A stretch of 64,000 nucleotides of DNA. Origin: Chondrosia reniformis. Taxonomy: Eukaryota; Porifera; Demospongiae; Chondrillida; Chondrillidae. Position numbers and translations under genes: made by a program. The stretch covers positions 9,004,501 to 9,068,500 of the forward strand of contig OX359189.1 of NCBI GenBank assembly GCA_947172415.1. Direction: 5' to 3'. Position 1 is the first letter of the stretch. Each line of letters starts with the position of its first letter. Shown in pieces: positions 1 to 64,000 of this stretch. The notes beneath the pieces are model-generated. The model saw only the letters and a list, made by a program, of their open reading frames with translations. It was not told the DNA's origin and ran no database searches.

Positions 1-9
1 TGTACGTAG

Positions 10-1589
10 TCTTTCAAGGAGAGGCCATCAACGAGAGTTGGTGATGGAGGTAACAGCAGTGAGGATGGAGGTGTGAGTGATTCTGAAGATGTTGAAGTAG
101 CTCCGCCTTCAAAGAGAGGTAGAGGCAGTAAATCTACTGCAAGAACCACCACCAGAGGGCGTGGCAGGGGGCGTGGAAGAGGGCGTGGCACAACTAAAAA
201 ATCTGGTCAGTCTTTGACATTAAACACTATGAAGCTTTGTATGATTTAATGAATTATTTTCTGAGACCTTGTGTGTTAATCAAACTAAACATTTTCATGA
301 ATAATCCAACACACCATATTTATTGCATATGCTACATCTACTTTAGAGTAAAGGCCTATAGGGAGCTAAACCTATATTTATGCTATATAATTTTGGTGAC
401 TTTTATAGTATTTGTACCTAGTAAAAGCTTTGTGTGAGAATACAAGAGTTTTTTCCTTCTTCTCTTCTTCTTCACTTCTCCTCTTGTGTTACCACCACCA
501 CCAAATTTACCAGCAATGAGTATGTATGTACGTATATTTTCACCTGCACCCCTAAGCCATACCTCGAGTGCTATTATTTCTGTTTACAGATAAACCTGAA
601 AGCCAACAGCTGCTCTCCTTTGCTGATCCTGACCAGCCTGGCCCTTCATCAAAGAGTAGAACAGTGGCAACTAGAAACAAATCAGTTACTAGAGGTACCA
701 GGAAGAAACAAATTCAATATGTTAGTTTCATCCATATGCACACACATATGCACTACACTGCACCAACCTATAGTATAAGCTGCCTAATTTATGAGCGGAG
801 TACCATATATGGGCATGATGCCTAGTACTGGACACTTCCTAACACCATTACAGTACAACCAGTTTAGAATCAGCTCATCAAAGATATGGAAATCATCTTC
901 ACAATGTTCTGTACTCTTGTTCTACTCAATGTAACATTTCTCTACAATACACATCTCCCAATGAAGGTTGATGTTGATGAAGATGAAATTGAGGAAGATG
1001 ATTATTCTGAATGGAGTCAAAGGAAGAGCAAGCCCTCAACTAAAGGAAAGCTACAGCATGGAAAACCATCACCTCTAAGCTTTAGAACTAGTATGAGTAC
1101 AGACATTGATGTACGTAAGGTCATTCTTACACACACTTTTCAAGTATGATGACTCTCCCATTATTGAACCACACCCTAATTCAAGGACAGGCCCCATGCT
1201 ATTCAATAATGCATAGGATCTAAGTCACTTCCAGAATGACCTCCAGGGTCACTGAAGAAGGGTAGAAACAGCTATCTGTCCCAGTGCAGTAGAATAATAA
1301 AGAGAAGACTCTTGTATCCTCGTCCAAAGCTTTCACTAGGTTAAGCTTCCTATAGGCTTTTACTGTAGTATGTAGTAGGAAAATGGTGTGTTTTTGATTT
1401 CTCATATTTTAGAGTTTGATAATGGTAACTACATATACCTTAATTCCTACAGGTATTCACTTATAATGGTGTGGTACATTGGCTTGTATGCACAATTGTA
1501 CTTGATTTTCTCTTTATTTTTCTTTCTAGTTAACCCAAGAAGAGAGTCAAGACATTTCTGATGACAGAGTCAATTTGTTTAAAATGTAA
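10..1589 (+). CDS. 3' end of a gene with RG-repeat and acidic C-terminus, MRE11-like (5' partial)
   Basis: Four exons chain in phase: 10-205 (phase 1 out), 590-720, 967-1110 and 1530-1589, ending in TAA. The first exon follows a TAG acceptor at the window edge, so upstream exons are missing. The translated tail has a Ser/Asp-rich stretch, then an arginine-glycine run (RGRGRGRGRGRG), a basic linker, an acidic block (VDVDEDEIEEDDYSEW) and ends in NLFKM. Animal MRE11 has a C-terminal glycine-arginine-rich motif followed by an acidic segment of the kind EVDESDVEED, so MRE11, the double-strand-break nuclease, is the best guess. No phosphodiesterase domain is visible here because it would lie upstream. 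Any nuclear protein with an RG tail is an alternative. Exon structure is well supported; identity is an inference. Confidence 0.5.
1220..1410. repeat. Dispersed repeat, family A
   Basis: This intronic block (ends are approximate) resembles blocks near 340-450, 5140-5240, 5385-5490, 18590-18815, 19980-20050, 20215-20310 and 44980-45140. Shared landmarks are 'cagtggagaagaag', a stretch like 'cctataggcttttac', and 'ggaaaatggtgtgtt', each with local variation. It is non-coding and found mainly in introns or between genes, as expected for a short non-autonomous element. Terminal repeats and target-site duplications were not resolved. Confidence 0.5.
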
Positions 1590-2303
1590 CCTACGTACAG
1601 TTTTGAATTAGTCACTTTGTTTTAAGAAGCCACAATAAGAAATATCAAACTAATAGTAAATAACTTTCTGCTTAAAGTTAATCGGCCATCTTGCCTCTCC
1701 CTGTATGCTGTAATATGCATTTTAATTAACCCATTATTATATATTATTATTGTCAATATGCTGAAATGATGGTCAATGGTTACAGCTAATTATCGTCAGT
1801 GATACATTTTAGTAGATAGCACTTATATATCCAAAGATATTATTATTACTGTGAAATTCTGTTTTCAGGGCATGGCTAATTGAAGTATGACAAATTACTC
1901 TATGGCTCATGTCGTTGTAATTTCCTATATACGTATAATATAGACATCAATCAATCAATCAACATCATAAAGAACGCTAATTCCCCAGTCCTGGGGGTCA
2001 TTCTATATACAAATAAAGAAAAGTATTCTATACATACATATGTTCACATTTATACATGCAGGGTGTAATAATTATATATAGTCTTCCTTGGTCTGCCTTA
2101 ATTCCTTTGCTAGACATTTAGTTGTAATTTCCTAGACATGTGGTAAAAACGGAGGAAATCATCCTGTTTTCACACTTTGTAACTCATCATGATACATCAC
2201 AGATCTTTCTGGTGCAAATTTCTGAAAAACCACAAAGTGTTGTATATATATATATACACATATGTTCTTCTTCAGTGGAGTACTAGACTAACTTAATAGT
2301 GTC
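1590..2303. other. Intergenic stretch with TATA-like run before the nitrilase gene
   Basis: No convincing exon is seen. An alternating TA run at about 2242-2260 lies roughly 45-60 bp before the ATG at 2304 and could be the TATA region of the downstream intronless gene. The rest is AT-rich with no clear structure. Confidence 0.4.
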
Positions 2304-3746
2304 ATGGATGGAAGCAATTCAAAAGAGACAAGAAGGATCGCTTTATGCCAGATTGCTCCTGCTCCTTGTAATGTATCAGAAAACACAAAGAAAGTTATAA
2401 ATTGGATTGAAAGGGCTGCTAGGGCAGGTGGAGATGTTGCCATCTTTGGTGAGATGGTACTGCAGGATTATGACCTCAAAAATTACAAAGATCTCTCAGA
2501 ACCAAAGGATGGTCCATCTTCCTTTGCCATTGCAAGTGCTGCTAAGAAATATGGAGTTGCAGTGATTTATGGTTATTCTGAAGTGGAAGGTGATCACTAT
2601 TACAATTCTGTCTTGTTCATCAACAAAGACGGAAAACAAATAGCAAATTATCGCAAAGTACATGTGTGGCCAACAGAAACAGCCTTTACTCCTGGTGATG
2701 AGCTGAGTGTGGTAGATTGGGACGGTGTGCTTAAGGTGGGGCTTGGTGTGTGTGTGGATGTGTGTATGCCAGAATTCATTCAAGCCATGGTAGTCAATGG
2801 AGGTGCTCAGTTAATTGTGATAGTAAATGCTCTAGTGGAAGGCAGAAAGTATCAAAAAACTTCCACAACACTAGTACCTGCACGTGCATTTGAAAATCGA
2901 TGTTACATTGCATATGTAGACTTGGCTGGAGAAAAGTACCTCGGTGCCTCTAGAGTATGCAATCCACATGCAGAATGTATTGTGTCTGCCTGTAGCAGCG
3001 ATGAAAACATGTTGTTGGCCACCATCCCTCTCAACACTCACAAGGATGTACCATTCCACTACCTGCCATTGCGTCGCCCCAAATTGTACCGGAATCTTTC
3101 ATTAGATTATAAAGCTGAAGCTCCCTGGAAAAGAGAGGATGCAGAGTTTGTTCAGCTTCTCTTCAGCCATCGTGCTTGTTACTATGACAACCAAATGGAA
3201 AATGTGTACACTGGTCCCAGTTGCGCTGCCCATGCTCTAGCCAGCATAGTTGAGGATAAGAAAGCAAAGATACTGGATGTAGCATCTGGCACGGGTCTTG
3301 TAGGAAAAGCCCTCTTTGATGAAGGATTCACCAACCTTGTTGCCCTTGACCGCAGTAAATCAATGCTAGAGTGTTTGGCCAAGAAGAATGTCTACTCAAA
3401 GATTATTGAAGGTTCATTTGAGGAAGAAGCAAAAAAGATAGCTAGTGGATCCTTTCAAGTGTGTACTTGTGTTGGTGCCTTTCTAACTGCTGGATTTCTT
3501 GATCCCAGTAAGACAGTTGAGGAAATGGTACGCATTGTGGAGGTGGGAGGATGTGTTCTGCTGCTTTGGAATGAAACAGAGCTGATGTATCCCCAGTGCC
3601 GGCCTACAAAGATCAATCTAGAATCAAATATTAACAAGCTCGTGAGCAGTGGAAAGTGCAAATGTGTACTTCGGGAATGTATTCCAAACTACCTGAAGGA
3701 TTGCCAAGGAATGTTGTGCATTCTCAAAAAGGAATCTGATAACTAA
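2304..3746 (+). CDS. Nitrilase-superfamily hydrolase fused to SAM-dependent methyltransferase
   Basis: A single uninterrupted 480-residue frame, unlike the intron-rich neighbours. Residues about 10-265 form a carbon-nitrogen hydrolase domain. The Glu-Lys-Cys triad is visible as E in IFGEMVLQDY, K in NYRKVHVW and C in GLGVCVDVCMPEF, so this half should hydrolyse a nitrile or amide C-N bond. Residues about 285-475 form a class I methyltransferase domain with motif I KILDVASGTGLVGKAL (SAM binding) and the later acidic strand NLVALDRSKSML. The enzyme therefore probably couples hydrolysis to methyl transfer on a related small molecule; the substrate is not readable. A TATA-like run precedes it. 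Lack of introns and a fusion architecture familiar from microbes suggest possible transfer from bacteria, but retroposition would also remove introns. The start is the first ATG of the frame. Confidence 0.85.
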   Translation: MDGSNSKETRRIALCQIAPAPCNVSENTKKVINWIERAARAGGDVAIFGEMVLQDYDLKNYKDLSEPKDGPSSFAIASAAKKYGVAVIYGYSEVEGDHYYNSVLFINKDGKQIANYRKVHVWPTETAFTPGDELSVVDWDGVLKVGLGVCVDVCMPEFIQAMVVNGGAQLIVIVNALVEGRKYQKTSTTLVPARAFENRCYIAYVDLAGEKYLGASRVCNPHAECIVSACSSDENMLLATIPLNTHKDVPFHYLPLRRPKLYRNLSLDYKAEAPWKREDAEFVQLLFSHRACYYDNQMENVYTGPSCAAHALASIVEDKKAKILDVASGTGLVGKALFDEGFTNLVALDRSKSMLECLAKKNVYSKIIEGSFEEEAKKIASGSFQVCTCVGAFLTAGFLDPSKTVEEMVRIVEVGGCVLLLWNETELMYPQCRPTKINLESNINKLVSSGKCKCVLRECIPNYLKDCQGMLCILKKESDN

Positions 3747-4096
3747 CAATATAGTTTAGATAAACAATCAAATCAATCAAAATTCTTATTCTATTCTAAG
3801 CCTTTATTGACTTCAATTAATTATTTTTTATTAGTATTAGTATTAATATTATTATTATTATTATTTATCCCCTAATTTACAGTGGGCCCAGGTTACAATA
3901 GATAAGTTATAATAGGGAGTGGGATGGATACAAATATAGATGATAAAAATAAGGGGAAAATATATCTTTATAATACAGATTAAAATAAATTTTTAAATAC
4001 AATTGCAGATAATTTTCTATTTTATGATATCTCTGATTTAAGGCTGGTGTATAATTTGCTCCTATAATATTAGAAGAGCTATATAAATTTGGACAG

Positions 4097-5991
4097 AATC
4101 ATTGTGGTTCCATGGGCTGATAAGAAGTTTGCTGCGTGTAAAATGGATCCTGCTCCACTAAGGTGCATGAAGATTGAAGAAGTTATTAGCAAAAAAGACG
4201 AGATCGAGTCTGAGTTGAAGGAGATGAATGAAATTTTGAAATTGGTAAATATTGACTTGACATATAGTTCTATACATAATTATGAATTATTGCTGGAAAG
4301 ATCTGCGACGTTTCTCACAGTATTGCTTTGGTAGAGAATGTCCATAATGTGTTAGTACATAAGAGATTTTAATGCAATCGACGGATATCTACTCCTGTCT
4401 CATCATGTACATGCAGCAAGGTGATGTTGGAATGAAGGACCCACTGGTGGACAATGAGGGCTATCCGAGATCTGATATTGATGTCTACGCGGTCAGAACA
4501 GCAAGAAATAGAATTATAAGTAAAATTCACATATTTAATAGTGATACACTCCGTTGCTGGGGAAACCAAGGCAATTTATATTCCACAACCGTTATATGAC
4601 TATAATAAGAGGCACTCTAGCCTCATTATGCAATGTGATATCCCGGCGATAACTCAGTAAACGCCTAAAAGCTTGCGTTATCCCACGAAAAGCCTAGGGG
4701 AGGAGTGTATAGTAGTTATACAATGTCACTTTGCGGTGTATACCTATTACATAGACCCTGTATTCTATATAATATACTGTTGGTACATCCGTGCTTAGAG
4801 AAAAACATAAACTGCATGTAGTAATGTTATGACTGACACTTTTCAAACTTAATTACAATCTCCAATTATTTTAATTATCAAGATGCGTACATTTGAGTTA
4901 CAGTTCATTTCATTTTACAGTCTTGCGCAATGACCATAAGGTGGCCATGGATGTGATAGAAGAGAAGTTGCATCAGATCCATTCTGAAGCTAAGAAACGA
5001 AATCAGAAATCGGAAGGAAATTTAGCTGCATCTGTAATGGATGCCTCAAAAGCTTTCCTAGAAGTACAAGAAGTCACAGCAGGATCTCCAGCATCCTATG
5101 CAGTGAGTGGTTATCTGTGTTTGACCACTATACTGTATGTGTGTGTAGAAATGTTAGTTCCCTATAGGTTTTGTTACAGAATAGGCATAGCATGTAGGAA
5201 AAGGGTATGTTGGATTTCTCATAAGACTCATCTAGTGAACATTGCCATATGTATTGATGGTACAGTGTACTCAATGTAATGGTTGCCATCTGGTTTGTAA
5301 AGTCAGTAACATCAGCTACCACTTTATCTCCTTTTCTGTCACTTCAGTATGAATAATCTAAGACACCATTTTTTGAATGCTATGTACATCTATTTTAGAG
5401 TAAAAGGCCTATGAGGAACTAAACCTAGTGAGTGAGAAGTTTGGATGAGGATATAAGAGTCTTCTTCTTCTTCTTCTCCACTTTGTTTGAAATTTTAATT
5501 GCTCAATACTGTTAATTGGTGTTTCTGTACTTTCAACTGTCGTAGGGTTTTCTAGAAGGAGACCTCATTGTGGAATTTGGCTCACTCAATAAAGATAACT
5601 TTAGGTCGTACAGCAATATAGTAATGATTGTTTAAAACAGCCAGGACGTAAGGATGGCTATTAGCTGAATGAAATTAATTAAATTGTTTGATAAATAATA
5701 TACTGAATGGACTCCTAGTTAATTTATCACATACTAATCTTGTGAGAAATGATTTTCTTAAATGAAATGATTTATTGGACAATATATGTCATTAATACAT
5801 GTTACCCACATTAGAGTGGAATATAGTTTGAATATTATGAGATTGCAATATCTTAGGTATTCAAGTTAGCCACTCTGTGTCCCTTTTTAATTGTACCTTA
5901 ATTCACTGCATCTCTCTCAATCTACATACATTCTTTATAATTAGAAATCTTTGAGAGTTGTTTTACTCAGAGATGGGCATGTCCATTCACT
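4097..5991 (+). repeat. Segmental duplication, left copy (PSMD9 block)
   Basis: Exons and introns here match 18913-20820 almost base for base, in the same orientation and about 14.8 kb apart. Homology begins just upstream of the PSMD9 start codon and ends inside its fifth exon at 'cattcact'. Because introns are included, this is a genomic duplication rather than a retrocopy. The two minus-strand receptor genes lie between the copies. Confidence 0.85.
4143..5991 (+). pseudogene. PSMD9: PSMD9 duplicate, truncated and with a nonsense codon
   Basis: Exons 4143-4244, 4417-4519, 4921-5102, 5546-5647 and 5945-5991 correspond one to one to the intact gene at 18960-21100. Two lesions are visible. In exon 4 the CAA codon of the intact copy is TAA at 5633-5635, which removes the end of the PDZ-like domain. 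Exon 5 stops matching at about 5991 and runs into a second copy of part of exon 3, so the GPGLLG end and the last exon are missing. It also lacks the sequence upstream of the start codon found at the other copy. A truncated protein containing the coiled N-terminus and GMKDPLVDNEGYPRSD segment could still be made if it is transcribed, so loss of function is an inference. Confidence 0.8.
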
Positions 5992-6067
5992 AATGGATGC
6001 CTCAAAAGCTTTCCTAGAAGTACAAGAGGTCACAGCAGGATCTCCAGCATCATATGCAGTGAGTGCA
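5992..6067 (+). pseudogene. Stray fragment of PSMD9 exon 3 with its donor site
   Basis: The sequence after the break in exon 5 repeats the second half of exon 3 (DASKAFLEVQEVTAGS in translation) and still carries the GTGAGT donor. It is a second partial duplication fused to exon 5 at a short shared 'taatgg'. It cannot encode a PSMD9 protein by itself. Confidence 0.8.
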
Positions 6068-6604
6068 TGGTTATCATGTGTTCAATCACTAATTGAAAGT
6101 GTAAAAAATGTTCATGAGACACAGGAAGGTTAGCATGCCTACTAACTCCTATAGCTTAAATTGATAGGTAAACTAATATAATCAGTCACCAATTCTGTTC
6201 GTGTGTTAACACATGCAGAACGTATTAGTACTAAACATATTAAAGGGACTCTGTTTCTGACTTCTTATATGCGCATTAAGTGATAATTTGTGTAAAACTT
6301 GTTTGTGTTAGCCAGTTTCTACTATAGATACATCAAGTATATACTATCATCGTACAAAGGCACTGCAACACACACAATGAACAAGGCACTTGCTTTAGTA
6401 ATAAATCAATCAACTAACCAAGTACAACAACTAAAAAGAATGCAACTTAATATCTAAGATTGTCCAGTTACTATGGAAATACCATGGCTACAAAAAGGAT
6501 AAGTGTCAACAAAATGTAAAATACTAATCCTCTATATAACTGTATCACCTAAACTATAAGAGTCTACAAAGTAGTACAAAGTTAGTCAGCTTACATGGCT
6601 CTTT
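6068..6604. other. Intergenic, nothing recognised
   Basis: AT-rich sequence between the PSMD9 fragment and the 3' end of the minus-strand receptor gene. It probably includes that gene's 3' UTR. No exon, repeat or RNA gene was recognised. Confidence 0.4.
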
Positions 6605-7915
6605 TTATTTATATATTTTTTCGAGGATCTCTTTCATTTCAGATGAATCAATATCTATGTCATTAATATATTTATTTGGTCCCAATTCAAGTAGCTCCGC
6701 ACAATTGTTCACTTTTAAAGTGGCATCTAATGCTGGTGCTGTTTTATCATTTTTGCCCTGATAAGAGACTATATTTTGACCTTTGTTACACTGAGAGAGG
6801 GGGGTTGTATTTGGACCATAATCTAAATGTGATGTAAAAGTGTCTGTATCCACTTTTCCAAGCTCAATATTACCACTCCCATTGCTTAGCTGTTCATTGT
6901 TACACTGAGAGAGGGGGGTTGTATTTGGACCATAATCTAAATGTGATGTAAAAGTGTCTGTATCCACTTTTCCAAGCTCAATATTACCACTCCCATTGCT
7001 TAGCTGTTCATTGTTAGACTGAGAGAGGGGGGTTGTATTTGGACCATAATCTAAATGTGATGTAAAAGTGTCTGTATCCACTTTTCCAAGCTCAATATTA
7101 CCACTCCCATTGCTTAGCTGTTCATTGTTAGACTGAGAGAGGGGGGTTGTATTTGGACCATAATCTAAATGTGATGTAAAAGTGTCTGTATCCGCTTTTC
7201 CAAGCTCAATATTACCACTCCCATTGCTTAGCTGTTCATTGTTAGACTGAGAGAGGGGGGTTGTATTTGGACCATAATCTAAATGTGATGTAGAAGTGTC
7301 TGTATCCACTTTTCCAAGCTCAATATTACCACTCCCATTGCTTAGCTGTTCATTGTTAGACTGAGAGAGGGGGGTTGTATTTGGACCATAATCTAAATGT
7401 GATGTAGAAGTGTCTGTATCCACTTTTCCAAGCTCAATATTACCACTCCCATTGCTTAGCTGTTCATTGTTAGACTGAGAGAGGGGGGTTGTATTTGGAC
7501 CATAATCTAAATGTGATGTAGAAGTGTCTGTATCCACTTTTCCAAGCTCAATATTACCACTCCCATTGCTTAGCTGTTCATTGTTAGACTGAGAGAGGGG
7601 GGTTGTATTTGGACCATAATCTAAATGTGATGTAGAAGTGTCTGTATCCACTTTTCCAAGCTCAATATTACCACTCCCATTGCTTAGCTGTTCATTGTTA
7701 GACTGAGAGAGGGGGGTTGTATTTGGACCATAATCTAAATGTGATGTAGAAGTGCCTGCAACCACATTTCCAAACTCAATATTACCACTCCCATTGCTTA
7801 GCTGTTCATTGTTAGATGAATTCTGGTTATTATCTGGTATAGAACTATCTACATCCCCACCACCTCCTTGCTCTGAGGTGGAAAAGCACAATTTTTGCTT
7901 TTTTTTACAATATAC

Positions 7916-7949
<34 letters not shown>

Positions 7950-10900
7950 GTTATTATTATTATTATAGGTACTGAAACTGCAACAGCAACTTTTGAGTCT
8001 CCATTTGCTGTAGTAACAACTAATACAAAAAAAATATAGAAAATATAAATAATGTGCATACATATTATACTGTAAATTCGGTTATTTATGCGGTAATTTA
8101 AATTATGCGAGAAGGTCCAAGATCGCATTTATAAGATTTCGCATAATATTTTCGTCGTATTTGCCTCCGAGCCACTTTATCGATGGCCAGTTGCAATTGT
8201 CCTTAGTCGTCATCGTTGTGAACGTTCTTCTGTCACAAATATATATTACATTAAATGGTGTACAGTTTTTTTGACACTTTTAAAGAGCAAGTTGAAGGTC
8301 AATAATAGACTCTATTATTGATCTTCAACTTGCTCTTTAGATAAGTTCGATGTAGTTAGAAGAAATCCTTACGGTAAGGATTTCTTCTAACTACATCGAA
8401 CTTATCTTTGGAGTCAGAACTTGTACTGTGTATTACTTGATTGTAGTTGTAGTGGTAATATATATGTATAATGGATCAAGACAAAAATCTCTTATGTATA
8501 TGTATATACGACTTTCAACATGCTCCAATGTATAATACAGTACAAGTTACAATATACCATAGTAATATAATATATATATATATATGCAGACTTTGTCCTC
8601 CGTTTTCTACCAAACGGAGACCTAAATGAAAAATCCCTTATTTAAAAATGAGTTTTATACCCTAATCTTTATGATGATATGCCCATTTTGTTTCTAAGTC
8701 CTTTCTTGGAGCCATATGAATTATTTATATTAATTATATTATATTATTTATATTAGATTACCTTAGTATATTGTAACTTGTACTGTATATACATATAGTA
8801 GAACTGGTTAACAAGTAATCCATAATATATACAAGGCAAAGTCTTTCTCACTATCAGTGTTAACAGTGTACGAACATTTCAACATTATATATATATTGAT
8901 TGGCAAAAGACATAAGTCCTCTATACTAACTGCCTCTATACTAGTGTGGTTACAGAGGTACTTTCTAAGTGTTTTTGAAACCAGTATACATATTTTCAAC
9001 AAGATTGTTTACGCAATGTCAAATAAAAGGTGAATTTCATATCATTCCTTTAAAATTAATAGAATATGAGCACTGTTTCTTTGCTGCAGGAGACCATTTC
9101 ACACAGTGCAAGATCAAGTTTCAAATGTATGTCATATGGTTTTATCTAAACAGTATGTTTTTATTTAAAATGATTTTGTATGTGTAAGCTATTGGTTTTC
9201 AACATTTGATTTTGTTAATCAGGATTTTATATTAATTATGCATTCTCAATTTAAGCAGTTTCTACTGTACATCTAACTCACTGTCAGTCTTTGTATTATT
9301 GTTGTAGATTGTAATACTTGTAGTTTCACTGCTTTTGTTTTCATACATTTTTGAGCAGTTGCCTCGTATAAATGCAAAAACTGCAACAGTGTAGTTGGTA
9401 TTAGGTTTTAGCTGAAATGTGAGATTCATTTCCTTTCGTGTAATTTTTTTTTTCTCTCCAGATATGGATATGTTAAAGCAAATTGTACATCCATCAAAGC
9501 AAGTGTCATCATGGTTCCATGTTATTACAGTTTCACTCTTATCATTAGTTTCCCATTTGAGGTCCCTTGGAGGCTTTGGCTGTACTATTGTATATATGAA
9601 GATACACAATGAAGGGAATGTAGTCAAACCTTGCATTAATGTGATTGTGATTAAGTAATTTAATCACTTCCCAAAGAAACACAAAGTTTTTTATGATTAT
9701 GTAAATCTAGATCTGTTGTATTTTTATCAGAGAGCTCAACAGAGTTCAAAAAGCGGTTAACCAGGAATAGGCCCATGTCCAAGATTCATTTTTTCTTCTT
9801 TTGTCAAATAGACTAGCGCTAATATGCGAACTTATATGGGCACGTAAAAGTTATAAATCGTCATAAATATTTCCGAACTAGGGAATAGACAGCCCTAAGT
9901 CCGAATGCGCTCTACAAGAAGCATGTTATAATTGTGAAAACGAAAATTTTGGTCTTCTCGGCCGCCATTTTTAATTAAGAAATGGTTTTTGGCGCATTTC
10001 TCTTGTCTGAGAGGTTATTTCGAGATTTTCGCCAAGAAAACTTTCAAATCAATTTAAAATAAGTAATATTAACAAGAAAAAACGAAGAATACAAGTAAAT
10101 AAAAAACATTTACAAAAATGATGTTAAAAGTAGGAATGGCAGTGTTCACTAATACATCTGCAAAAAGTATCGAAACAAGACAGTGATTATATGATAAGGC
10201 TAATCATACAGAAGTTGCATATATACTGAAATTTAAGTAACTTAACCATAATACACTTCTGTGTTTGGGCGCACCATTCCTACTTCAGCTTGGTGTGCCC
10301 AAACACAGAAGTGTATATATATGCAACTTCTGTATGATTAGCCTTATCATATAATCACTGTACATGTCTTGTTTCGATACATTTTGCAGATGTATTAGTG
10401 AACACTGCCATTCCTACTTCTAACATCATTTTTGTAAATGTTTTTTATTTACTTGTATATATATACCAGGGCCTGCAACATATATACGTATATAACTTGA
10501 AAGCATATACGTTCATATGATCGGCAATGCAGTCACTATATAAATCCATCAATTATTTACGGTGCATGCCTTTATAGAATTCACATCCTACCAACGTCCA
10601 TAGAAAGCAATATATTGCTTTTGATGGTAATGTCTTAATCAAAATTATGATACATTTGGTTGCCAATTACAACTTAACATTAATTAACTTGTAAGAGGTT
10701 CATTTAATGTATAATAGTTGTAAGCAAAAAGACTGCATTTTTCATGTGTTGACACATCAGGTAAAGCAACAAATTATTGTGGTAGTACGTATATAACTCG
10801 ATGATATATTCACACTCACCTATGGGATCAATCAGCAAACCTTTACTCTCAATAGATATACATTCACCATAGGTGTTAGAACAGGTAAGATTAGAATGCC

Positions 10901-13900
10901 CTCCTTTTTCAACATTCCATTTGATACAAAAGGATATCGATGTATCTCCAGATCCACTAAAATCATGTGGACAATTTTCAATAACTCTAGTTACACTTAT
11001 TAGAGTACCATTCACATGAAAATCTGGTTGAGATTGAGAGCTGCGACAATTACCAGCAGTAATAGGATAGTGGCAATACAAATCAATGTCATCCCCAATA
11101 CAGACATCTGATTTAGAGCTACTCAACCGTATAGCTACATTAAATAAAGATTCAAATTAATTGCATGAAGTTTATCTAAGTCAATATGATCATGTAATAA
11201 TGTTATAAAATTGATGTTGGGTATAAAAGGATGAAGTAGCTAATGACGTTTTCAGTATAGAAGGGATGAAACAAGCAATTAATCATGTAATACACATAAA
11301 ATATGTATATATATATGGGATCATTATATTACATCATGCAGTGTATTACCATTTTCGATATCCCTTTTTACTCTAAATTGATATGAATACTTAGATGAAA
11401 GATCAGAGATGATACATTTTGTATCCTGAACCTTCCTCGATCTTGAGGTTGCCCTAATTTGTAGACCGTTATATATTGGATACCAAGCCAGTTCATATAT
11501 AGTATCATTTCTATAACACTTTGCAATGGCCTCCCAGTTAGCTAAAAAGCTGTTCACTTGATGGCTTCTTAACTCGTATATCACTTCTGCTGAACCTATA
11601 CATAATATATGTGTAGTCTATATGAAACGTATATAATACTATAATTGTGCATACAATGCTTACCGACTATATGTACTTTCAATGCTTTGCTCTCTAGAAT
11701 ACTGCCATTTCTCAAAGTCAAGAAGCAGGTAAAGTTGTAATATTTTTCCTTATAAATATCTGGATGGATCCTAAGCTTCAGTAATGTTTTAAATTTAGTT
11801 AGAGTTGTAATGTTCTTTAGTTGGCCATCAATTATAATTGGGACACCATCAACTTTCCAGCTTGGACTACTTGCATAAAATACTTTATGATTATCCAATT
11901 GGGATTGAATATCTGGGTGATGACAAATCATTTGGTAATAGCCATTCAAGCAGGCGTGCTTTCCTTCAGTCTCTGGGAATGGCTTAATTTCAAGATGAAT
12001 ATCTTCTGGTTGTAAGTTTTCTGTACAATATAATGACTTTATAAAGGAAGAATGTATATTGTATACATGACTAACCATCAGTCTGAAATTTGAAGCTTTC
12101 AGTCATTGCACTTTCAATGGTACCATTGTTATAGTTGCAAACAGCTTGAAGTGTAACCGAGTAATTAGTACCAGCTGTCAGTCCAGGTATAGTATATACA
12201 GTGGAACTTGCATTAAAGGTTGTATTGCCTGTTATAGTGGGTGGGTTTAGGTGAATCAAAAAGAAGAAGCTACATGGAAAGCAGGCTTTCTTGTGTTCCC
12301 ATTCTAGTTTCACACTCCAAGCTGTAATGCTGTTGTTAATGAATGCTGGTTCCAAAGGTTCATCTACACTCAATGAAAAAATATAAACTATGCATGCTAT
12401 ACAGGTATTAACTTAATAATATTCAAGAACTTATATAATTTAATAATTTTTCTAAAATTCAATCAGTATTGAAACTAGCAGTTTTTAACTCTGCATAAAT
12501 ATTAACTTGCTTGCGATGAAAACAAAAATCCTACCTGATAAAATATACTATATATGCATGCAACAATTGTGGAGTATTATGCTAGTCTAAGAGCCACTAT
12601 AAAAGTTTTATACGAATATGAATGTGTAGTCTATATAGTTATACAGAAAGCCATGTGAATGTTGTAAAATCTAAGATAAAGCCATATACTGTATGGCCAG
12701 AAATTTGGCAAGAAGATGGATTGCTTAATTTTGGCATTTGCATGACAGATTTAAATTAGTGATTTCACTGACAAGACAGTTATTCTCCTAAGTTTGGTGT
12801 AGATTGGCAATGGAAATATTGGCGGAATGCTCTGATGTCAAAAATATGTTTCCTTGAAAACTTGCAAAGCATTCAAAGAAGAGGGCCTCTACCTGGTATT
12901 ACACAGTATACTCAGAATAACAAGAGACAAAAGTTTTAATTTTTTAGACCCTGTTCTTCTCACCAAAGTATTGCTATATAAAAGAAAACCTCATTTTGAA
13001 AGTAAAGCAGCAGCTAACCACAATATACTTTAGTATCGCACGCTAGCCCTTCCCTACGGAAGGTCTGTGAGCTTGCGTACCAGGAGGGAATGTATTGCGT
13101 AATGGTCATAACTCTTGCGCATTGTTTTTGTAGTAAAGTACTTTAGCGAAGCACGATGTCCTCGCTTGCCAGTCCTCCAAGCGACCCGCCATTAAACACT
13201 GTTACAGTCTTATACGTAATGTAATTGGCGAATCTGATTGGTCACGCCAAGTTACCTGGTACAGACCATCCTTCCGAGGCGTTAGCCATTCTTGCGGAAG
13301 TTGGGGCTGGCGTGCGAGACTACAATATAATTACCATACCTATTTTTTTTATTGATACAGAAAGGCTCTCTTCTTTTCCTGAAGTAGTTTCTAGAAGACA
13401 AGTAAAATTTTCCATTTCGTCTGCATTCTCATCCAAGACAGACAAAACTGAGAAGGATTTATTCAGGAAACTATATTGATATGTTGCACCATCAACCAAA
13501 ATGATATTTCCATTTTTCTTCCAACTAGGAGCTGAACTTGTTCCTTCTTCACCCACTGTGGGATGCATACATGTTAAATTTAGGCGTTTGTATTTATAAC
13601 AGGCATAATCTTCTGAAGAGGATATTTGAATATGATTGTTTGGTTCGGTTTGGTTTGCTTCTAAAACTGCATTTGAAAGAAATTTCAGCCATGCACAGTG
13701 AGTAAGTCATTTTCAATAAGTCAAAAAAGATCAAAATGAATGAAATTGGGCGAGTGTACGCATAAAAATTATGTAAATAAAAGAAACTATAGAAAAAAAA
13801 TGCAAACTACATAACTTACGTATGCATGAGTGCGTTCATCTCCATTAGTCTATTCGACCTATATACAGCCATTTTGAATTCTTAACATTTACAAAAGAGA

Positions 13901-14303
13901 GGCCTAGACCTTTAATATATATGTATTTAATTGTCCATTATTTCTTCGGTTAGCTTTTGAACGCATCCGGCAATATAAGCCGGTTTTCGCTAGAACATTT
14001 AACGACGACACGCGACTGCTGTGCATACTGTACTGCTATTGGCACCTGTCCGAGAAGTACAGGGCTTGTAAGTTAATCTTTAACTAATTATAATGACATA
14101 TTAAAGTCTAACTCGAGCTCAATCGCTTACTAGACCTACACGTATATAATTATAAATTTGGACTCACCAACTTTATAGTCGTATAACTTAGTCTTTAAGT
14201 TACTAGCTTTACTTTGTGTTTTCACTGCAGCTTGCTGTACTACTACCCAATTGCAAGCTGTTATAACTACTAGAAGTACATACCCGTTGAACTTAAGCTT
14301 CAT
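6605..14303 (-). CDS. Single-pass receptor: signal peptide, (Ig-FN3)x3, TM, nine-repeat cytoplasmic tail
   Basis: Eight exons read 14303-14168, 13666-13340, 12363-12076, 12020-11664, 11595-11350, 11134-10820, 9584-9282 and 8019-6605, giving 1128 residues. Every intron is phase 1. Exon 1 gives a signal peptide (hydrophobic core YVLLVVITACNWVVV). Exons 2, 4 and 6 each look like an Ig-like domain (paired Cys, APSWK or SPSWK tryptophan, FTC or LTC final strand); exons 3, 5 and 7 look like fibronectin III domains (VKLEWEH, NTNYTVAVFA). Exon 8 carries a transmembrane helix that is largely isoleucine, a KKK stop-transfer, then nine 38-residue repeats with DYGPNTTPLSQ. No kinase or known signalling domain follows. 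Many N-glycosylation sequons mark an extracellular face. The role is likely surface recognition or adhesion; the ligand is unknown. The ATG at 14303 was chosen because the upstream in-frame codon is only TTG. Confidence 0.8.
6786..7811 (-). repeat. 114-bp coding tandem repeat, nine units
   Basis: Nine head-to-tail units of exactly 114 bp (38 codons) begin at 6786, 6900, 7014, 7128, 7242, 7356, 7470, 7584 and 7698. They differ by only a few bases, such as S/F in DTSTSH versus DTFTSH and K/N near the first unit. Near identity of the units points to recent expansion or homogenisation. Each unit carries one tyrosine (LDYGPN), so copy number sets the number of possible phosphotyrosine sites. Confidence 0.95.
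7915..7966. repeat. (ATT/ATA)n microsatellite encoding the receptor transmembrane helix
   Basis: A trinucleotide run on the plus strand reads on the minus strand as ATA codons (isoleucine) interrupted by one ACA (threonine). It supplies most of the membrane-spanning segment between VAVAVSVP and VYCKKKQK. Confidence 0.9.
8282..8407. repeat. Two adjacent near-perfect hairpins
   Basis: The first inverted repeat spans about 8282-8338: arms of roughly 27 bp around a tiny loop, one arm beginning aaagagcaagttgaag and the other ending cttcaacttgctcttt, with one mismatch. The second follows at once, 8339-8407, with 34-bp perfect arms and a one-base loop (ccttac-g-gtaagg). Both lie in intron 7 of the receptor gene. 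They could extrude as cruciforms or form long RNA hairpins if transcribed. Confidence 0.9.
8529..8788. mobile_element. MITE-like element with 22-bp terminal inverted repeats
   Basis: The ends are tacagtacaagttacaatat(ac) and its complement, about 260 bp apart, with AT-rich non-coding sequence inside. Part of the interior recurs inverted at about 17232-17300 in the neighbouring receptor gene, which supports a dispersed non-autonomous element. Confidence 0.6.
10090..10460. mobile_element. Foldback element in intron 6 of the receptor gene
   Basis: A long inverted repeat: the left arm (about 10094-10220, from 'acaagtaaataaaaaacatt') matches the complement of the right arm (about 10318-10460). 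A nested inner pair contains acttctgtgtttgggc and its complement. It has no coding potential. It is best read as a foldback-type or MITE element; exact ends and target duplication are not resolved. Confidence 0.7.
13031..13322. mobile_element. MITE-like element, GC-richer than the surrounding intron
   Basis: Imperfect terminal inverted repeats tagtatcgcacgctagccc and tagtctcgcacgccagccc (complement of the right end) lie about 290 bp apart in intron 2 of the receptor gene. The interior is noticeably richer in GC and CpG than its surroundings and shows no transposase frame. Confidence 0.55.
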
Positions 14304-14542
14304 AGTGTTCACTTTCAAACTGCGTGACTAGGTAATATTATTTGCCCTGTGTACGCCCCAAATATGTGGAGTGCACTACTAAATAAACCACAAAATGCAT
14401 TAGTGTATTTTGCAAATAGCAGCAGGTCAGCCAATGTTTATTACATATTGCATACATTCTCGTATACGGCATGGGCTTCTATCCTCACATTGCAATTGGA
14501 TGGGACTATATAAATAATGGAATTAAAAATGAAATTGATGAA

Positions 14543-17500
14543 TTAAAAATCTAAATGTTCATATATGTATATAATTATATATTATCTTAACTATGTAGTA
14601 TAGATAATTATTCTGTAATATGTACATACCTTCATGATCATTTATTGACAATGCCATGTTATTAGCAAGTGTTCTTTCAAGTGGGATATAACTGGGATTT
14701 TTCAGCTGATCTACATCCAGATTTCCTTGATAGTATTCAGATTCTGAATCTGCATTTATATATATGATACCATTGTATATAAAACCTGAGTATATATGAC
14801 ATAAGCTATATGTATATACAAGATTAAAAAATTAGTGAGATGAGAGATTGAGGTGGCTAACATCTGAAATTAAAATACTGTAACAGTATTAACTTAAAGA
14901 GTTCTAGACTGGGACTAGGGCTGACTGAGGTCTCTCCCATGAGGCTCTTTTTTCACCTATGTTGCTGACAGCTTACAAAGAAGATAAAGAAAAAAGTTTG
15001 AGCTAAATGCATATGCAACCACTATTTTCTGGTTATAAGGGGCACAGGGCCACACCTGGGCATGTATACACCATCACCACTGGCAAGGCCACTAGGCTGT
15101 CCACTTAAGTGCACAGCCCAGCTGACTGATAGAGGACCATCACCAGTGCTATATACGTCCAGCTAGGTTACGCTACTCATGCAGCCATGCATATATGTTT
15201 GGGAGGTTTGTGTTAGAAAAAGCAGTTAATAAAAATTAGTCAAAAATACAGAATACATATGGATTTGATGAGAGGTAAAAATACAAAGTATATAGACTAG
15301 AGAGCCATGGCATGCATGGGGTATACTGTTATTAATAACCAGCTTGTGTAGTCATATGCCTTTTTCACCAGCATTCTAATCTATAAAGTGAGGGTATATC
15401 CTTCGTCCTCATCTCACTTATAACAAAGTTACAATAAATGATGTTACACAGTGAGGCATTAGCTGTGCATGAATCATACAATCATACAACCAAGGGTGTT
15501 GCTACACTTCCCTACATCTGGCAACATTGGCATAGGAACTGGGGCAGATGAAGCTTCAGTCCCTCTAACATGTATACTCCACACAACAACATGCAGTGAA
15601 ATAAGTGTAAAGGCTGCAAATAAGTTTAGGAAAGTAGGACATAGACAAATTTTAAAGGCTTCCCCTATGTACATGGGAAGAATAACAGTATGCATTTTCT
15701 AGTGGAAAGCATACCATGCAAAATGCTGCCAGATGTACAGGGATATGTTGCAACGCCAATGGTTGCATGATTGTATGATTCATGCACAGCTAATGCTTCA
15801 CTGTGTAACATCATTTGTTGTTTCTGTACTTTTTGTGCCATCCCTACATCTTCACTTTTTTATAAAAATGTTTAATATTTTTATATAATACTCAGTATCA
15901 GCTATGTAGGGATGACGCGGTTTTTTCGTTTTCCCCATACATTGGTATAGGAGCAAAATCCCGAAATAGGCTGAAAATCGACAAAACAAGGCTATGTATA
16001 GCTAAATATATAATATACATACAAATAGACCTTAAAGGCAAGCGAATATGTCCCACTGGCGAAATAATAAACTTTAAAAATTCCCATTTCCGTCTTCTTC
16101 ATACCTTATAGAGAACAATAAAAAATTTCTACAAAAATAGTGAAGATGTAGGGATGGCACAAAAACACAGAAACATGAAAGGGATGTTACCAGTGAAGCA
16201 TTAGCTATGCATGAATCATACAAGCAAGGGTGTTGTATGATTCATGCATATATAGCTAATGCTTCACTGTGTAACATCCCTTTCTTGTTCATGTGTTTTT
16301 GTGCCATCGATCCCTACATCGATCTTCACTATTTTTGTAGAAAATTTTTATTGTTCTCTAGTATATACTGTATAGAGGCATTACCCTGCAGCTGCATATA
16401 ACCTAGCTCTAATGTATATAGGCCTTTTGTCTCTATGATGTCAGGCCTCAGATATTGTGGAAAGTGAGTATATCAATATAATATATACGCATATACCTTG
16501 AACAGCTTTTGTTACATTTTCTTTATATCCCTTGCATAGTCCAAATCTCCTAGCAGATGCTGCTATTGCTGTTATGCTTATTACTACAATGCATATGACA
16601 ATTAGACTGATTCCTACCGTTATGCTCACAATAAGCACTTGTTCCATATTATTGCTGGCAATAACTAAAAGTATATAAAAGTATACATGCATGACGTGAT
16701 ATCAAGCTGCACATTAAGTATTTGTGAAATTGAAGAATTAATAATATATTTTATATAATAATCAGTTTCATGTTCTTTAGTATAGTTCATGTATAAACAT
16801 GTATTGAACTGACCAATTTTGTTATTGGTTTCATTGAAAATTTGTAATTCCACTTGTTTTCCAAAAGTAAACTGACAATTTGCTGGTAAACTAGTAGATT
16901 GACAGCTTCCATTAGCATTTACATGAAATTTTTTCTTACATTTGTGATAAATCAGAAATTTTATGCTGTAATTAGTAGTTTGGGAGTGATCAAACACCGA
17001 AACATTGGTCCATATTGATGTACTGGTTATATTATCAATCAGTTCAAAGTCACCACTTGTTTGCTGATATGCAAAAATGACTAGTTCACAGAATTCAAAG
17101 CACATTGATTCATTATTCCATTCAATCCAAAAAGTTCTATTTTGACTGAAGCTGCAGTTCACTAGTGGTATATTTGGGTACTCTACGTATATATGGTTTA
17201 ATAATCAAATTTCAACATTCAATTGATATATATAATATACTAAGGTAATATAAATAAATAAATAATATAATTCATATGACTCCAGGAAAGGACCTAACAA
17301 CAGAATGGGCATATAGTATCATATATATATATATATAGGCTTAGCTATATGTGTTTAATTATAATTTTACTGATTGAGCTGAAAGTGTGCCTTACTATAT
17401 ATGATATACATGCATGCACATGGTTATACACAATATACCAATATAATCCACTGTAACAAAATTGCTTCTAAGCTCTGTTTTGTTGCTAGGATTTTCTTTG

Positions 17501-17957
17501 AGGGGCAGATAACAACTGAAGTTGAGATTATTGGCTGCATAAATTTCTGTTATTGAAACCAGTATGACCACCCTACTCAGGGTCAACTCGATTATCCTTA
17601 TTCCTTCAGTAATCCCAAATTGTAAAGTACTCTTTCCATCTGACCAACTTGGTGCACTAGCATCAATGATTCTTTCTCCATTTACAGTTGTTGTAATAGG
17701 CGGATATAGACATGTAAGACTAATTTCTTCATCATGACATATGTGAAGCTTAGAGCTGCTGTTTGCATGCTCTGCTGATATCATTAAAGTTAGCTGCAAA
17801 TCTAATATATACACATTATTATCATAGATCATAACTCAAACAACAATTAATACCTATATATAATGTCTATACCATCAATTTGCAACTCTGAAGCCAAAGT
17901 CACATCTTTCCAACAGCTGCTGACTGATATGATTAACAAGCCAACCAAAAATAACAT
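14543..17957 (-). CDS. Short receptor: signal peptide, Ig, FN3, TM, tyrosine-containing tail
   Basis: Exons read 17957-17873, 17801-17439, 17182-16814, 16664-16497, 14749-14630 and a tentative 14550-14543, about 370 residues, all introns phase 1. Exon 1 is a short signal peptide (MLFLVGLLIISVSSCWKD) too small for a simple ORF scan. Exon 2 is an Ig-like domain (SLTCLYPP, SAPSWSDG, NFSCYLP). Exon 3 is an FN3-like domain with many cysteines and sequons. Exon 4 is the transmembrane helix (VSITVGISLIVICIVVIS) with a basic RRF boundary. Exon 5 is cytoplasmic with tyrosines in YYQGN and SYIPL. The intron before exon 5 is about 1.75 kb because foldback elements sit in it. The gene lies head-to-tail upstream of the larger receptor and looks like its one-module relative. 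The last tiny exon is the weakest part of the model. Confidence 0.7.
15437..15815. mobile_element. Foldback element, copy 1
   Basis: Its left end, near 'gttacacagtgaggcatt', is mirrored by 'aatgcttcactgtgtaac' near the right end, with further inverted matches inside (atgaatcatacaatcatac; the catctggcaac/catctggcagc pair is looser). It lies in the long intron of the short receptor gene. It resembles the element at 16111-16359. Confidence 0.65.
16111..16359. mobile_element. Foldback element, copy 2
   Basis: Arms from 'gagaacaataaaaaatttc' to its complement at the right end fold around a short loop (gcaagggtg). The motif gatgtagggatggcacaa inside the arms also occurs beside the kinase-like genes at about 28030 and 30791, so the family is dispersed in this window. 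Confidence 0.7.
17232..17300. mobile_element. Truncated inverted copy of the 8529-8788 element
   Basis: Matches, in opposite orientation, the interior around 8697-8770 (landmarks atatactaaggtaat and attcatatgactccagg with small differences). Only this part is present. Confidence 0.5.
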
Positions 17958-18589
17958 ATCAATTTCGTAAACCCAGATATTGAAAGATATATACAAGCGG
18001 TAAGTAGGTCCTAAACCTAAAAATTTTAAACTGGTATTGCTATTTAGTACTCTGATCCATGCACAGATTCACTGATTGAGCCTGAATCTTTAAACTTTTT
18101 AAATAGTTTCGGTCTTGCTTTTGGTTTCAAAGCTATTCTTAAGCTATTGTATTTCAATATTTCAATTCAATTGAATTTTTAGTATATAATATATGCCATT
18201 AGTTAATTATATATTGCATGTTGTTTTCATTGCATATTGTATTGTTATAAAATGGTTAATGAATAGTTGCCATGGTATTAATTATCATCCCCTGTTATAA
18301 AAGTGTTATTAAGTTGTTTGAACTTGACACAAGTGTAGTTATGAGGTTTTAGAATTAATGTACATGTATTATGATCAATTTTCATGATATGATAAAACTT
18401 CTTCACACTGAGGGTCTGTATAATACTCTTAGATACAACAGCATATATAAAGAAAGAGCTAATCAGCTAGCTACCTCCAGCTACACCAGCTCCCTGTCCT
18501 TAAGTCACAGCATTATAGTTATGTAAAGTATTAATCAACCAGACTGCATGCTAACATACAAGGATTCACAGAAGATCAAGATAAAGAAA
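17958..18589. other. Intergenic, nothing recognised
   Basis: AT-rich region between the start of the short receptor gene and a dispersed repeat. It probably holds the receptor promoter. No exon or conserved site was recognised. Confidence 0.4.
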
Positions 18590-18815
18590 AAGACAAAGAC
18601 TCCTAGGATCACTGATGAAGGGTGGAATTCCCAGAAACGGCTGTCTGACCCAGTGGAGAAGAAGATGAAAGAAGGGAAAGAAGGAAGAAAAGGCTCCTGT
18701 ATCTTCATCTAAAGCTCTCTTTAGGTTTAGTTCCCCTATAGGCTCTTTTTACAGAATAGGCATATAGCATGTAGGAAAATGGTATATTAGATTTTTCATG
18801 TATTAGATTTTTCAT
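18590..18815. repeat. Dispersed repeat, family A (long copy)
   Basis: Related to 1220-1410 and 44980-45140: it carries 'actgatgaagggtggaa', 'cccagtggagaagaag', 'cctataggctctttt' and 'ggaaaatggtatatt'. It lies directly upstream of intact PSMD9 and may overlap its 5' region. Confidence 0.5.
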
Positions 18816-18912
18816 GTGTGAAAGAAGTAATGATTGCTTGCATGTGGCACATGTAGTGGGGGAAAGAAGAGTGATGTAGAAAGAAGGAGAGAAACTCTTG
18901 ATTTTCAGGATA

Positions 18913-20820
18913 AGATCATTGTGGTTTCATGGGCTGATAAGAAGTTTGCTGCGTGTAAAATGGATCCTGCTCCACTAAGGTGTATGAAGATTGAAGAAGT
19001 TATTAGCAAAAAAAACGAGATCGAGTCTGAGTTGAAGGAGATGAATGAAATTTTGAAATTGGTAAATATTGACTTGACATATAGTTGTATGCATAATTAT
19101 GAATTATTGCTGGAAAGATCTGCGACGTTTCTTGCAGTATTGCTTTGGTAGATAATGTCCATAATGTGTTAGTACATATTTAGTTATAAGAGATTTTAAT
19201 GCAATCGACGGATATCTCCTCCTGTCTCATCATGTACATGCAGCAAGGTGATGTTGGAATGAAGGACCCACTGGTGGACAATGAGGGCTATCCGAGATCG
19301 GATATTGATGTCTACGCGGTCAGAACAGCAAGAAATAGAATTATAAGTAAAATTCACATATTTAATAGTGATACACTCTGTTGCTGGGGAAACCAAGGCA
19401 AATTATATTCCATAACTGTTGTATGACTATAATAAGAGGCACTCTGGCCTCATTATGCAATGTGATATCCCGGCGATAACTCAGTAAACTCTTAAAAGCT
19501 TGCGTTATCCCACAAAAAGCCTAGGAGTGGAGTGTATAGTAGTTATACAATGTCACTTTGCGGTGTATACCAATTACATAGACCCTGTATTCTATATAAT
19601 ATACTGTTGGTACATCCGTGCTTAGAGAAGAACATAAACTGCATATAGTAATGTTATGACTGACACTTTTCAAACTTAATTACAATCTCCAATTATTTTA
19701 ATTATCAAGAAGATGCGTACATTTGAGTTACAGTTCATTTCATTTTACAGTCTTGCGCAATGACCATAAGGTGGCCATGGATGTGATAGAAGAGAAGTTG
19801 CATCAGATCCATTCCGAAGCTAAGAAACGAAATCAGAAATCGGAAGGAAATTTAGCTGCATCTGTAGTGGATGCCTCAAAGGCTTTCCTAGAAGTACAAG
19901 AAGTCACAGCAGGATCTCCAGCATCCTATGCAGTGAGTGGTTATCTATATTTGACCACTATACTGTATACGTGTGGAAATGTTAGTTCCCTATAGGTTTT
20001 GTTACAGAATAGGCATAGCATGTAGGAAAAGGGTATATTGGATTTCTCATAAGACTCATCTAGTGAACATTACCATATGTATTAATGGTACAGTGTACTC
20101 AATGTAATGGTTGCCATATGGTTTGTAAAGTCAGTAACATCAGCTACCACTTTATCTCCTTTTCTGTTACTTCAGTATGAATAATCTAAGACACCATTTT
20201 TTGAATGCTATGTACATCTATTTTAGAGTAAAAGGCGTATAAGGAACTAAACCTAGTGAGTGAGAAGTTTGGATGAGGATATAAGAGTCTTCTTCTTCTT
20301 CTTCTCCACTTTGTTTGAAATTTTAATTGCTCAATACTGTTAATTGGTGTTTCTGTACTTTCAACTGTCATAGGGTTTTCTAGAAGGAGACCTCATTGTG
20401 GAATTTGGCTCACTCAATAAAGATAACTTTAGGTCGTACAGCAATATAGTAATGATTGTTCAAAACAGCCAGGACGTAAGGATGGCTATTAGCTGAATGA
20501 AATTAATTAAATTATTTAATAAATAATATACTGAATGGACTTCTAGTTAATTTATCACATAACTAATCTTGTGAGAAGTGATTTTCTTAAATGAATTGAT
20601 TTATTGGACAATATATGTCATTAATACATGTTACCAACATTAGAGTGGAATATAGTTTGAATTTTATGAGATTGCAATATCTTAGGTATTCAAGTTAACC
20701 ACTCTGTGTCCCTATTAAATTGTACCTTAATTCACTGCATCTCTCTCAATCTACATACATTCTGTATAATTAGAAATCTTTGAGAGTTGTTTTACTCAGA
20801 GATGGGCATGTACATTCACT
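18913..20820 (+). repeat. Segmental duplication, right copy (PSMD9 block)
   Basis: Partner of 4097-5991. This copy retains the CAA codon in exon 4 and the full fifth exon, so it is the functional version. Confidence 0.85.
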
Positions 20821-20951
20821 CTCACTGACACCCAAGGTGTGGTCAGGACCAGGATTATTGGGGTAGGTAATTACAGGAAAATCCTCAATGGTTATGTAGC
20901 AATCTGTGTTTGTATGTTTGTTATAAATCTTAAATCTTAAAATTGATGATT

Positions 20952-20999
<48 letters not shown>

Positions 21000-21100
21000 T
21001 TTGTCTGTTTGTTATAAATCTTAAAATGTTGTGTCTTGAGGTAACAAAGTTGTTTTATTCTCTCTTCTTTATTAGGTGTAGGCTGGTCCATAAACAGTAA
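18960..21100 (+). CDS. PSMD9: 26S proteasome assembly chaperone PSMD9 (p27)
   Basis: Six exons, 18960-19061, 19244-19346, 19751-19932, 20374-20475, 20774-20862 and 21076-21100, join in phase to 200 residues. The N-terminal coiled segment (IESELKEMNEILKL) leads to GMKDPLVDNEGYPRSD, the signature of PSMD9 family members, then VRTARN and NDHK. Exons 3-5 give a PDZ-like domain (GSPASYA, DLIVEFGS, LRVVLLRDG, WSGPGLLG), and the short last exon adds CRLVHKQ at the place where vertebrate proteins end CNIIPLQ. PSMD9 binds base ATPase subunits during 19S regulatory particle assembly. Vertebrate proteins are slightly longer (about 220). The start codon was chosen because it gives the family N-terminus; an open frame continues upstream but is unlike PSMD9. 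A GAT microsatellite lies in the last intron. Confidence 0.92.
20952..20999. repeat. (GAT)n microsatellite
   Basis: About 16 uninterrupted gat/atg trinucleotides in the last PSMD9 intron. Confidence 0.95.
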
Positions 21101-21317
21101 ATATGTACATTGCACCATTCAACAGCTGGAAGTGACATTTATTTCATTCACTGTAATTATATTCATTGCCTGTTAATGATATTCATGATGTGCCAACAGT
21201 CTATCATAGCCACGCCTCAGCACTTTACAAATAAATTTTTTAGATTTAGATTCTTTCGCTCTGAAGAGGTTATCGTGTCTCAAGCAGTTTTGCGCTGTTT
21301 CCTACGCTTGATGCGCC

Positions 21318-24300
21318 ATGGGATCTGGTGTGTCGAAGAAGAAATGCAGAGTATTTCCGGAGGAGTTTAAAGTTATTTACCTGGTCCAGAAGGACGGAGA
21401 AGTCGTATCGGTAGGATGGTAGTATTCTGAAAAATGTAGTATTTCGAGACCAATATAGATCTAGGCCTGTTTTAGCTAACAGACGTGCAATTCTACGACT
21501 TCGTGTAACGCCCACAGCGACGCCTTCTCCTGAATGTATACATCACTAACTGCTCATATCTCATTACATAGCTACTGTATACAGTCTCCTTATGTTGTAG
21601 GTAATGTTTTCGAATAACATATCAACTTCTGATCTAAAGGAGAATATAGCAAATGCGGCAGGCATCAGCAGGTATAGAATTAATATTACTGCCCTGATCC
21701 TGTGTATATGTGTATAGTAAGTACAATCCCTCCCTACCCCATCTAGGTGGAATAGAGTACGTCTGGTGTCCGCAGGTGGAGTAATTGTGTCAATCTCTCC
21801 CACTATGCCAGTTAACTGTCAGAGGTAAAGATCTCATAACATGATCTTATCAAGGACTTGGTATTGTATGCTACTACTGTGATGTAGACATGTGTGATCG
21901 TACTTATTATAGATTCAGCAGAGTTAATTGTGCCATGTGGGTTGACCCTCACAACCTATATGTACACTGGCCATGACGTCTGTATTATGCATACATGTAA
22001 TATTGTTGCATTTGCAGTGAGCCATACACTATAGAGTCGGAAGAGATTGATGCTGGAGACACCAGAGTCTTCAGTGAAGTGCTGGATAGAGTCGGTGAAG
22101 AATTCTCAAGGTGAGTTACAATTAATTTGTAAACATACATCTACATATTGTAAAAGGAATTGATTGCACAATACCTGTAAAAAATATAGTATATATTTAT
22201 TCTGTAATATACATTAATTACGCATGCTGACATAGGGTATTTCAAGTAAAGGAGTTTAGTAGTAAGTTTGACCGTCGTCTGACTCACTTGGAGAGAATGG
22301 CAGAGTCAGAATCCAGTAGGACTGGGATACTTGAAACGCATCAAAAGGAACTCATTGAACTAAAAGAATATCTCACTTCTCACAAGTAAGCTGTCCTGTG
22401 ACACAGTCCCCTGCTTATAGGTCACATGACAATCACATGACTGGTAGGGAGGAACTGGAGGTTGCTAAGAGAACTAGAAGGTTAAGTGAAGTTATCAACA
22501 AGGGAAAGAAGAACCATCTCCCAACCTACCCCAAGTACCTACTGACAGAAGAGACCATTCAGCACTTAAAGACACCGACTTTTAACATTTGGCAGTGGGA
22601 ACCAAACGAGGTACGTATGTAGGACAAGTTTACATTAGTACTAATGAAAGGACAGGAAGAACTAGAGGCTTAAGTGTATGCTTTCATTCCTCTTCAAATG
22701 AGCATGCTTTATTCTATTTGGTATGGCCTTTAAGCTGTTCACTCCAGCATACAATGGTCCTCTAGAGATATTCCATTTCTGTTATCTTTATATGCATAGC
22801 TATGGAATACATAGGTATTATGGGTTTTCTTAGCATAACATTGTACTGTGTACATATATTATTTGATGATAATACGTATATGTAGCAGTGTAAGTTATAG
22901 CCAGACTACCCACTCTTGGCTTCATCCCCCGTCTTCAGATGCTGGTGCTGTTGGAACACATGTATCAGGAGTTGGGCCTGATGGACCACTTTAACATTGG
23001 ACAGCTGACCATGCGGAGGTGGTTACTGAAGGTACAAGATAATTACAGGAACAACCCCTTTCACAATTTCAGGCACTGTTTTAGTGTTGCTCAAATGGTA
23101 AGAAATTGGATAGTGATTTAATGCAGCTAATTGAGCTAAAAATGTCTTTTGTGTACGTCCTTCTAAGCAATGTCTTCCTGTTCTTGTAAGTACTTGACAG
23201 ACTGTCTTTATTCTTGTTGCCTGGTGCTGTTAAAAATTGTTGTGCAGTACTAAAAGCATTCACATAAAATCCTGTGATGGTTCCCATTGCAGATGTGTGC
23301 GTACTCTTTGTGTTTCTGTGTGTAGATGTATGGCATTGTTAACCTTTGTCACTTGCAATCAAAAATGAGTCACTTGGACATACTCGACTTGCTGACCTCA
23401 GCAATCTGCCATGACCTGGATCATCCTGGATACAATAATTCGTAAGCCTTGTTTTAATACATTAATTTTAACTGATGAATTAAACACAGTTAGGTGGAAT
23501 CCTCAATCTGTGGCCAACCTTAATAGGACAGTCTCTGTGCTGTCAATATGTCCTGTTTATTTTCTTTTTCTGTGCAAAGTTACCAGATCAATGCGCGTAC
23601 AGAGTTAGCTATTCGTTACAACGACATTTCACCTCTGGAAAATCACCATTGTGCAGTAGCTTTTAGAATCCTCTCAAATCAGGAATCAAACATATTGCAA
23701 AACCTGTCAAAGGAAGACTTTAAAACTTGTAGACAGGTAATTCTCAGGGCTCACCGTCACATTAAAGGTGCTAACACACTTGTTAATCACCTTCACAGGA
23801 CATGATTACACTGATCCTGGCAACAGATATGACAAAACATAGTGAGATCCTTGCACAATTTGATTCATGCATTGTAACAGGATTTGACTTTTCAAAGGAA
23901 GAACATAAAACACTGGTATGTGTGAAACTTGCAGAGTCAAATTATAATCATTACTAGTAATATTGTATATTTGCAATTAAGAATACATTCCTGAGTGTAA
24001 ACGTGTTAATTGTCAATTTTTGGAGTGATTATTTCAAAATGTCTTTGTCATTACAGTTGAAAATGATGTTGATTAAGTGTTGCGACATATCAAATGAAGT
24101 TCGACCAACTGAAGTTTCTGAACCATGGGCAGATTGCTTGCTAGAAGAGTACTTTATGCAGAGCGATCGAGAGAAGTCGGAAGGCTTACCAGTAGCTCCC
24201 TTTATGGATCGGGAGAAAGTGACCAAATCTGCCAGTCAAATTGGATTCATTAAATTTGTCCTAGTTCCTCTATTTGAGGCTACGTCAAAAGTAAGGACAC

Positions 24301-24641
24301 ATAGATTGTTAAACTCTTCTTTCACTGCATCTATTATGTCGTATGTCTTCTCTGTAGGTATTACCACAGTTAAGTGCAATGATTGATAGTTTAAAGGAGT
24401 CACAGCAGTACTATGAGCAGCTTAAGCTGATGGAGGACATGTTGAAGGAGGGAAAGAGCTTAGACTCTGTAAGTTGCACTATCTAGCATGACTAGTGGTA
24501 ATAGATACAGTTTAAATACCATCCTATTAACGTGTTGATATACTTCCTTGAAATCTCCATACTTTACAAAATTTATTACTGTGGTTTCCTCTCCACTCTT
24601 AGACTACTAAGAAAATATCTTCATTATCATCGCTGAAATAG
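21318..24641 (+). CDS. PDE9A: High-affinity cGMP phosphodiesterase PDE9A
   Basis: Thirteen exons join in phase to about 535 residues: 21318-21410, 21601-21671, 21747-21824, 22018-22110, 22236-22385, 22421-22610, 22939-23097, 23326-23441, 23580-23736, 23799-23915, 24057-24290, 24358-24468, 24603-24641. The protein starts MGSGVSKKK, as in vertebrate PDE9A. An N-terminal regulatory region is followed by [12 protein letters not shown] and a complete class I PDE domain. Metal-binding motifs HNFRH and [12 protein letters not shown] are intact, as is the block [20 protein letters not shown]. The later segment [10 protein letters not shown] supplies the remaining metal-site Asp, and ASQIGFIKF supplies the invariant glutamine. 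It hydrolyses cGMP to GMP. The vertebrate protein is a little longer at the C-terminus. No transmembrane segment is seen. An AG-flanked open stretch near 21912 that would add a stop was left out because skipping it restores the family sequence. Confidence 0.95.
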
Positions 24642-25337
24642 CACGTCTTTACATTACTAATTATAACTGCATTGGATTGAGATTGTATTATATTTTTCTG
24701 TTTTGCTTGTATTGGTTTCTTCATTTTTATGTCACACTGGCCTGGACTGGCACAGACATGACGCATGTGCAATTTCTCAATATTTACAGTGATACAATAT
24801 TTCATTTAAGATGTAATTTCATGCATCATCGTAATACTTGGGAAAGTTAATTAGGATATGAGTTTATCTCAACAAACAATGGAGAATTGATGGGTAAGGC
24901 ATGTCTTTGAGAACATCCAGTAAGCACCAGTTAAGTGTGTCAAGTGTTACTAAGATCATTTTAATTAATTAATTAAACAGCAATGTAACTCAAATGGAGA
25001 GACACTTGGTGTCAGCATTTAAATTACAGACATCCATACAGCATTTTGAAATCTCAATGTATATTTACCTCTCTCACCATATATTGTTTCGATTTTGCAA
25101 AAAGTCACTACTGTTACGTTTTCACTTTGGGTCATTGAAACTAACAACCTCAATGCATGCAGGCCTATAGGGTCTTAGTACCATCATTATATTATATACT
25201 TAAAAGTATTGTTTATAATATTTATCGAAATAGGTTTTTGTAAAGTCTTCTCAAGAATTACTACAACTACATATAATTATATATAATACACTTTGGTAAA
25301 GAAATAAAGTGTCAAGTTTAACAGTACTAGTGTTACT
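24642..25337. other. Intergenic, convergent 3' ends
   Basis: AT-rich region between the PDE9A stop and the stop of the first kinase-like gene on the other strand. It likely holds both 3' UTRs. A short block after 24895 resembles sequence near 27780 and 30550 beside the paralogs. Confidence 0.4.
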
Positions 25338-27435
25338 TTATGCCTGAACCACATCTTTTATTGTCAATTGGCCATCACAGACCCAATCAAATTGATCTGG
25401 AACTTCTCCCTTTAGGAGTTTCTTAATAAAAGGATCTGTAATATTCTTCAAGTCATTGCGGACATGGTAAGATGTATTGTAGAAGCTGCGATCATTCTGA
25501 ATCCAATCCAGCATCAAGCCAAATTGCCTCCAATCATAGCTTTCAGCATTGGCACCTGGGAGGTCATACATACAGCTTTGGTCATACATTTCAGGGTCTA
25601 CTATTTCCTTACATTTACGTCCTCGGTCTAAATCTATTAAAACTGGCTCAAAAGTAACTGGATCAATGCAAACGTTTGGGAGATGAATGTCCAGGTGTGC
25701 ATAGCCATGTTCATGCAATTGCTTTATTGCTGCAAAAACCCCTTTTGCAAAACACATTAAGCATTTCTTAGCTTGTTCCTCAGTTAAGGGCTTTAATAAC
25801 TTTGGAAACTTGAAATACTCCACTCCAAAAAGGTCATATTTCTCTACTGACGGTCTAAGGTACCGCAGTTGATGATGGCTTTCGGAATCAGATATTTCGG
25901 AATCAGATATTTCAGAATCAGATATTTTGGAATCAGATCTAGGCCTTTTTGACATGGGATTGGATTCGTTGAACTCAAGTTTCGGAAGTAATTCCCTAAT
26001 TTTTTCAATTTTATCCTTTTGTTGTTCGCCATTAATTATAGCCAAAATTTCTTCCTCTATTTTATGCCATGCTTCTTGTTCTTTCTTCATTTTGCGAGAT
26101 GCTTCCTCCAATGCTTCATCCAATGCTTTTGATTGCAAATCCTGTAACAATAATTTTGCGTATATTTCTAATGGATACTTGAAAAAGTAGTTCTCATTTT
26201 CTAAAAGAAGAGAATAGTTGGAGGGAATCTGTTTTAATCCATCTGGAAGACCAGACAAAGGAATGGCTGTTAACTTATTGGGAGGCTCTGGAGGCAAGTT
26301 TTGAATGATATCAAAGTTAATCCTCAGCACTCTCACCATCTCCTCCATAACGTTTTCTGTTTGCAAAGGATCTACAACTATAGCAAACTTTGTATTCTTC
26401 TTCAGCCATTTAACTGTAACTTTAGCAGCGTATGCTTTGTCCTTTGCATCATCATCTGTAGCAGCATCTGGTTTGTCCTTTGCATCATCATCTGTAGTAG
26501 CATCTGGTTTGTCCTTTGCATCATCATCAGTAGCAGAATCTGGTTTGTCCTTTGCATCATCATCTGTAGCAGCATCTGGTTTGTCCTTTGCATCATCATC
26601 TGTAGCAGCATCTGGTTTGTCCTTTGCATCATCATCAGTAGCAGAATCTGGTTTGTCCTTTGCATCATCATCTGTAGCAGCATCTGGTTTGTCCTTTGAA
26701 TCATCATCTGTAGCAGCATCTGGTTTGTCCTTTGCATCATCATCAGTAGCAGCATCTGGTTTGTCCTTTGCATCATCATCAGTAGCAGCATCTGGTTTGT
26801 CCTTTGCATCATCATCAGTAGCAGCATCTGGTTTGTCAGTAAGTTTGGGAAAAGCAAATCCAGAGTATTCCAAGATTCCCAAATTGAAATTTCGCAAGTA
26901 TCTCAGCATGTTCATTAATTGTATAGAGGTTTGTTTCAATGTTTGAATAAAAGGACTTGAGTTAACCTCAACTATCAGCACAGGTACGTCTATTTTATCC
27001 TTTTCTTTATTAGAAACCTGACAGTCAGGATTTGAACGCCTTTTGCTTAGAATTTCGGGTAACTGCTCATCAATATAGAGTTCCTTATCGTATTGCGATT
27101 CGAATAACCAACCGTTCCTGTTTAATTCAGCGCGTCGCACAGCCTCATTGCAGAAAGCTACTAGACATCCCTCTATGGTCCACTCTGGTACATTATCCTT
27201 CAAAGAAGATTTCTCAATTAACTCCTTTAAATCGTATTTCTTCCCTTCTTTAGGACCTTGGTCGACAGGTCGCATATCAAATATATCAGAGAACTCAGCT
27301 ACTCCAGTTCCTCTTAACAAACTTGACAGAGACGGTCTAATTATTCGAGCAGCTATGGAAGAAATAAAACATCACGATCAACAAAAATTCCGAAAAATCA
27401 AAAAGGAGTCATAAAAACTTACCTCGAAACTCCAT
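25338..27435 (-). CDS. Nuclease-like plus kinase-like protein, paralog 1 (675 aa)
   Basis: A tiny first exon (27435-27423, MEFR) splices to 27352-25338 in phase 1. Residues 1-160 contain SNPDCQV and, after a short loop, DVPVLIVEVNS followed by an amphipathic helix with IQLMNMLRYL. This spacing resembles a PD-(D/E)XK nuclease core in which the lysine is Asn. Next come 11 near-perfect acidic 12-residue repeats (KPDAATDDDAKD), a charged helical linker and a short ISDSE repeat. The C-terminal 180 residues look like a kinase C-lobe: HLDIHLPN in place of HRDxKxxN, LIDLDRG in place of DFG, and YDWRQFGLML at the F helix. No glycine-rich loop or clear lysine is recognised. Similar nuclease and kinase pairings occur in Crinkler/RHS-type effector proteins, but homology is an inference. 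It is the first of three tandem copies, transcribed towards PDE9A. Confidence 0.75.
26438..26838 (-). repeat. 36-bp coding repeat, 11 units (paralog 1)
   Basis: Tandem 36-bp units encode KPDAATDDDAKD with occasional S, T or S/A changes. The matching arrays have 5 units in paralog 2 (about 29410-29590) and 3 in paralog 3 (about 32160-32270). Confidence 0.9.
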
Positions 27436-28249
27436 GACCTTGACAGACGATGAATAATAACGTTTACAATAGGACCCCCTTAACAATAATGCGCAATGCG
27501 CAATGTGCAATACTTAAACTTTCAAACTTTCTTTGTGCGCTTTCACACCTAGTAACTGAATAAAAGAAAGTGGCTAGAGTGCCGCGGTACTATGACAACG
27601 AGAAAAAACGACCCAAACGTGTTTGGATATACTCATGGGTCCCAGATCCTACAACAAATTTCGCGATATGCTAAACGATAAGGAAAAAAAATGAGAAAAA
27701 CGTCCATTCTCAGAGAGGGTTACAACAAATATCGCGATATACTGACGATAAGAAAAAAGAAAAAAAAACCAGTCACGTTAGTCTCTGCTTGTCTTTGAGA
27801 ACATCCACGCAGGTGCAAGCACCAGGTGTATACCATTTTAATTAATTGTACAAAAATAGTGAAGACATCCATAAAGCATTTTGAAAGATTCTTGATGTAT
27901 ATTAGCCTATCTCTCACTGTATATTATTAACGAGCGGTATAGCAAGGTTAATTGTTTCAATTTCACAAAAAAGTCACATTTTCACATTTAAAACATACAA
28001 CAGGACTATCTATCACCATATGAAGTACGGGATGTAGGGATGGCACAATAGAACAGAAACACAGGTGTTGCAGGGCCCGCATTTACTGTGTACCATCTTT
28101 TTACTTAAAAGTTTATAATATTTATTGAAATAGCTAGCCTTTTGTATCTTAAGAATGCAAACACAAATATTACAACTATAATTAAACATTGGTAAAGGAA
28201 TAAAGTGTCAAGTTTAACAGTGTTACTTAAGCGCTTCATATAATTAATA
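27436..28249. promoter_or_regulatory. Duplicated 5' flank of paralog 1
   Basis: Nearly identical to 30195-31015 upstream of paralog 2. It contains GCGCAATGCGCAATG at about 27490, a pair of about 70-bp imperfect repeats at 27651 and 27721 that both carry a CGCGATA core (the second is the perfect palindrome TATCGCGATA), and the motif gatgtagggatggcacaa shared with foldback elements. The promoter is presumed to lie close to 27436; no TATA box is evident. Confidence 0.5.
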
Positions 28250-30194
28250 TTATGCCTGAATCACATCCTTTATTGTCAATTGGCCCTCGCAGACCCAATC
28301 AAATTGATCTGGAACTTCTCCCTTTAGGAGTTTCTTAATAAGAGGATCTGTAATACTCTTCAAGTCATTGCGGACATGGTAAGATGTATTGCAGAAGCTG
28401 CGATCATTCTGAATCCAATCCAGCATCAAGCCAAATTGCCTCCAATCATAGCTTTCAGCATTGGCACCTGGGAGGTCATACATACAGCTTTGGTCATACA
28501 TTTCAGGGTCTACTATTTCCTCACAACTACGTCCTCGGTCTAAATCTATTAAAACTGGCTCAAAAGTAACTGGATCAATGCAAACATTTGGGAGATGAAT
28601 GTCCAGGTGTGCATAGCCATGTTCATGCAATTGCTTTATTGCTGCAAAAACCCCTTTTGCAAAACACATTAAGCATTTCTTAGCTTGTTCCTCAGTTAAG
28701 GGCTTTAATAACTTTGGAAACTTGAAATACTTCACTCCAAAAAGGTCATATTTCTCTACTGACGGTCTAAGGTACCGCAGTTGATGATGGCTTTCAGAAT
28801 CAGATATTTCAGAATCAGATTTAGGCCTTTTTGACATGGGATTGGATTCGTTGAACTCAGGTTTTGGTCTTTTTGAAAGTAATTCCCTAATTTTTTCAAA
28901 TGTATCCATTGGTTGTTCGCTATTAATTATTGCCAAAATTTCTTCGTTTCTTTTACGCCATGCTTCTTGTTCTTCCTCTCTTTTGCGAACTGCTTCCTCT
29001 CTTTTGCGAACTGCCTCCTTTCTTTTGCGAACTGCTTTCTTTCTTTTGCGAACTGCTTCCTCTCTTTTGCGAACTGCTTCCTCTTTTTTGCGAACTGCTT
29101 CCTTACATATCAATTCATTTAAAAGTGATCTTGCATATATTTCTAATGGATACTTGAAAAAGTAGTTCTCATTTTCTAAAAGAAGAGAATAGTTGGAGGG
29201 CAGCTGATTGATTTCCCTTGGAAGACCAGACAAAGGAATGGCTGTTAGCCTATTGGAAGGCTCTGAAGGCAAGTTTTGAATGACATCAAAGTTACTCCTC
29301 AGCACTGAAACCATCTCTTCCATAACATCTTCTCTTTTCAAAGGATCTATAACTATAGCAAACCTTGTAATCTCTTTCAGCCATTTAACTGTAACTTTAG
29401 CAGCGTATGCTTTGTCCTTTGCATCATCATCTGTGGCAGCATCTGGTTTGTCCTTTGCATCATCATCTGTAGTAGCATCTGGTTTGTCCTTTGCATCATC
29501 ATCAGTAGCAGCATCTGGTTTGTCCTTTGCATCATCATCTATAGCAGCATCTGGTTTGTCCTTTGCATCATCATCTGTAGCAGAGTGTGTTTGGTCAGCA
29601 AGTTTGGGAAAAGCAAATCCAGAGTATTCCGAGATTTCCAAATTGAAATTTCGCAAGTATCTCAGCATGTTCATTAATTGTATAGAGGTTTGTTTCAATG
29701 TTTGAATAAAAGGACTTGAGTTAACCTCAACTATCAGCACAGGTACATCTATTTTATCCTTTTCTTTATTAGAAACCTGACAGTCAGGATTTGAGCGCCT
29801 TTTGCTTAGAATTTCGGGTAACTGCTCATCAATATAGAGTTCCTTATCGTATTGCGATTCGAATAACCAACCGTTCCTGTTTAATTCAGCACGTCGCACA
29901 GCCTCATTGCAGAAAGCTACTAGACATCCCTCTATGGTCCACTCTGGTACATTATCCTTCAAAGAAGATTTCTCAATTAACTCCTTTAAATCGTATTTCT
30001 TCCCTTCTTTAGGACCTTGGTCGACAGGTCGCATATGAAATATATCAGAGAACTCAGCTACTCCAGTTCCTCTTAACAAACTGGACAGAGACGGTCTAAT
30101 TATTCGAGCAGCTATGGAAGAAATAAAACATCACGATCAACAAAAATTCCGAAAAATCAAAAAGGAGTCATAAAAACTTACCTCGAAACTCCAT
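28250..30194 (-). CDS. Nuclease-like plus kinase-like protein, paralog 2 (624 aa)
   Basis: First exon 30194-30182 (MEFR) joins 30111-28250 in phase 1. The N-terminal nuclease-like segment and the C-terminal kinase-like domain are almost identical to paralog 1, including HLDIHLPN and LIDLDRG. The middle differs: five acidic repeats instead of eleven, and a run of EAVRKREEAVRKRKKAV-type heptads that paralog 1 lacks. That run predicts a long coiled coil and is itself a tandem DNA repeat (about 28975-29105). Reading frames are intact despite these length changes, so selection or very recent origin is likely. Its 5' flank is shared with paralog 1, so both should be regulated alike. Confidence 0.75.
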
Positions 30195-31015
30195 GACCTT
30201 GACAGACGATGAATAATAACGTTTACAATAGGACCCCCTTAACAATAACTGCGCAATGCGCAATGTGCAATACTTAAACTTTCAAACTTTCTTTGTGCGC
30301 TTTCACACCTAGTAACTGAATAAAAGAAAGTGGCTAGAAGTGCCGCGGTACTATGACAACGAGAAAAAACGACCCAAACGTGTTTGGATATACTCATGGG
30401 TCCCAGATCCTACAACAAATTTCGCGATATGCTAAACGATAAGGAAAAAAAATGAGAAAAACGTCCATTCTCAGAGAGGGTTACAACAAATATCGCGATA
30501 TACTGACGATAAGAAAAAAGAAAAAAAAACAGTCACGTTAGTCTCTGCTTGTCTTTGAGAACATCCACGCAGGTGCAAGCACCAGGTGTATACCATTTTA
30601 ATTAATTGTACAAAAATAGTGAAGACATCCATAAAGCATTTTGAAAGATTCTTGATGTATATTAGCCTATCTCTCACTGTATATTATTAACGAACGGTAT
30701 AGCAAGGTTAATTGTTTCAATTTCACAAAAAAGTCACATTTTCACATTTAAAACATACAACAGGCCTATCTATTACCATATGAAGTACGGGATGTAGGGA
30801 TGGCACAATAGAATAGAAACACAGGTGTTGCAGGGCCCGCATTTACTGTGTACCATCTTTTTACTTAAAAGTTTATAATATTTATTGAAATAGCTAGCCT
30901 TTTGTAAACGTTTCTTAAGAATGCAAACACAAATATTACAACTATAATTAAACATTGGTAAAGGAATAAAGTGTCAAGTTTAACAGTGTTACTTAAGCGC
31001 TTCATATAATTAATA
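30195..31015. promoter_or_regulatory. Duplicated 5' flank of paralog 2
   Basis: Counterpart of 27436-28249 with a few substitutions and small indels, including the GCGCAATGCGCAATG run near 30250 and the TATCGCGATA palindrome near 30490. Confidence 0.5.
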
Positions 31016-32878
31016 TTATGCCTGAATCACATCCTTTATTGTCAATTGGCCCTCGCAGACCCAATCAAATTGATCTGGAACTTCTCCCTTTAGGAGTTTC
31101 TTAATAAAAGGATCTGTAATACTCTTCAAGTCATTGCGGACATGGTAAGATGTATTGTAGAAGCTGCGATCATTCTGAATCCAATCCAGCATCAAGCCAA
31201 ATTGCCTCCAATCATAGCTTTCAGCATTGGCACCTGGGAGGTCATACATACAGCTTTGGTCATACATTTCAGGGTCTACTATTTCCTCACAACTACGTCC
31301 TCGGTCTAAATCTATTAAAACTGGCTCAAAAGTAACTGGATCAATGCAAATATTTGGGAGATGAATGTCCAGGTGTGCATAGCCATGTTCATGCAATTGC
31401 TTTATTGCTGCAAAAACCCCTTTTGCAAAACACATTAAACATTTCTTAGCTTGTTCCTCAGTTAAGGGCTTTAATAACTTTGGAAACTTGAAATACTTCA
31501 CTCCAAAAAGGTCATATTTCTCTACTGACGGTCTAAGGTACCGCAGTTGATGATGGCTTTCGGAATCAGATATTTCAGAATCAGATCTAGGCCTTTTTGA
31601 CATGGGATTGGATTCGTTGAACTCAGGTTTTGGTCTTTTTGAAAATAATTCCCTAATTTTTTCAAATGCATCCATTGGTTGTTCGCTATTAATTATTGCC
31701 AAAATTTCTTCGTTTCTTTTACGCCATGCTTCTTGTTCTTCCTCTCTTTTGCGAGCTGCTTCCTCTCTTTTGCGAGCTGCTTCCTCTCTTTTGCGAGCTG
31801 CTTCCTCTCTTTTGCGAACTGCTTCCTTTCTTTTGCGAACTGCTTCCTTACATATCAATTCATTTAAAAGTGATCTTGCATATATTTCTACTGGATACTT
31901 GAAAAAGTAGTTTTCATTTTCTAAAAGAAGAGAATAGTTGGAGGGCAGCTGATTGATTTCCCTTGGAAGACCAGACAAAGGAATGGCTGTTAGCCTATTG
32001 GAAGGCTCTGGAGGCAAGTTTTGAATGACATCAAAGTTAATTCTCAGCACTGAAACCATCTCTTCCATAACATCTTCTCTTTTCAAAGGATCTATAACTA
32101 TAGCAAACCTTGTAATCTCTTTCAGCCATTTAACTGTAACTTTAGCAGCGTATGCTTTGTCCTTTGCATCATCATCTGTAGCAGCATCTGGTTTGTCCTT
32201 TGCATCATCCACTGTAGCAGCATCTGGTTTGTCCTTTGCATCATCATCAGTAGCAGCATCTGGTTTGTCAGTAAGTTTGGGAAAAGCAAATCCAGAGTAT
32301 TCCGAGATTCCCAAATTGAAATTTCGCAAGTATCTCAGCATGTTCATTAATTGTATAGAGGTTTGTTTCAATGTTTGAATAAAAGGACTTGAGTTAACCT
32401 CAACTATCAGCACAGGTACGTCTATTTTATCCTTTTCTTTATTAGAAACCTGACAGTCAGGATTTGAGCGCCTTTTGCTTAGAATTTCGGGTAACTGCTC
32501 ATCAATATAGAGTTCCTTATCGTATTGCGATTCGAATAACCAACCGTTCTTGTTTAATTCAGCACGTCGCACAGCCTCATTGCAGAAAGCTACTAGACAT
32601 CCCTCTATGGTCCACTCTGGTACATTATCCTTCAAAGAAGATTTCTCAATTAACTCCTTTAAATCGTATTTCTTCCCTTCTTTAGGACCTTGGTCGACAG
32701 GTCGCATATCAAATATATCAGAGAACTCAGCTACTCCAGTTCCTCTTAACAAACTGGACAGAGACGGTCTAATTATTCGAGCAGCTATGGAAGAAATAAA
32801 ACATCACGATCAACAAAAATTCCGAAAAATCAAAAAGGAGTTATAAAACTTACCTCGACACTTCGCTTGACACTGCAT
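31016..32878 (-). CDS. Nuclease-like plus kinase-like protein, paralog 3 (597 aa)
   Basis: Exon 2 (32784-31016) is close to paralog 2, with the coiled EAARKREEAARKREE region and only three acidic repeats. The first exon is different: 32878-32854 encodes MQCQAKCR instead of MEFR, and homology to the other copies stops a few bases before its donor site. This copy therefore starts from an unrelated upstream sequence that lies back to back with TMEM147. One acidic repeat carries a change to AATVDDA. The catalytic-loop-like HLDIHLPN and LIDLDRG are retained, so it is predicted to fold like its sisters. It was probably the source or the end point of the tandem duplication; which one cannot be told from this window. 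Confidence 0.75.
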
Positions 32879-33044
32879 CCCTCGATGTCGTTTGCAATAA
32901 CTGCGCAATGCGCGAAAGTATATGCTAAATAATATCACGTTGCTATGCAACGCTCGGGGATCATGTGACCAGGAATGAATCGGAGTCTTGCGCAAAGCTC
33001 CAAGAGTTAATCGTTCGTTTCTCTCCGTTTATGTGGCACCAAGC
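32879..33044. promoter_or_regulatory. Compact bidirectional promoter between paralog 3 and TMEM147
   Basis: Only 166 bp separate the two divergent start codons. The interval is richer in CpG than the surroundings and contains TGCGCAATGCGCG at about 32903, close to an NRF1-type palindrome but with one extra base. No TATA box is seen. Joint control of both genes is an inference from spacing. Confidence 0.5.
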
Positions 33045-34778
33045 ATGACGCTATTTCATCTGGGCAATTGTCTCGTCCTGGCTTATGCTCCCTACTTCAT
33101 TTTATACAAGTACTCAGGACTGTGAGTTGCACCAGATGGTCAGTGAAGGTAATGCGGTTAGGAGTGAATTTTACTTTTTAGTTCAGAGAATAATGCTTTT
33201 TGGAGATGCGTGAAAGCGGGAGGAGCGTACTTCGTAACGCAGTTGTGCAAGGTAACAGGGTATTAATCAGCTTGACACTACTACGCAGCTGTCTTTTGTA
33301 GTCTATAACTGATAACTTGTACAAATATGTAGCATACATGATATCTAGGTAGGTAGGTAGACATTTTTTAGACAGGAAGTACATGTGGCTGGTCCAACTT
33401 GTAGTCTCCTTGAATGACATTTTTCCTGCATAGCTATTCATAATGGCAGTCCTGTTTCCGGTCAGTGAGGACATTAATCAAACCGTCACTGATGTGAGTA
33501 CTACTGCTACCTTTTCTATCTCATACTTTAGCGACCCTCTCCTCTATTTGTACATGGTCACAGCTAATGATTTCCTAAGACTAATTCATTTTTACTACTT
33601 GTAGTAACTTAAATTTTTAAAGTCTTTGTTAAAAGTTCCACTTCTAGACTGCTCAGGTCCCCATTTCCAATTTAATATGATTTCAAATTGACTGTGGATC
33701 TGGGTCCAAATTTCCTTCCTCTCCTCAAAGGAACTGATGCAGTGTACTGCTGATCTGTTTGACTTTGTGGGGATCTACTTGTGTCTTTCTCGAGTACTGG
33801 CTAAGGGAGAAATGAAGATTACAGCACTTGCAGTTGGGTGGGGAACTGCAGAGATTATTGGAACCAGGTTGATACCTCTTTGGATTGGAGCACGGGGAAC
33901 AGAGTTTGACTGGCAATACATTCAAGAGTCATTTGGAGCCAACGTCAACTTGGTGAGTTATGGTTAGTGGTATAGTCATTGCATATACTGAAATGGATTA
34001 TTTCAGTATTGTTGGGTGTCAGTGATTCATATCGACTGTATGATGTATGATATTATATGATAAATATGCCGTGTGTCTGTAACTAGGTGAATCACATGAC
34101 TGTTGCCGTGTGTCTGTAACTAGGTGAATCACATGACTGTTGCCGTGTGTCTGTAACTAGGTGAATCACATGACTGTTGCCGTGTGTCTGTAACTAGGTG
34201 AATCACATGACTGTTGCCGTGTGTCTGTAACTAGGTGAATCACATGACTGTTGCCGTGTGTCTGTAACCAGGTGAATCACATGACTGTTGCCGTGTGTCT
34301 GTAACTAGGTGAATCACATGACTGTTGCCGTGTGTCTGTAACTAGGTGAATCACATGACTGTTGCAGCTCTCCTGTGGATATGGAGTAGGAACGATGCAA
34401 AGAAGTTGCACCTTCTCTCTGCAGTTGTCTTCCTCGGGTTGCTGTCCTACAAGTCAGCTCTCCTTCAGTAAGTATTCAATGCCAAACCATTCTAAGTACA
34501 TAATGTACTATTAGCATTATCATGAACTGTGCTATTTAGAAATTGCATTTGAACATTCAGTTTTAAGTTAGCCTAATAAACAAATATGGTAGGACTTGCT
34601 AATAGCACCTAATAATGATGATTGATTATATACTGCTACGTATTTCTCATTCCACAGTATTTTGGAGATTGCATTCCGTCTAAACGCATGGATGCTTGTC
34701 ACTTGTGATATTGCTGTTTCTTCAACCATTGCACTTTGTACTTTAAACTTTTACCAACAAACTGCTAACAAGTTGTAG
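33045..34778 (+). CDS. TMEM147: Transmembrane protein 147
   Basis: Six exons, 33045-33121, 33182-33251, 33434-33493, 33731-33952, 34346-34467 and 34658-34778, join in phase to 223 residues; the human protein is 224. The start [18 protein letters not shown] is nearly that of vertebrate TMEM147, and [19 protein letters not shown] matches its most conserved block. Several hydrophobic segments predict a multipass ER membrane protein, and in vertebrates it associates with the translocon and the nicalin-NOMO complex. The fifth exon's acceptor lies in the last of eight 37-bp tandem repeats, so intron 4 has seven additional copies of the same acceptor and exon start. The start codon is 166 bp from the divergent kinase-like paralog. 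Confidence 0.95.
34068..34363 (+). repeat. 37-bp tandem repeat carrying a splice acceptor, eight units
   Basis: Eight units of 37 bp place the acceptor AG at 34086, 34123, 34160, 34197, 34234, 34271, 34308 and 34345. Each unit includes ctgtaactag (ctgtaaccag in the sixth) followed by gtgaatcacatgactgttg, the first bases of TMEM147 exon 5. Only the last unit continues into the rest of the exon. Confidence 0.95.
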
Positions 34779-34981
34779 CATTTCATTTCCTGCATTTTAT
34801 TTCTACATGCTCAAAATATATTGTTTCATTGATGTTTCAACTCATGCCAATAGATTGCACATGAAAGATTATTTAAAGAACGAAGCCTCTATTAGCCATC
34901 ACATACAGTAATGTATACGTACCCTACAGGAAGACTTATTATACATCAAAATTATTGCGCAATCAATATTTCTCTAAAAAA

Positions 34982-37900
34982 ATGGCTACCACTTCAGATG
35001 GTTCAGAGATGGAAGTCACGTAAGTCGTCGTTTCACCGAAACGTGCAATCTATATGTAGGTACTGTATACGCTTAGTTATAATTCTCTAAAGTATAAGTC
35101 GGAGATATACTCAATACACTATACGTATACCCATATATACCCATACCCATATACTCATGGACTACATACTAATCTATGATATAATGCAGTAACTGCATTT
35201 CTAAACTTGTAGTCCGGCGGTTGAGCCAAACGTCAAGAAATCAGCTCCTGTAAGAGAGAGAAAGCGCCCGATACCCGCCAAGTCCATTCTCCTTGGCGAA
35301 TACACTAAGACAGAGGAACCCAAGATGCAGAGGAGAAGCAGAAGTAGCCGGCAGCAGAAGATGTACAATTCAAAGTTGAGGGTCCTCAAAAGAGCAGCCA
35401 AATCTATTGTTTTTGTGAGCACACCTTGAAGGCTGTTCTACCAGTACCAACAAATTAGCATGATCATATCTGTTGTCCCCACTCACATCATTTGATACTG
35501 GATGATGATACTGGATGATGATGATGATGATGACTTCAAAGCTTTAAGATTGGCTATTTCTCTCACTTGCCGCCATCCATATTCAAACTCGTACATGTCA
35601 TCCATTTCATCACATAATATCAACTAGGTACTATAGTCTATCTAATCATTGTGTGTGTGTGTTTATCATTTTAGGAGAATGTATCGCTTGCTGATAGGAT
35701 TGAGTCAATTCAAAGGCGCATAGCAGCTGCCAGTGAGGAGAGGAGTTTCCTCCTTACAAAGCTCTTGGAGTACCAAGCCAGTGGAGTCAAGCCCAAACCA
35801 GTAACCACTGATGTACCAATGAAAACACCGGCATCCAACCTTCTATCTCCTCTGCCCGGTAAGATTTTGGGGTTTTCAGCCATTTTGTTCAAGCCACTTC
35901 TGTCCTGTTAACTTACATAGATGGTCACATGCAAGTCACATGATCTGAAGTACATATATACTTTAATCAAATGTCTTCTCATCCTTGTGAGTATAGCTAA
36001 GCCAAAAGTTATGACAAAGAGACGAGCAAAGGTTCCCTCGCCTGCCTCCTGCAACAGTGTGACGCAATCCCCCATCCAGCCCTCCCAGCTGTCCGATGTG
36101 GCCTCTCCCAAACAGATGGATCTGGCAAAAGGGAAGAGAGGCGGAGTTAAGAGGATTCAAGCAATACCCATGAATGAGGACGGTGAGATGGTCTATAAAT
36201 GTACGTAGTTAACAAGTAATTCTCTCAAGAAATTTTAAATTTTCACTTAATTCTTAAGTTGAATGGTTGTGAAATTTCCTTAGCTTCAATTTCCTCCAAT
36301 ATTTCATTGGGTCATGTTGTTGTTTACAGTCGTATGGAGACCCAATGACTGACTATAGGAGTCTTTAGTGGGTTACAGGACATTTTCTGTTTTTGGTAGA
36401 TATTTTCAACAGTACCATGCTGTTTATTTTGCCAAGTGGTACCTCCCCCTTGTGGTACCTCCCCCTTGTGGTACCTCCCCCTTGTGGTACCTCCCCCTTG
36501 TGGTACCTCCCCCTTGTGGTACCTCCCCCTTGTGGTACCTCCCCCTTGTTGTACCTCTCCCTTGTTGTACCTCTCCCTTGTTGTACCTCTCCCTTGTTGT
36601 ACCTCCCCCTTGTGGTACCTCCCCCTTGTGGTTGGTTAAGTGACATGGCATTCTCTTAATTAGATTACATGATTGAGAGCTCCTAGCTCATGCACTAACC
36701 ACTGACCAATTATTTGTTAGATAAGATAGTCTCTAGGTTGCTTAGCAACGGGATGTACCTAGTCACGAGAGTCCGTAATCAGAAATGAGTTGCTTCAGTT
36801 GAATCATCTCATGTACTGTAGAATATCCATAGTAACACCTATATACTACTAACCATGTATCCAATATATACATCTCCATAGGAACGCCTGTATTTCCTAT
36901 TGTGATTGGTACGTTGAAGGTGCTGGATTTAGGCAAGATTGTTCATGATAGAGCCAGTTTTCACTCTGAACGCTATCTCCTACCAGTTGGATATACCAGC
37001 ATTAGAATATACCCCAGCATTAGGGAGCCAAGTAGCAAGTGTGAATATACCTGCAAGATCCTGGATGCAGGGGAAGCCCCCTTGGTAAGCAGGTTAACTG
37101 ATGACGACATCATCAGTTAGGATGGAGGAAGTGAAGAAGGAAGTGTGTCTGATAGTGCCATTCAAAACACAACATTCACAATGATTCTTCCTTGTTTGCT
37201 TAACCAGGTGTTTCCAATCACCTAATTTCAGTAATGATGTACATAATTCATACAGGATGCCCTACTCATTTCTCAGTGCCTCTTAATGATTATACTTCCC
37301 ATACCATATTCTTCTATATAGAGGGAAAGTTATGTTTATTTAAGGATATTTTGACTGTTTTGTGAAGTACCTCACAGCATGTGTAACCACAAGTGTTTGT
37401 TTTGTCTTTTATCTATAGTCTCACAGTACAACAGACCAACTTTGATAAGTCCATTATCAGCCATTTTTCAAAATTTAATTTAACCCTTTGGTGCATATAT
37501 AGTATATATGCACATTTTTCATTAAATATAGCGAATAGTGAATTAATTTTCCCCACAAAATGTGCTATATGTAATGTTGTAAAGCATTTAATTCATGTAT
37601 AAGAAAAACTTGATTTATTAACTAAATTTCCTCTTCCCATTCATTCTAACTGTACCTTGATATAATACAACATATTATGATTAAAAAGGTATTTTCCCAT
37701 TCCCATTTTGCAGTTTGAAATGGCACCAGCTGATGATCCTGATAACATAGTTAGAGGGTCTTCCTCATCTCAGTGCCACGCCCAAGTATTAAGGGCTATA
37801 AACAAGGCTAGGTTGGTATCACCATATTTGGTCAACATCTAGTTTCAATATTACCCATTAATCAAATAGATAATTATAATAATTGCATAATGAAAATTAC

Positions 37901-38737
37901 TAAATCATTTTAGTGTTAGTTGGTAAACCTCACAGAAGTAGTAATTGTAGATATAGACCATTATAATTAAGTTTAGTAGTAGTAGCTCTGGTTCTATTTG
38001 TAACATACTTTAGTGGTTACTGTCCCACTGTTGAGGCATGTAAATATTTTAATAAATTAGTCAGGACACCCAGGTGCACCAGCAGCGTGAGCTAATACGT
38101 AGGTCAATCACATTGAAATATATATATATTTGTTTGATTATCTAATAATTTGCATTCTAAAAAGGAAATTAAAAAATATCAGTCTAGTTCAGTCTATATG
38201 CTGCTATTGTACCAGTGACCACTGACATAAGATCACATTGCCCCTCATGTTATTAGGGGCAAGGATGCGACCAATACTGGCTCAGGTCCTGACTTCTTTG
38301 GCTACGGCAACCCCACCATCATGAACCTCATCCAGATGCTGCCCAACAGCGAAAAGTGCACTAAATACAAGATGGTCCAGTTTGAACAGTCCAACCGTAT
38401 GGCCAAGGGGAGTGCGGCCACTTCCTCCAAGACTGGCAGAGGAGTAGCCAGTAAGAAGCTAAATCAGGTAGCAAAGGCAGCCGCATCCTTCTCTGATCTC
38501 TCAAGAGGTCTTGATGATGATGGAGACAGTCTACTGGAGACACCAATGTTGGGAGGACTAACAGCTTTTGGACCTGATAATTCTCCTCTTTTATTTTCAC
38601 CTGGCAATAATGGACTGATGGATTTGCCTTCCTTCCGCACTCCCTCTCCCTTCATTGATGCAAGAAGTACAGATTCTTCCTCAGAGGATCCCTTTGAGAC
38701 ATGCACGTCTATTTCATCGAGCAGAACATTGATATAA
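34982..38737 (+). CDS. TBRG1: TBRG1 (NIAM), FYRN/FYRC nuclear regulator
   Basis: Seven exons, 34982-35019, 35213-35414, 35675-35858, 35997-36182, 36882-37084, 37714-37811 and 38257-38737, join in phase to 463 residues. The N-terminal helix region (YNSKLRVLKRAAKSIVFENV and the following ERSFLLTKLLEYQ) matches the conserved coiled start of TBRG1. Exon 5 gives the FYRN part (GTPVFPIVIGTLKVLDLG, LPVGYTSIRIY), and exons 6-7 give FYRC (PDFFGYGNPTIMNLIQ, CTKYKMVQFE). In mammals TBRG1 acts in the nucleus with ARF and p53 in growth control. The donor of exon 4 was set at 36182 because it alone restores NEDGTPVF; the stronger-looking site downstream would give a stop. The C-terminus is Ser/Thr/Pro-rich and longer than in vertebrates. 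A 17-bp minisatellite lies in intron 4. Confidence 0.92.
36436..36632. repeat. 17-bp minisatellite in TBRG1 intron 4
   Basis: About 11-12 units of ggtacctcccccttgtg, with a block of four ttgtacctctcccttg variants in the middle. Strong C/G strand bias. Open on both strands but non-coding. Confidence 0.95.
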
Positions 38738-40379
38738 ACGGGATATGTTGTTATCATGTACATGTGTTTTAAATGTTAAGAATTCTTTCATCTCGGAGAT
38801 CAAAGAAGTTATTTTAATTGCGCAAGCGATTACCACATCTTATACCACATATTGGTGACGTCACCAAAGTCAAGAGCGAAAGCGTATTTCGGAAGTGATC
38901 TCGGTCTCTGGTAAAGGTGTCGTGGAAAAGTAGCTTTACTTCGTATAAATCACAGGAGAAGAAACCTTTATTCAGAGAAGAAAACACCAGGCAAGTTTTT
39001 AAATATTTGTTCGTATGATAACAATTATTACGACGTGAGGATCTGAGTCGATAAAGGCTTTTGAATTTCCCATCAAAATTCCTTCCAATGACAGATTGTA
39101 CTGTTGGCTTGTTGTATACTAGTCACTTGTAGATGGCGCAATGGCGCATGTTCGATTCACGTCCGCTTGTAAAACTTGTCTTTCCCGGTAAAATAGGTGT
39201 ATTTGTGTTGATCAAAGGTACTGTAGTAGTGTTACACGCCGCGTGATATTGACGGTTCGGTATTACCATTAACACACATCTTCCATGATACTACTTCATT
39301 CTTTAAAAATGCCTTTATGTATTTAGCATGTCTAGCTGCATATTGGTGGAATGATAGTGGATATAAGACTTGTGTCACTTTCATTTGCCTGACCTGTTTT
39401 GGTAGGAAAACTGTATCTCCTCAATCAGTCAATCAATCTCCTTTGATGTACATTTAATTGTGATGCAAGAATGGTGTACCATGAGAATGATTAAAGTAGT
39501 TCTACTAAAGTGTTGCCATTTTTGAAAACTGTCATTTACAATGGATTTCTATAAATGATTTGGAATTTACGTCACTGCAATGTTAGATTACAGTCATCCA
39601 TACTGTGACTAAGTTAGTATAGCTGTCGATATGTACCAATGGCTTTAGAATATATGTCTTAGTGCATTGTCATTAGCCTCACATTTGAAGATGCTGTTGC
39701 TTAGCAACACTCTGCTAGTTTTTATGCTAATAGCTTTGGAACTTTCAGTACACTCTTTATAAGAACCATCTTTTTCTTCAAGACCTATGAATATGCACTA
39801 CTTATCAGATCTCCTATGAATATAATTAGACAGTGTATATTATTTAGTAGGAATACATAAACTCACAGCAATCACTTGCTCACCAGGTATGGAGCATTAT
39901 ATTGAAACCTCCATTTATCCAACTGTTTATAGCAGGGATTTTGTTGGCTACCTTTTCTTGTTGGTTGAAGTTGATGATGTAATGAATGTATGTTTCCATG
40001 TCTCCTCAATTTCCTCCTAATTGTCTAGTTTGGCAATATAGGAAGTTCATTACAAGAGCCTTGGAGTAAATTATAGAAATCTATTTATTATTTGTAGTAA
40101 TCTCTCCAATGTGTTTTATCAGAAACACTACAAGTACAGTGTGTAATTACAGGTAACAATTAGGATGTCTTCTTTCCTAATATTCCTGCCTCCATTTGTA
40201 AGCTCTTGTGTCAACAAGTGATTACCTTAGCACTCTCATGTGTTTCAATAAAGTTTCTTGTGCATATAGCTAAATCAAATGTTTTATTTAAAGATACACT
40301 TATCATTGATTGATGTTGGTGATAATGCTGTAACTGATCTCTTTAAACTGTCTTTGAGAAGTGAAGTACTCTCCATCTG
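38738..40379. other. Intergenic region with a possible 5' UTR exon
   Basis: A GC-richer patch at about 38870-38992 looks like a transcription start region and ends cagg/caagt, a possible GC-AG donor, pointing towards the coding exons at 43.9 kb. The rest up to 40.38 kb shows no open coding exon. Confidence 0.3.
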
Positions 40380-40543
40380 CCAATCCATCCATCCCTCCAT
40401 CCACCCATCCATCCACCCATCCATCCATCCCTCCGTCCATCCCTCCATCCATCCACCCACCCATCCACCCATCCATCCACCCATCCGTCCACCCACCCAT
40501 CCATCCCTCCGTCCATCCATCCATCCACCCATCCACCCATCCA
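40380..40543. repeat. Tetranucleotide (ccat/ccac/ccct) satellite
   Basis: Roughly 40 units of cc(a/c/g)(t/c)-type tetramers, strongly strand-asymmetric. Long open frames here (PSIHPSIHP) are repeat artefacts. Confidence 0.95.
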
Positions 40544-41482
40544 TTCCTCGGGTTTTGTTACTCTTAGCTATGTACGTAATTAGTATATAGTATATTGTGG
40601 TATTATTTCATTATACTTATTAACACTAAAACTTCTTGCATACACGACCCCTTCTTTATGTTGTAATAAGTATTAATTGCACTGCTAACAGAGCTAACAA
40701 CTGGTTAATAAGTATTCATTTTAAAGCAGCCCCCAAAACTAATGTGTCTTCTCCCGTAAGTAAAAATTAGCCCTATTATGTAGTTTATCTGCAGTCTTAG
40801 TGAATGGTAATGTAGCACGGGTTGTCCTACTGTAGTTAGCACCTTCCAGAATATACAGGCATGCTAAAATGGATTGATTCCATACATTATGAGGGCCATC
40901 ATGCGACTTACGCATATCTTACATGGATAACACTTCTACGTAAGTTTGACAAGAAGGAATAGTGAGCAATATTTGATTGTTTCGCTCTGTTACGGAAAGG
41001 TCACTATTCCTTCTTGTCATAGACTCAACCTGAATGAATCTACGTATATTCTATCACTTCTAAGTTTATACACCAATAATCTGGCTCTTAAATACATACG
41101 TAGCCCAGCAATGAAGTCAAATCTGTTTTATACGTACGTACCTCAGTTGAAATGTAGCAATACTGTACATACGTACTATTGTACGTATGTATGTGTACAA
41201 TTTTATTATCTACATATACTAGAGATGTGGAATATGAGCCTTATGAACGTGGGTCTTTAGAAAATTTTGAATTTATTTTATTTATATTGCTAATGCTCAA
41301 TAAATTGTCTACTAATCTTTAGAAAAGAACGTCCCTCAAACTAGTCCCACTAGCATACGCCATTTCACAGTACAGTGTAGTTAATATATGTAATTAATCA
41401 CCATCTAGATCATCCTTTGTCATCTCATTATAATCTCTTCCTTTCTGGGACCACCTCTAATAGGAAGTGGATGAATAGAGAA

Positions 41483-41720
41483 GTGTATTACTAGTACTGT
41501 AGTACATATACGTATGAAAAGTGTATTACTAGTTCTGTAGTACATATACGTATGAGAAGTGTATTACTAGTTCTGTAGTACATATACGTATGAAAAGTGT
41601 ATTACTAGTTCTGTAGTACATATACGTATGAAAAGTGTATTACTAGTTCTGTAGTACATATACGTATGAAAAGTGTATTACTAGTACTGTAATATATTTA
41701 CATATGAGAAGTGTATTACC
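41483..41720. repeat. 38-bp minisatellite
   Basis: Six units start at 41483, 41521, 41559, 41597, 41635 and 41673, with a partial seventh at 41711. Each contains gtgtattactagt and catatacgtatga. Confidence 0.95.
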
Positions 41721-41791
41721 AGTAATGGAGTATTTGGCATGTTATAACATAAAGTATTGCACAAGTACAGACGAGCATATATATATGCTAT

Positions 41792-42150
41792 GCTATCATA
41801 GGAAAGCTTGCTATCATGGGAAAGCTTGCTATCATGGGAAAGCTTGCTATCATGGGAAAGCTTGCTATCATGGGAAAGCTTGCTATCATGGGAAAGCTTG
41901 CTATCATGGGAAAGCTTGCTATCATGGGAAAGCTTGCTATCATGGGAAAGCTTGCTATCATGGGAAAGCTTGCTATCATGGGAAAGCTTGCTATCATGGG
42001 AAAGCTTGCTATCATGGGAAAGCTTGCTATCATGGGAAAGCTTGCTATCATAGGAAAGCTTGCTATCATGGGAAAGCTTGCTATCATGGGAAAGCTTGCT
42101 ATCATAGGAAAGCTTGCTATCATGGGAAAGCTTGCTATCATGGGAAAGTT
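41792..42150. repeat. 18-bp minisatellite
   Basis: About 20 units of gctatcatgggaaagctt with a few cataggaa variants. The unit is a multiple of three, so open frames on both strands are artefacts. Confidence 0.95.
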
Positions 42151-42682
42151 TGGTATTGTAGTTGGCTGTTGAGAGGGGATGTGTACGTACATCACCTTAG
42201 ACATTCCTACTCAGAGGGAAACAGATAGTAATCTCAGTAAACAAGCTCACAGAAAGTGATAAGATACGTAGATAAAATCTTTCAACAGGAAAAGTCCCTT
42301 TAGCTTGAAGTGGTCTTCCAGGGATAAAAGCATGAGAATCAGTATATACAAAAACACTTCTAATACGTATGTACGTACATGACTTTTGGCAGATGAAATG
42401 AATGAATTATGAATGAAGAACAACTAATGAATTCATTTCTATATACATATTGTCCATTAAATAGTTTAGTTGAATGTGAATGTACATACATACGTACGTA
42501 TATAAGTGTTATATAAGCACCATTTTCTATGTCTGTAAGTAGAATCTACATCCAATTGGGGGCTTTCCCCTTTTCCTTCACTGAGCCCTTTACATACGTA
42601 TGTACGTACATATACACTTGTACATGTTATTCCATTTGTAATATCTCATTGTTTACGTGGAGTGCCTAATCCCTCATATACG

Positions 42683-43164
42683 TGTGTATCCCTCGTGTGT
42701 TCATGTGTGTATCCCTCGTGTGTTCATGTGTGTATCCCTCGTGTGTTCATGTGTGTATCCCTCCCCTCATGTGTGTATCCCTTGTGTGTTCATGTGTGTA
42801 TCCCTCGTGTGTTCATGTGTGTATCCCTCGTGTGTTCATGTGTGTATCCCTCGTGTGTTCATGTGTGTATCCCTCGTGTGTTCATGTGTGTATCCCTTGT
42901 GTGTTCATGTGTGTATCCCTCGTGTGTTCATGTGTGTATCCCTTGTGTGTTCATGTGTGTATCGCTCGTGTGTTCATGTGTGTATCCCTCTTGTGTTCAT
43001 GTGTGTATCCCTCCCCTCATGTGTGTATCCCTCGTGTGTTCATGTGTGTATCCCTCGTGTGTTCATGTGTGTATCCCTTGTGTGTTCATGTGTGTATCCC
43101 TCGTGTGTTCATGTGTGTATCCCTCGTGTGTTCATGTGTGTATCCCTCCCCTCATGTGTGTATC
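42683..43164. repeat. 23-bp minisatellite with a 21-bp variant unit
   Basis: About 21 units around gtgtatccctcgtgtgttcat, punctuated at 42760, 43010 and 43150 by a shorter ccctcccctcat variant, suggesting higher-order duplication. Confidence 0.95.
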
Positions 43165-43238
43165 CAGCATGTAGCATGCCAACACAGCACATAAAGAGCC
43201 TATATACATATGTACGTACATACATATGTGTATATGTA

Positions 43239-43365
43239 CAGTGGAACCAATTGGGGGCTTTCTCCTTTTCACGGTCAATAGAAATTTTTGCCTAAGAAGA
43301 ACATTTCAGTTAAGAAGAACTAATATAGTCAGTCCCTTAAAGTTCTTCTTAACGAGGTTCCACTG
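43239..43365. mobile_element. Short MITE with TA target duplication
   Basis: Ends CAGTGGAACC and GGTTCCACTG are flanked on each side by TA. The interior (127 bp in all) has an imperfect inner palindrome (aagaagaac / gttcttctt). A TA target and CAGT ends fit the Tc1/mariner-pogo superfamily. A fragment of the interior recurs at about 42554. Confidence 0.7.
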
Positions 43366-43894
43366 TATGTATGTACATGGAGTGTTGGTATGGTTTTGTT
43401 ACTTGAGAGAGGTCAAAACGAGCAATTAAACTAATAATCTATTCATCCATATTTAATATGTATATGTATATCAATACATATGTAAGAATTGTAGTAAGAG
43501 AAATTTATAATGGTTCAATTATAGTGTGGTATTCTATTTCTCTTTCAAGGGACCCAAATTAACCATACTCCCCTGTGCTCATTTATTGAATGCACATACG
43601 TAATTGGAGAATATATGTATACGTATACATATATGTACATATACGTAGTAGGTATGTCAGTCTGAGGTTGCAGGTTTAAATAGTGAAATGAACGGTTGTA
43701 TTTATATTGAAATTTGCATGTACGTACGCATTTATTATCTGAATTACCCAATTTTCACTGATAATAATATCTTCTTCTTCCATTAGGATATAGCAGATAG
43801 ACCTCTTTTATTGTAGGGACTTTCCCTTACCTCAACAACTAAATCTCATCAGATTCAATATCATCAGTTGGAATAGTCCAATCATCAATTTAAA

Positions 43895-46800
43895 ATGGCC
43901 CAAAATCAAGTTCCTGGGAGCAGCTATGCCTACCACTCTCCAGGCCACTCTCCAACTCAGGTACGTTCCTAAATGTAAGGTGAATGAATAGTGCTTATGA
44001 CAATGTGACCGTGTCTCGTTTGTTTGTGTGCGTCAGTTCAGAAGGTAACTGATAAAGATAACCAACTGAATTGAAGCCCCAGGATAGCTAGATCACCAGT
44101 GCTCTGCCACTGAGCTACAATTACCACAGCAATGCTCCCTATTTGTATTTTCATCTTAAATAAACAGTAAATTAACTCACTATCTACAACAAGAGACCTG
44201 AAGATTAGAGATTATCAGTTTATACACATTGTAGATACATTGCTACTGCCTCGCAAGAGAGCCTCGGAATACAGAACAGATATTTACTGCTCTTTAGTGT
44301 CCCAAACTTCCAGTTTCACTCTCAAATGTTTTAAAACTATACCTTTATATACTTGTTAAGTTTGAGGGTAGCGAGGGACCTGTGACAACGAGACTTGCCT
44401 CCAATTGAGGTTTTAGTGGCTGAAGGAGTGTTTACGTTGTTAGATCTACGTACATACGTACATACATATCTCTTTTAATCCAGAGGTATTATTGAGCAAC
44501 AGCAACATAAATTATTGATAATAGGACGTTTCAACCCGCAGGTCTTCATCATGTTTCCTCTGGATTAAATCATGATCGCAACAAACAACCCTTATCACTT
44601 CATACATATCTCTAAGATTACTTGAAGTCACTGACCTCTAGTCAATCCTACATACGTAACTGGGCTGTAGTTCCCTATGTGGATGAACGTAACTGTAAAA
44701 CTACGTATATGCAATAGTCATTGACTCAACAACTACTGGAAGATATGTACATATACGTATATTGCCCCCGCCAGCCAACGTGAGCCCTACAGAGGGTGAA
44801 ACAGCTGTCTGTAGTACTTTGATGGTTTTTCATCTTGAATGACTGTGCGGCCATCATTGGCTGTAATTTTAATAGGACTTTGAGCTCCCAGTCAAGATAA
44901 GCCAATTGTATTGGTGTATCTTTCAGTGATTATTCATCACTTTCCATCATGGCCTTTGTGTGCAGTATATTTAGTGTATTCATGTGACCCAGTGGAGAAG
45001 AAGAGAAGTAGAAGGAGAAAATATCCGCATCCAAAGCTCTGACTAGGCTTGTGTAGTTCCCTATAGACCTTTACTAAAAAGTACGTAGATGTAGCATATA
45101 TGAAAAATGGTGTGTTAGATTTGTCATGTAAAAGTATGTGAGCACTGTAAATAGTTGCTAGTGATCCCACAAGAGCCTTAGTATGTGGAGATGAGGTGTA
45201 GTGACTGGCAGTGTGGGAAATGCCAACAGATACCTGTCAAATTCTGCGGCCTCATACTGAAAGACATTCCATCAGTGACAGTATGTAGCCTTTGTGCGGC
45301 AATGGAGATATTGAGAATAGTTTTGATAATCAATCACTTGTCAGGCCAGCTTCCCAGACTCTTGATTAGTATTCTCTTCATCTCTCTTGTTTACTGCCCT
45401 TAACACATACATTCCACCTGATACAAAGTATGCATGTACAAACGTACGTACTTATTCGGTAATAGATTTGAGGATAGTATAAGCTTACGTGTATGTACAT
45501 ACGTGTATAGACAATCATTGTACATTTTTGAACTTATAAATATAATTGCTATACCTGTTTCTTGTACCAGTTTTCCTTTCTACTGGAACAAGGATATCTC
45601 TATCCTGTACATACGTATTTAAGCATTCTTTTTTAATGGTTCATCTTACAATGATTTTGACTATTTTCATATGTGAACAGTGAAATAATTTTTTCTCTTT
45701 TTTTTGTGTTTAGTCGTTATCACCTCAATCCTATGATGGAGATATGCCTAGCAACCAGCAAACTATGTTTAGCAACCAGCAGCCCCTCCCCCAACCGCAC
45801 ATTGGTACCAATCCTCATAAACCCCTAATTAGAAAGGTCTCCCGAGGCGGCCATCTTAGGCCCGACTATACCGGACACCAGAGAAGACCCTCAGATGATG
45901 CAACCAACATCCTACGTAAATTCTCAACAGGACCACTTGATCAGAATCAGCAGCCTCATTTCCCCCCCAGACAGAACACTGTCTCCTCTTCAGAGAACCT
46001 CCTTTATATCCAGCCGCAAGGCTCCCCGGGTGACTGGCTGTTCCCTCCCCCCCAGATGGACCTCCGCCAACACCACAGTGACACAATGCTGAACCAGATT
46101 GGACTGGAGAACAGCCTCGGCAGTGAGGTGTTCTCTCCCTATCACAGTCCTTATGGACCCTCTCCTCATACGTCTAATGAAGACATTACAGGTACACTGG
46201 ATCAGTCTTCTCTTCCTCTCTCTCTCTCTCTCTCACACACACATACGTACACCCATCTACTGATCCATGTTATGAATGTACATATATTGAAAATACCACT
46301 TCTACTTACATGAATACATGTAATTGAGTCGTTTTCAAATGATCATTTCACAATGAGAACCTTTTATTTTCATTGTCAACATTGAAGTGGCTTATACGTA
46401 CGTAAATATCCACTAATTATCACTCAATACCAAGTTGCATGTACATATAGTAATGTATTAGTCATTAGTCTAAGTGTGTCTATATTAAGTTGATTGTTTT
46501 TGAGCTATTTGTAACAAAATTCAAGGATTGGACATTTTGACCACTACATCTTCATCAGCAATAATTAGAACTTCAGGATTTAAACATTCAAATCTCTGTT
46601 TCTCAAATATATGTATACCTCCCTTTTCATTATGAACGTAACAAATGTTTTGTGCATATGTACGTACGTAGGTGCTGTTAGAAGTATGAGTCTCGGCAGT
46701 CATCCGGACATACATGCACAGATTATGGCTCACCAGGTATTCCACAGCATGCCTGCCCAACCTATCCCCCCAATCCAACAACCTCCTCAAGCTAGCTGCC

Positions 46801-46926
46801 TCAACAAGTCCTTTGACTCGGCCACAGCCACTCATAAGCCCTTGATGCAGAAGCAAGTACGTATAGACCAACCCCAGCTGATACCACAGATCAGCCTGAC
46901 CATCGAAGACCAGGACTATCCTGGAG
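43895..46926 (+). CDS. Ser/Gln/Pro-rich coding exons: CRTC-like regulator or long N-terminus of the ETS gene
   Basis: Three exons chain in phase: 43895-43960 (ATG at 43895), 45714-46191 and 46672-46926, about 266 residues, ending in phase 1. They are much richer in G and C than the flanks and keep a codon-like pattern. The product is rich in Gln, Pro and Ser with basophilic phosphorylation sites (IRKVSRGG, RRPSDD, LRKFSTG). The stretch LRQHHSDTMLNQ resembles the SIK/14-3-3 site of CRTC coactivators, but the CRTC N-terminal CREB-binding helix is not seen. Where the transcript goes next is unresolved. Phase 1 at 46926 fits the ETS exon at 56860, making this an alternative N-terminus. A second donor at 46857/46858 is phase 0 and would fit the candidate exons at 48449 or 52784. 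Confidence 0.55.
44060..44125 (-). mobile_element. tRNA-like SINE fragment
   Basis: On the minus strand the sequence contains TAGCTCAGTGGCAGAGCA, a good internal A-box, and about 30 bases on GGCTTCAATTCAG, a degraded B-box. The anticodon arm does not pair, so it is a tRNA-derived element or pseudogene rather than a working tRNA. Confidence 0.5.
44474..44569. repeat. 96-bp inverted-repeat element
   Basis: Thirteen-base inverted ends (tttaatccagagg and complement) bound a short non-coding interior. Possibly a small MITE or a regulatory hairpin. Confidence 0.4.
44980..45140. repeat. Dispersed repeat, family A
   Basis: Another copy of the element at 1220 and 18590, here in the intron between the first two coding exons of the Ser/Gln/Pro-rich gene. 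It shares 'cccagtggagaagaaga', 'ccaaagctctgactagg' and 'aaaatggtgtgttagat'. Confidence 0.5.
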
Positions 46927-47062
46927 GTAAGTGTTTGGGAAATTAGTCAGTGTAGTCATTTACGTAGTTTCCAAGTCTTGGATAATTGTTTTAAGGAATG
47001 TCCTTCTGTTACCATAGAAGTAACTATGTATGTGGTCGTCCCATACATTTGGGCTTTCTTAG

Positions 47063-47159
<97 letters not shown>

Positions 47160-48448
47160 TATAATAATGTTGTTGATGATGATGAACGATGATGATTTAT
47201 TTAAGTGTCACATGCAAAATAGAAGCACTGGGCCAGACTGGGTCCCTGTGTCACTAAATTAGAGGTTCAAAAGTTCTACGTAAATTATACAACCAGAAAC
47301 AAGACCTACCTACGTATAATACGTACGTAGTTGGAGCTACCTACCTATGTACGTAAATACGTGTTTTGGGGCTGCATTTAATGTCTCATTGCTATTACTA
47401 TTCAAAAATTAGTTAACGCTAAGATGCACTTAAAATATGGTACTTAAATATATGTAGCTACGTACATACTGCAGTTGATTGAGTGTACAATTATATTAGG
47501 GCTGGTTCTGTCTAATAATATTCCAGTGATTATCAATGTATTGACATATTTAGTGAGATACTATGTGGTAGTATTTATGTATTTCAATTACTGTACCAGA
47601 TTATCTCATTGATTTGGTATAATTATCCATTATGGTTAAATTCATTTTATTTGCTTAGTAGCATGTACAATAGTAGCTGTAATTCCCCCATCTTCATATG
47701 GCCAGAGAAGCCCTGTAATGGTTGTGGTTTTGGGCATCATATTACCAGTTTATTGATTGTGTGGGGGTTATAATTGAAAATTGTAAAAAGGAGTTTCACT
47801 CTATGTTGACCAGTATGAAGTAACTTTTAGCTTCCTATAACATAATCGCCACAAAGTAGTAGCAAGGCCCTTAGATCAGACTAGATGGGTCTTACCATGT
47901 GTCTAATTTTGTATGCTTTGAAAGTGGCTGTTTATGGTAGCATGTACGTATGTAATTACATGTACGTATATTATATCACAAAGTCCATCAAATTTTAGTA
48001 CACATGTAACGTGGTTAAATTTTATAACTCATTTCCTCAATTAATCTAATTAAAGGGTTAACCTCCTTAGACAGTGATCCCAATGAGGTTTCTGTGTTCT
48101 CTTTCCTGTGATAAACAGTCTGGCCAGAGAGACTCTGTAAGAAAATGTTTTTATGATACTCTCATGAGTCCATTCATGATTAGCTGGGACTTCCCCATGA
48201 TGTAATCCACCTTGTGATGCAATAATAATGATTGTTTTGTCTTAAAGTTCCAAGTACACCTAATGGAGCTCTTAGTAAATGATTGGTTAAATACATACCT
48301 ACGTATGTCATGTAAGCATGCTAATATATGTACGTATGTATGTATATAAATTTGACTGTTTAAAATCTTATTTGAAACTTGATTTTGGTGTTTGGTGAAA
48401 CTTAGTGTGTTTTATTGCAATTACTTTGTTGTTGACATGGTGTGTGTA
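46927..48448. other. Intronic or intergenic, with a long (AAT)n run
   Basis: Apart from the microsatellite at 47066-47157, no exon is recognised. Confidence 0.4.
47066..47157. repeat. (AAT)n microsatellite
   Basis: About 30 uninterrupted aat units. The polyasparagine frame over it is not a gene. Confidence 0.98.
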
Positions 48449-48568
48449 GGAGGAAGCCATCTTGGATTTGACCACACTTGACCAGAATCCTCACAACCTA
48501 GACTTGACCCCCTTTTTCACATTACATTATGGGGGATTACTATCCACTTCTCCTTCCTTTGATGCCTA
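48449..48568 (+). CDS. Candidate terminal exon, acidic/hydrophobic
   Basis: After a GTGTGTGTAG acceptor an open phase-0 frame encodes EEAILDLTTLDQNPHNLDL and continues to a TAA at 48566-48568. The leucine/aspartate pattern resembles a transactivation segment. It would join only to a phase-0 donor such as 46857. There is no independent evidence of transcription. Confidence 0.3.
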
Positions 48569-50304
48569 AGGTCTTCAGTCTATAATATGACCACTGATGA
48601 ATCCCTTGGTATGCCAATTGCAGAGCATTAACCACAAGGGAAGGTTGAAAGTGTTTTTCAGACCAGCTTTTTATAATTTAAATTAGTTAATGATTAAGTC
48701 ACAGGCATTAGGGTGTGAAATATTATTAATTTATTGACATATTAAGAATGTGTGTGTTTGCTGTTACCTTTCTGTAATAATATGGTGGCTGTACCATTAT
48801 ATAATCTCATTCCAGTTTTAATTCTCTCATATATCTTAAAGACTGTTATTGTTGTTATTATGTAATATTTACCCTGGGTAATCCAAATGCTAATTGAAAT
48901 GAATTTTCATGAGAGTTCAATATTACACAGAAAAGGAAAATAGCATTAGACATATATACACACAAAAAGTAAAAATAACATACAAATTACTGAAAGTCTG
49001 TTTATTCTGAATGAACTTTAGTAATAATCTTGAGTGTTATAAGGAATATAGAAAGAAATATACAGACTAACTCAATTGAGAAACTCTTATTAACCAAATT
49101 TATGCATGCATGTGTTATATTTACATGGCTCCCGAGAAGTAGCCTGATGGCTAAGTGGAGTATCCAGTATAATAATGATTGAGTAATGAGTACATAATCA
49201 TATTTGAGTGTGTATATGGATTATCTAAGATGCTGTTTTTAAATAAACACACAAATGTAACAAAAAGTGATTGCCCATAACTGATACATGGAATTCCCTC
49301 TCCTCTACAAGAGGTGTGGATGTCACATCTGTGTTTACTTAGATACGTACGTAGGCATGTTGCAAAAACGTAGATGAAGTACCAGTTACAAGAAAATTAC
49401 TTTTTGTGTATCTCAGTTTGTTCTTATCTCTTTATGGGACCCCAAGCTGTGTTAGCAGGTACCAGAGGAGGAGATTATAAACTTGATTGACTAACAGATA
49501 GCACTTAAGGTAGCTGTCTTGGTGGAGTTAGAAGAATGCTGTAATCTTTGGGCAGGTGATAACTAGCCAATCTATTTTACATTTTATTATACTGAGACAG
49601 TGTTATATGGATAATCTGAAGCCCTACTCAAGTGCCAGCCATACCTTTAGGGTTTGGGGGGTAAAATCCCTAGTACTTGCAACTAATTGGATTCCAGTTT
49701 GAATCTGTTGGATGTCCTTGAGAGTCTTCAGTTGTCATGATGGATGCATCTATACTAGGGGATTTCTTTTGGAGTATATATGTACCTGTGTGTACATTCA
49801 ACTGCCCATTATCACATTTGTAATATCAACTCCTCCCAATTTCCCCGTCTCTGAATTTGAACAGTTTGTATACAGTAAGTATGATTGATTGTTTGGAATG
49901 AAAACAAAGTATGCCTTACATGACTCTTGTTTTGATTGGTAAATTGGAACACTATGCAGTGCATGTGAGTGGGGGGAGTGGGTGTGTGAGGGGTGTGGCC
50001 AAGCGGTATTCTCCAGTATATACACCTATACATACTTACATGTAGGTACATACTTCAGAAATACAGTATGTATGTAGGTGCAAATGTAGTATCTACTGAT
50101 TGGTAGGTGATTAAATAAATCTTATTATATTTACACCTCTTAACTACATATACACTGTATTTAATTGGAAGAATGCCAGTCTGCATTAAGCAATGTCTTT
50201 TGTTGTTGTGGCTTTGATCAGGGGTTGTGTAAGTAATATGGTATCATCATTGCCACCATCATCAGTTCAAAATATTCTTAAAAAGGTTAAAAATTAGGAG
50301 CTAG
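48569..50304. other. Non-coding, nothing firmly recognised
   Basis: AT-rich sequence with no convincing exon. A weak tRNA A-box-like string near 49145 was judged insufficient. Confidence 0.4.
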
Positions 50305-50620
50305 TCCTGACTGGTCAATCCTTAAAGGCCACAGGATTGGTCAATCTTTAAAGGCCACCGGATTGGTCAATCTTTAAAGTCCACAGGATTGGTCAATCTT
50401 TAAAATCCACAGGATTGGTCAGTCTTTAAAGTCCACAGGATTGGTCAGTCTTTAAAGTCCACAGGATTGGTCAATCTTTAAAGTCCACAGGATTGGTCAG
50501 TCTTTAAAGTCCATAGGATTGGTCAATCTTTAAAGTCCACAGGATTGGTCAATCTCTAAAGGCTACAGGATTGGTCGATCTCTAAAGGCTACAGGATTGG
50601 TCAGTCTTTAAAGTCCACCA
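50305..50620. repeat. 26-bp minisatellite
   Basis: About 12 units around ccacaggattggtcaatctt with taaagt; 'ggattggtca' recurs throughout. ATTGG inside each unit is a CCAAT-box complement, probably by chance. Confidence 0.95.
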
Positions 50621-52112
50621 GATTTCCTATAAAGTTTGGTAACATACAGTTAATCCTCTTCCTTCCATCTTCCTAATTCTCATTAGCTCTCTCTGCCTTT
50701 CCATTCATGTGAGAATGACCCATCTCATTCGCCGTCAGACTTTCACTCTTCACTCCATTTTAGGAAATCTATTCTTTAAGAATCCCAAACTTTACCTACA
50801 TAATATTGTTGAATAAATTTAGTATTTACAAAATTTTGCTTCCTTATAAGGTAATCCATTGACCATCATTACTGATCTTTCCTAGCCAGTGATTTGTACT
50901 TTGAAATCACTGTTACTAGCCAATTGCAAGCCATACAGTTAAAGTCTTTTTTAGATTTCCTACAATTATAATATGTATAGAAGTTTTAAAATGTTTTTGT
51001 CATAAAGAACCTTTTATTTTAGATTATTTAGCTCACCGGGTGCATAGTTTGTTTTAGGGTATTCTCCTCAGTACTCTAAGCTGGTTGTATATATCTTACA
51101 TGTTTATCTAGAAGTTTCCAACACTTTAACCAATTTTTAAATTCTACATTCTGCATTTTTGATGAAAAATGAAATAATACATATGTGTACACATGTGTAT
51201 ACCAGACCTCAATTAAGCTAGAAAATTCTACTCCATTTCAGCTTGGGCTCCAAGTTATACTAGGTTATAACTTTCTCTCTAATGTGCTATCTACGTATTT
51301 TGTACGTATTTGGTATCATTTTAGATACAACTCGTAAATGTTAGTTTTGTTATTTTGTTCTTAGAGAAAGAGGTTCTTGTTTAAAAACTAATTATCTCTA
51401 TAAGAGGGCCCGCTATGTACATTTTATACATAGAAAGGAGCCAAGTATAGAAGCTGGGTCAAATAGATATACGTAGTCATGGTCAAATATCTGGGAATGA
51501 AAAGGAGGCCAAGGGCCTTAGTTGGACAGCTCTACATTCCTTGTATAATGTATGTATGCACTGGGTAAACTGTATCATTTACTATTACCACACTACCACA
51601 TTAAAAGTAAAATCTTTGTTAATAGTTGAGGCATGGTACGTAGCTACCCATAAAATGTATTTTAATATATACACTGCCCACCAATTACCTGCACCAACCC
51701 TACTACAGTTGGTAAGTTTTCTTATTACACTTCCCAAATAACTATTGGCTTCTTAAACTAAATCATTGCGTAGTGTTGCTAGTTTCCAATCATAATATGT
51801 GTATCCAGTTGCACATGTGAATGACTCTTCCCCAAACATTGAAAGTACCGCAAGTTTGGAATGCCTAGCACAAGTTATTCTTTTTATACGTATGTGCATA
51901 GTGAACATGATCTATATACATTTTCTAAAATGTGACAGATTCTTTATTGAGGAGTGGCACATAAATGAAATTACATGCAGTATACCAATTCTTGTGGCTT
52001 CCATTTGCTTTTATGGACATTGATGTACACCTGTGATCCTTTTAAGTGATAGCACTGCCCGAAGCAACAGTACAGCCTTCTGTGATGGACACTTGGTTGT
52101 AGTTTCCATGTC
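50621..52112. other. Non-coding, nothing firmly recognised
   Basis: No exon with good splice signals and coding bias was identified. An open stretch near 51813-51890 was considered too weak. Confidence 0.4.
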
Positions 52113-52687
52113 CGTGTTGCTAAGGCACTCTACTGTGTGCCCGTGTTGCTATGGCACTCTACTGTGTGCCCGTGTTGCTATGGCACTCTACTGTGTGCCC
52201 GTGTTGCTATGGCACTCTACTGTGTGCCCGTGTTGCTAAGGCACTCTACTGTGTGCCCGTGTTGCTATGGCACTCTACTGTGTGTCCGTGTTGCTATGGC
52301 ACTCTACTGTGTGCCCGTGTTGCTATGGCATTCTACTGTGTGCCCATGTTGCTATGGCATTCTACTGTGTGCCTGTGTTGCTATGGCACTCTACTGTGTG
52401 CCCGTGTTGCTAAGGCACTCTACTGTGTGCCCGTGTTGCTATGGCATTCTACTGTGTGCCTGTGTTGCTATGGCACTCTACTGTGTGCCCGTGTTGCTAT
52501 GGCATTCTACTGTGTGCCTGTGTTGCTAAGGCACTCTACTGTGTGCCTGTGTTGCTATGGCATTCTACTGTGTGCCCGTGTTGCTATGGCATTCTACTGT
52601 GTGCCTGTGTTGCTATGGCATTCTACTGTGTGCCTGTGTTGCTATGGCATTCTACTGTGTGCCCGTGTTGCTATGGCACTCTACTGT
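52113..52687. repeat. 29-bp minisatellite
   Basis: About 20 units of tgttgctatggcactctact plus gtgtgcccg, with cattc/cactc and cccg/cctg variants interleaved in a non-random order. Long cysteine-rich frames here are artefacts of the repeat. Confidence 0.95.
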
Positions 52688-52783
52688 AGTTTACTGTTGC
52701 TAAGGTTGATGAAAATGGCTTCTGTGTGTCCTCTGTTGTTTCTTTATGTGATAGTTTGATAAACTGCTCTTTTGTTGTGCAAC

Positions 52784-52857
52784 AGTTTGATGTACCGGAT
52801 TTAGATTGGTTGGAAAGTGTTGACTTGCTTGACACTCTTCACAACATGTCTCTATAA
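52784..52857 (+). CDS. Candidate terminal exon with activation-domain-like peptide
   Basis: A good acceptor (tgttgtgcaacag) precedes a frame encoding FDVPDLDWLESVDLLDTLHN and ending in TAA. The acidic/aromatic/leucine pattern is that of a short transactivation domain. It needs a phase-0 upstream exon. It could be the true last exon of the Ser/Gln/Pro-rich gene, in which case that gene is separate from the ETS gene. Confidence 0.45.
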
Positions 52858-55800
52858 GGGTTCTCTATATGCATAAGTAAACACATCCTCTATTCCAGCC
52901 CAAATAGGGCAGACTGAACACTGAAAGTGTACCATTTCTTGGTTTTCAATATGGAAGATTTGTATCTGTCCTGGGAAGCCGAATACAAGTGGTTACTTCA
53001 TTGCTAATCATCTTTCAGCTCTTCCTTGTGCTAGTACAGTTGGGCAAGCGTCCCGCTCAAAGGCCTGATTGTATAGCCAGTGCCTTGTGATAAGACCGAT
53101 GTGTTGAGTGAATCGTCTGAACACTCTTTGCTTGTCCAAGACTCTATGTAGATATCCCCAAAAAGAATATAAGTATGTACCTACCTATTAGGGTTATAAG
53201 TACATAATTGTAATTGTTATTTGGAATGAGGAAAAATTCTCCTTATCCTTCTCCACCGAGCCAAAGACGGTTTTCCTGGAATTTCTCTCTTGATCAGCGA
53301 TTCTAGGAATCTTTTTGTTCTTCAAAAAGTGCAAATGGAATGTCTTTGTCTTTGTTGTAGAGAGTTAGTGACGCTAGGTTCTGCTTGGCATGTGTTGTTT
53401 GGTCATCTTTCAAAGTATGAACTCTTTGAAATGGAGAAATTAGAGCAAATAGTGTGTACATACAGCCGTCCCTATGTACATGTCTATTAGCTGAGTGGAC
53501 TAAATGTCATTTAGACAACACTTGTGTATTTTGAACCTTTTCAGTTAGCAATAAGCACACACAGCTTGTCAATTTTGAAATGACTTTCAACTTCGTCACT
53601 CACTCTACTGTGCCATCTCTCCTGCTAATTGCTTGTGCTAATCTGGTTTGCAGCAGAAAGGTTTACAATGTTGATGTGTGGTACGCCCCTAACTGGGTTA
53701 GTGGGTCTTGATGGATTGCATAAAGGTTATTAGTTTATTGATTGAGACTTTTGGTAAAGAAACTGAATTATAAACACTAGATTGTTTTCAAATTTTCTGT
53801 ATGTTTTACTAAATATGTGTGTTTGTTACTTATATAAACAAAATTAGTCCATAAAGAACTGAAAGATGCAATTTCTGTGTCTTTTAGACATTGTCAAGCA
53901 GTCTTTAGCAGTCTTAGAAGAAGCAGTCCTTATAGATATGTAATTAGTCTATATGTGCCCGATTAATCTTCATATACCACAGTTGCGTACATTGTGTATA
54001 TAGCATTGCAAATTAATAAAGTTAAAAAATATCCATTTTTCCTACAACTCTTTTACACATCTTTCACAATCAAGTGTTGCAAAAAAGACATGATTTTTAG
54101 TCTGTGCGGCCATGTATTTACTCTGTATATTTTCAGGCCAGGTGTAATTTCACACCAGATGTCCTGGGGTTGCTGTACTTTTGGTCGAAGGGAATGTGTG
54201 TATTCCAGTCTTTAGTTACTTGACAGGATCCGGTTTCCATGTTGTCACATCTGGCTATGTGCCCTGGGATCTTATAGTGTAGAATGTTGCTCTCCTTGTG
54301 GTTCACTTGTAGAGCAAACATATTTCAAATGTGTAAACATGTTTCTCTGAAGTGTGTTTTACGCTGCACCTTGTTTAGGCACAATTTAACTATCTATTTC
54401 CAAGTCCTATTCCTTTTCAAATTTTCCTCTCTTCATCCAGTTGTATGGATGAAGGGACTGTATAGGAAATCTTACTTGATAGTATACGTACATAGGAAGC
54501 GAATGTATTCACTTCCTAGTTATGTTAAGGTGTGTCATAACTGGTTATCCTCATAGTCAGGCAAAGCCATGACTGGAATGTGCCTCTCTTCCTTGTTCTA
54601 ATCCCAGTTATGTCCTGTTTGTCTATTAACACTGATTGTGTTGCTAAATATGGAACAAAATGCTTCTCCACTTGCTACATAGTTAGGGGCTGTAGAACTC
54701 CATATTGAGGTATTTCCTGTTAGTGTGACTGCCAGTAAGCTGAACCTGTCTCTGTGAATGTATATATGCTATTTTTAGATCCTTCTACGTAAACTATACA
54801 ATAGATACATGGGAAAGCTTTCTAGCTAAATATAGCTAAAGCAATCAGGCGTACAAGGAGTTTCATTTTCAATCCATACCCTTCTCCGAATGTTAGTGTA
54901 CTGTTAAAAGAGTTGTGCATAGAACTACGTACTTATATAGGTGATGGGAAATATTAGATGATTCTTTATTGTGTTGCATAATGAACAGATGTTTTCCGAT
55001 GTGGCCAAGTCAATCCATGAATGGTAACAAGTTGGGTTCCTTGACCTGAAAAAGATGCGTAGTCTGTAAACACTATGCTTTCGTGTAGCTTGAGACATTG
55101 CCCTACTGCCTGTTGTAAAGCTACACACCAATGAAGGTAGAATAGGGAAAATGGACAAATCATTGAAGTCGGGTAAATATAACAGAAAGTCCTTGCTTAA
55201 GGAATTAATACATTTGAACTACTTTTTAATGAAATGTGTTCAATAAAGTTTAGTTTTATAACATTAATGTCTTACAGTGCATTTAATGCTTCGAAACATG
55301 TTTATGAGTGAGTTCTCTCTGTAACCATGGCATAGTAGATTGAGTAAGAAGGTCAATTTGAAACCTTGCTGAAAATCTGTTTGTTAGCTGTAATTTGACA
55401 TTGTGTGTGTTAATTGTTCAATTATATTACTGAAAGGGCCCATTTGAGAAACACTTTTATTATTGACTGCAACACCATTTCCACCAATGACTGTGTACTT
55501 GTGGGTTCAATTACTCCCTTTACATGAAAATTAAGTTTAGATTCTCTGAATACGCATAATGTGATCAAATGCTGGTAGGGATTCTGTGAGTATTGGAAGG
55601 TGGTGGGAGTACAGAACTGTGGTAAGACGCTTTGGTTATGCTGTTAGGATTCTTAGCTACTTCTACTACTTCATTAATACCCTTGAAAACATGACAGCCT
55701 GCTGAAGCCAATGAGGAACTACCAACAATTGGATTATTGTTTAAATACAATTTAGTAAACTGTACCATCATCCTTAACAATATCACCTCAGAAGACCTGC

Positions 55801-56545
55801 TTTAAACTAAGTACAGATAGGAGTCTACTTCCTGTTCATAATCCTGTCAGTCCATTTTGAAAGAAATCCTACATTTTTTCCTATTTGTCATTGGTTGTGT
55901 TTTTAAAATCTTATTTGGAATATACGTATGTATGAGTAGCGGATTGACCTTTTAAGGTGATCTTCTCTTAGCAATACTACGTAGATTAAGAAACTTCATC
56001 AAGTCGTGTTACTTAAACTATACATTGTAAAATTGTATTTGTATTTTTATACCTACCTACCTATGTTATAGAAATTTTTAAACCAATGTATTCAGTTTGG
56101 AATGGTTTAACAGCTACAATTTGACCATTCTTGAGATGATTTTAAAATAGATTTAAGTGTTTTGTTTAATACCTAAGGCCTGTGGTTGATTTTATACTAC
56201 TTCTGTTACCCATTAAACAGTTCAAATATTAAAATACAATAATTAATAAATTCTTAGGTCATTGTCGGTTGCGCAATATCCTGAGTTACTTCCTGTCTGA
56301 TTCCCTTATATGGTGGCCTTATGATCATAGAATGTAATTATGCATATTTGAGGTAAGGTAACACCCAAAGAGTATAGACTGTTAGTGACCCAATTTCCTT
56401 TTCAGAAGCACTATATGTGTGTCAAAATATTAGACTTTCCTGATAAATAGGCCAGCTAGGGCCTTTTTACAGTGTTAGCGTCTTTTTCAGGTTAAAACTT
56501 TAGTTTTATTTCTACTACTTCTATTTGCTGTTAAAGTTGACATTG
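52858..56545. other. Long non-coding interval before the ETS exons
   Basis: No coding exon was identified. It may be an intron of the ETS transcript or intergenic. An acceptor at about 56536 just before the ETS start codon implies at least one upstream non-coding exon. Confidence 0.4.
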
Positions 56546-59500
56546 ATGGCTGCTACTGCTGGCATGCAGACACTGAGTGGTCTTAGTATATTTAATCCCT
56601 ACGATTTTACCCTCTCTTGGTTGGGACCAATGGGTAAGTTTCCTGTTCCAGGGAGGTCATTGTACTGGAACATAGGAAATCCTTTCTCTGTAATAACAAA
56701 TAACTTAAGTGGACTCTGTATATATTTATAGGACAGGTATTTTAGGGATCAGTTTAGTAGCATTGGAAATAGTGGTAGCCAGTTATTAGTATACAATGTC
56801 CACCTTAATGTATCCCTTTATTATGGTTCCTCCCACTCCTCGTCCTTGTATTCCTCCAGTGCCAATGGGACCTCCGACAACGGTGGCTGAACCTACTGGA
56901 GGCAGTGTCTACAGTGAGAGTATCTCAAGAGCTATGGAGGGCTATCAGAGAGTGATTCAACAGAAAGGTATTCCTAGAGGTGAGTGCAGCAGTGTACCCT
57001 TAACATGCTCTAAGATACGCTGGGAGTAAGACCCTGGGTAATTATAGTTGTACAACTCTAATATGTAGAGCCTATGTCTGATCTCACTAGTTTAATAAAC
57101 CCAGTTAAACTGTAAATGGCCCTTTCATACCTATACTAGTTGTATAATGGTGTATGGTATAGTGGAATCACCTATGCCAGTTGTGCATTTGTATTCTCTA
57201 TCATATGCTCATGGACTTTGATCCTGTATAGTATCTATACCAGTGTCAGCTGATAGTGGGTAGGTGTGACAGGTTATCTCAGCTAATTGGTGTAGGCATC
57301 CCTGGTTTGTGTAGGGAGGTGTGATTAAGGACTGAATGGAGCATTAATTATATTCATAGCCACCATAACCATACTGTCTCACTCTTTCCAGTCCCCTTTT
57401 AAATAACAACTGCAGGTTTGGGTTTGTGAAAGGTGAACTTACTGTAATGGCATCCTTTCACACTGACTTTGTTTTCATTTGCACTGAATGTGACTATTGT
57501 AGTTTTTAATGTCTCTTTTGAATGTTTGGTCATTAACATTACAACTTGAAGATATTGTATGTGTTTAAATTGGAGGAGTGTTTAGAAATGACACATTTTT
57601 ACTTTCTGATCTGGATTATTCCCCTTTTAATGCTTCCTCTGAAAATAATTCTAATTTTAGTATATGATGTATCGTAAGGACTTTGTCACTTTTCAATGTT
57701 TATTTTCAGTTTATGTGTCTACCGTAGTTTCAATGAATTTCTCTCCTTCTTCCTTTGACAGACCCAATGCAGTGGAATCCTGATCAATCAGAAGAATGGG
57801 CGCGGTTTTGTAAAAAGGAATTCAACATGACCGATTTCAATCCTGCATCTCTTCACATTCCAGGAATGGACCTCTGCTCAATGACTCCCGGTTTTCTTAC
57901 AACTACAATAGTGGGACCAAAGTATGTGGCAGAAACACTGTACCTGTGTCTGGAGAAGCTGAAAGGTACCACTTCCAGTAAGTGCTCTCCCAGAAATATG
58001 ATTCCTTCCATACCCCCAGAAATATTACCCCACTGGGTATTATTAAAATTATATTCTTAATTGAGGATACTTTCTTAATATCACCTTTCCTGTCTCCTGT
58101 CCCACAAGTCTGAGACCTCTTGACTGGAATATTATAAAATATAATAAGTTGGTATATGGCTTGTCATGTGTACTGAGTAAGCCTGACTTGAGCTGGTTAG
58201 TGTTAATAAACTTTGAACTTTAAACCCTTAGGAATGCGTTAGGTCAACCTGTCTCTGTATGGCAGGTTAAACTGATTATTAAAGTGTACATGCTCGACCC
58301 CTAAAGGGGATCTATAATCTGTATGTGTGGGAAGATAATTTCATTGTCACCCTCCTCTTCAAATTCCTGACCTCCAAAAGTCAGGCATTTGTGTAAGAGG
58401 AGTCCCCTTTTCTCTACTTTTTGAGGTGATTCCTAACCTGATAAGTGTTGACCTGTTGAATAGGTTTTGAATTGGTTTAAAGGTGTTGAAATTTGAAGCA
58501 TATTCCTACCCTTAGGTGCTTAGTTAACTGTTACTGTCATTAAAATATGCAATCCACATGGTCATTTTTGTAATTGCAAGAAACAATGAATGGATTTTTA
58601 CACTTTTCCTATCTTTGTTTTATAGTTGATGATATGGCTTATCTTCAAGGTCCCTACACATTTGACCCAAATCTTCCAACTATCAATGTCACTGGATCTC
58701 CCAGACACCCTTCAGTTCACAATGACGAAACAGGTCTAGGTGTATTTGATGACAATGCTCTACTTCATCCAATGCCCACTCATTTTCAAGGTACAGCAGC
58801 TCTATCCCAATTTGTAGCTCTGTATGTGAAAACTGTGTAATATTGAAAGTTTATGCATTATTGAATTAAACTCCCTGAGTACCATATGCTTTCATTTGAA
58901 ACTTTATTATTCAGTTTTGCTTAATTCAGATTCGCATGATTAATTAGGCACACTTATTAGTGAAATGTGCTTAGTAAGATATTATATTTCTGTTCTTTCC
59001 TCTGTAGTCCCCAGCCCAAACTCTGATCATTCCCGTTCCCCCTCCCCCTTCTCCCCAAACTCTCCCCATTCTCCCAGCCGATCCCCAGTTCCCTCTCCTC
59101 CGTCCCTCTCCCCGAGGTCCCCTCAGTTGCAGAAGAAACCAGGCAATGTCCCCCAGCTGACAATCCAGAACCCAGGTCCCATTCAGCTGTGGCAATTTCT
59201 ACTGGAGCTGTTGAATGACAGAGAAAACCAGAGCTGCATCAGTTGGACAACCAGGGAGTGGGAGTTTAAACTCAATGACCCTGAAGAGGTGGCCAGGAAG
59301 TGGGGCGCAAGAAAGAACAAGCCAAGAATGAACTACGAGAAACTGAGTCGCGGCTTGAGGTACTATTATGACAAAACTATTATCAGAAAGGTCCCAGGCA
59401 AGAGATATGTTTATCAGTTTGTTTGTGATCTGGAGAGCATGCTCGGGGTGACCTTCCAGGAGCTTCAAAGCAGACTAAGAGGGGAGGACCAGACCGCACC

Positions 59501-59657
59501 CATTCAAGTAGACCATCCTAGAGGACAATTTATGATGAACAATATTTACTCCGGATTTGAGCAGATAGGTTCAAGTCCGAGCACTAGTCCTTATTCCTCT
59601 GCATCTATGCATGGATCGCCTTATAATCTGCAAGGAAGTCTGTATCATCTTCATTAG
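56546..59657 (+). CDS. ETS-family transcription factor with Pointed domain
   Basis: Five exons, 56546-56633, 56860-56979, 57762-57965, 58626-58790 and 59008-59657, join in phase (all introns phase 1) to 408 residues. Exon 3 encodes a Pointed/SAM domain ([20 protein letters not shown], then [20 protein letters not shown]), closest in feel to GABPA. The last exon has a Ser/Pro-rich linker and a complete ETS DNA-binding domain: [47 protein letters not shown], the two conserved recognition-helix arginines in [10 protein letters not shown], and [12 protein letters not shown]. This half looks like ETS1/2. It should bind GGAA core sites in the nucleus and respond to MAPK or partner proteins through the Pointed domain. 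Exon 1 could be one of two alternative N-termini. Which ETS subgroup it belongs to cannot be settled by eye. Confidence 0.92.
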
Positions 59658-60195
59658 CTGATCGACCCATCCAATTAGAACAATACAAAAACCATTTTCC
59701 AAACATGTTTATAGATATTTTGTTTAATGCACATTTAATTATGGAATACACTATGTTGTAATTTAACCATGAAAAAGAAATTTTATTAATAGTTTTCTAA
59801 CTTGAAATTGATGATGAACTGCAAGCAACTCCATTGATATCAATGTAAAAGAAATCAATATTATAATAATGTTGAATTTATAGTAACTGTTTTTCAGTTT
59901 TTGGGTACAATATTTGATAATACATAAGCAGGATTCCTCTCTATCTCTGCATGTTCTGATTGATAATAATTACCTTTAAAAGGCATAATAGACATTAAGC
60001 ATATAAGCTATAGGATTTATATATGTACAGTATGTATATATTGCAATTGTTTTAGAGTGTCTATGGGTATTGTAACTTGTATTGAGCTACATACGTATGT
60101 ATTCATTAGATGCCAGAGAATAATTTTAAATATATAGAAATTGGCTATATATCTGACATGAATATTGATCATAAACTACATAATATATACCCTTT
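59658..60195. other. 3' UTR and intergenic
   Basis: AT-rich sequence after the ETS stop, with several possible polyadenylation signals. No further gene was recognised. Confidence 0.4.
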
Positions 60196-60250
60196 ATAGA
60201 TGGTACAGCATAATCACTTTGTCTTTTAGATCTCTCTATCTTATCTTCTA
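60196..60250 (-). pseudogene. Degenerate copy of the cytoplasmic-tail exon
   Basis: The minus strand reads ERSKRQSDYAVPS, close to the KRSKRKSDYATPSK end of the exon at 60464-60604, 270 bp away. It may be a second tail exon or a decayed local duplication. An AG acceptor just upstream is not clear. Confidence 0.4.
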
Positions 60251-60463
60251 TAAACCAAAGGAAGCAAATATGTAACAGGACAATATAATATACATTTAAT
60301 TATTATATAGACATAGAGAGGAGTGCATGAGTGGGTAGTTAATTAGATCTTAATCGTTTCTTTAGTCATTTGGTATGATGTTTGCAACATAAACACATAT
60401 ACACACAAATTGTATGCAGATATGTTGCAAATGTGTATATATAGTCTACACATATATACGTAC

Positions 60464-60604
60464 CTTTAGATGGTGTGGCATAATCACTTTTTCTTTTAGA
60501 TCTCTTCCTCTTACAACAAGCTACAACACATGTAACTATGAATATGATCCAACTGATTATCAACAGTGAAGCTAACACACCAGATGAGGCTATCCCGGTT
60601 GTAT
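60464..60604 (-). CDS. Transmembrane plus short tail exon, probably of the IgGFc-binding-like gene
   Basis: One exon, phase 1 at both ends, encodes a membrane helix (ASLLIISWIIFIVTCVVACC) and a basic cytoplasmic stretch (KRKRSKRKSDYATPSK). It follows on the same strand, and in the same phase, from the exon at 63453-64000, with only repeats and an unexplained block between, so it is most simply the membrane anchor of that gene. The exact join cannot be proven from sequence alone. The true last exon was not identified. Confidence 0.6.
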
Positions 60605-60679
60605 CTATTAAGTAGGTATAATATACGTATATATAAAGATTTAGTATTGTATATAGGTTATAATAGATATATATACGTA

Positions 60680-60835
60680 TGGTGAGATATAGGGCAAATT
60701 TTAAATTCCATCAAAATTTCAAAAACTCATTGAACATGCTCTATAGTTGTCTGTAAATATTGATACAATGTTTTAGCTTCATATCTTTACTTTGGGTAGT
60801 GTTACAGCCCTCAATGTACATTAAATTTTTACAAT
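60680..60835. repeat. Orphan unit of the 170-bp satellite
   Basis: Contains 'ggtgagatatagggcaaatt' and 'cagccctcaatgtacatt' in the order found in the array at 61890-63260, but is separated from it by about 1 kb of unrelated sequence. Confidence 0.8.
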
Positions 60836-61889
60836 ACGACCTTTAATGGTGTAGAATTATATCGTGCGATACTATTATGGAAATTATCGGCATACCAAGT
60901 TATAATGATTTGACATGAATGGGGCAACTAGAAACACGCAGGGACAGTCCAGAACGCAGCTATTAGAAGGTCTTTATATAGAGGCAGGTAGCCATTATGT
61001 TATTACAGCAATTGAGATTGAGTGTGGCTGGTTATACCAGTTTACGTTCATATCGGAACACCTCTTGCTAAAATCGTTTCTACATGGGACAAGAAAAGTA
61101 GTTCTCCTCCGCCAATCAAGACACTAACAGGATTCTATCCATTTTTCCCAGTTTCTAGATGAACCACAAATACTGGATATACCTTTAAAATGGCTTGGAA
61201 CGATGCACTGATCCCGAATTAACTTGATATAATTTGACTACATTTTTCTCGCAAATACCCTATTCTTAAGTATGGAATAGCGCCAACCACAATCGTTTCC
61301 TTTTGAAATTTTGTTGTTTAAATAGAAGCGCAAAACCTTATAAAGTAGGCCTACCTGGACACATCTCTATGGTGGTTGCGGTTCCCATAGAGGTTGGTAG
61401 CGCTTAGACTCTGAAGCTGTCTCCTAATCGGTTGGTGCCATAGAGACGTGCTCACCAATAATCCGGATTTCGGGGGGGTTCCACGTAATGTGGGATTGGC
61501 ATCTGATATCTTAGGATTCATATGAGTCGGCCATATCGAGAAGAACTGGTTCTTCTCACGCAAGTGACACCCAAAGCTCAACTCGGCAGAGCGTTACCAC
61601 CGATCCCGGCCTCTGAGCGTCGTGGATGGTAGCGTTCGGTATGGTCCAACTTTTTTTCTTTGGACTTTCGTTGGCCGTCGATTGGCAAAATTTCAATTTA
61701 ACGACATCCATATAATATATGTGGATAAATACTGCTTCAACAACAATCAAGTACTACACAGTGCATATCCATATGTATAAGAAATATTTCAAAGAGTTCT
61801 AATTTTCAAAAATATATGAAGTAACGTATCTCACTCTAATACATACTCAAGGTCGGCCATTTATAGTATTACGCAATTAGGGTTAGTTA
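60836..61889. other. Unexplained block separating the satellite units
   Basis: About 1 kb with a GC-richer core (61330-61680) unlike the flanking satellite. Short open stretches exist on the minus strand (for example NPTLRGTPPKSG and a possible donor near 61353), but no family was recognised. It could be an insertion into the array or older sequence flanked by a later duplication. Confidence 0.4.
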
Positions 61890-63260
61890 ATGTATTGTGA
61901 GAGATAGGGCAAATTTGAGTAGGTATTAAAATTTGCAAAACTCATTGAAAACATTTCATATATCTCTGTGAATAATGAGATAGAGTGTTAGATTCATATC
62001 TCTTCATTCGGAAGAATTACAGCACTTCATGTACTTTTTATTACTGTTATACGTAGTGAATGTGTGGTGAGAGATAGGGCAAATTTGAGTAGATATCAAA
62101 ATTTGCAAAACTCATTGGAAACCTTTCATACATCTCTGTGAATACTGAGATAGAATTTCGGATTCATATCTTATCATTTGGAAGAGTTAGTGCCATAAAT
62201 GTACTTTAAATTACTACTATACAAAGTTAATGTACGTATGGTGAGAGATAGTGCAAATTTTAAATTCCATCAAAATTTCAAAAACTCATTGAACATCCTC
62301 TATAGATGTCTGTGAATGTTGATACAATGTTTTAGCGTCATATCTTTACTTTCGGTAGAGTTACAGCCCTCAATGTACATTAAATTCTAATATACAAAGT
62401 TAATGTATTGTGAGAAATAGGGCAAATTTTAATTTTCATCAAAATTTCAAAAACTCATTAGACATTTTCTATAGATGTCTGTGAATGCTGACACAAAGTG
62501 TTAGCTTCATATCTTAACTTTGGGTAGAGTTACAGCCCTCAATGTACATTAAATTCTGGTATACAAAGTTAATGTATTGTGAGAAAAAGACCAATTTTTA
62601 TTTTCATCAAAATTTCAAAAACTCATTGGACATGTTATATAGATGTCTGTGAATACTGACACAAAGAATTAGCTTCATATCTCTCCATTTGATAGAGTGA
62701 CAGCCCTCAATGTACATTAAATTCTGGTATACAATTTTAATGTACTGTGAGAAATAGGGCAAATTTTTTATTTTCATGAAAATTTCAAAAACTCATTAGA
62801 CATGTTCTATAGATGTCTGTGAATGCTGACACAAAGAATTAGCTTCATATCTCTCCATTTGATAGAGTGACAGCCCTCAATGTACATTAAATTCTGGTAT
62901 ACAAAGTTAATATATATGGTGAGAGATAAGGCAAATTTTAAGTTTCATCAAAATTTCAAAAATTCATTAGACATGTTCTATAGATGTCTATGAATGTTGA
63001 CACAAAGAATTAGCTTCATATCTCCCCATTTGATAGAGTGACAGCCCTCAATGTACATTAAATTCTGGTATACAAAGTTAATGTATTGTGAGAAATAGGG
63101 CAAATTTTTTATTTTCATGAAAATTTCAAAAACTCATTGGACATGTTCTATAGATGTCTGTGAATGCTGACACACAGTGTTAGCTTCATATCTCTCCATT
63201 TGATAGAGTGACAGCCCTCAATGTACATTAAATTCTGGTATACAACTTTAATGTACATAC
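61890..63260. repeat. 170-bp satellite array, about eight units
   Basis: Units begin at about 61899, 62068, 62240, 62410, 62579, 62748, 62919 and 63088, a spacing of 169-172 bp. Each has gtgaga(g/a)atagggcaaatt, tcaaaatttcaaaaactcat, tagatgtctgtgaat and cagccctcaatgtacatt. The last units are the most alike. The array lies in a putative intron. Confidence 0.92.
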
Positions 63261-63452
63261 CATGTATACATGTATGTGATATACATTATACATACAAATA
63301 ATACGTGCTCATTTACATATGGATATATCTCCTTGTAAATCCTTTTTATATTTGCATAGGATATTGTATATAAAATTTAAATCTGTTTTGAGGTAAATTC
63401 CAATTAAAGCCCACTAAATGCATGCAACTTGTAAATATATAGTTCAAGCAAC

Positions 63453-64000
63453 CTGTTTCCTCTTTAATGACAGAAAGTGTCTTTAATTTGAGACCTCCAG
63501 AATAGCCATAGGAATTGGAGTTACTGAAGCCATACACCAACACTCCAATACTTGCAGATATATTCGAATGTCTTAATGTTTGTACTCCTCCGCTGATTTC
63601 CACTTGAGCTCCATACACTTCAGTGACTCCCAAGGACTGGATGGCTGTGAAATTGACATTTATTTCTCCAAGTGACTGTTCATTGAGGTATATTTCACGA
63701 GGCTTGAAGAAATCTTTTGGAATGTACAAATTCATAAAGTGAGTTCTGCACTCCATCGGGTACAGTAGCTAGCGTGTAACCATTAGAATATTGGTCAACT
63801 GGAGGAATCATTGCCATGAATGGATCCGAAAGAACATTATCTACCTCTTGCCCAACAGAAAATTGTAACAAGATGATTCTTTTATCTCCTTCAATCCAGC
63901 AATAGTCTGTGCTTGGTATATCAATGTCTTTGAATCCTCCTTCTTGAAGAATAAAGGATGCAGAATTACCAGACTGTCCATCACTCTGAGTACATTCAAT
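63453..64000 (-). CDS. IgGFc-binding-like domain protein (partial, with a frame break)
   Basis: The minus strand from the window edge is open as DYCWIEGDKRIILLQFSVGQ then DPFMAMIPPVDQYSNGYTL, and continues in another frame as HFMNLYIPKDFF, GVLVYGFSNSNSYGYSGG, ending ...VIKEET before a phase-1 donor at 63453. The pattern (VDQY, MNLYIP, VYGFS, SYGY) is that of the IgGFc-binding domain found at the N-terminus of FCGBP-like secreted or surface proteins. The two halves are out of register by one base, around a GGG/CCC run at 63758-63760: one C fewer would give TVPMECRTHF. This is either a sequencing or assembly indel or a real lesion. Upstream exons lie outside the window; the membrane exon at 60464-60604 probably follows. 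Confidence 0.65.

Follow-up and report, generated by a model that had tools for sequence, protein, structure and literature searches.

TMEM147 of the sponge Chondrosia reniformis carries a tandem array of splice acceptors at the junction of intron 4 and exon 5, which raises the questions of how the spliceosome chooses among eight near-identical sites and whether the seven surplus copies have a role. The window examined here is the whole 64,000-nucleotide stretch of DNA that was analysed (C1:9004501-9068500), and genome-wide searches covered 117,379,552 bases on 15 contigs. Identification of the gene does not depend on the array: six joined exons give 223 codons without a stop, and the product matches Pfam family PF09767 (DUF2053; 1.4e-61) and, over residues 1-220, solved chains named Transmembrane protein 147 (6.3e-55). 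Exon edges are predictions set by homology and consensus (Table 1), and the shortest intron of the gene is 60 nt. The junction of exons 4 and 5 is ungapped in the alignment to the solved chain, so the AG ending at 34345 must serve for the conserved protein, and the 223-aa product was obtained with this last acceptor only.

A genome-wide search for the TMEM147 family returned three places, two of them exons of the window gene and one on C5. The C5 match, on the minus strand at about 4920-5141 of G000:C5:1698000-1707999, covers family positions 1-27; it is a truncated copy that retains exon 1 and a portion of exon 2, and its DNA is 94.6% identical to window positions 33007-33224. It was considered as a second copy for comparison and rejected, since its truncation makes it uninformative on intron 4. 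The partial copy adjoins copies of the repeated neighbour gene of window 24-33 kb, and represents a duplicated head-to-head gene pair. At 25341-32803 on the minus strand of the window lie three paralogous ORFs of 677, 626 and 595 aa, all of which match one stretch of the same C5 locus. Each contains a 36-bp array (11.5, 5.2 and 3.5 copies), two of the three also contain a 21-bp array, and none has a Pfam family at 0.001.

Table 1. Features of TMEM147 and its acceptor array, in window coordinates; a slash marks a splice boundary here and in the text.
Feature	Position	Strand	Basis
Exon 1, coding part from ATG	33045..33121	+	collinear with TMEM147 chain
Exon 2	33182..33251	+	collinear with TMEM147 chain
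Exon 3	33434..33493	+	collinear with TMEM147 chain
Exon 4, phase 0 end (...AACTTG)	33731..33952	+	collinear with TMEM147 chain
Intron 4, 393 nt; donor GTGAGT, predicted U1 duplex -9.2 kcal/mol	33953..34345	+	
Sole full match to the branch-point motif YTNAY within intron 4 (TTCAT; A at 34029), 57 nt upstream of the decoy 1 AG	34026..34030	+	motif
Minisatellite, period 37, 8.1 copies, 99% matches	34067..34365	+	TRF
Decoy acceptor 1 (TAG); only unit directly preceded by non-repeat intron	34084..34086	+	
GTGAAT donor-like sequence abutting decoy 1; AG/GTGAAT at each of 8 junctions	34087..34092	+	U1 duplex prediction
Decoy acceptor 2 (TAG)	34121..34123	+	
Decoy acceptor 3 (TAG)	34158..34160	+	
Decoy acceptor 4 (TAG)	34195..34197	+	
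Decoy acceptor 5 (TAG)	34232..34234	+	
Decoy acceptor 6 (CAG), sole variant unit; CAG/GTGAATCA is the array's strongest donor-like U1 duplex, predicted -8.4 kcal/mol	34269..34271	+	
Decoy acceptor 7 (TAG); 37 nt retained if used	34306..34308	+	
Candidate branch point (ATGAC, A at 34321) in the exon 5 copy of unit 7, 24 nt upstream of the AG end of the real acceptor	34318..34322	+	motif; inference
Real acceptor (TAG)	34343..34345	+	exon join and homology
Exon 5, 122 nt; repeat extends over its first 20 nt	34346..34467	+	
Exon 6, to stop codon	34658..34778	+	

The array consists of head-to-tail copies of a 37-bp unit, within the 10-100 bp that defines a minisatellite, and spans the intron 4/exon 5 junction over 299 bp; a repeat of this length at 99% matches is not a product of chance. 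Each unit contains exactly one AG, the repeated stretch reaches 20 nt into exon 5, and the real acceptor lies inside unit 8. The first-pass annotation had described an eight-copy acceptor array in TMEM147 with the last copy as the intron 4/exon 5 junction, seven decoys upstream and a single cag unit, and all of this was borne out by TRF, by the protein matches and by the exon join, including each of the eight AG ends (34086, 34123, 34160, 34197, 34234, 34271, 34308 and 34345). The CAG for TAG in the sixth unit is the one variant base across the eight units; over the 28 possible pairs of units this amounts to seven differences (0.68% per bp). Unit 1 is preceded by non-repeat intron and unit 8 is followed by non-repeat exon, and these edges reveal the single-copy ancestor. 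Both edges have TGC in common (taTGCcgtg and gtTGCagc), and this is a possible slippage microhomology for the birth of the array. A search of the 117.4-Mb genome with the 34-base unit core, allowing up to 3 mismatches, found eight forward and no reverse matches, all within the TMEM147 array; the reversed core, used as a control under the same conditions, found none.

The outcome of decoy use does not vary with the decoy. It had been proposed that an upstream acceptor shifts the frame unless three or six units are retained, and this proposal fails, the number of units being irrelevant. The first retained unit reads GTG AAT CAC ATG ACT GTT GCC GTG TGT CTG TAA; because exon 4 ends in phase 0 and this TAA stands in the first retained unit, all decoys lead to the same product whatever the copy number. 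In the joined sequences, all seven gave a 153-aa product with ten codons after exon 4 and then the stop, and array length is, on these predicted joins, invisible at the protein level. Under a rule drawn from vertebrates, an mRNA is marked for nonsense-mediated decay when its stop lies upstream of the last exon junction by more than about 50 nt. The decoy stop lies 126-348 nt upstream of that junction in each of the seven cases, and by this distance every decoy would be a poison splice site. It is expected that nonsense-mediated decay eliminates the decoy products or that they persist as the 153-aa truncated protein. The first 20 nt after exon 4 (GTGAATCACATGACTGTTGC) are common to all eight junctions, and the next base is A at the real site and C at a decoy; short read overhangs therefore cannot separate the two.

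Comparison of tract, AG and predicted fold found no local mark of the last copy. Polypyrimidine content is 10/17 in every unit, and among the five native TMEM147 acceptors the real intron 4 acceptor ties with that of intron 1 for fewest pyrimidines. Against the consensus NCAG/G as given in PMC10809524, the CAG of decoy 6 is closer than the TAG of the real site. What distinguishes the real site is position, with the 122-nt exon 5 and its own donor adjoining. Masking of the decoys by RNA structure was considered and found no support: intron 4 with exon 5 folds with z = +0.91, and 80 of 100 shuffles were at least as stable. Predicted unpaired probability ranges from 0.34 to 0.54 over the eight sites (0.54 at decoy 1, 0.42 at the real site). 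Candidate branch points for the real acceptor do occur in unit 7, with ATGAC, ATCAC and GTAAC at 24, 29 and 41 nt from the real AG end, each matching YTNAY at four of five positions. The first AG after a branch point is generally favoured by scanning, and since the sole full YTNAY match of the intron precedes decoy 1, scanning of this kind would favour decoy 1. The position of this motif is the best reason to expect leakage, and speaks against a simple last-site rule.

Although the repeated site is an acceptor and not a donor, the other half of each junction is donor-like, a feature that the first-pass annotation had overlooked. All eight junctions read YAG/GTGAAT and contain the AG/GT of a dual-specific splice site, so that each unit is a candidate site of this type, its dual use being predicted. 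GTGAAT matches GTRAGT at five of six positions, with A instead of G at +5. In all seven intronic copies an acceptor directly abuts this donor-like sequence, which by sequence is the arrangement of a recursive splicing ratchet point. Such points are known from introns of many kb, and intron 4, at 393 nt, is not a long intron. Duplexes with a U1 sequence not taken from the sponge were predicted at -6.8 kcal/mol for TAG/GTGAATCA, -8.4 kcal/mol for the CAG unit and -5.4 kcal/mol for the rebuilt TTG/GTGAATCA, compared with -5.5 (intron 1) to -9.2 kcal/mol for the five native TMEM147 donors. Of the 4114 plus-strand GTs of the window, 3.1% equal or exceed the unit donor in score and 7.9% the rebuilt donor. 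A decoy join puts the end of exon 4 before GTGAAT and would thus rebuild a 5′ splice site, with 37-259 nt, depending on the decoy, left for re-splicing to remove (74-259 nt for two or more retained units). Re-splicing after decoy 7 looks unlikely; this decoy would be the least rescuable, because its 37 nt fall short of the shortest TMEM147 intron.

The position of the array carries little information in itself. In a 264-kb sample, made up of the window and 20 loci of 10 kb at round coordinates on C1-C6, TRF found 48 arrays with a period of 10-120 and at least 4 copies. Twelve of these lie in the window, all with at least 92% matches; half of the total (24/48) are below 80%, and clean arrays are over-represented in the window relative to the sample. 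AGGT on either strand occurs in 4 of the 48, and YAGGTRA in the TMEM147 array only. Under random placement, about 0.38 overlaps like that of TMEM147 would be expected for the 12 arrays of the window, an estimate that assumes 6.2 introns in every gene and takes no account of selection or clustering. That this array covers an acceptor is therefore weak evidence for any particular role. Other arrays of the window include a twelve-copy 16-bp array downstream of TMEM147 (36436-36632, 97% matches), with AGGT on the minus strand, and a nine-copy 114-bp array, 99% alike and with a unit that is a multiple of 3, inside a 507-aa ORF (6608-8128, minus strand). This ORF matches NuBaID_C at 6.2e-10 as a whole protein, with no single stretch above threshold alone. 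Elsewhere in the window (2292-3743, plus strand) a 484-aa ORF runs without interruption and contains both a methyltransferase and a carbon-nitrogen hydrolase domain; at least one relative was confirmed among the matches listed from bacterial and archaeal genomes, 26% identical over residues 2-270.

The notion that splice-motif arrays form a special class in this genome was rejected. Chains of three AGGTRANT number 570 forward and 491 reverse genome-wide versus 677 and 491 for the reversed motif, counts that refer to overlapping chains and not to arrays, to which one repeat family can contribute many entries, and whose listed places are on C1 and C2. At least 14 other arrays were recognized by eye among the matches listed, and three were inspected. 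One, in a DNA polymerase epsilon gene whose flanking exons matched at 1.9e-56, was discarded as an acceptor array, with AGGTAACT on the antisense strand and inside a 264-nt intron; the other two showed no clear exon at the array edge in the ORF lists. The minisatellite in the polymerase epsilon catalytic subunit gene (G000:C2:1201900-1203800, 804-1067) has a unit of about 34 bp and takes up most of its intron; it begins about 14 nt past the donor and stops about 17 nt short of the acceptor, so that neither site is covered.

The age of the array can be gauged against allelic variation. K-mer completeness is given as 69.43% for the primary assembly, 74.54% for the alternate and 93.73% for both combined at k = 31 (PMC12181767), from which we infer a haplotype difference of about 1.0%. 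The same paper lists RNA reads of the specimen (ERR10177766), the alternate haplotype (GCA_947172445.1) and HiFi reads (ERR10224860). Divergence between units does not exceed the haplotype difference, which suggests that the array is about as young as ordinary alleles, or has been homogenised, although an age that rests on one variant site is a poor estimate. As unit divergence is low, variation in array length between alleles is likely.

Repeats over splice sites are known from a few other genes, among them IFI6 (6-16, G1P3), whose minisatellite unit is reportedly about 12 bp. Judging by the title of its 1995 description, the IFI6 minisatellite resembles that of TMEM147 in providing a gene with several copies of the same splice site, and differs in that these are multiple donor sites. 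Human ABCA7 has a 25-bp VNTR in intron 18, the first GT of which is the exon 18 donor; as in TMEM147, the unit carries the real splice site and the decoys lie on the intron side, and retention of one unit leads to a premature stop, in ABCA7 by frame shift (PMC5954066). The isoform with one retained unit is described there at 2 ± 1% across tissues and as unaffected by VNTR size, while exon 19 skipping rises with VNTR size and expression tracks it inversely (PMC5954066). The ABCA7 repeat is on the donor side and lacks an exon copy, whereas that of TMEM147 is on the acceptor side with an exon fragment in each unit; the former is also far longer, proven polymorphic, measured in RNA and reportedly associated with disease (PMC5954066).

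Other systems share single properties with the array. In the UBC tandem array each unit has an AG/GT that could act as either type of splice site, intron length can equal a multiple of the unit, and use as 5′ or 3′ site is documented; its units are whole coding monomers, whereas that of TMEM147 has 37 bp, a length not divisible by 3, holds a stop and has predicted dual use only (PMC10809524). Recursive splicing ratchet points also juxtapose acceptor and donor and have the donor rebuilt, and are described from long introns, in contrast to the 393 nt of intron 4 (PMC8605326, PMC6110457). Intron gain by duplication of an AG/GT proto-splice site similarly yields a spliceable surplus with premature stops, but makes a new intron, while the TMEM147 duplication lengthened an existing one (PMC2891723, PMC4974935). 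At NAGNAG and other tandem acceptors, sites compete at one junction as they may here, although at a spacing of a few nucleotides and often in frame, compared with a 37-nt spacing, eight copies and poison products only (PMC2279118, PMC1449888). Among the matches listed from open-licence literature on minisatellites, splicing and intron gain, no title or abstract opening describes an acceptor-side array like this one. The TMEM147 array is the acceptor-side counterpart of the known cases, with an exon fragment per unit and a stop that turns each decoy into a poison site.

On balance, we think it probable that this is a young minisatellite over an acceptor with no regulation of its own. It would have been born over the TMEM147 intron 4/exon 5 junction, probably by slippage at the 3-bp TGC microhomology, and have grown to eight near-identical copies. 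The last AG would make most of the productive mRNA, preferred because it adjoins a normal-sized exon and because a usable branch point may lie in the exon 5 copy of unit 7. Some splicing would leak to upstream copies and meet the same in-frame stop after ten codons, and part of this leakage, where two or more units (74 nt and up) are retained, might be re-spliced to the correct mRNA because each junction reads AG/GTGAAT. The order of transcription, which presents the decoys before the real site, speaks against this account. Of the three roles put forward by the first-pass annotation, a source of noise is the most plausible. A splicing buffer is unsupported and a length-dependent switch finds no support: the copies are nearly indistinguishable locally, the fold is no stronger than in shuffles and chains of AGGTRANT show no excess over those of the motif reversed.

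Habitual joining of exon 4 to an early copy, with the donor TTG/GTGAAT rebuilt and the rest of the array excised in one or more further steps, would turn the upstream copies into ratchet points and make decoy use self-correcting. This agrees with the YAG/GTGAAT at every junction, with the place of the sole YTNAY match before decoy 1, with a rebuilt donor close to the native one of intron 1 and unit donors within the native range, and with retained lengths of 74-259 nt that exceed the shortest native intron; tandem dual-specific sites are, moreover, described as in use in human UBC (PMC10809524). We nevertheless consider such stepwise removal unlikely. The rebuilt donor is weak, being equalled or bettered by several percent of the window's plus-strand GTs on energies that depend on a U1 not taken from the sponge, its +5 base is not G, the final step from decoy 7 would take out 37 nt only, and ratchet points are described as abundant in long introns (PMC8605326), whereas intron 4 has 393 nt. 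More doubtful is the extended version, in which the array would be a self-correcting splicing ladder of routine early-copy joins, each rebuilding a donor and followed by excision of the remaining 74-259 nt, and a conserved gene would tolerate, and perhaps depend on, recursive splicing in a 393-nt intron that a young minisatellite has enlarged.

It is also unlikely that copy number tunes the level of TMEM147, with decoys competing, wrong products decaying and a longer array giving less protein, as a quantitative trait locus between individuals and not a regulated switch. All decoys being poison irrespective of their number, the dose would be set by competition alone, and the low unit divergence suggests that length does vary; the precedent of ABCA7 cuts both ways, as its expression and exon 19 skipping follow VNTR size while its retained-unit isoform is described as not doing so (PMC5954066). 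An inert array, in which splicing goes essentially always to the exon-proximal site and never to a decoy, seems distinctly improbable to us. Homology demands the last site, and exon definition favours the acceptor copy nearest the donor of the downstream exon, here exon 5, but the eight copies are identical over 37 bp save one base in one unit and no local feature compared marks the last. Tandem arrays are commonly prone to assembly error, yet a collapsed or expanded array is very hard to credit here: 299 bp is far below HiFi read length, the assembly was built from 10.31 Gb in 0.80 million HiFi reads at about 70x with a consensus quality of 69.8 (PMC12181767), and one unit has its own variant, so the copies are not all alike.

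TMEM147 of C. reniformis offers a natural experiment in which the spliceosome must choose among eight acceptors that are near-identical in tract and AG and differ in position. The read-out is unambiguous, as the last acceptor alone yields the full protein, and if copy number varies between sponges, individuals would amount to a natural titration of scanning, exon definition and re-splicing. Should the junction simply be leaky, the array would be an ordinary by-product of minisatellite density. It also illustrates how, in a compact and minisatellite-rich genome, poison sites can accumulate in a conserved gene while its reading frame is kept.
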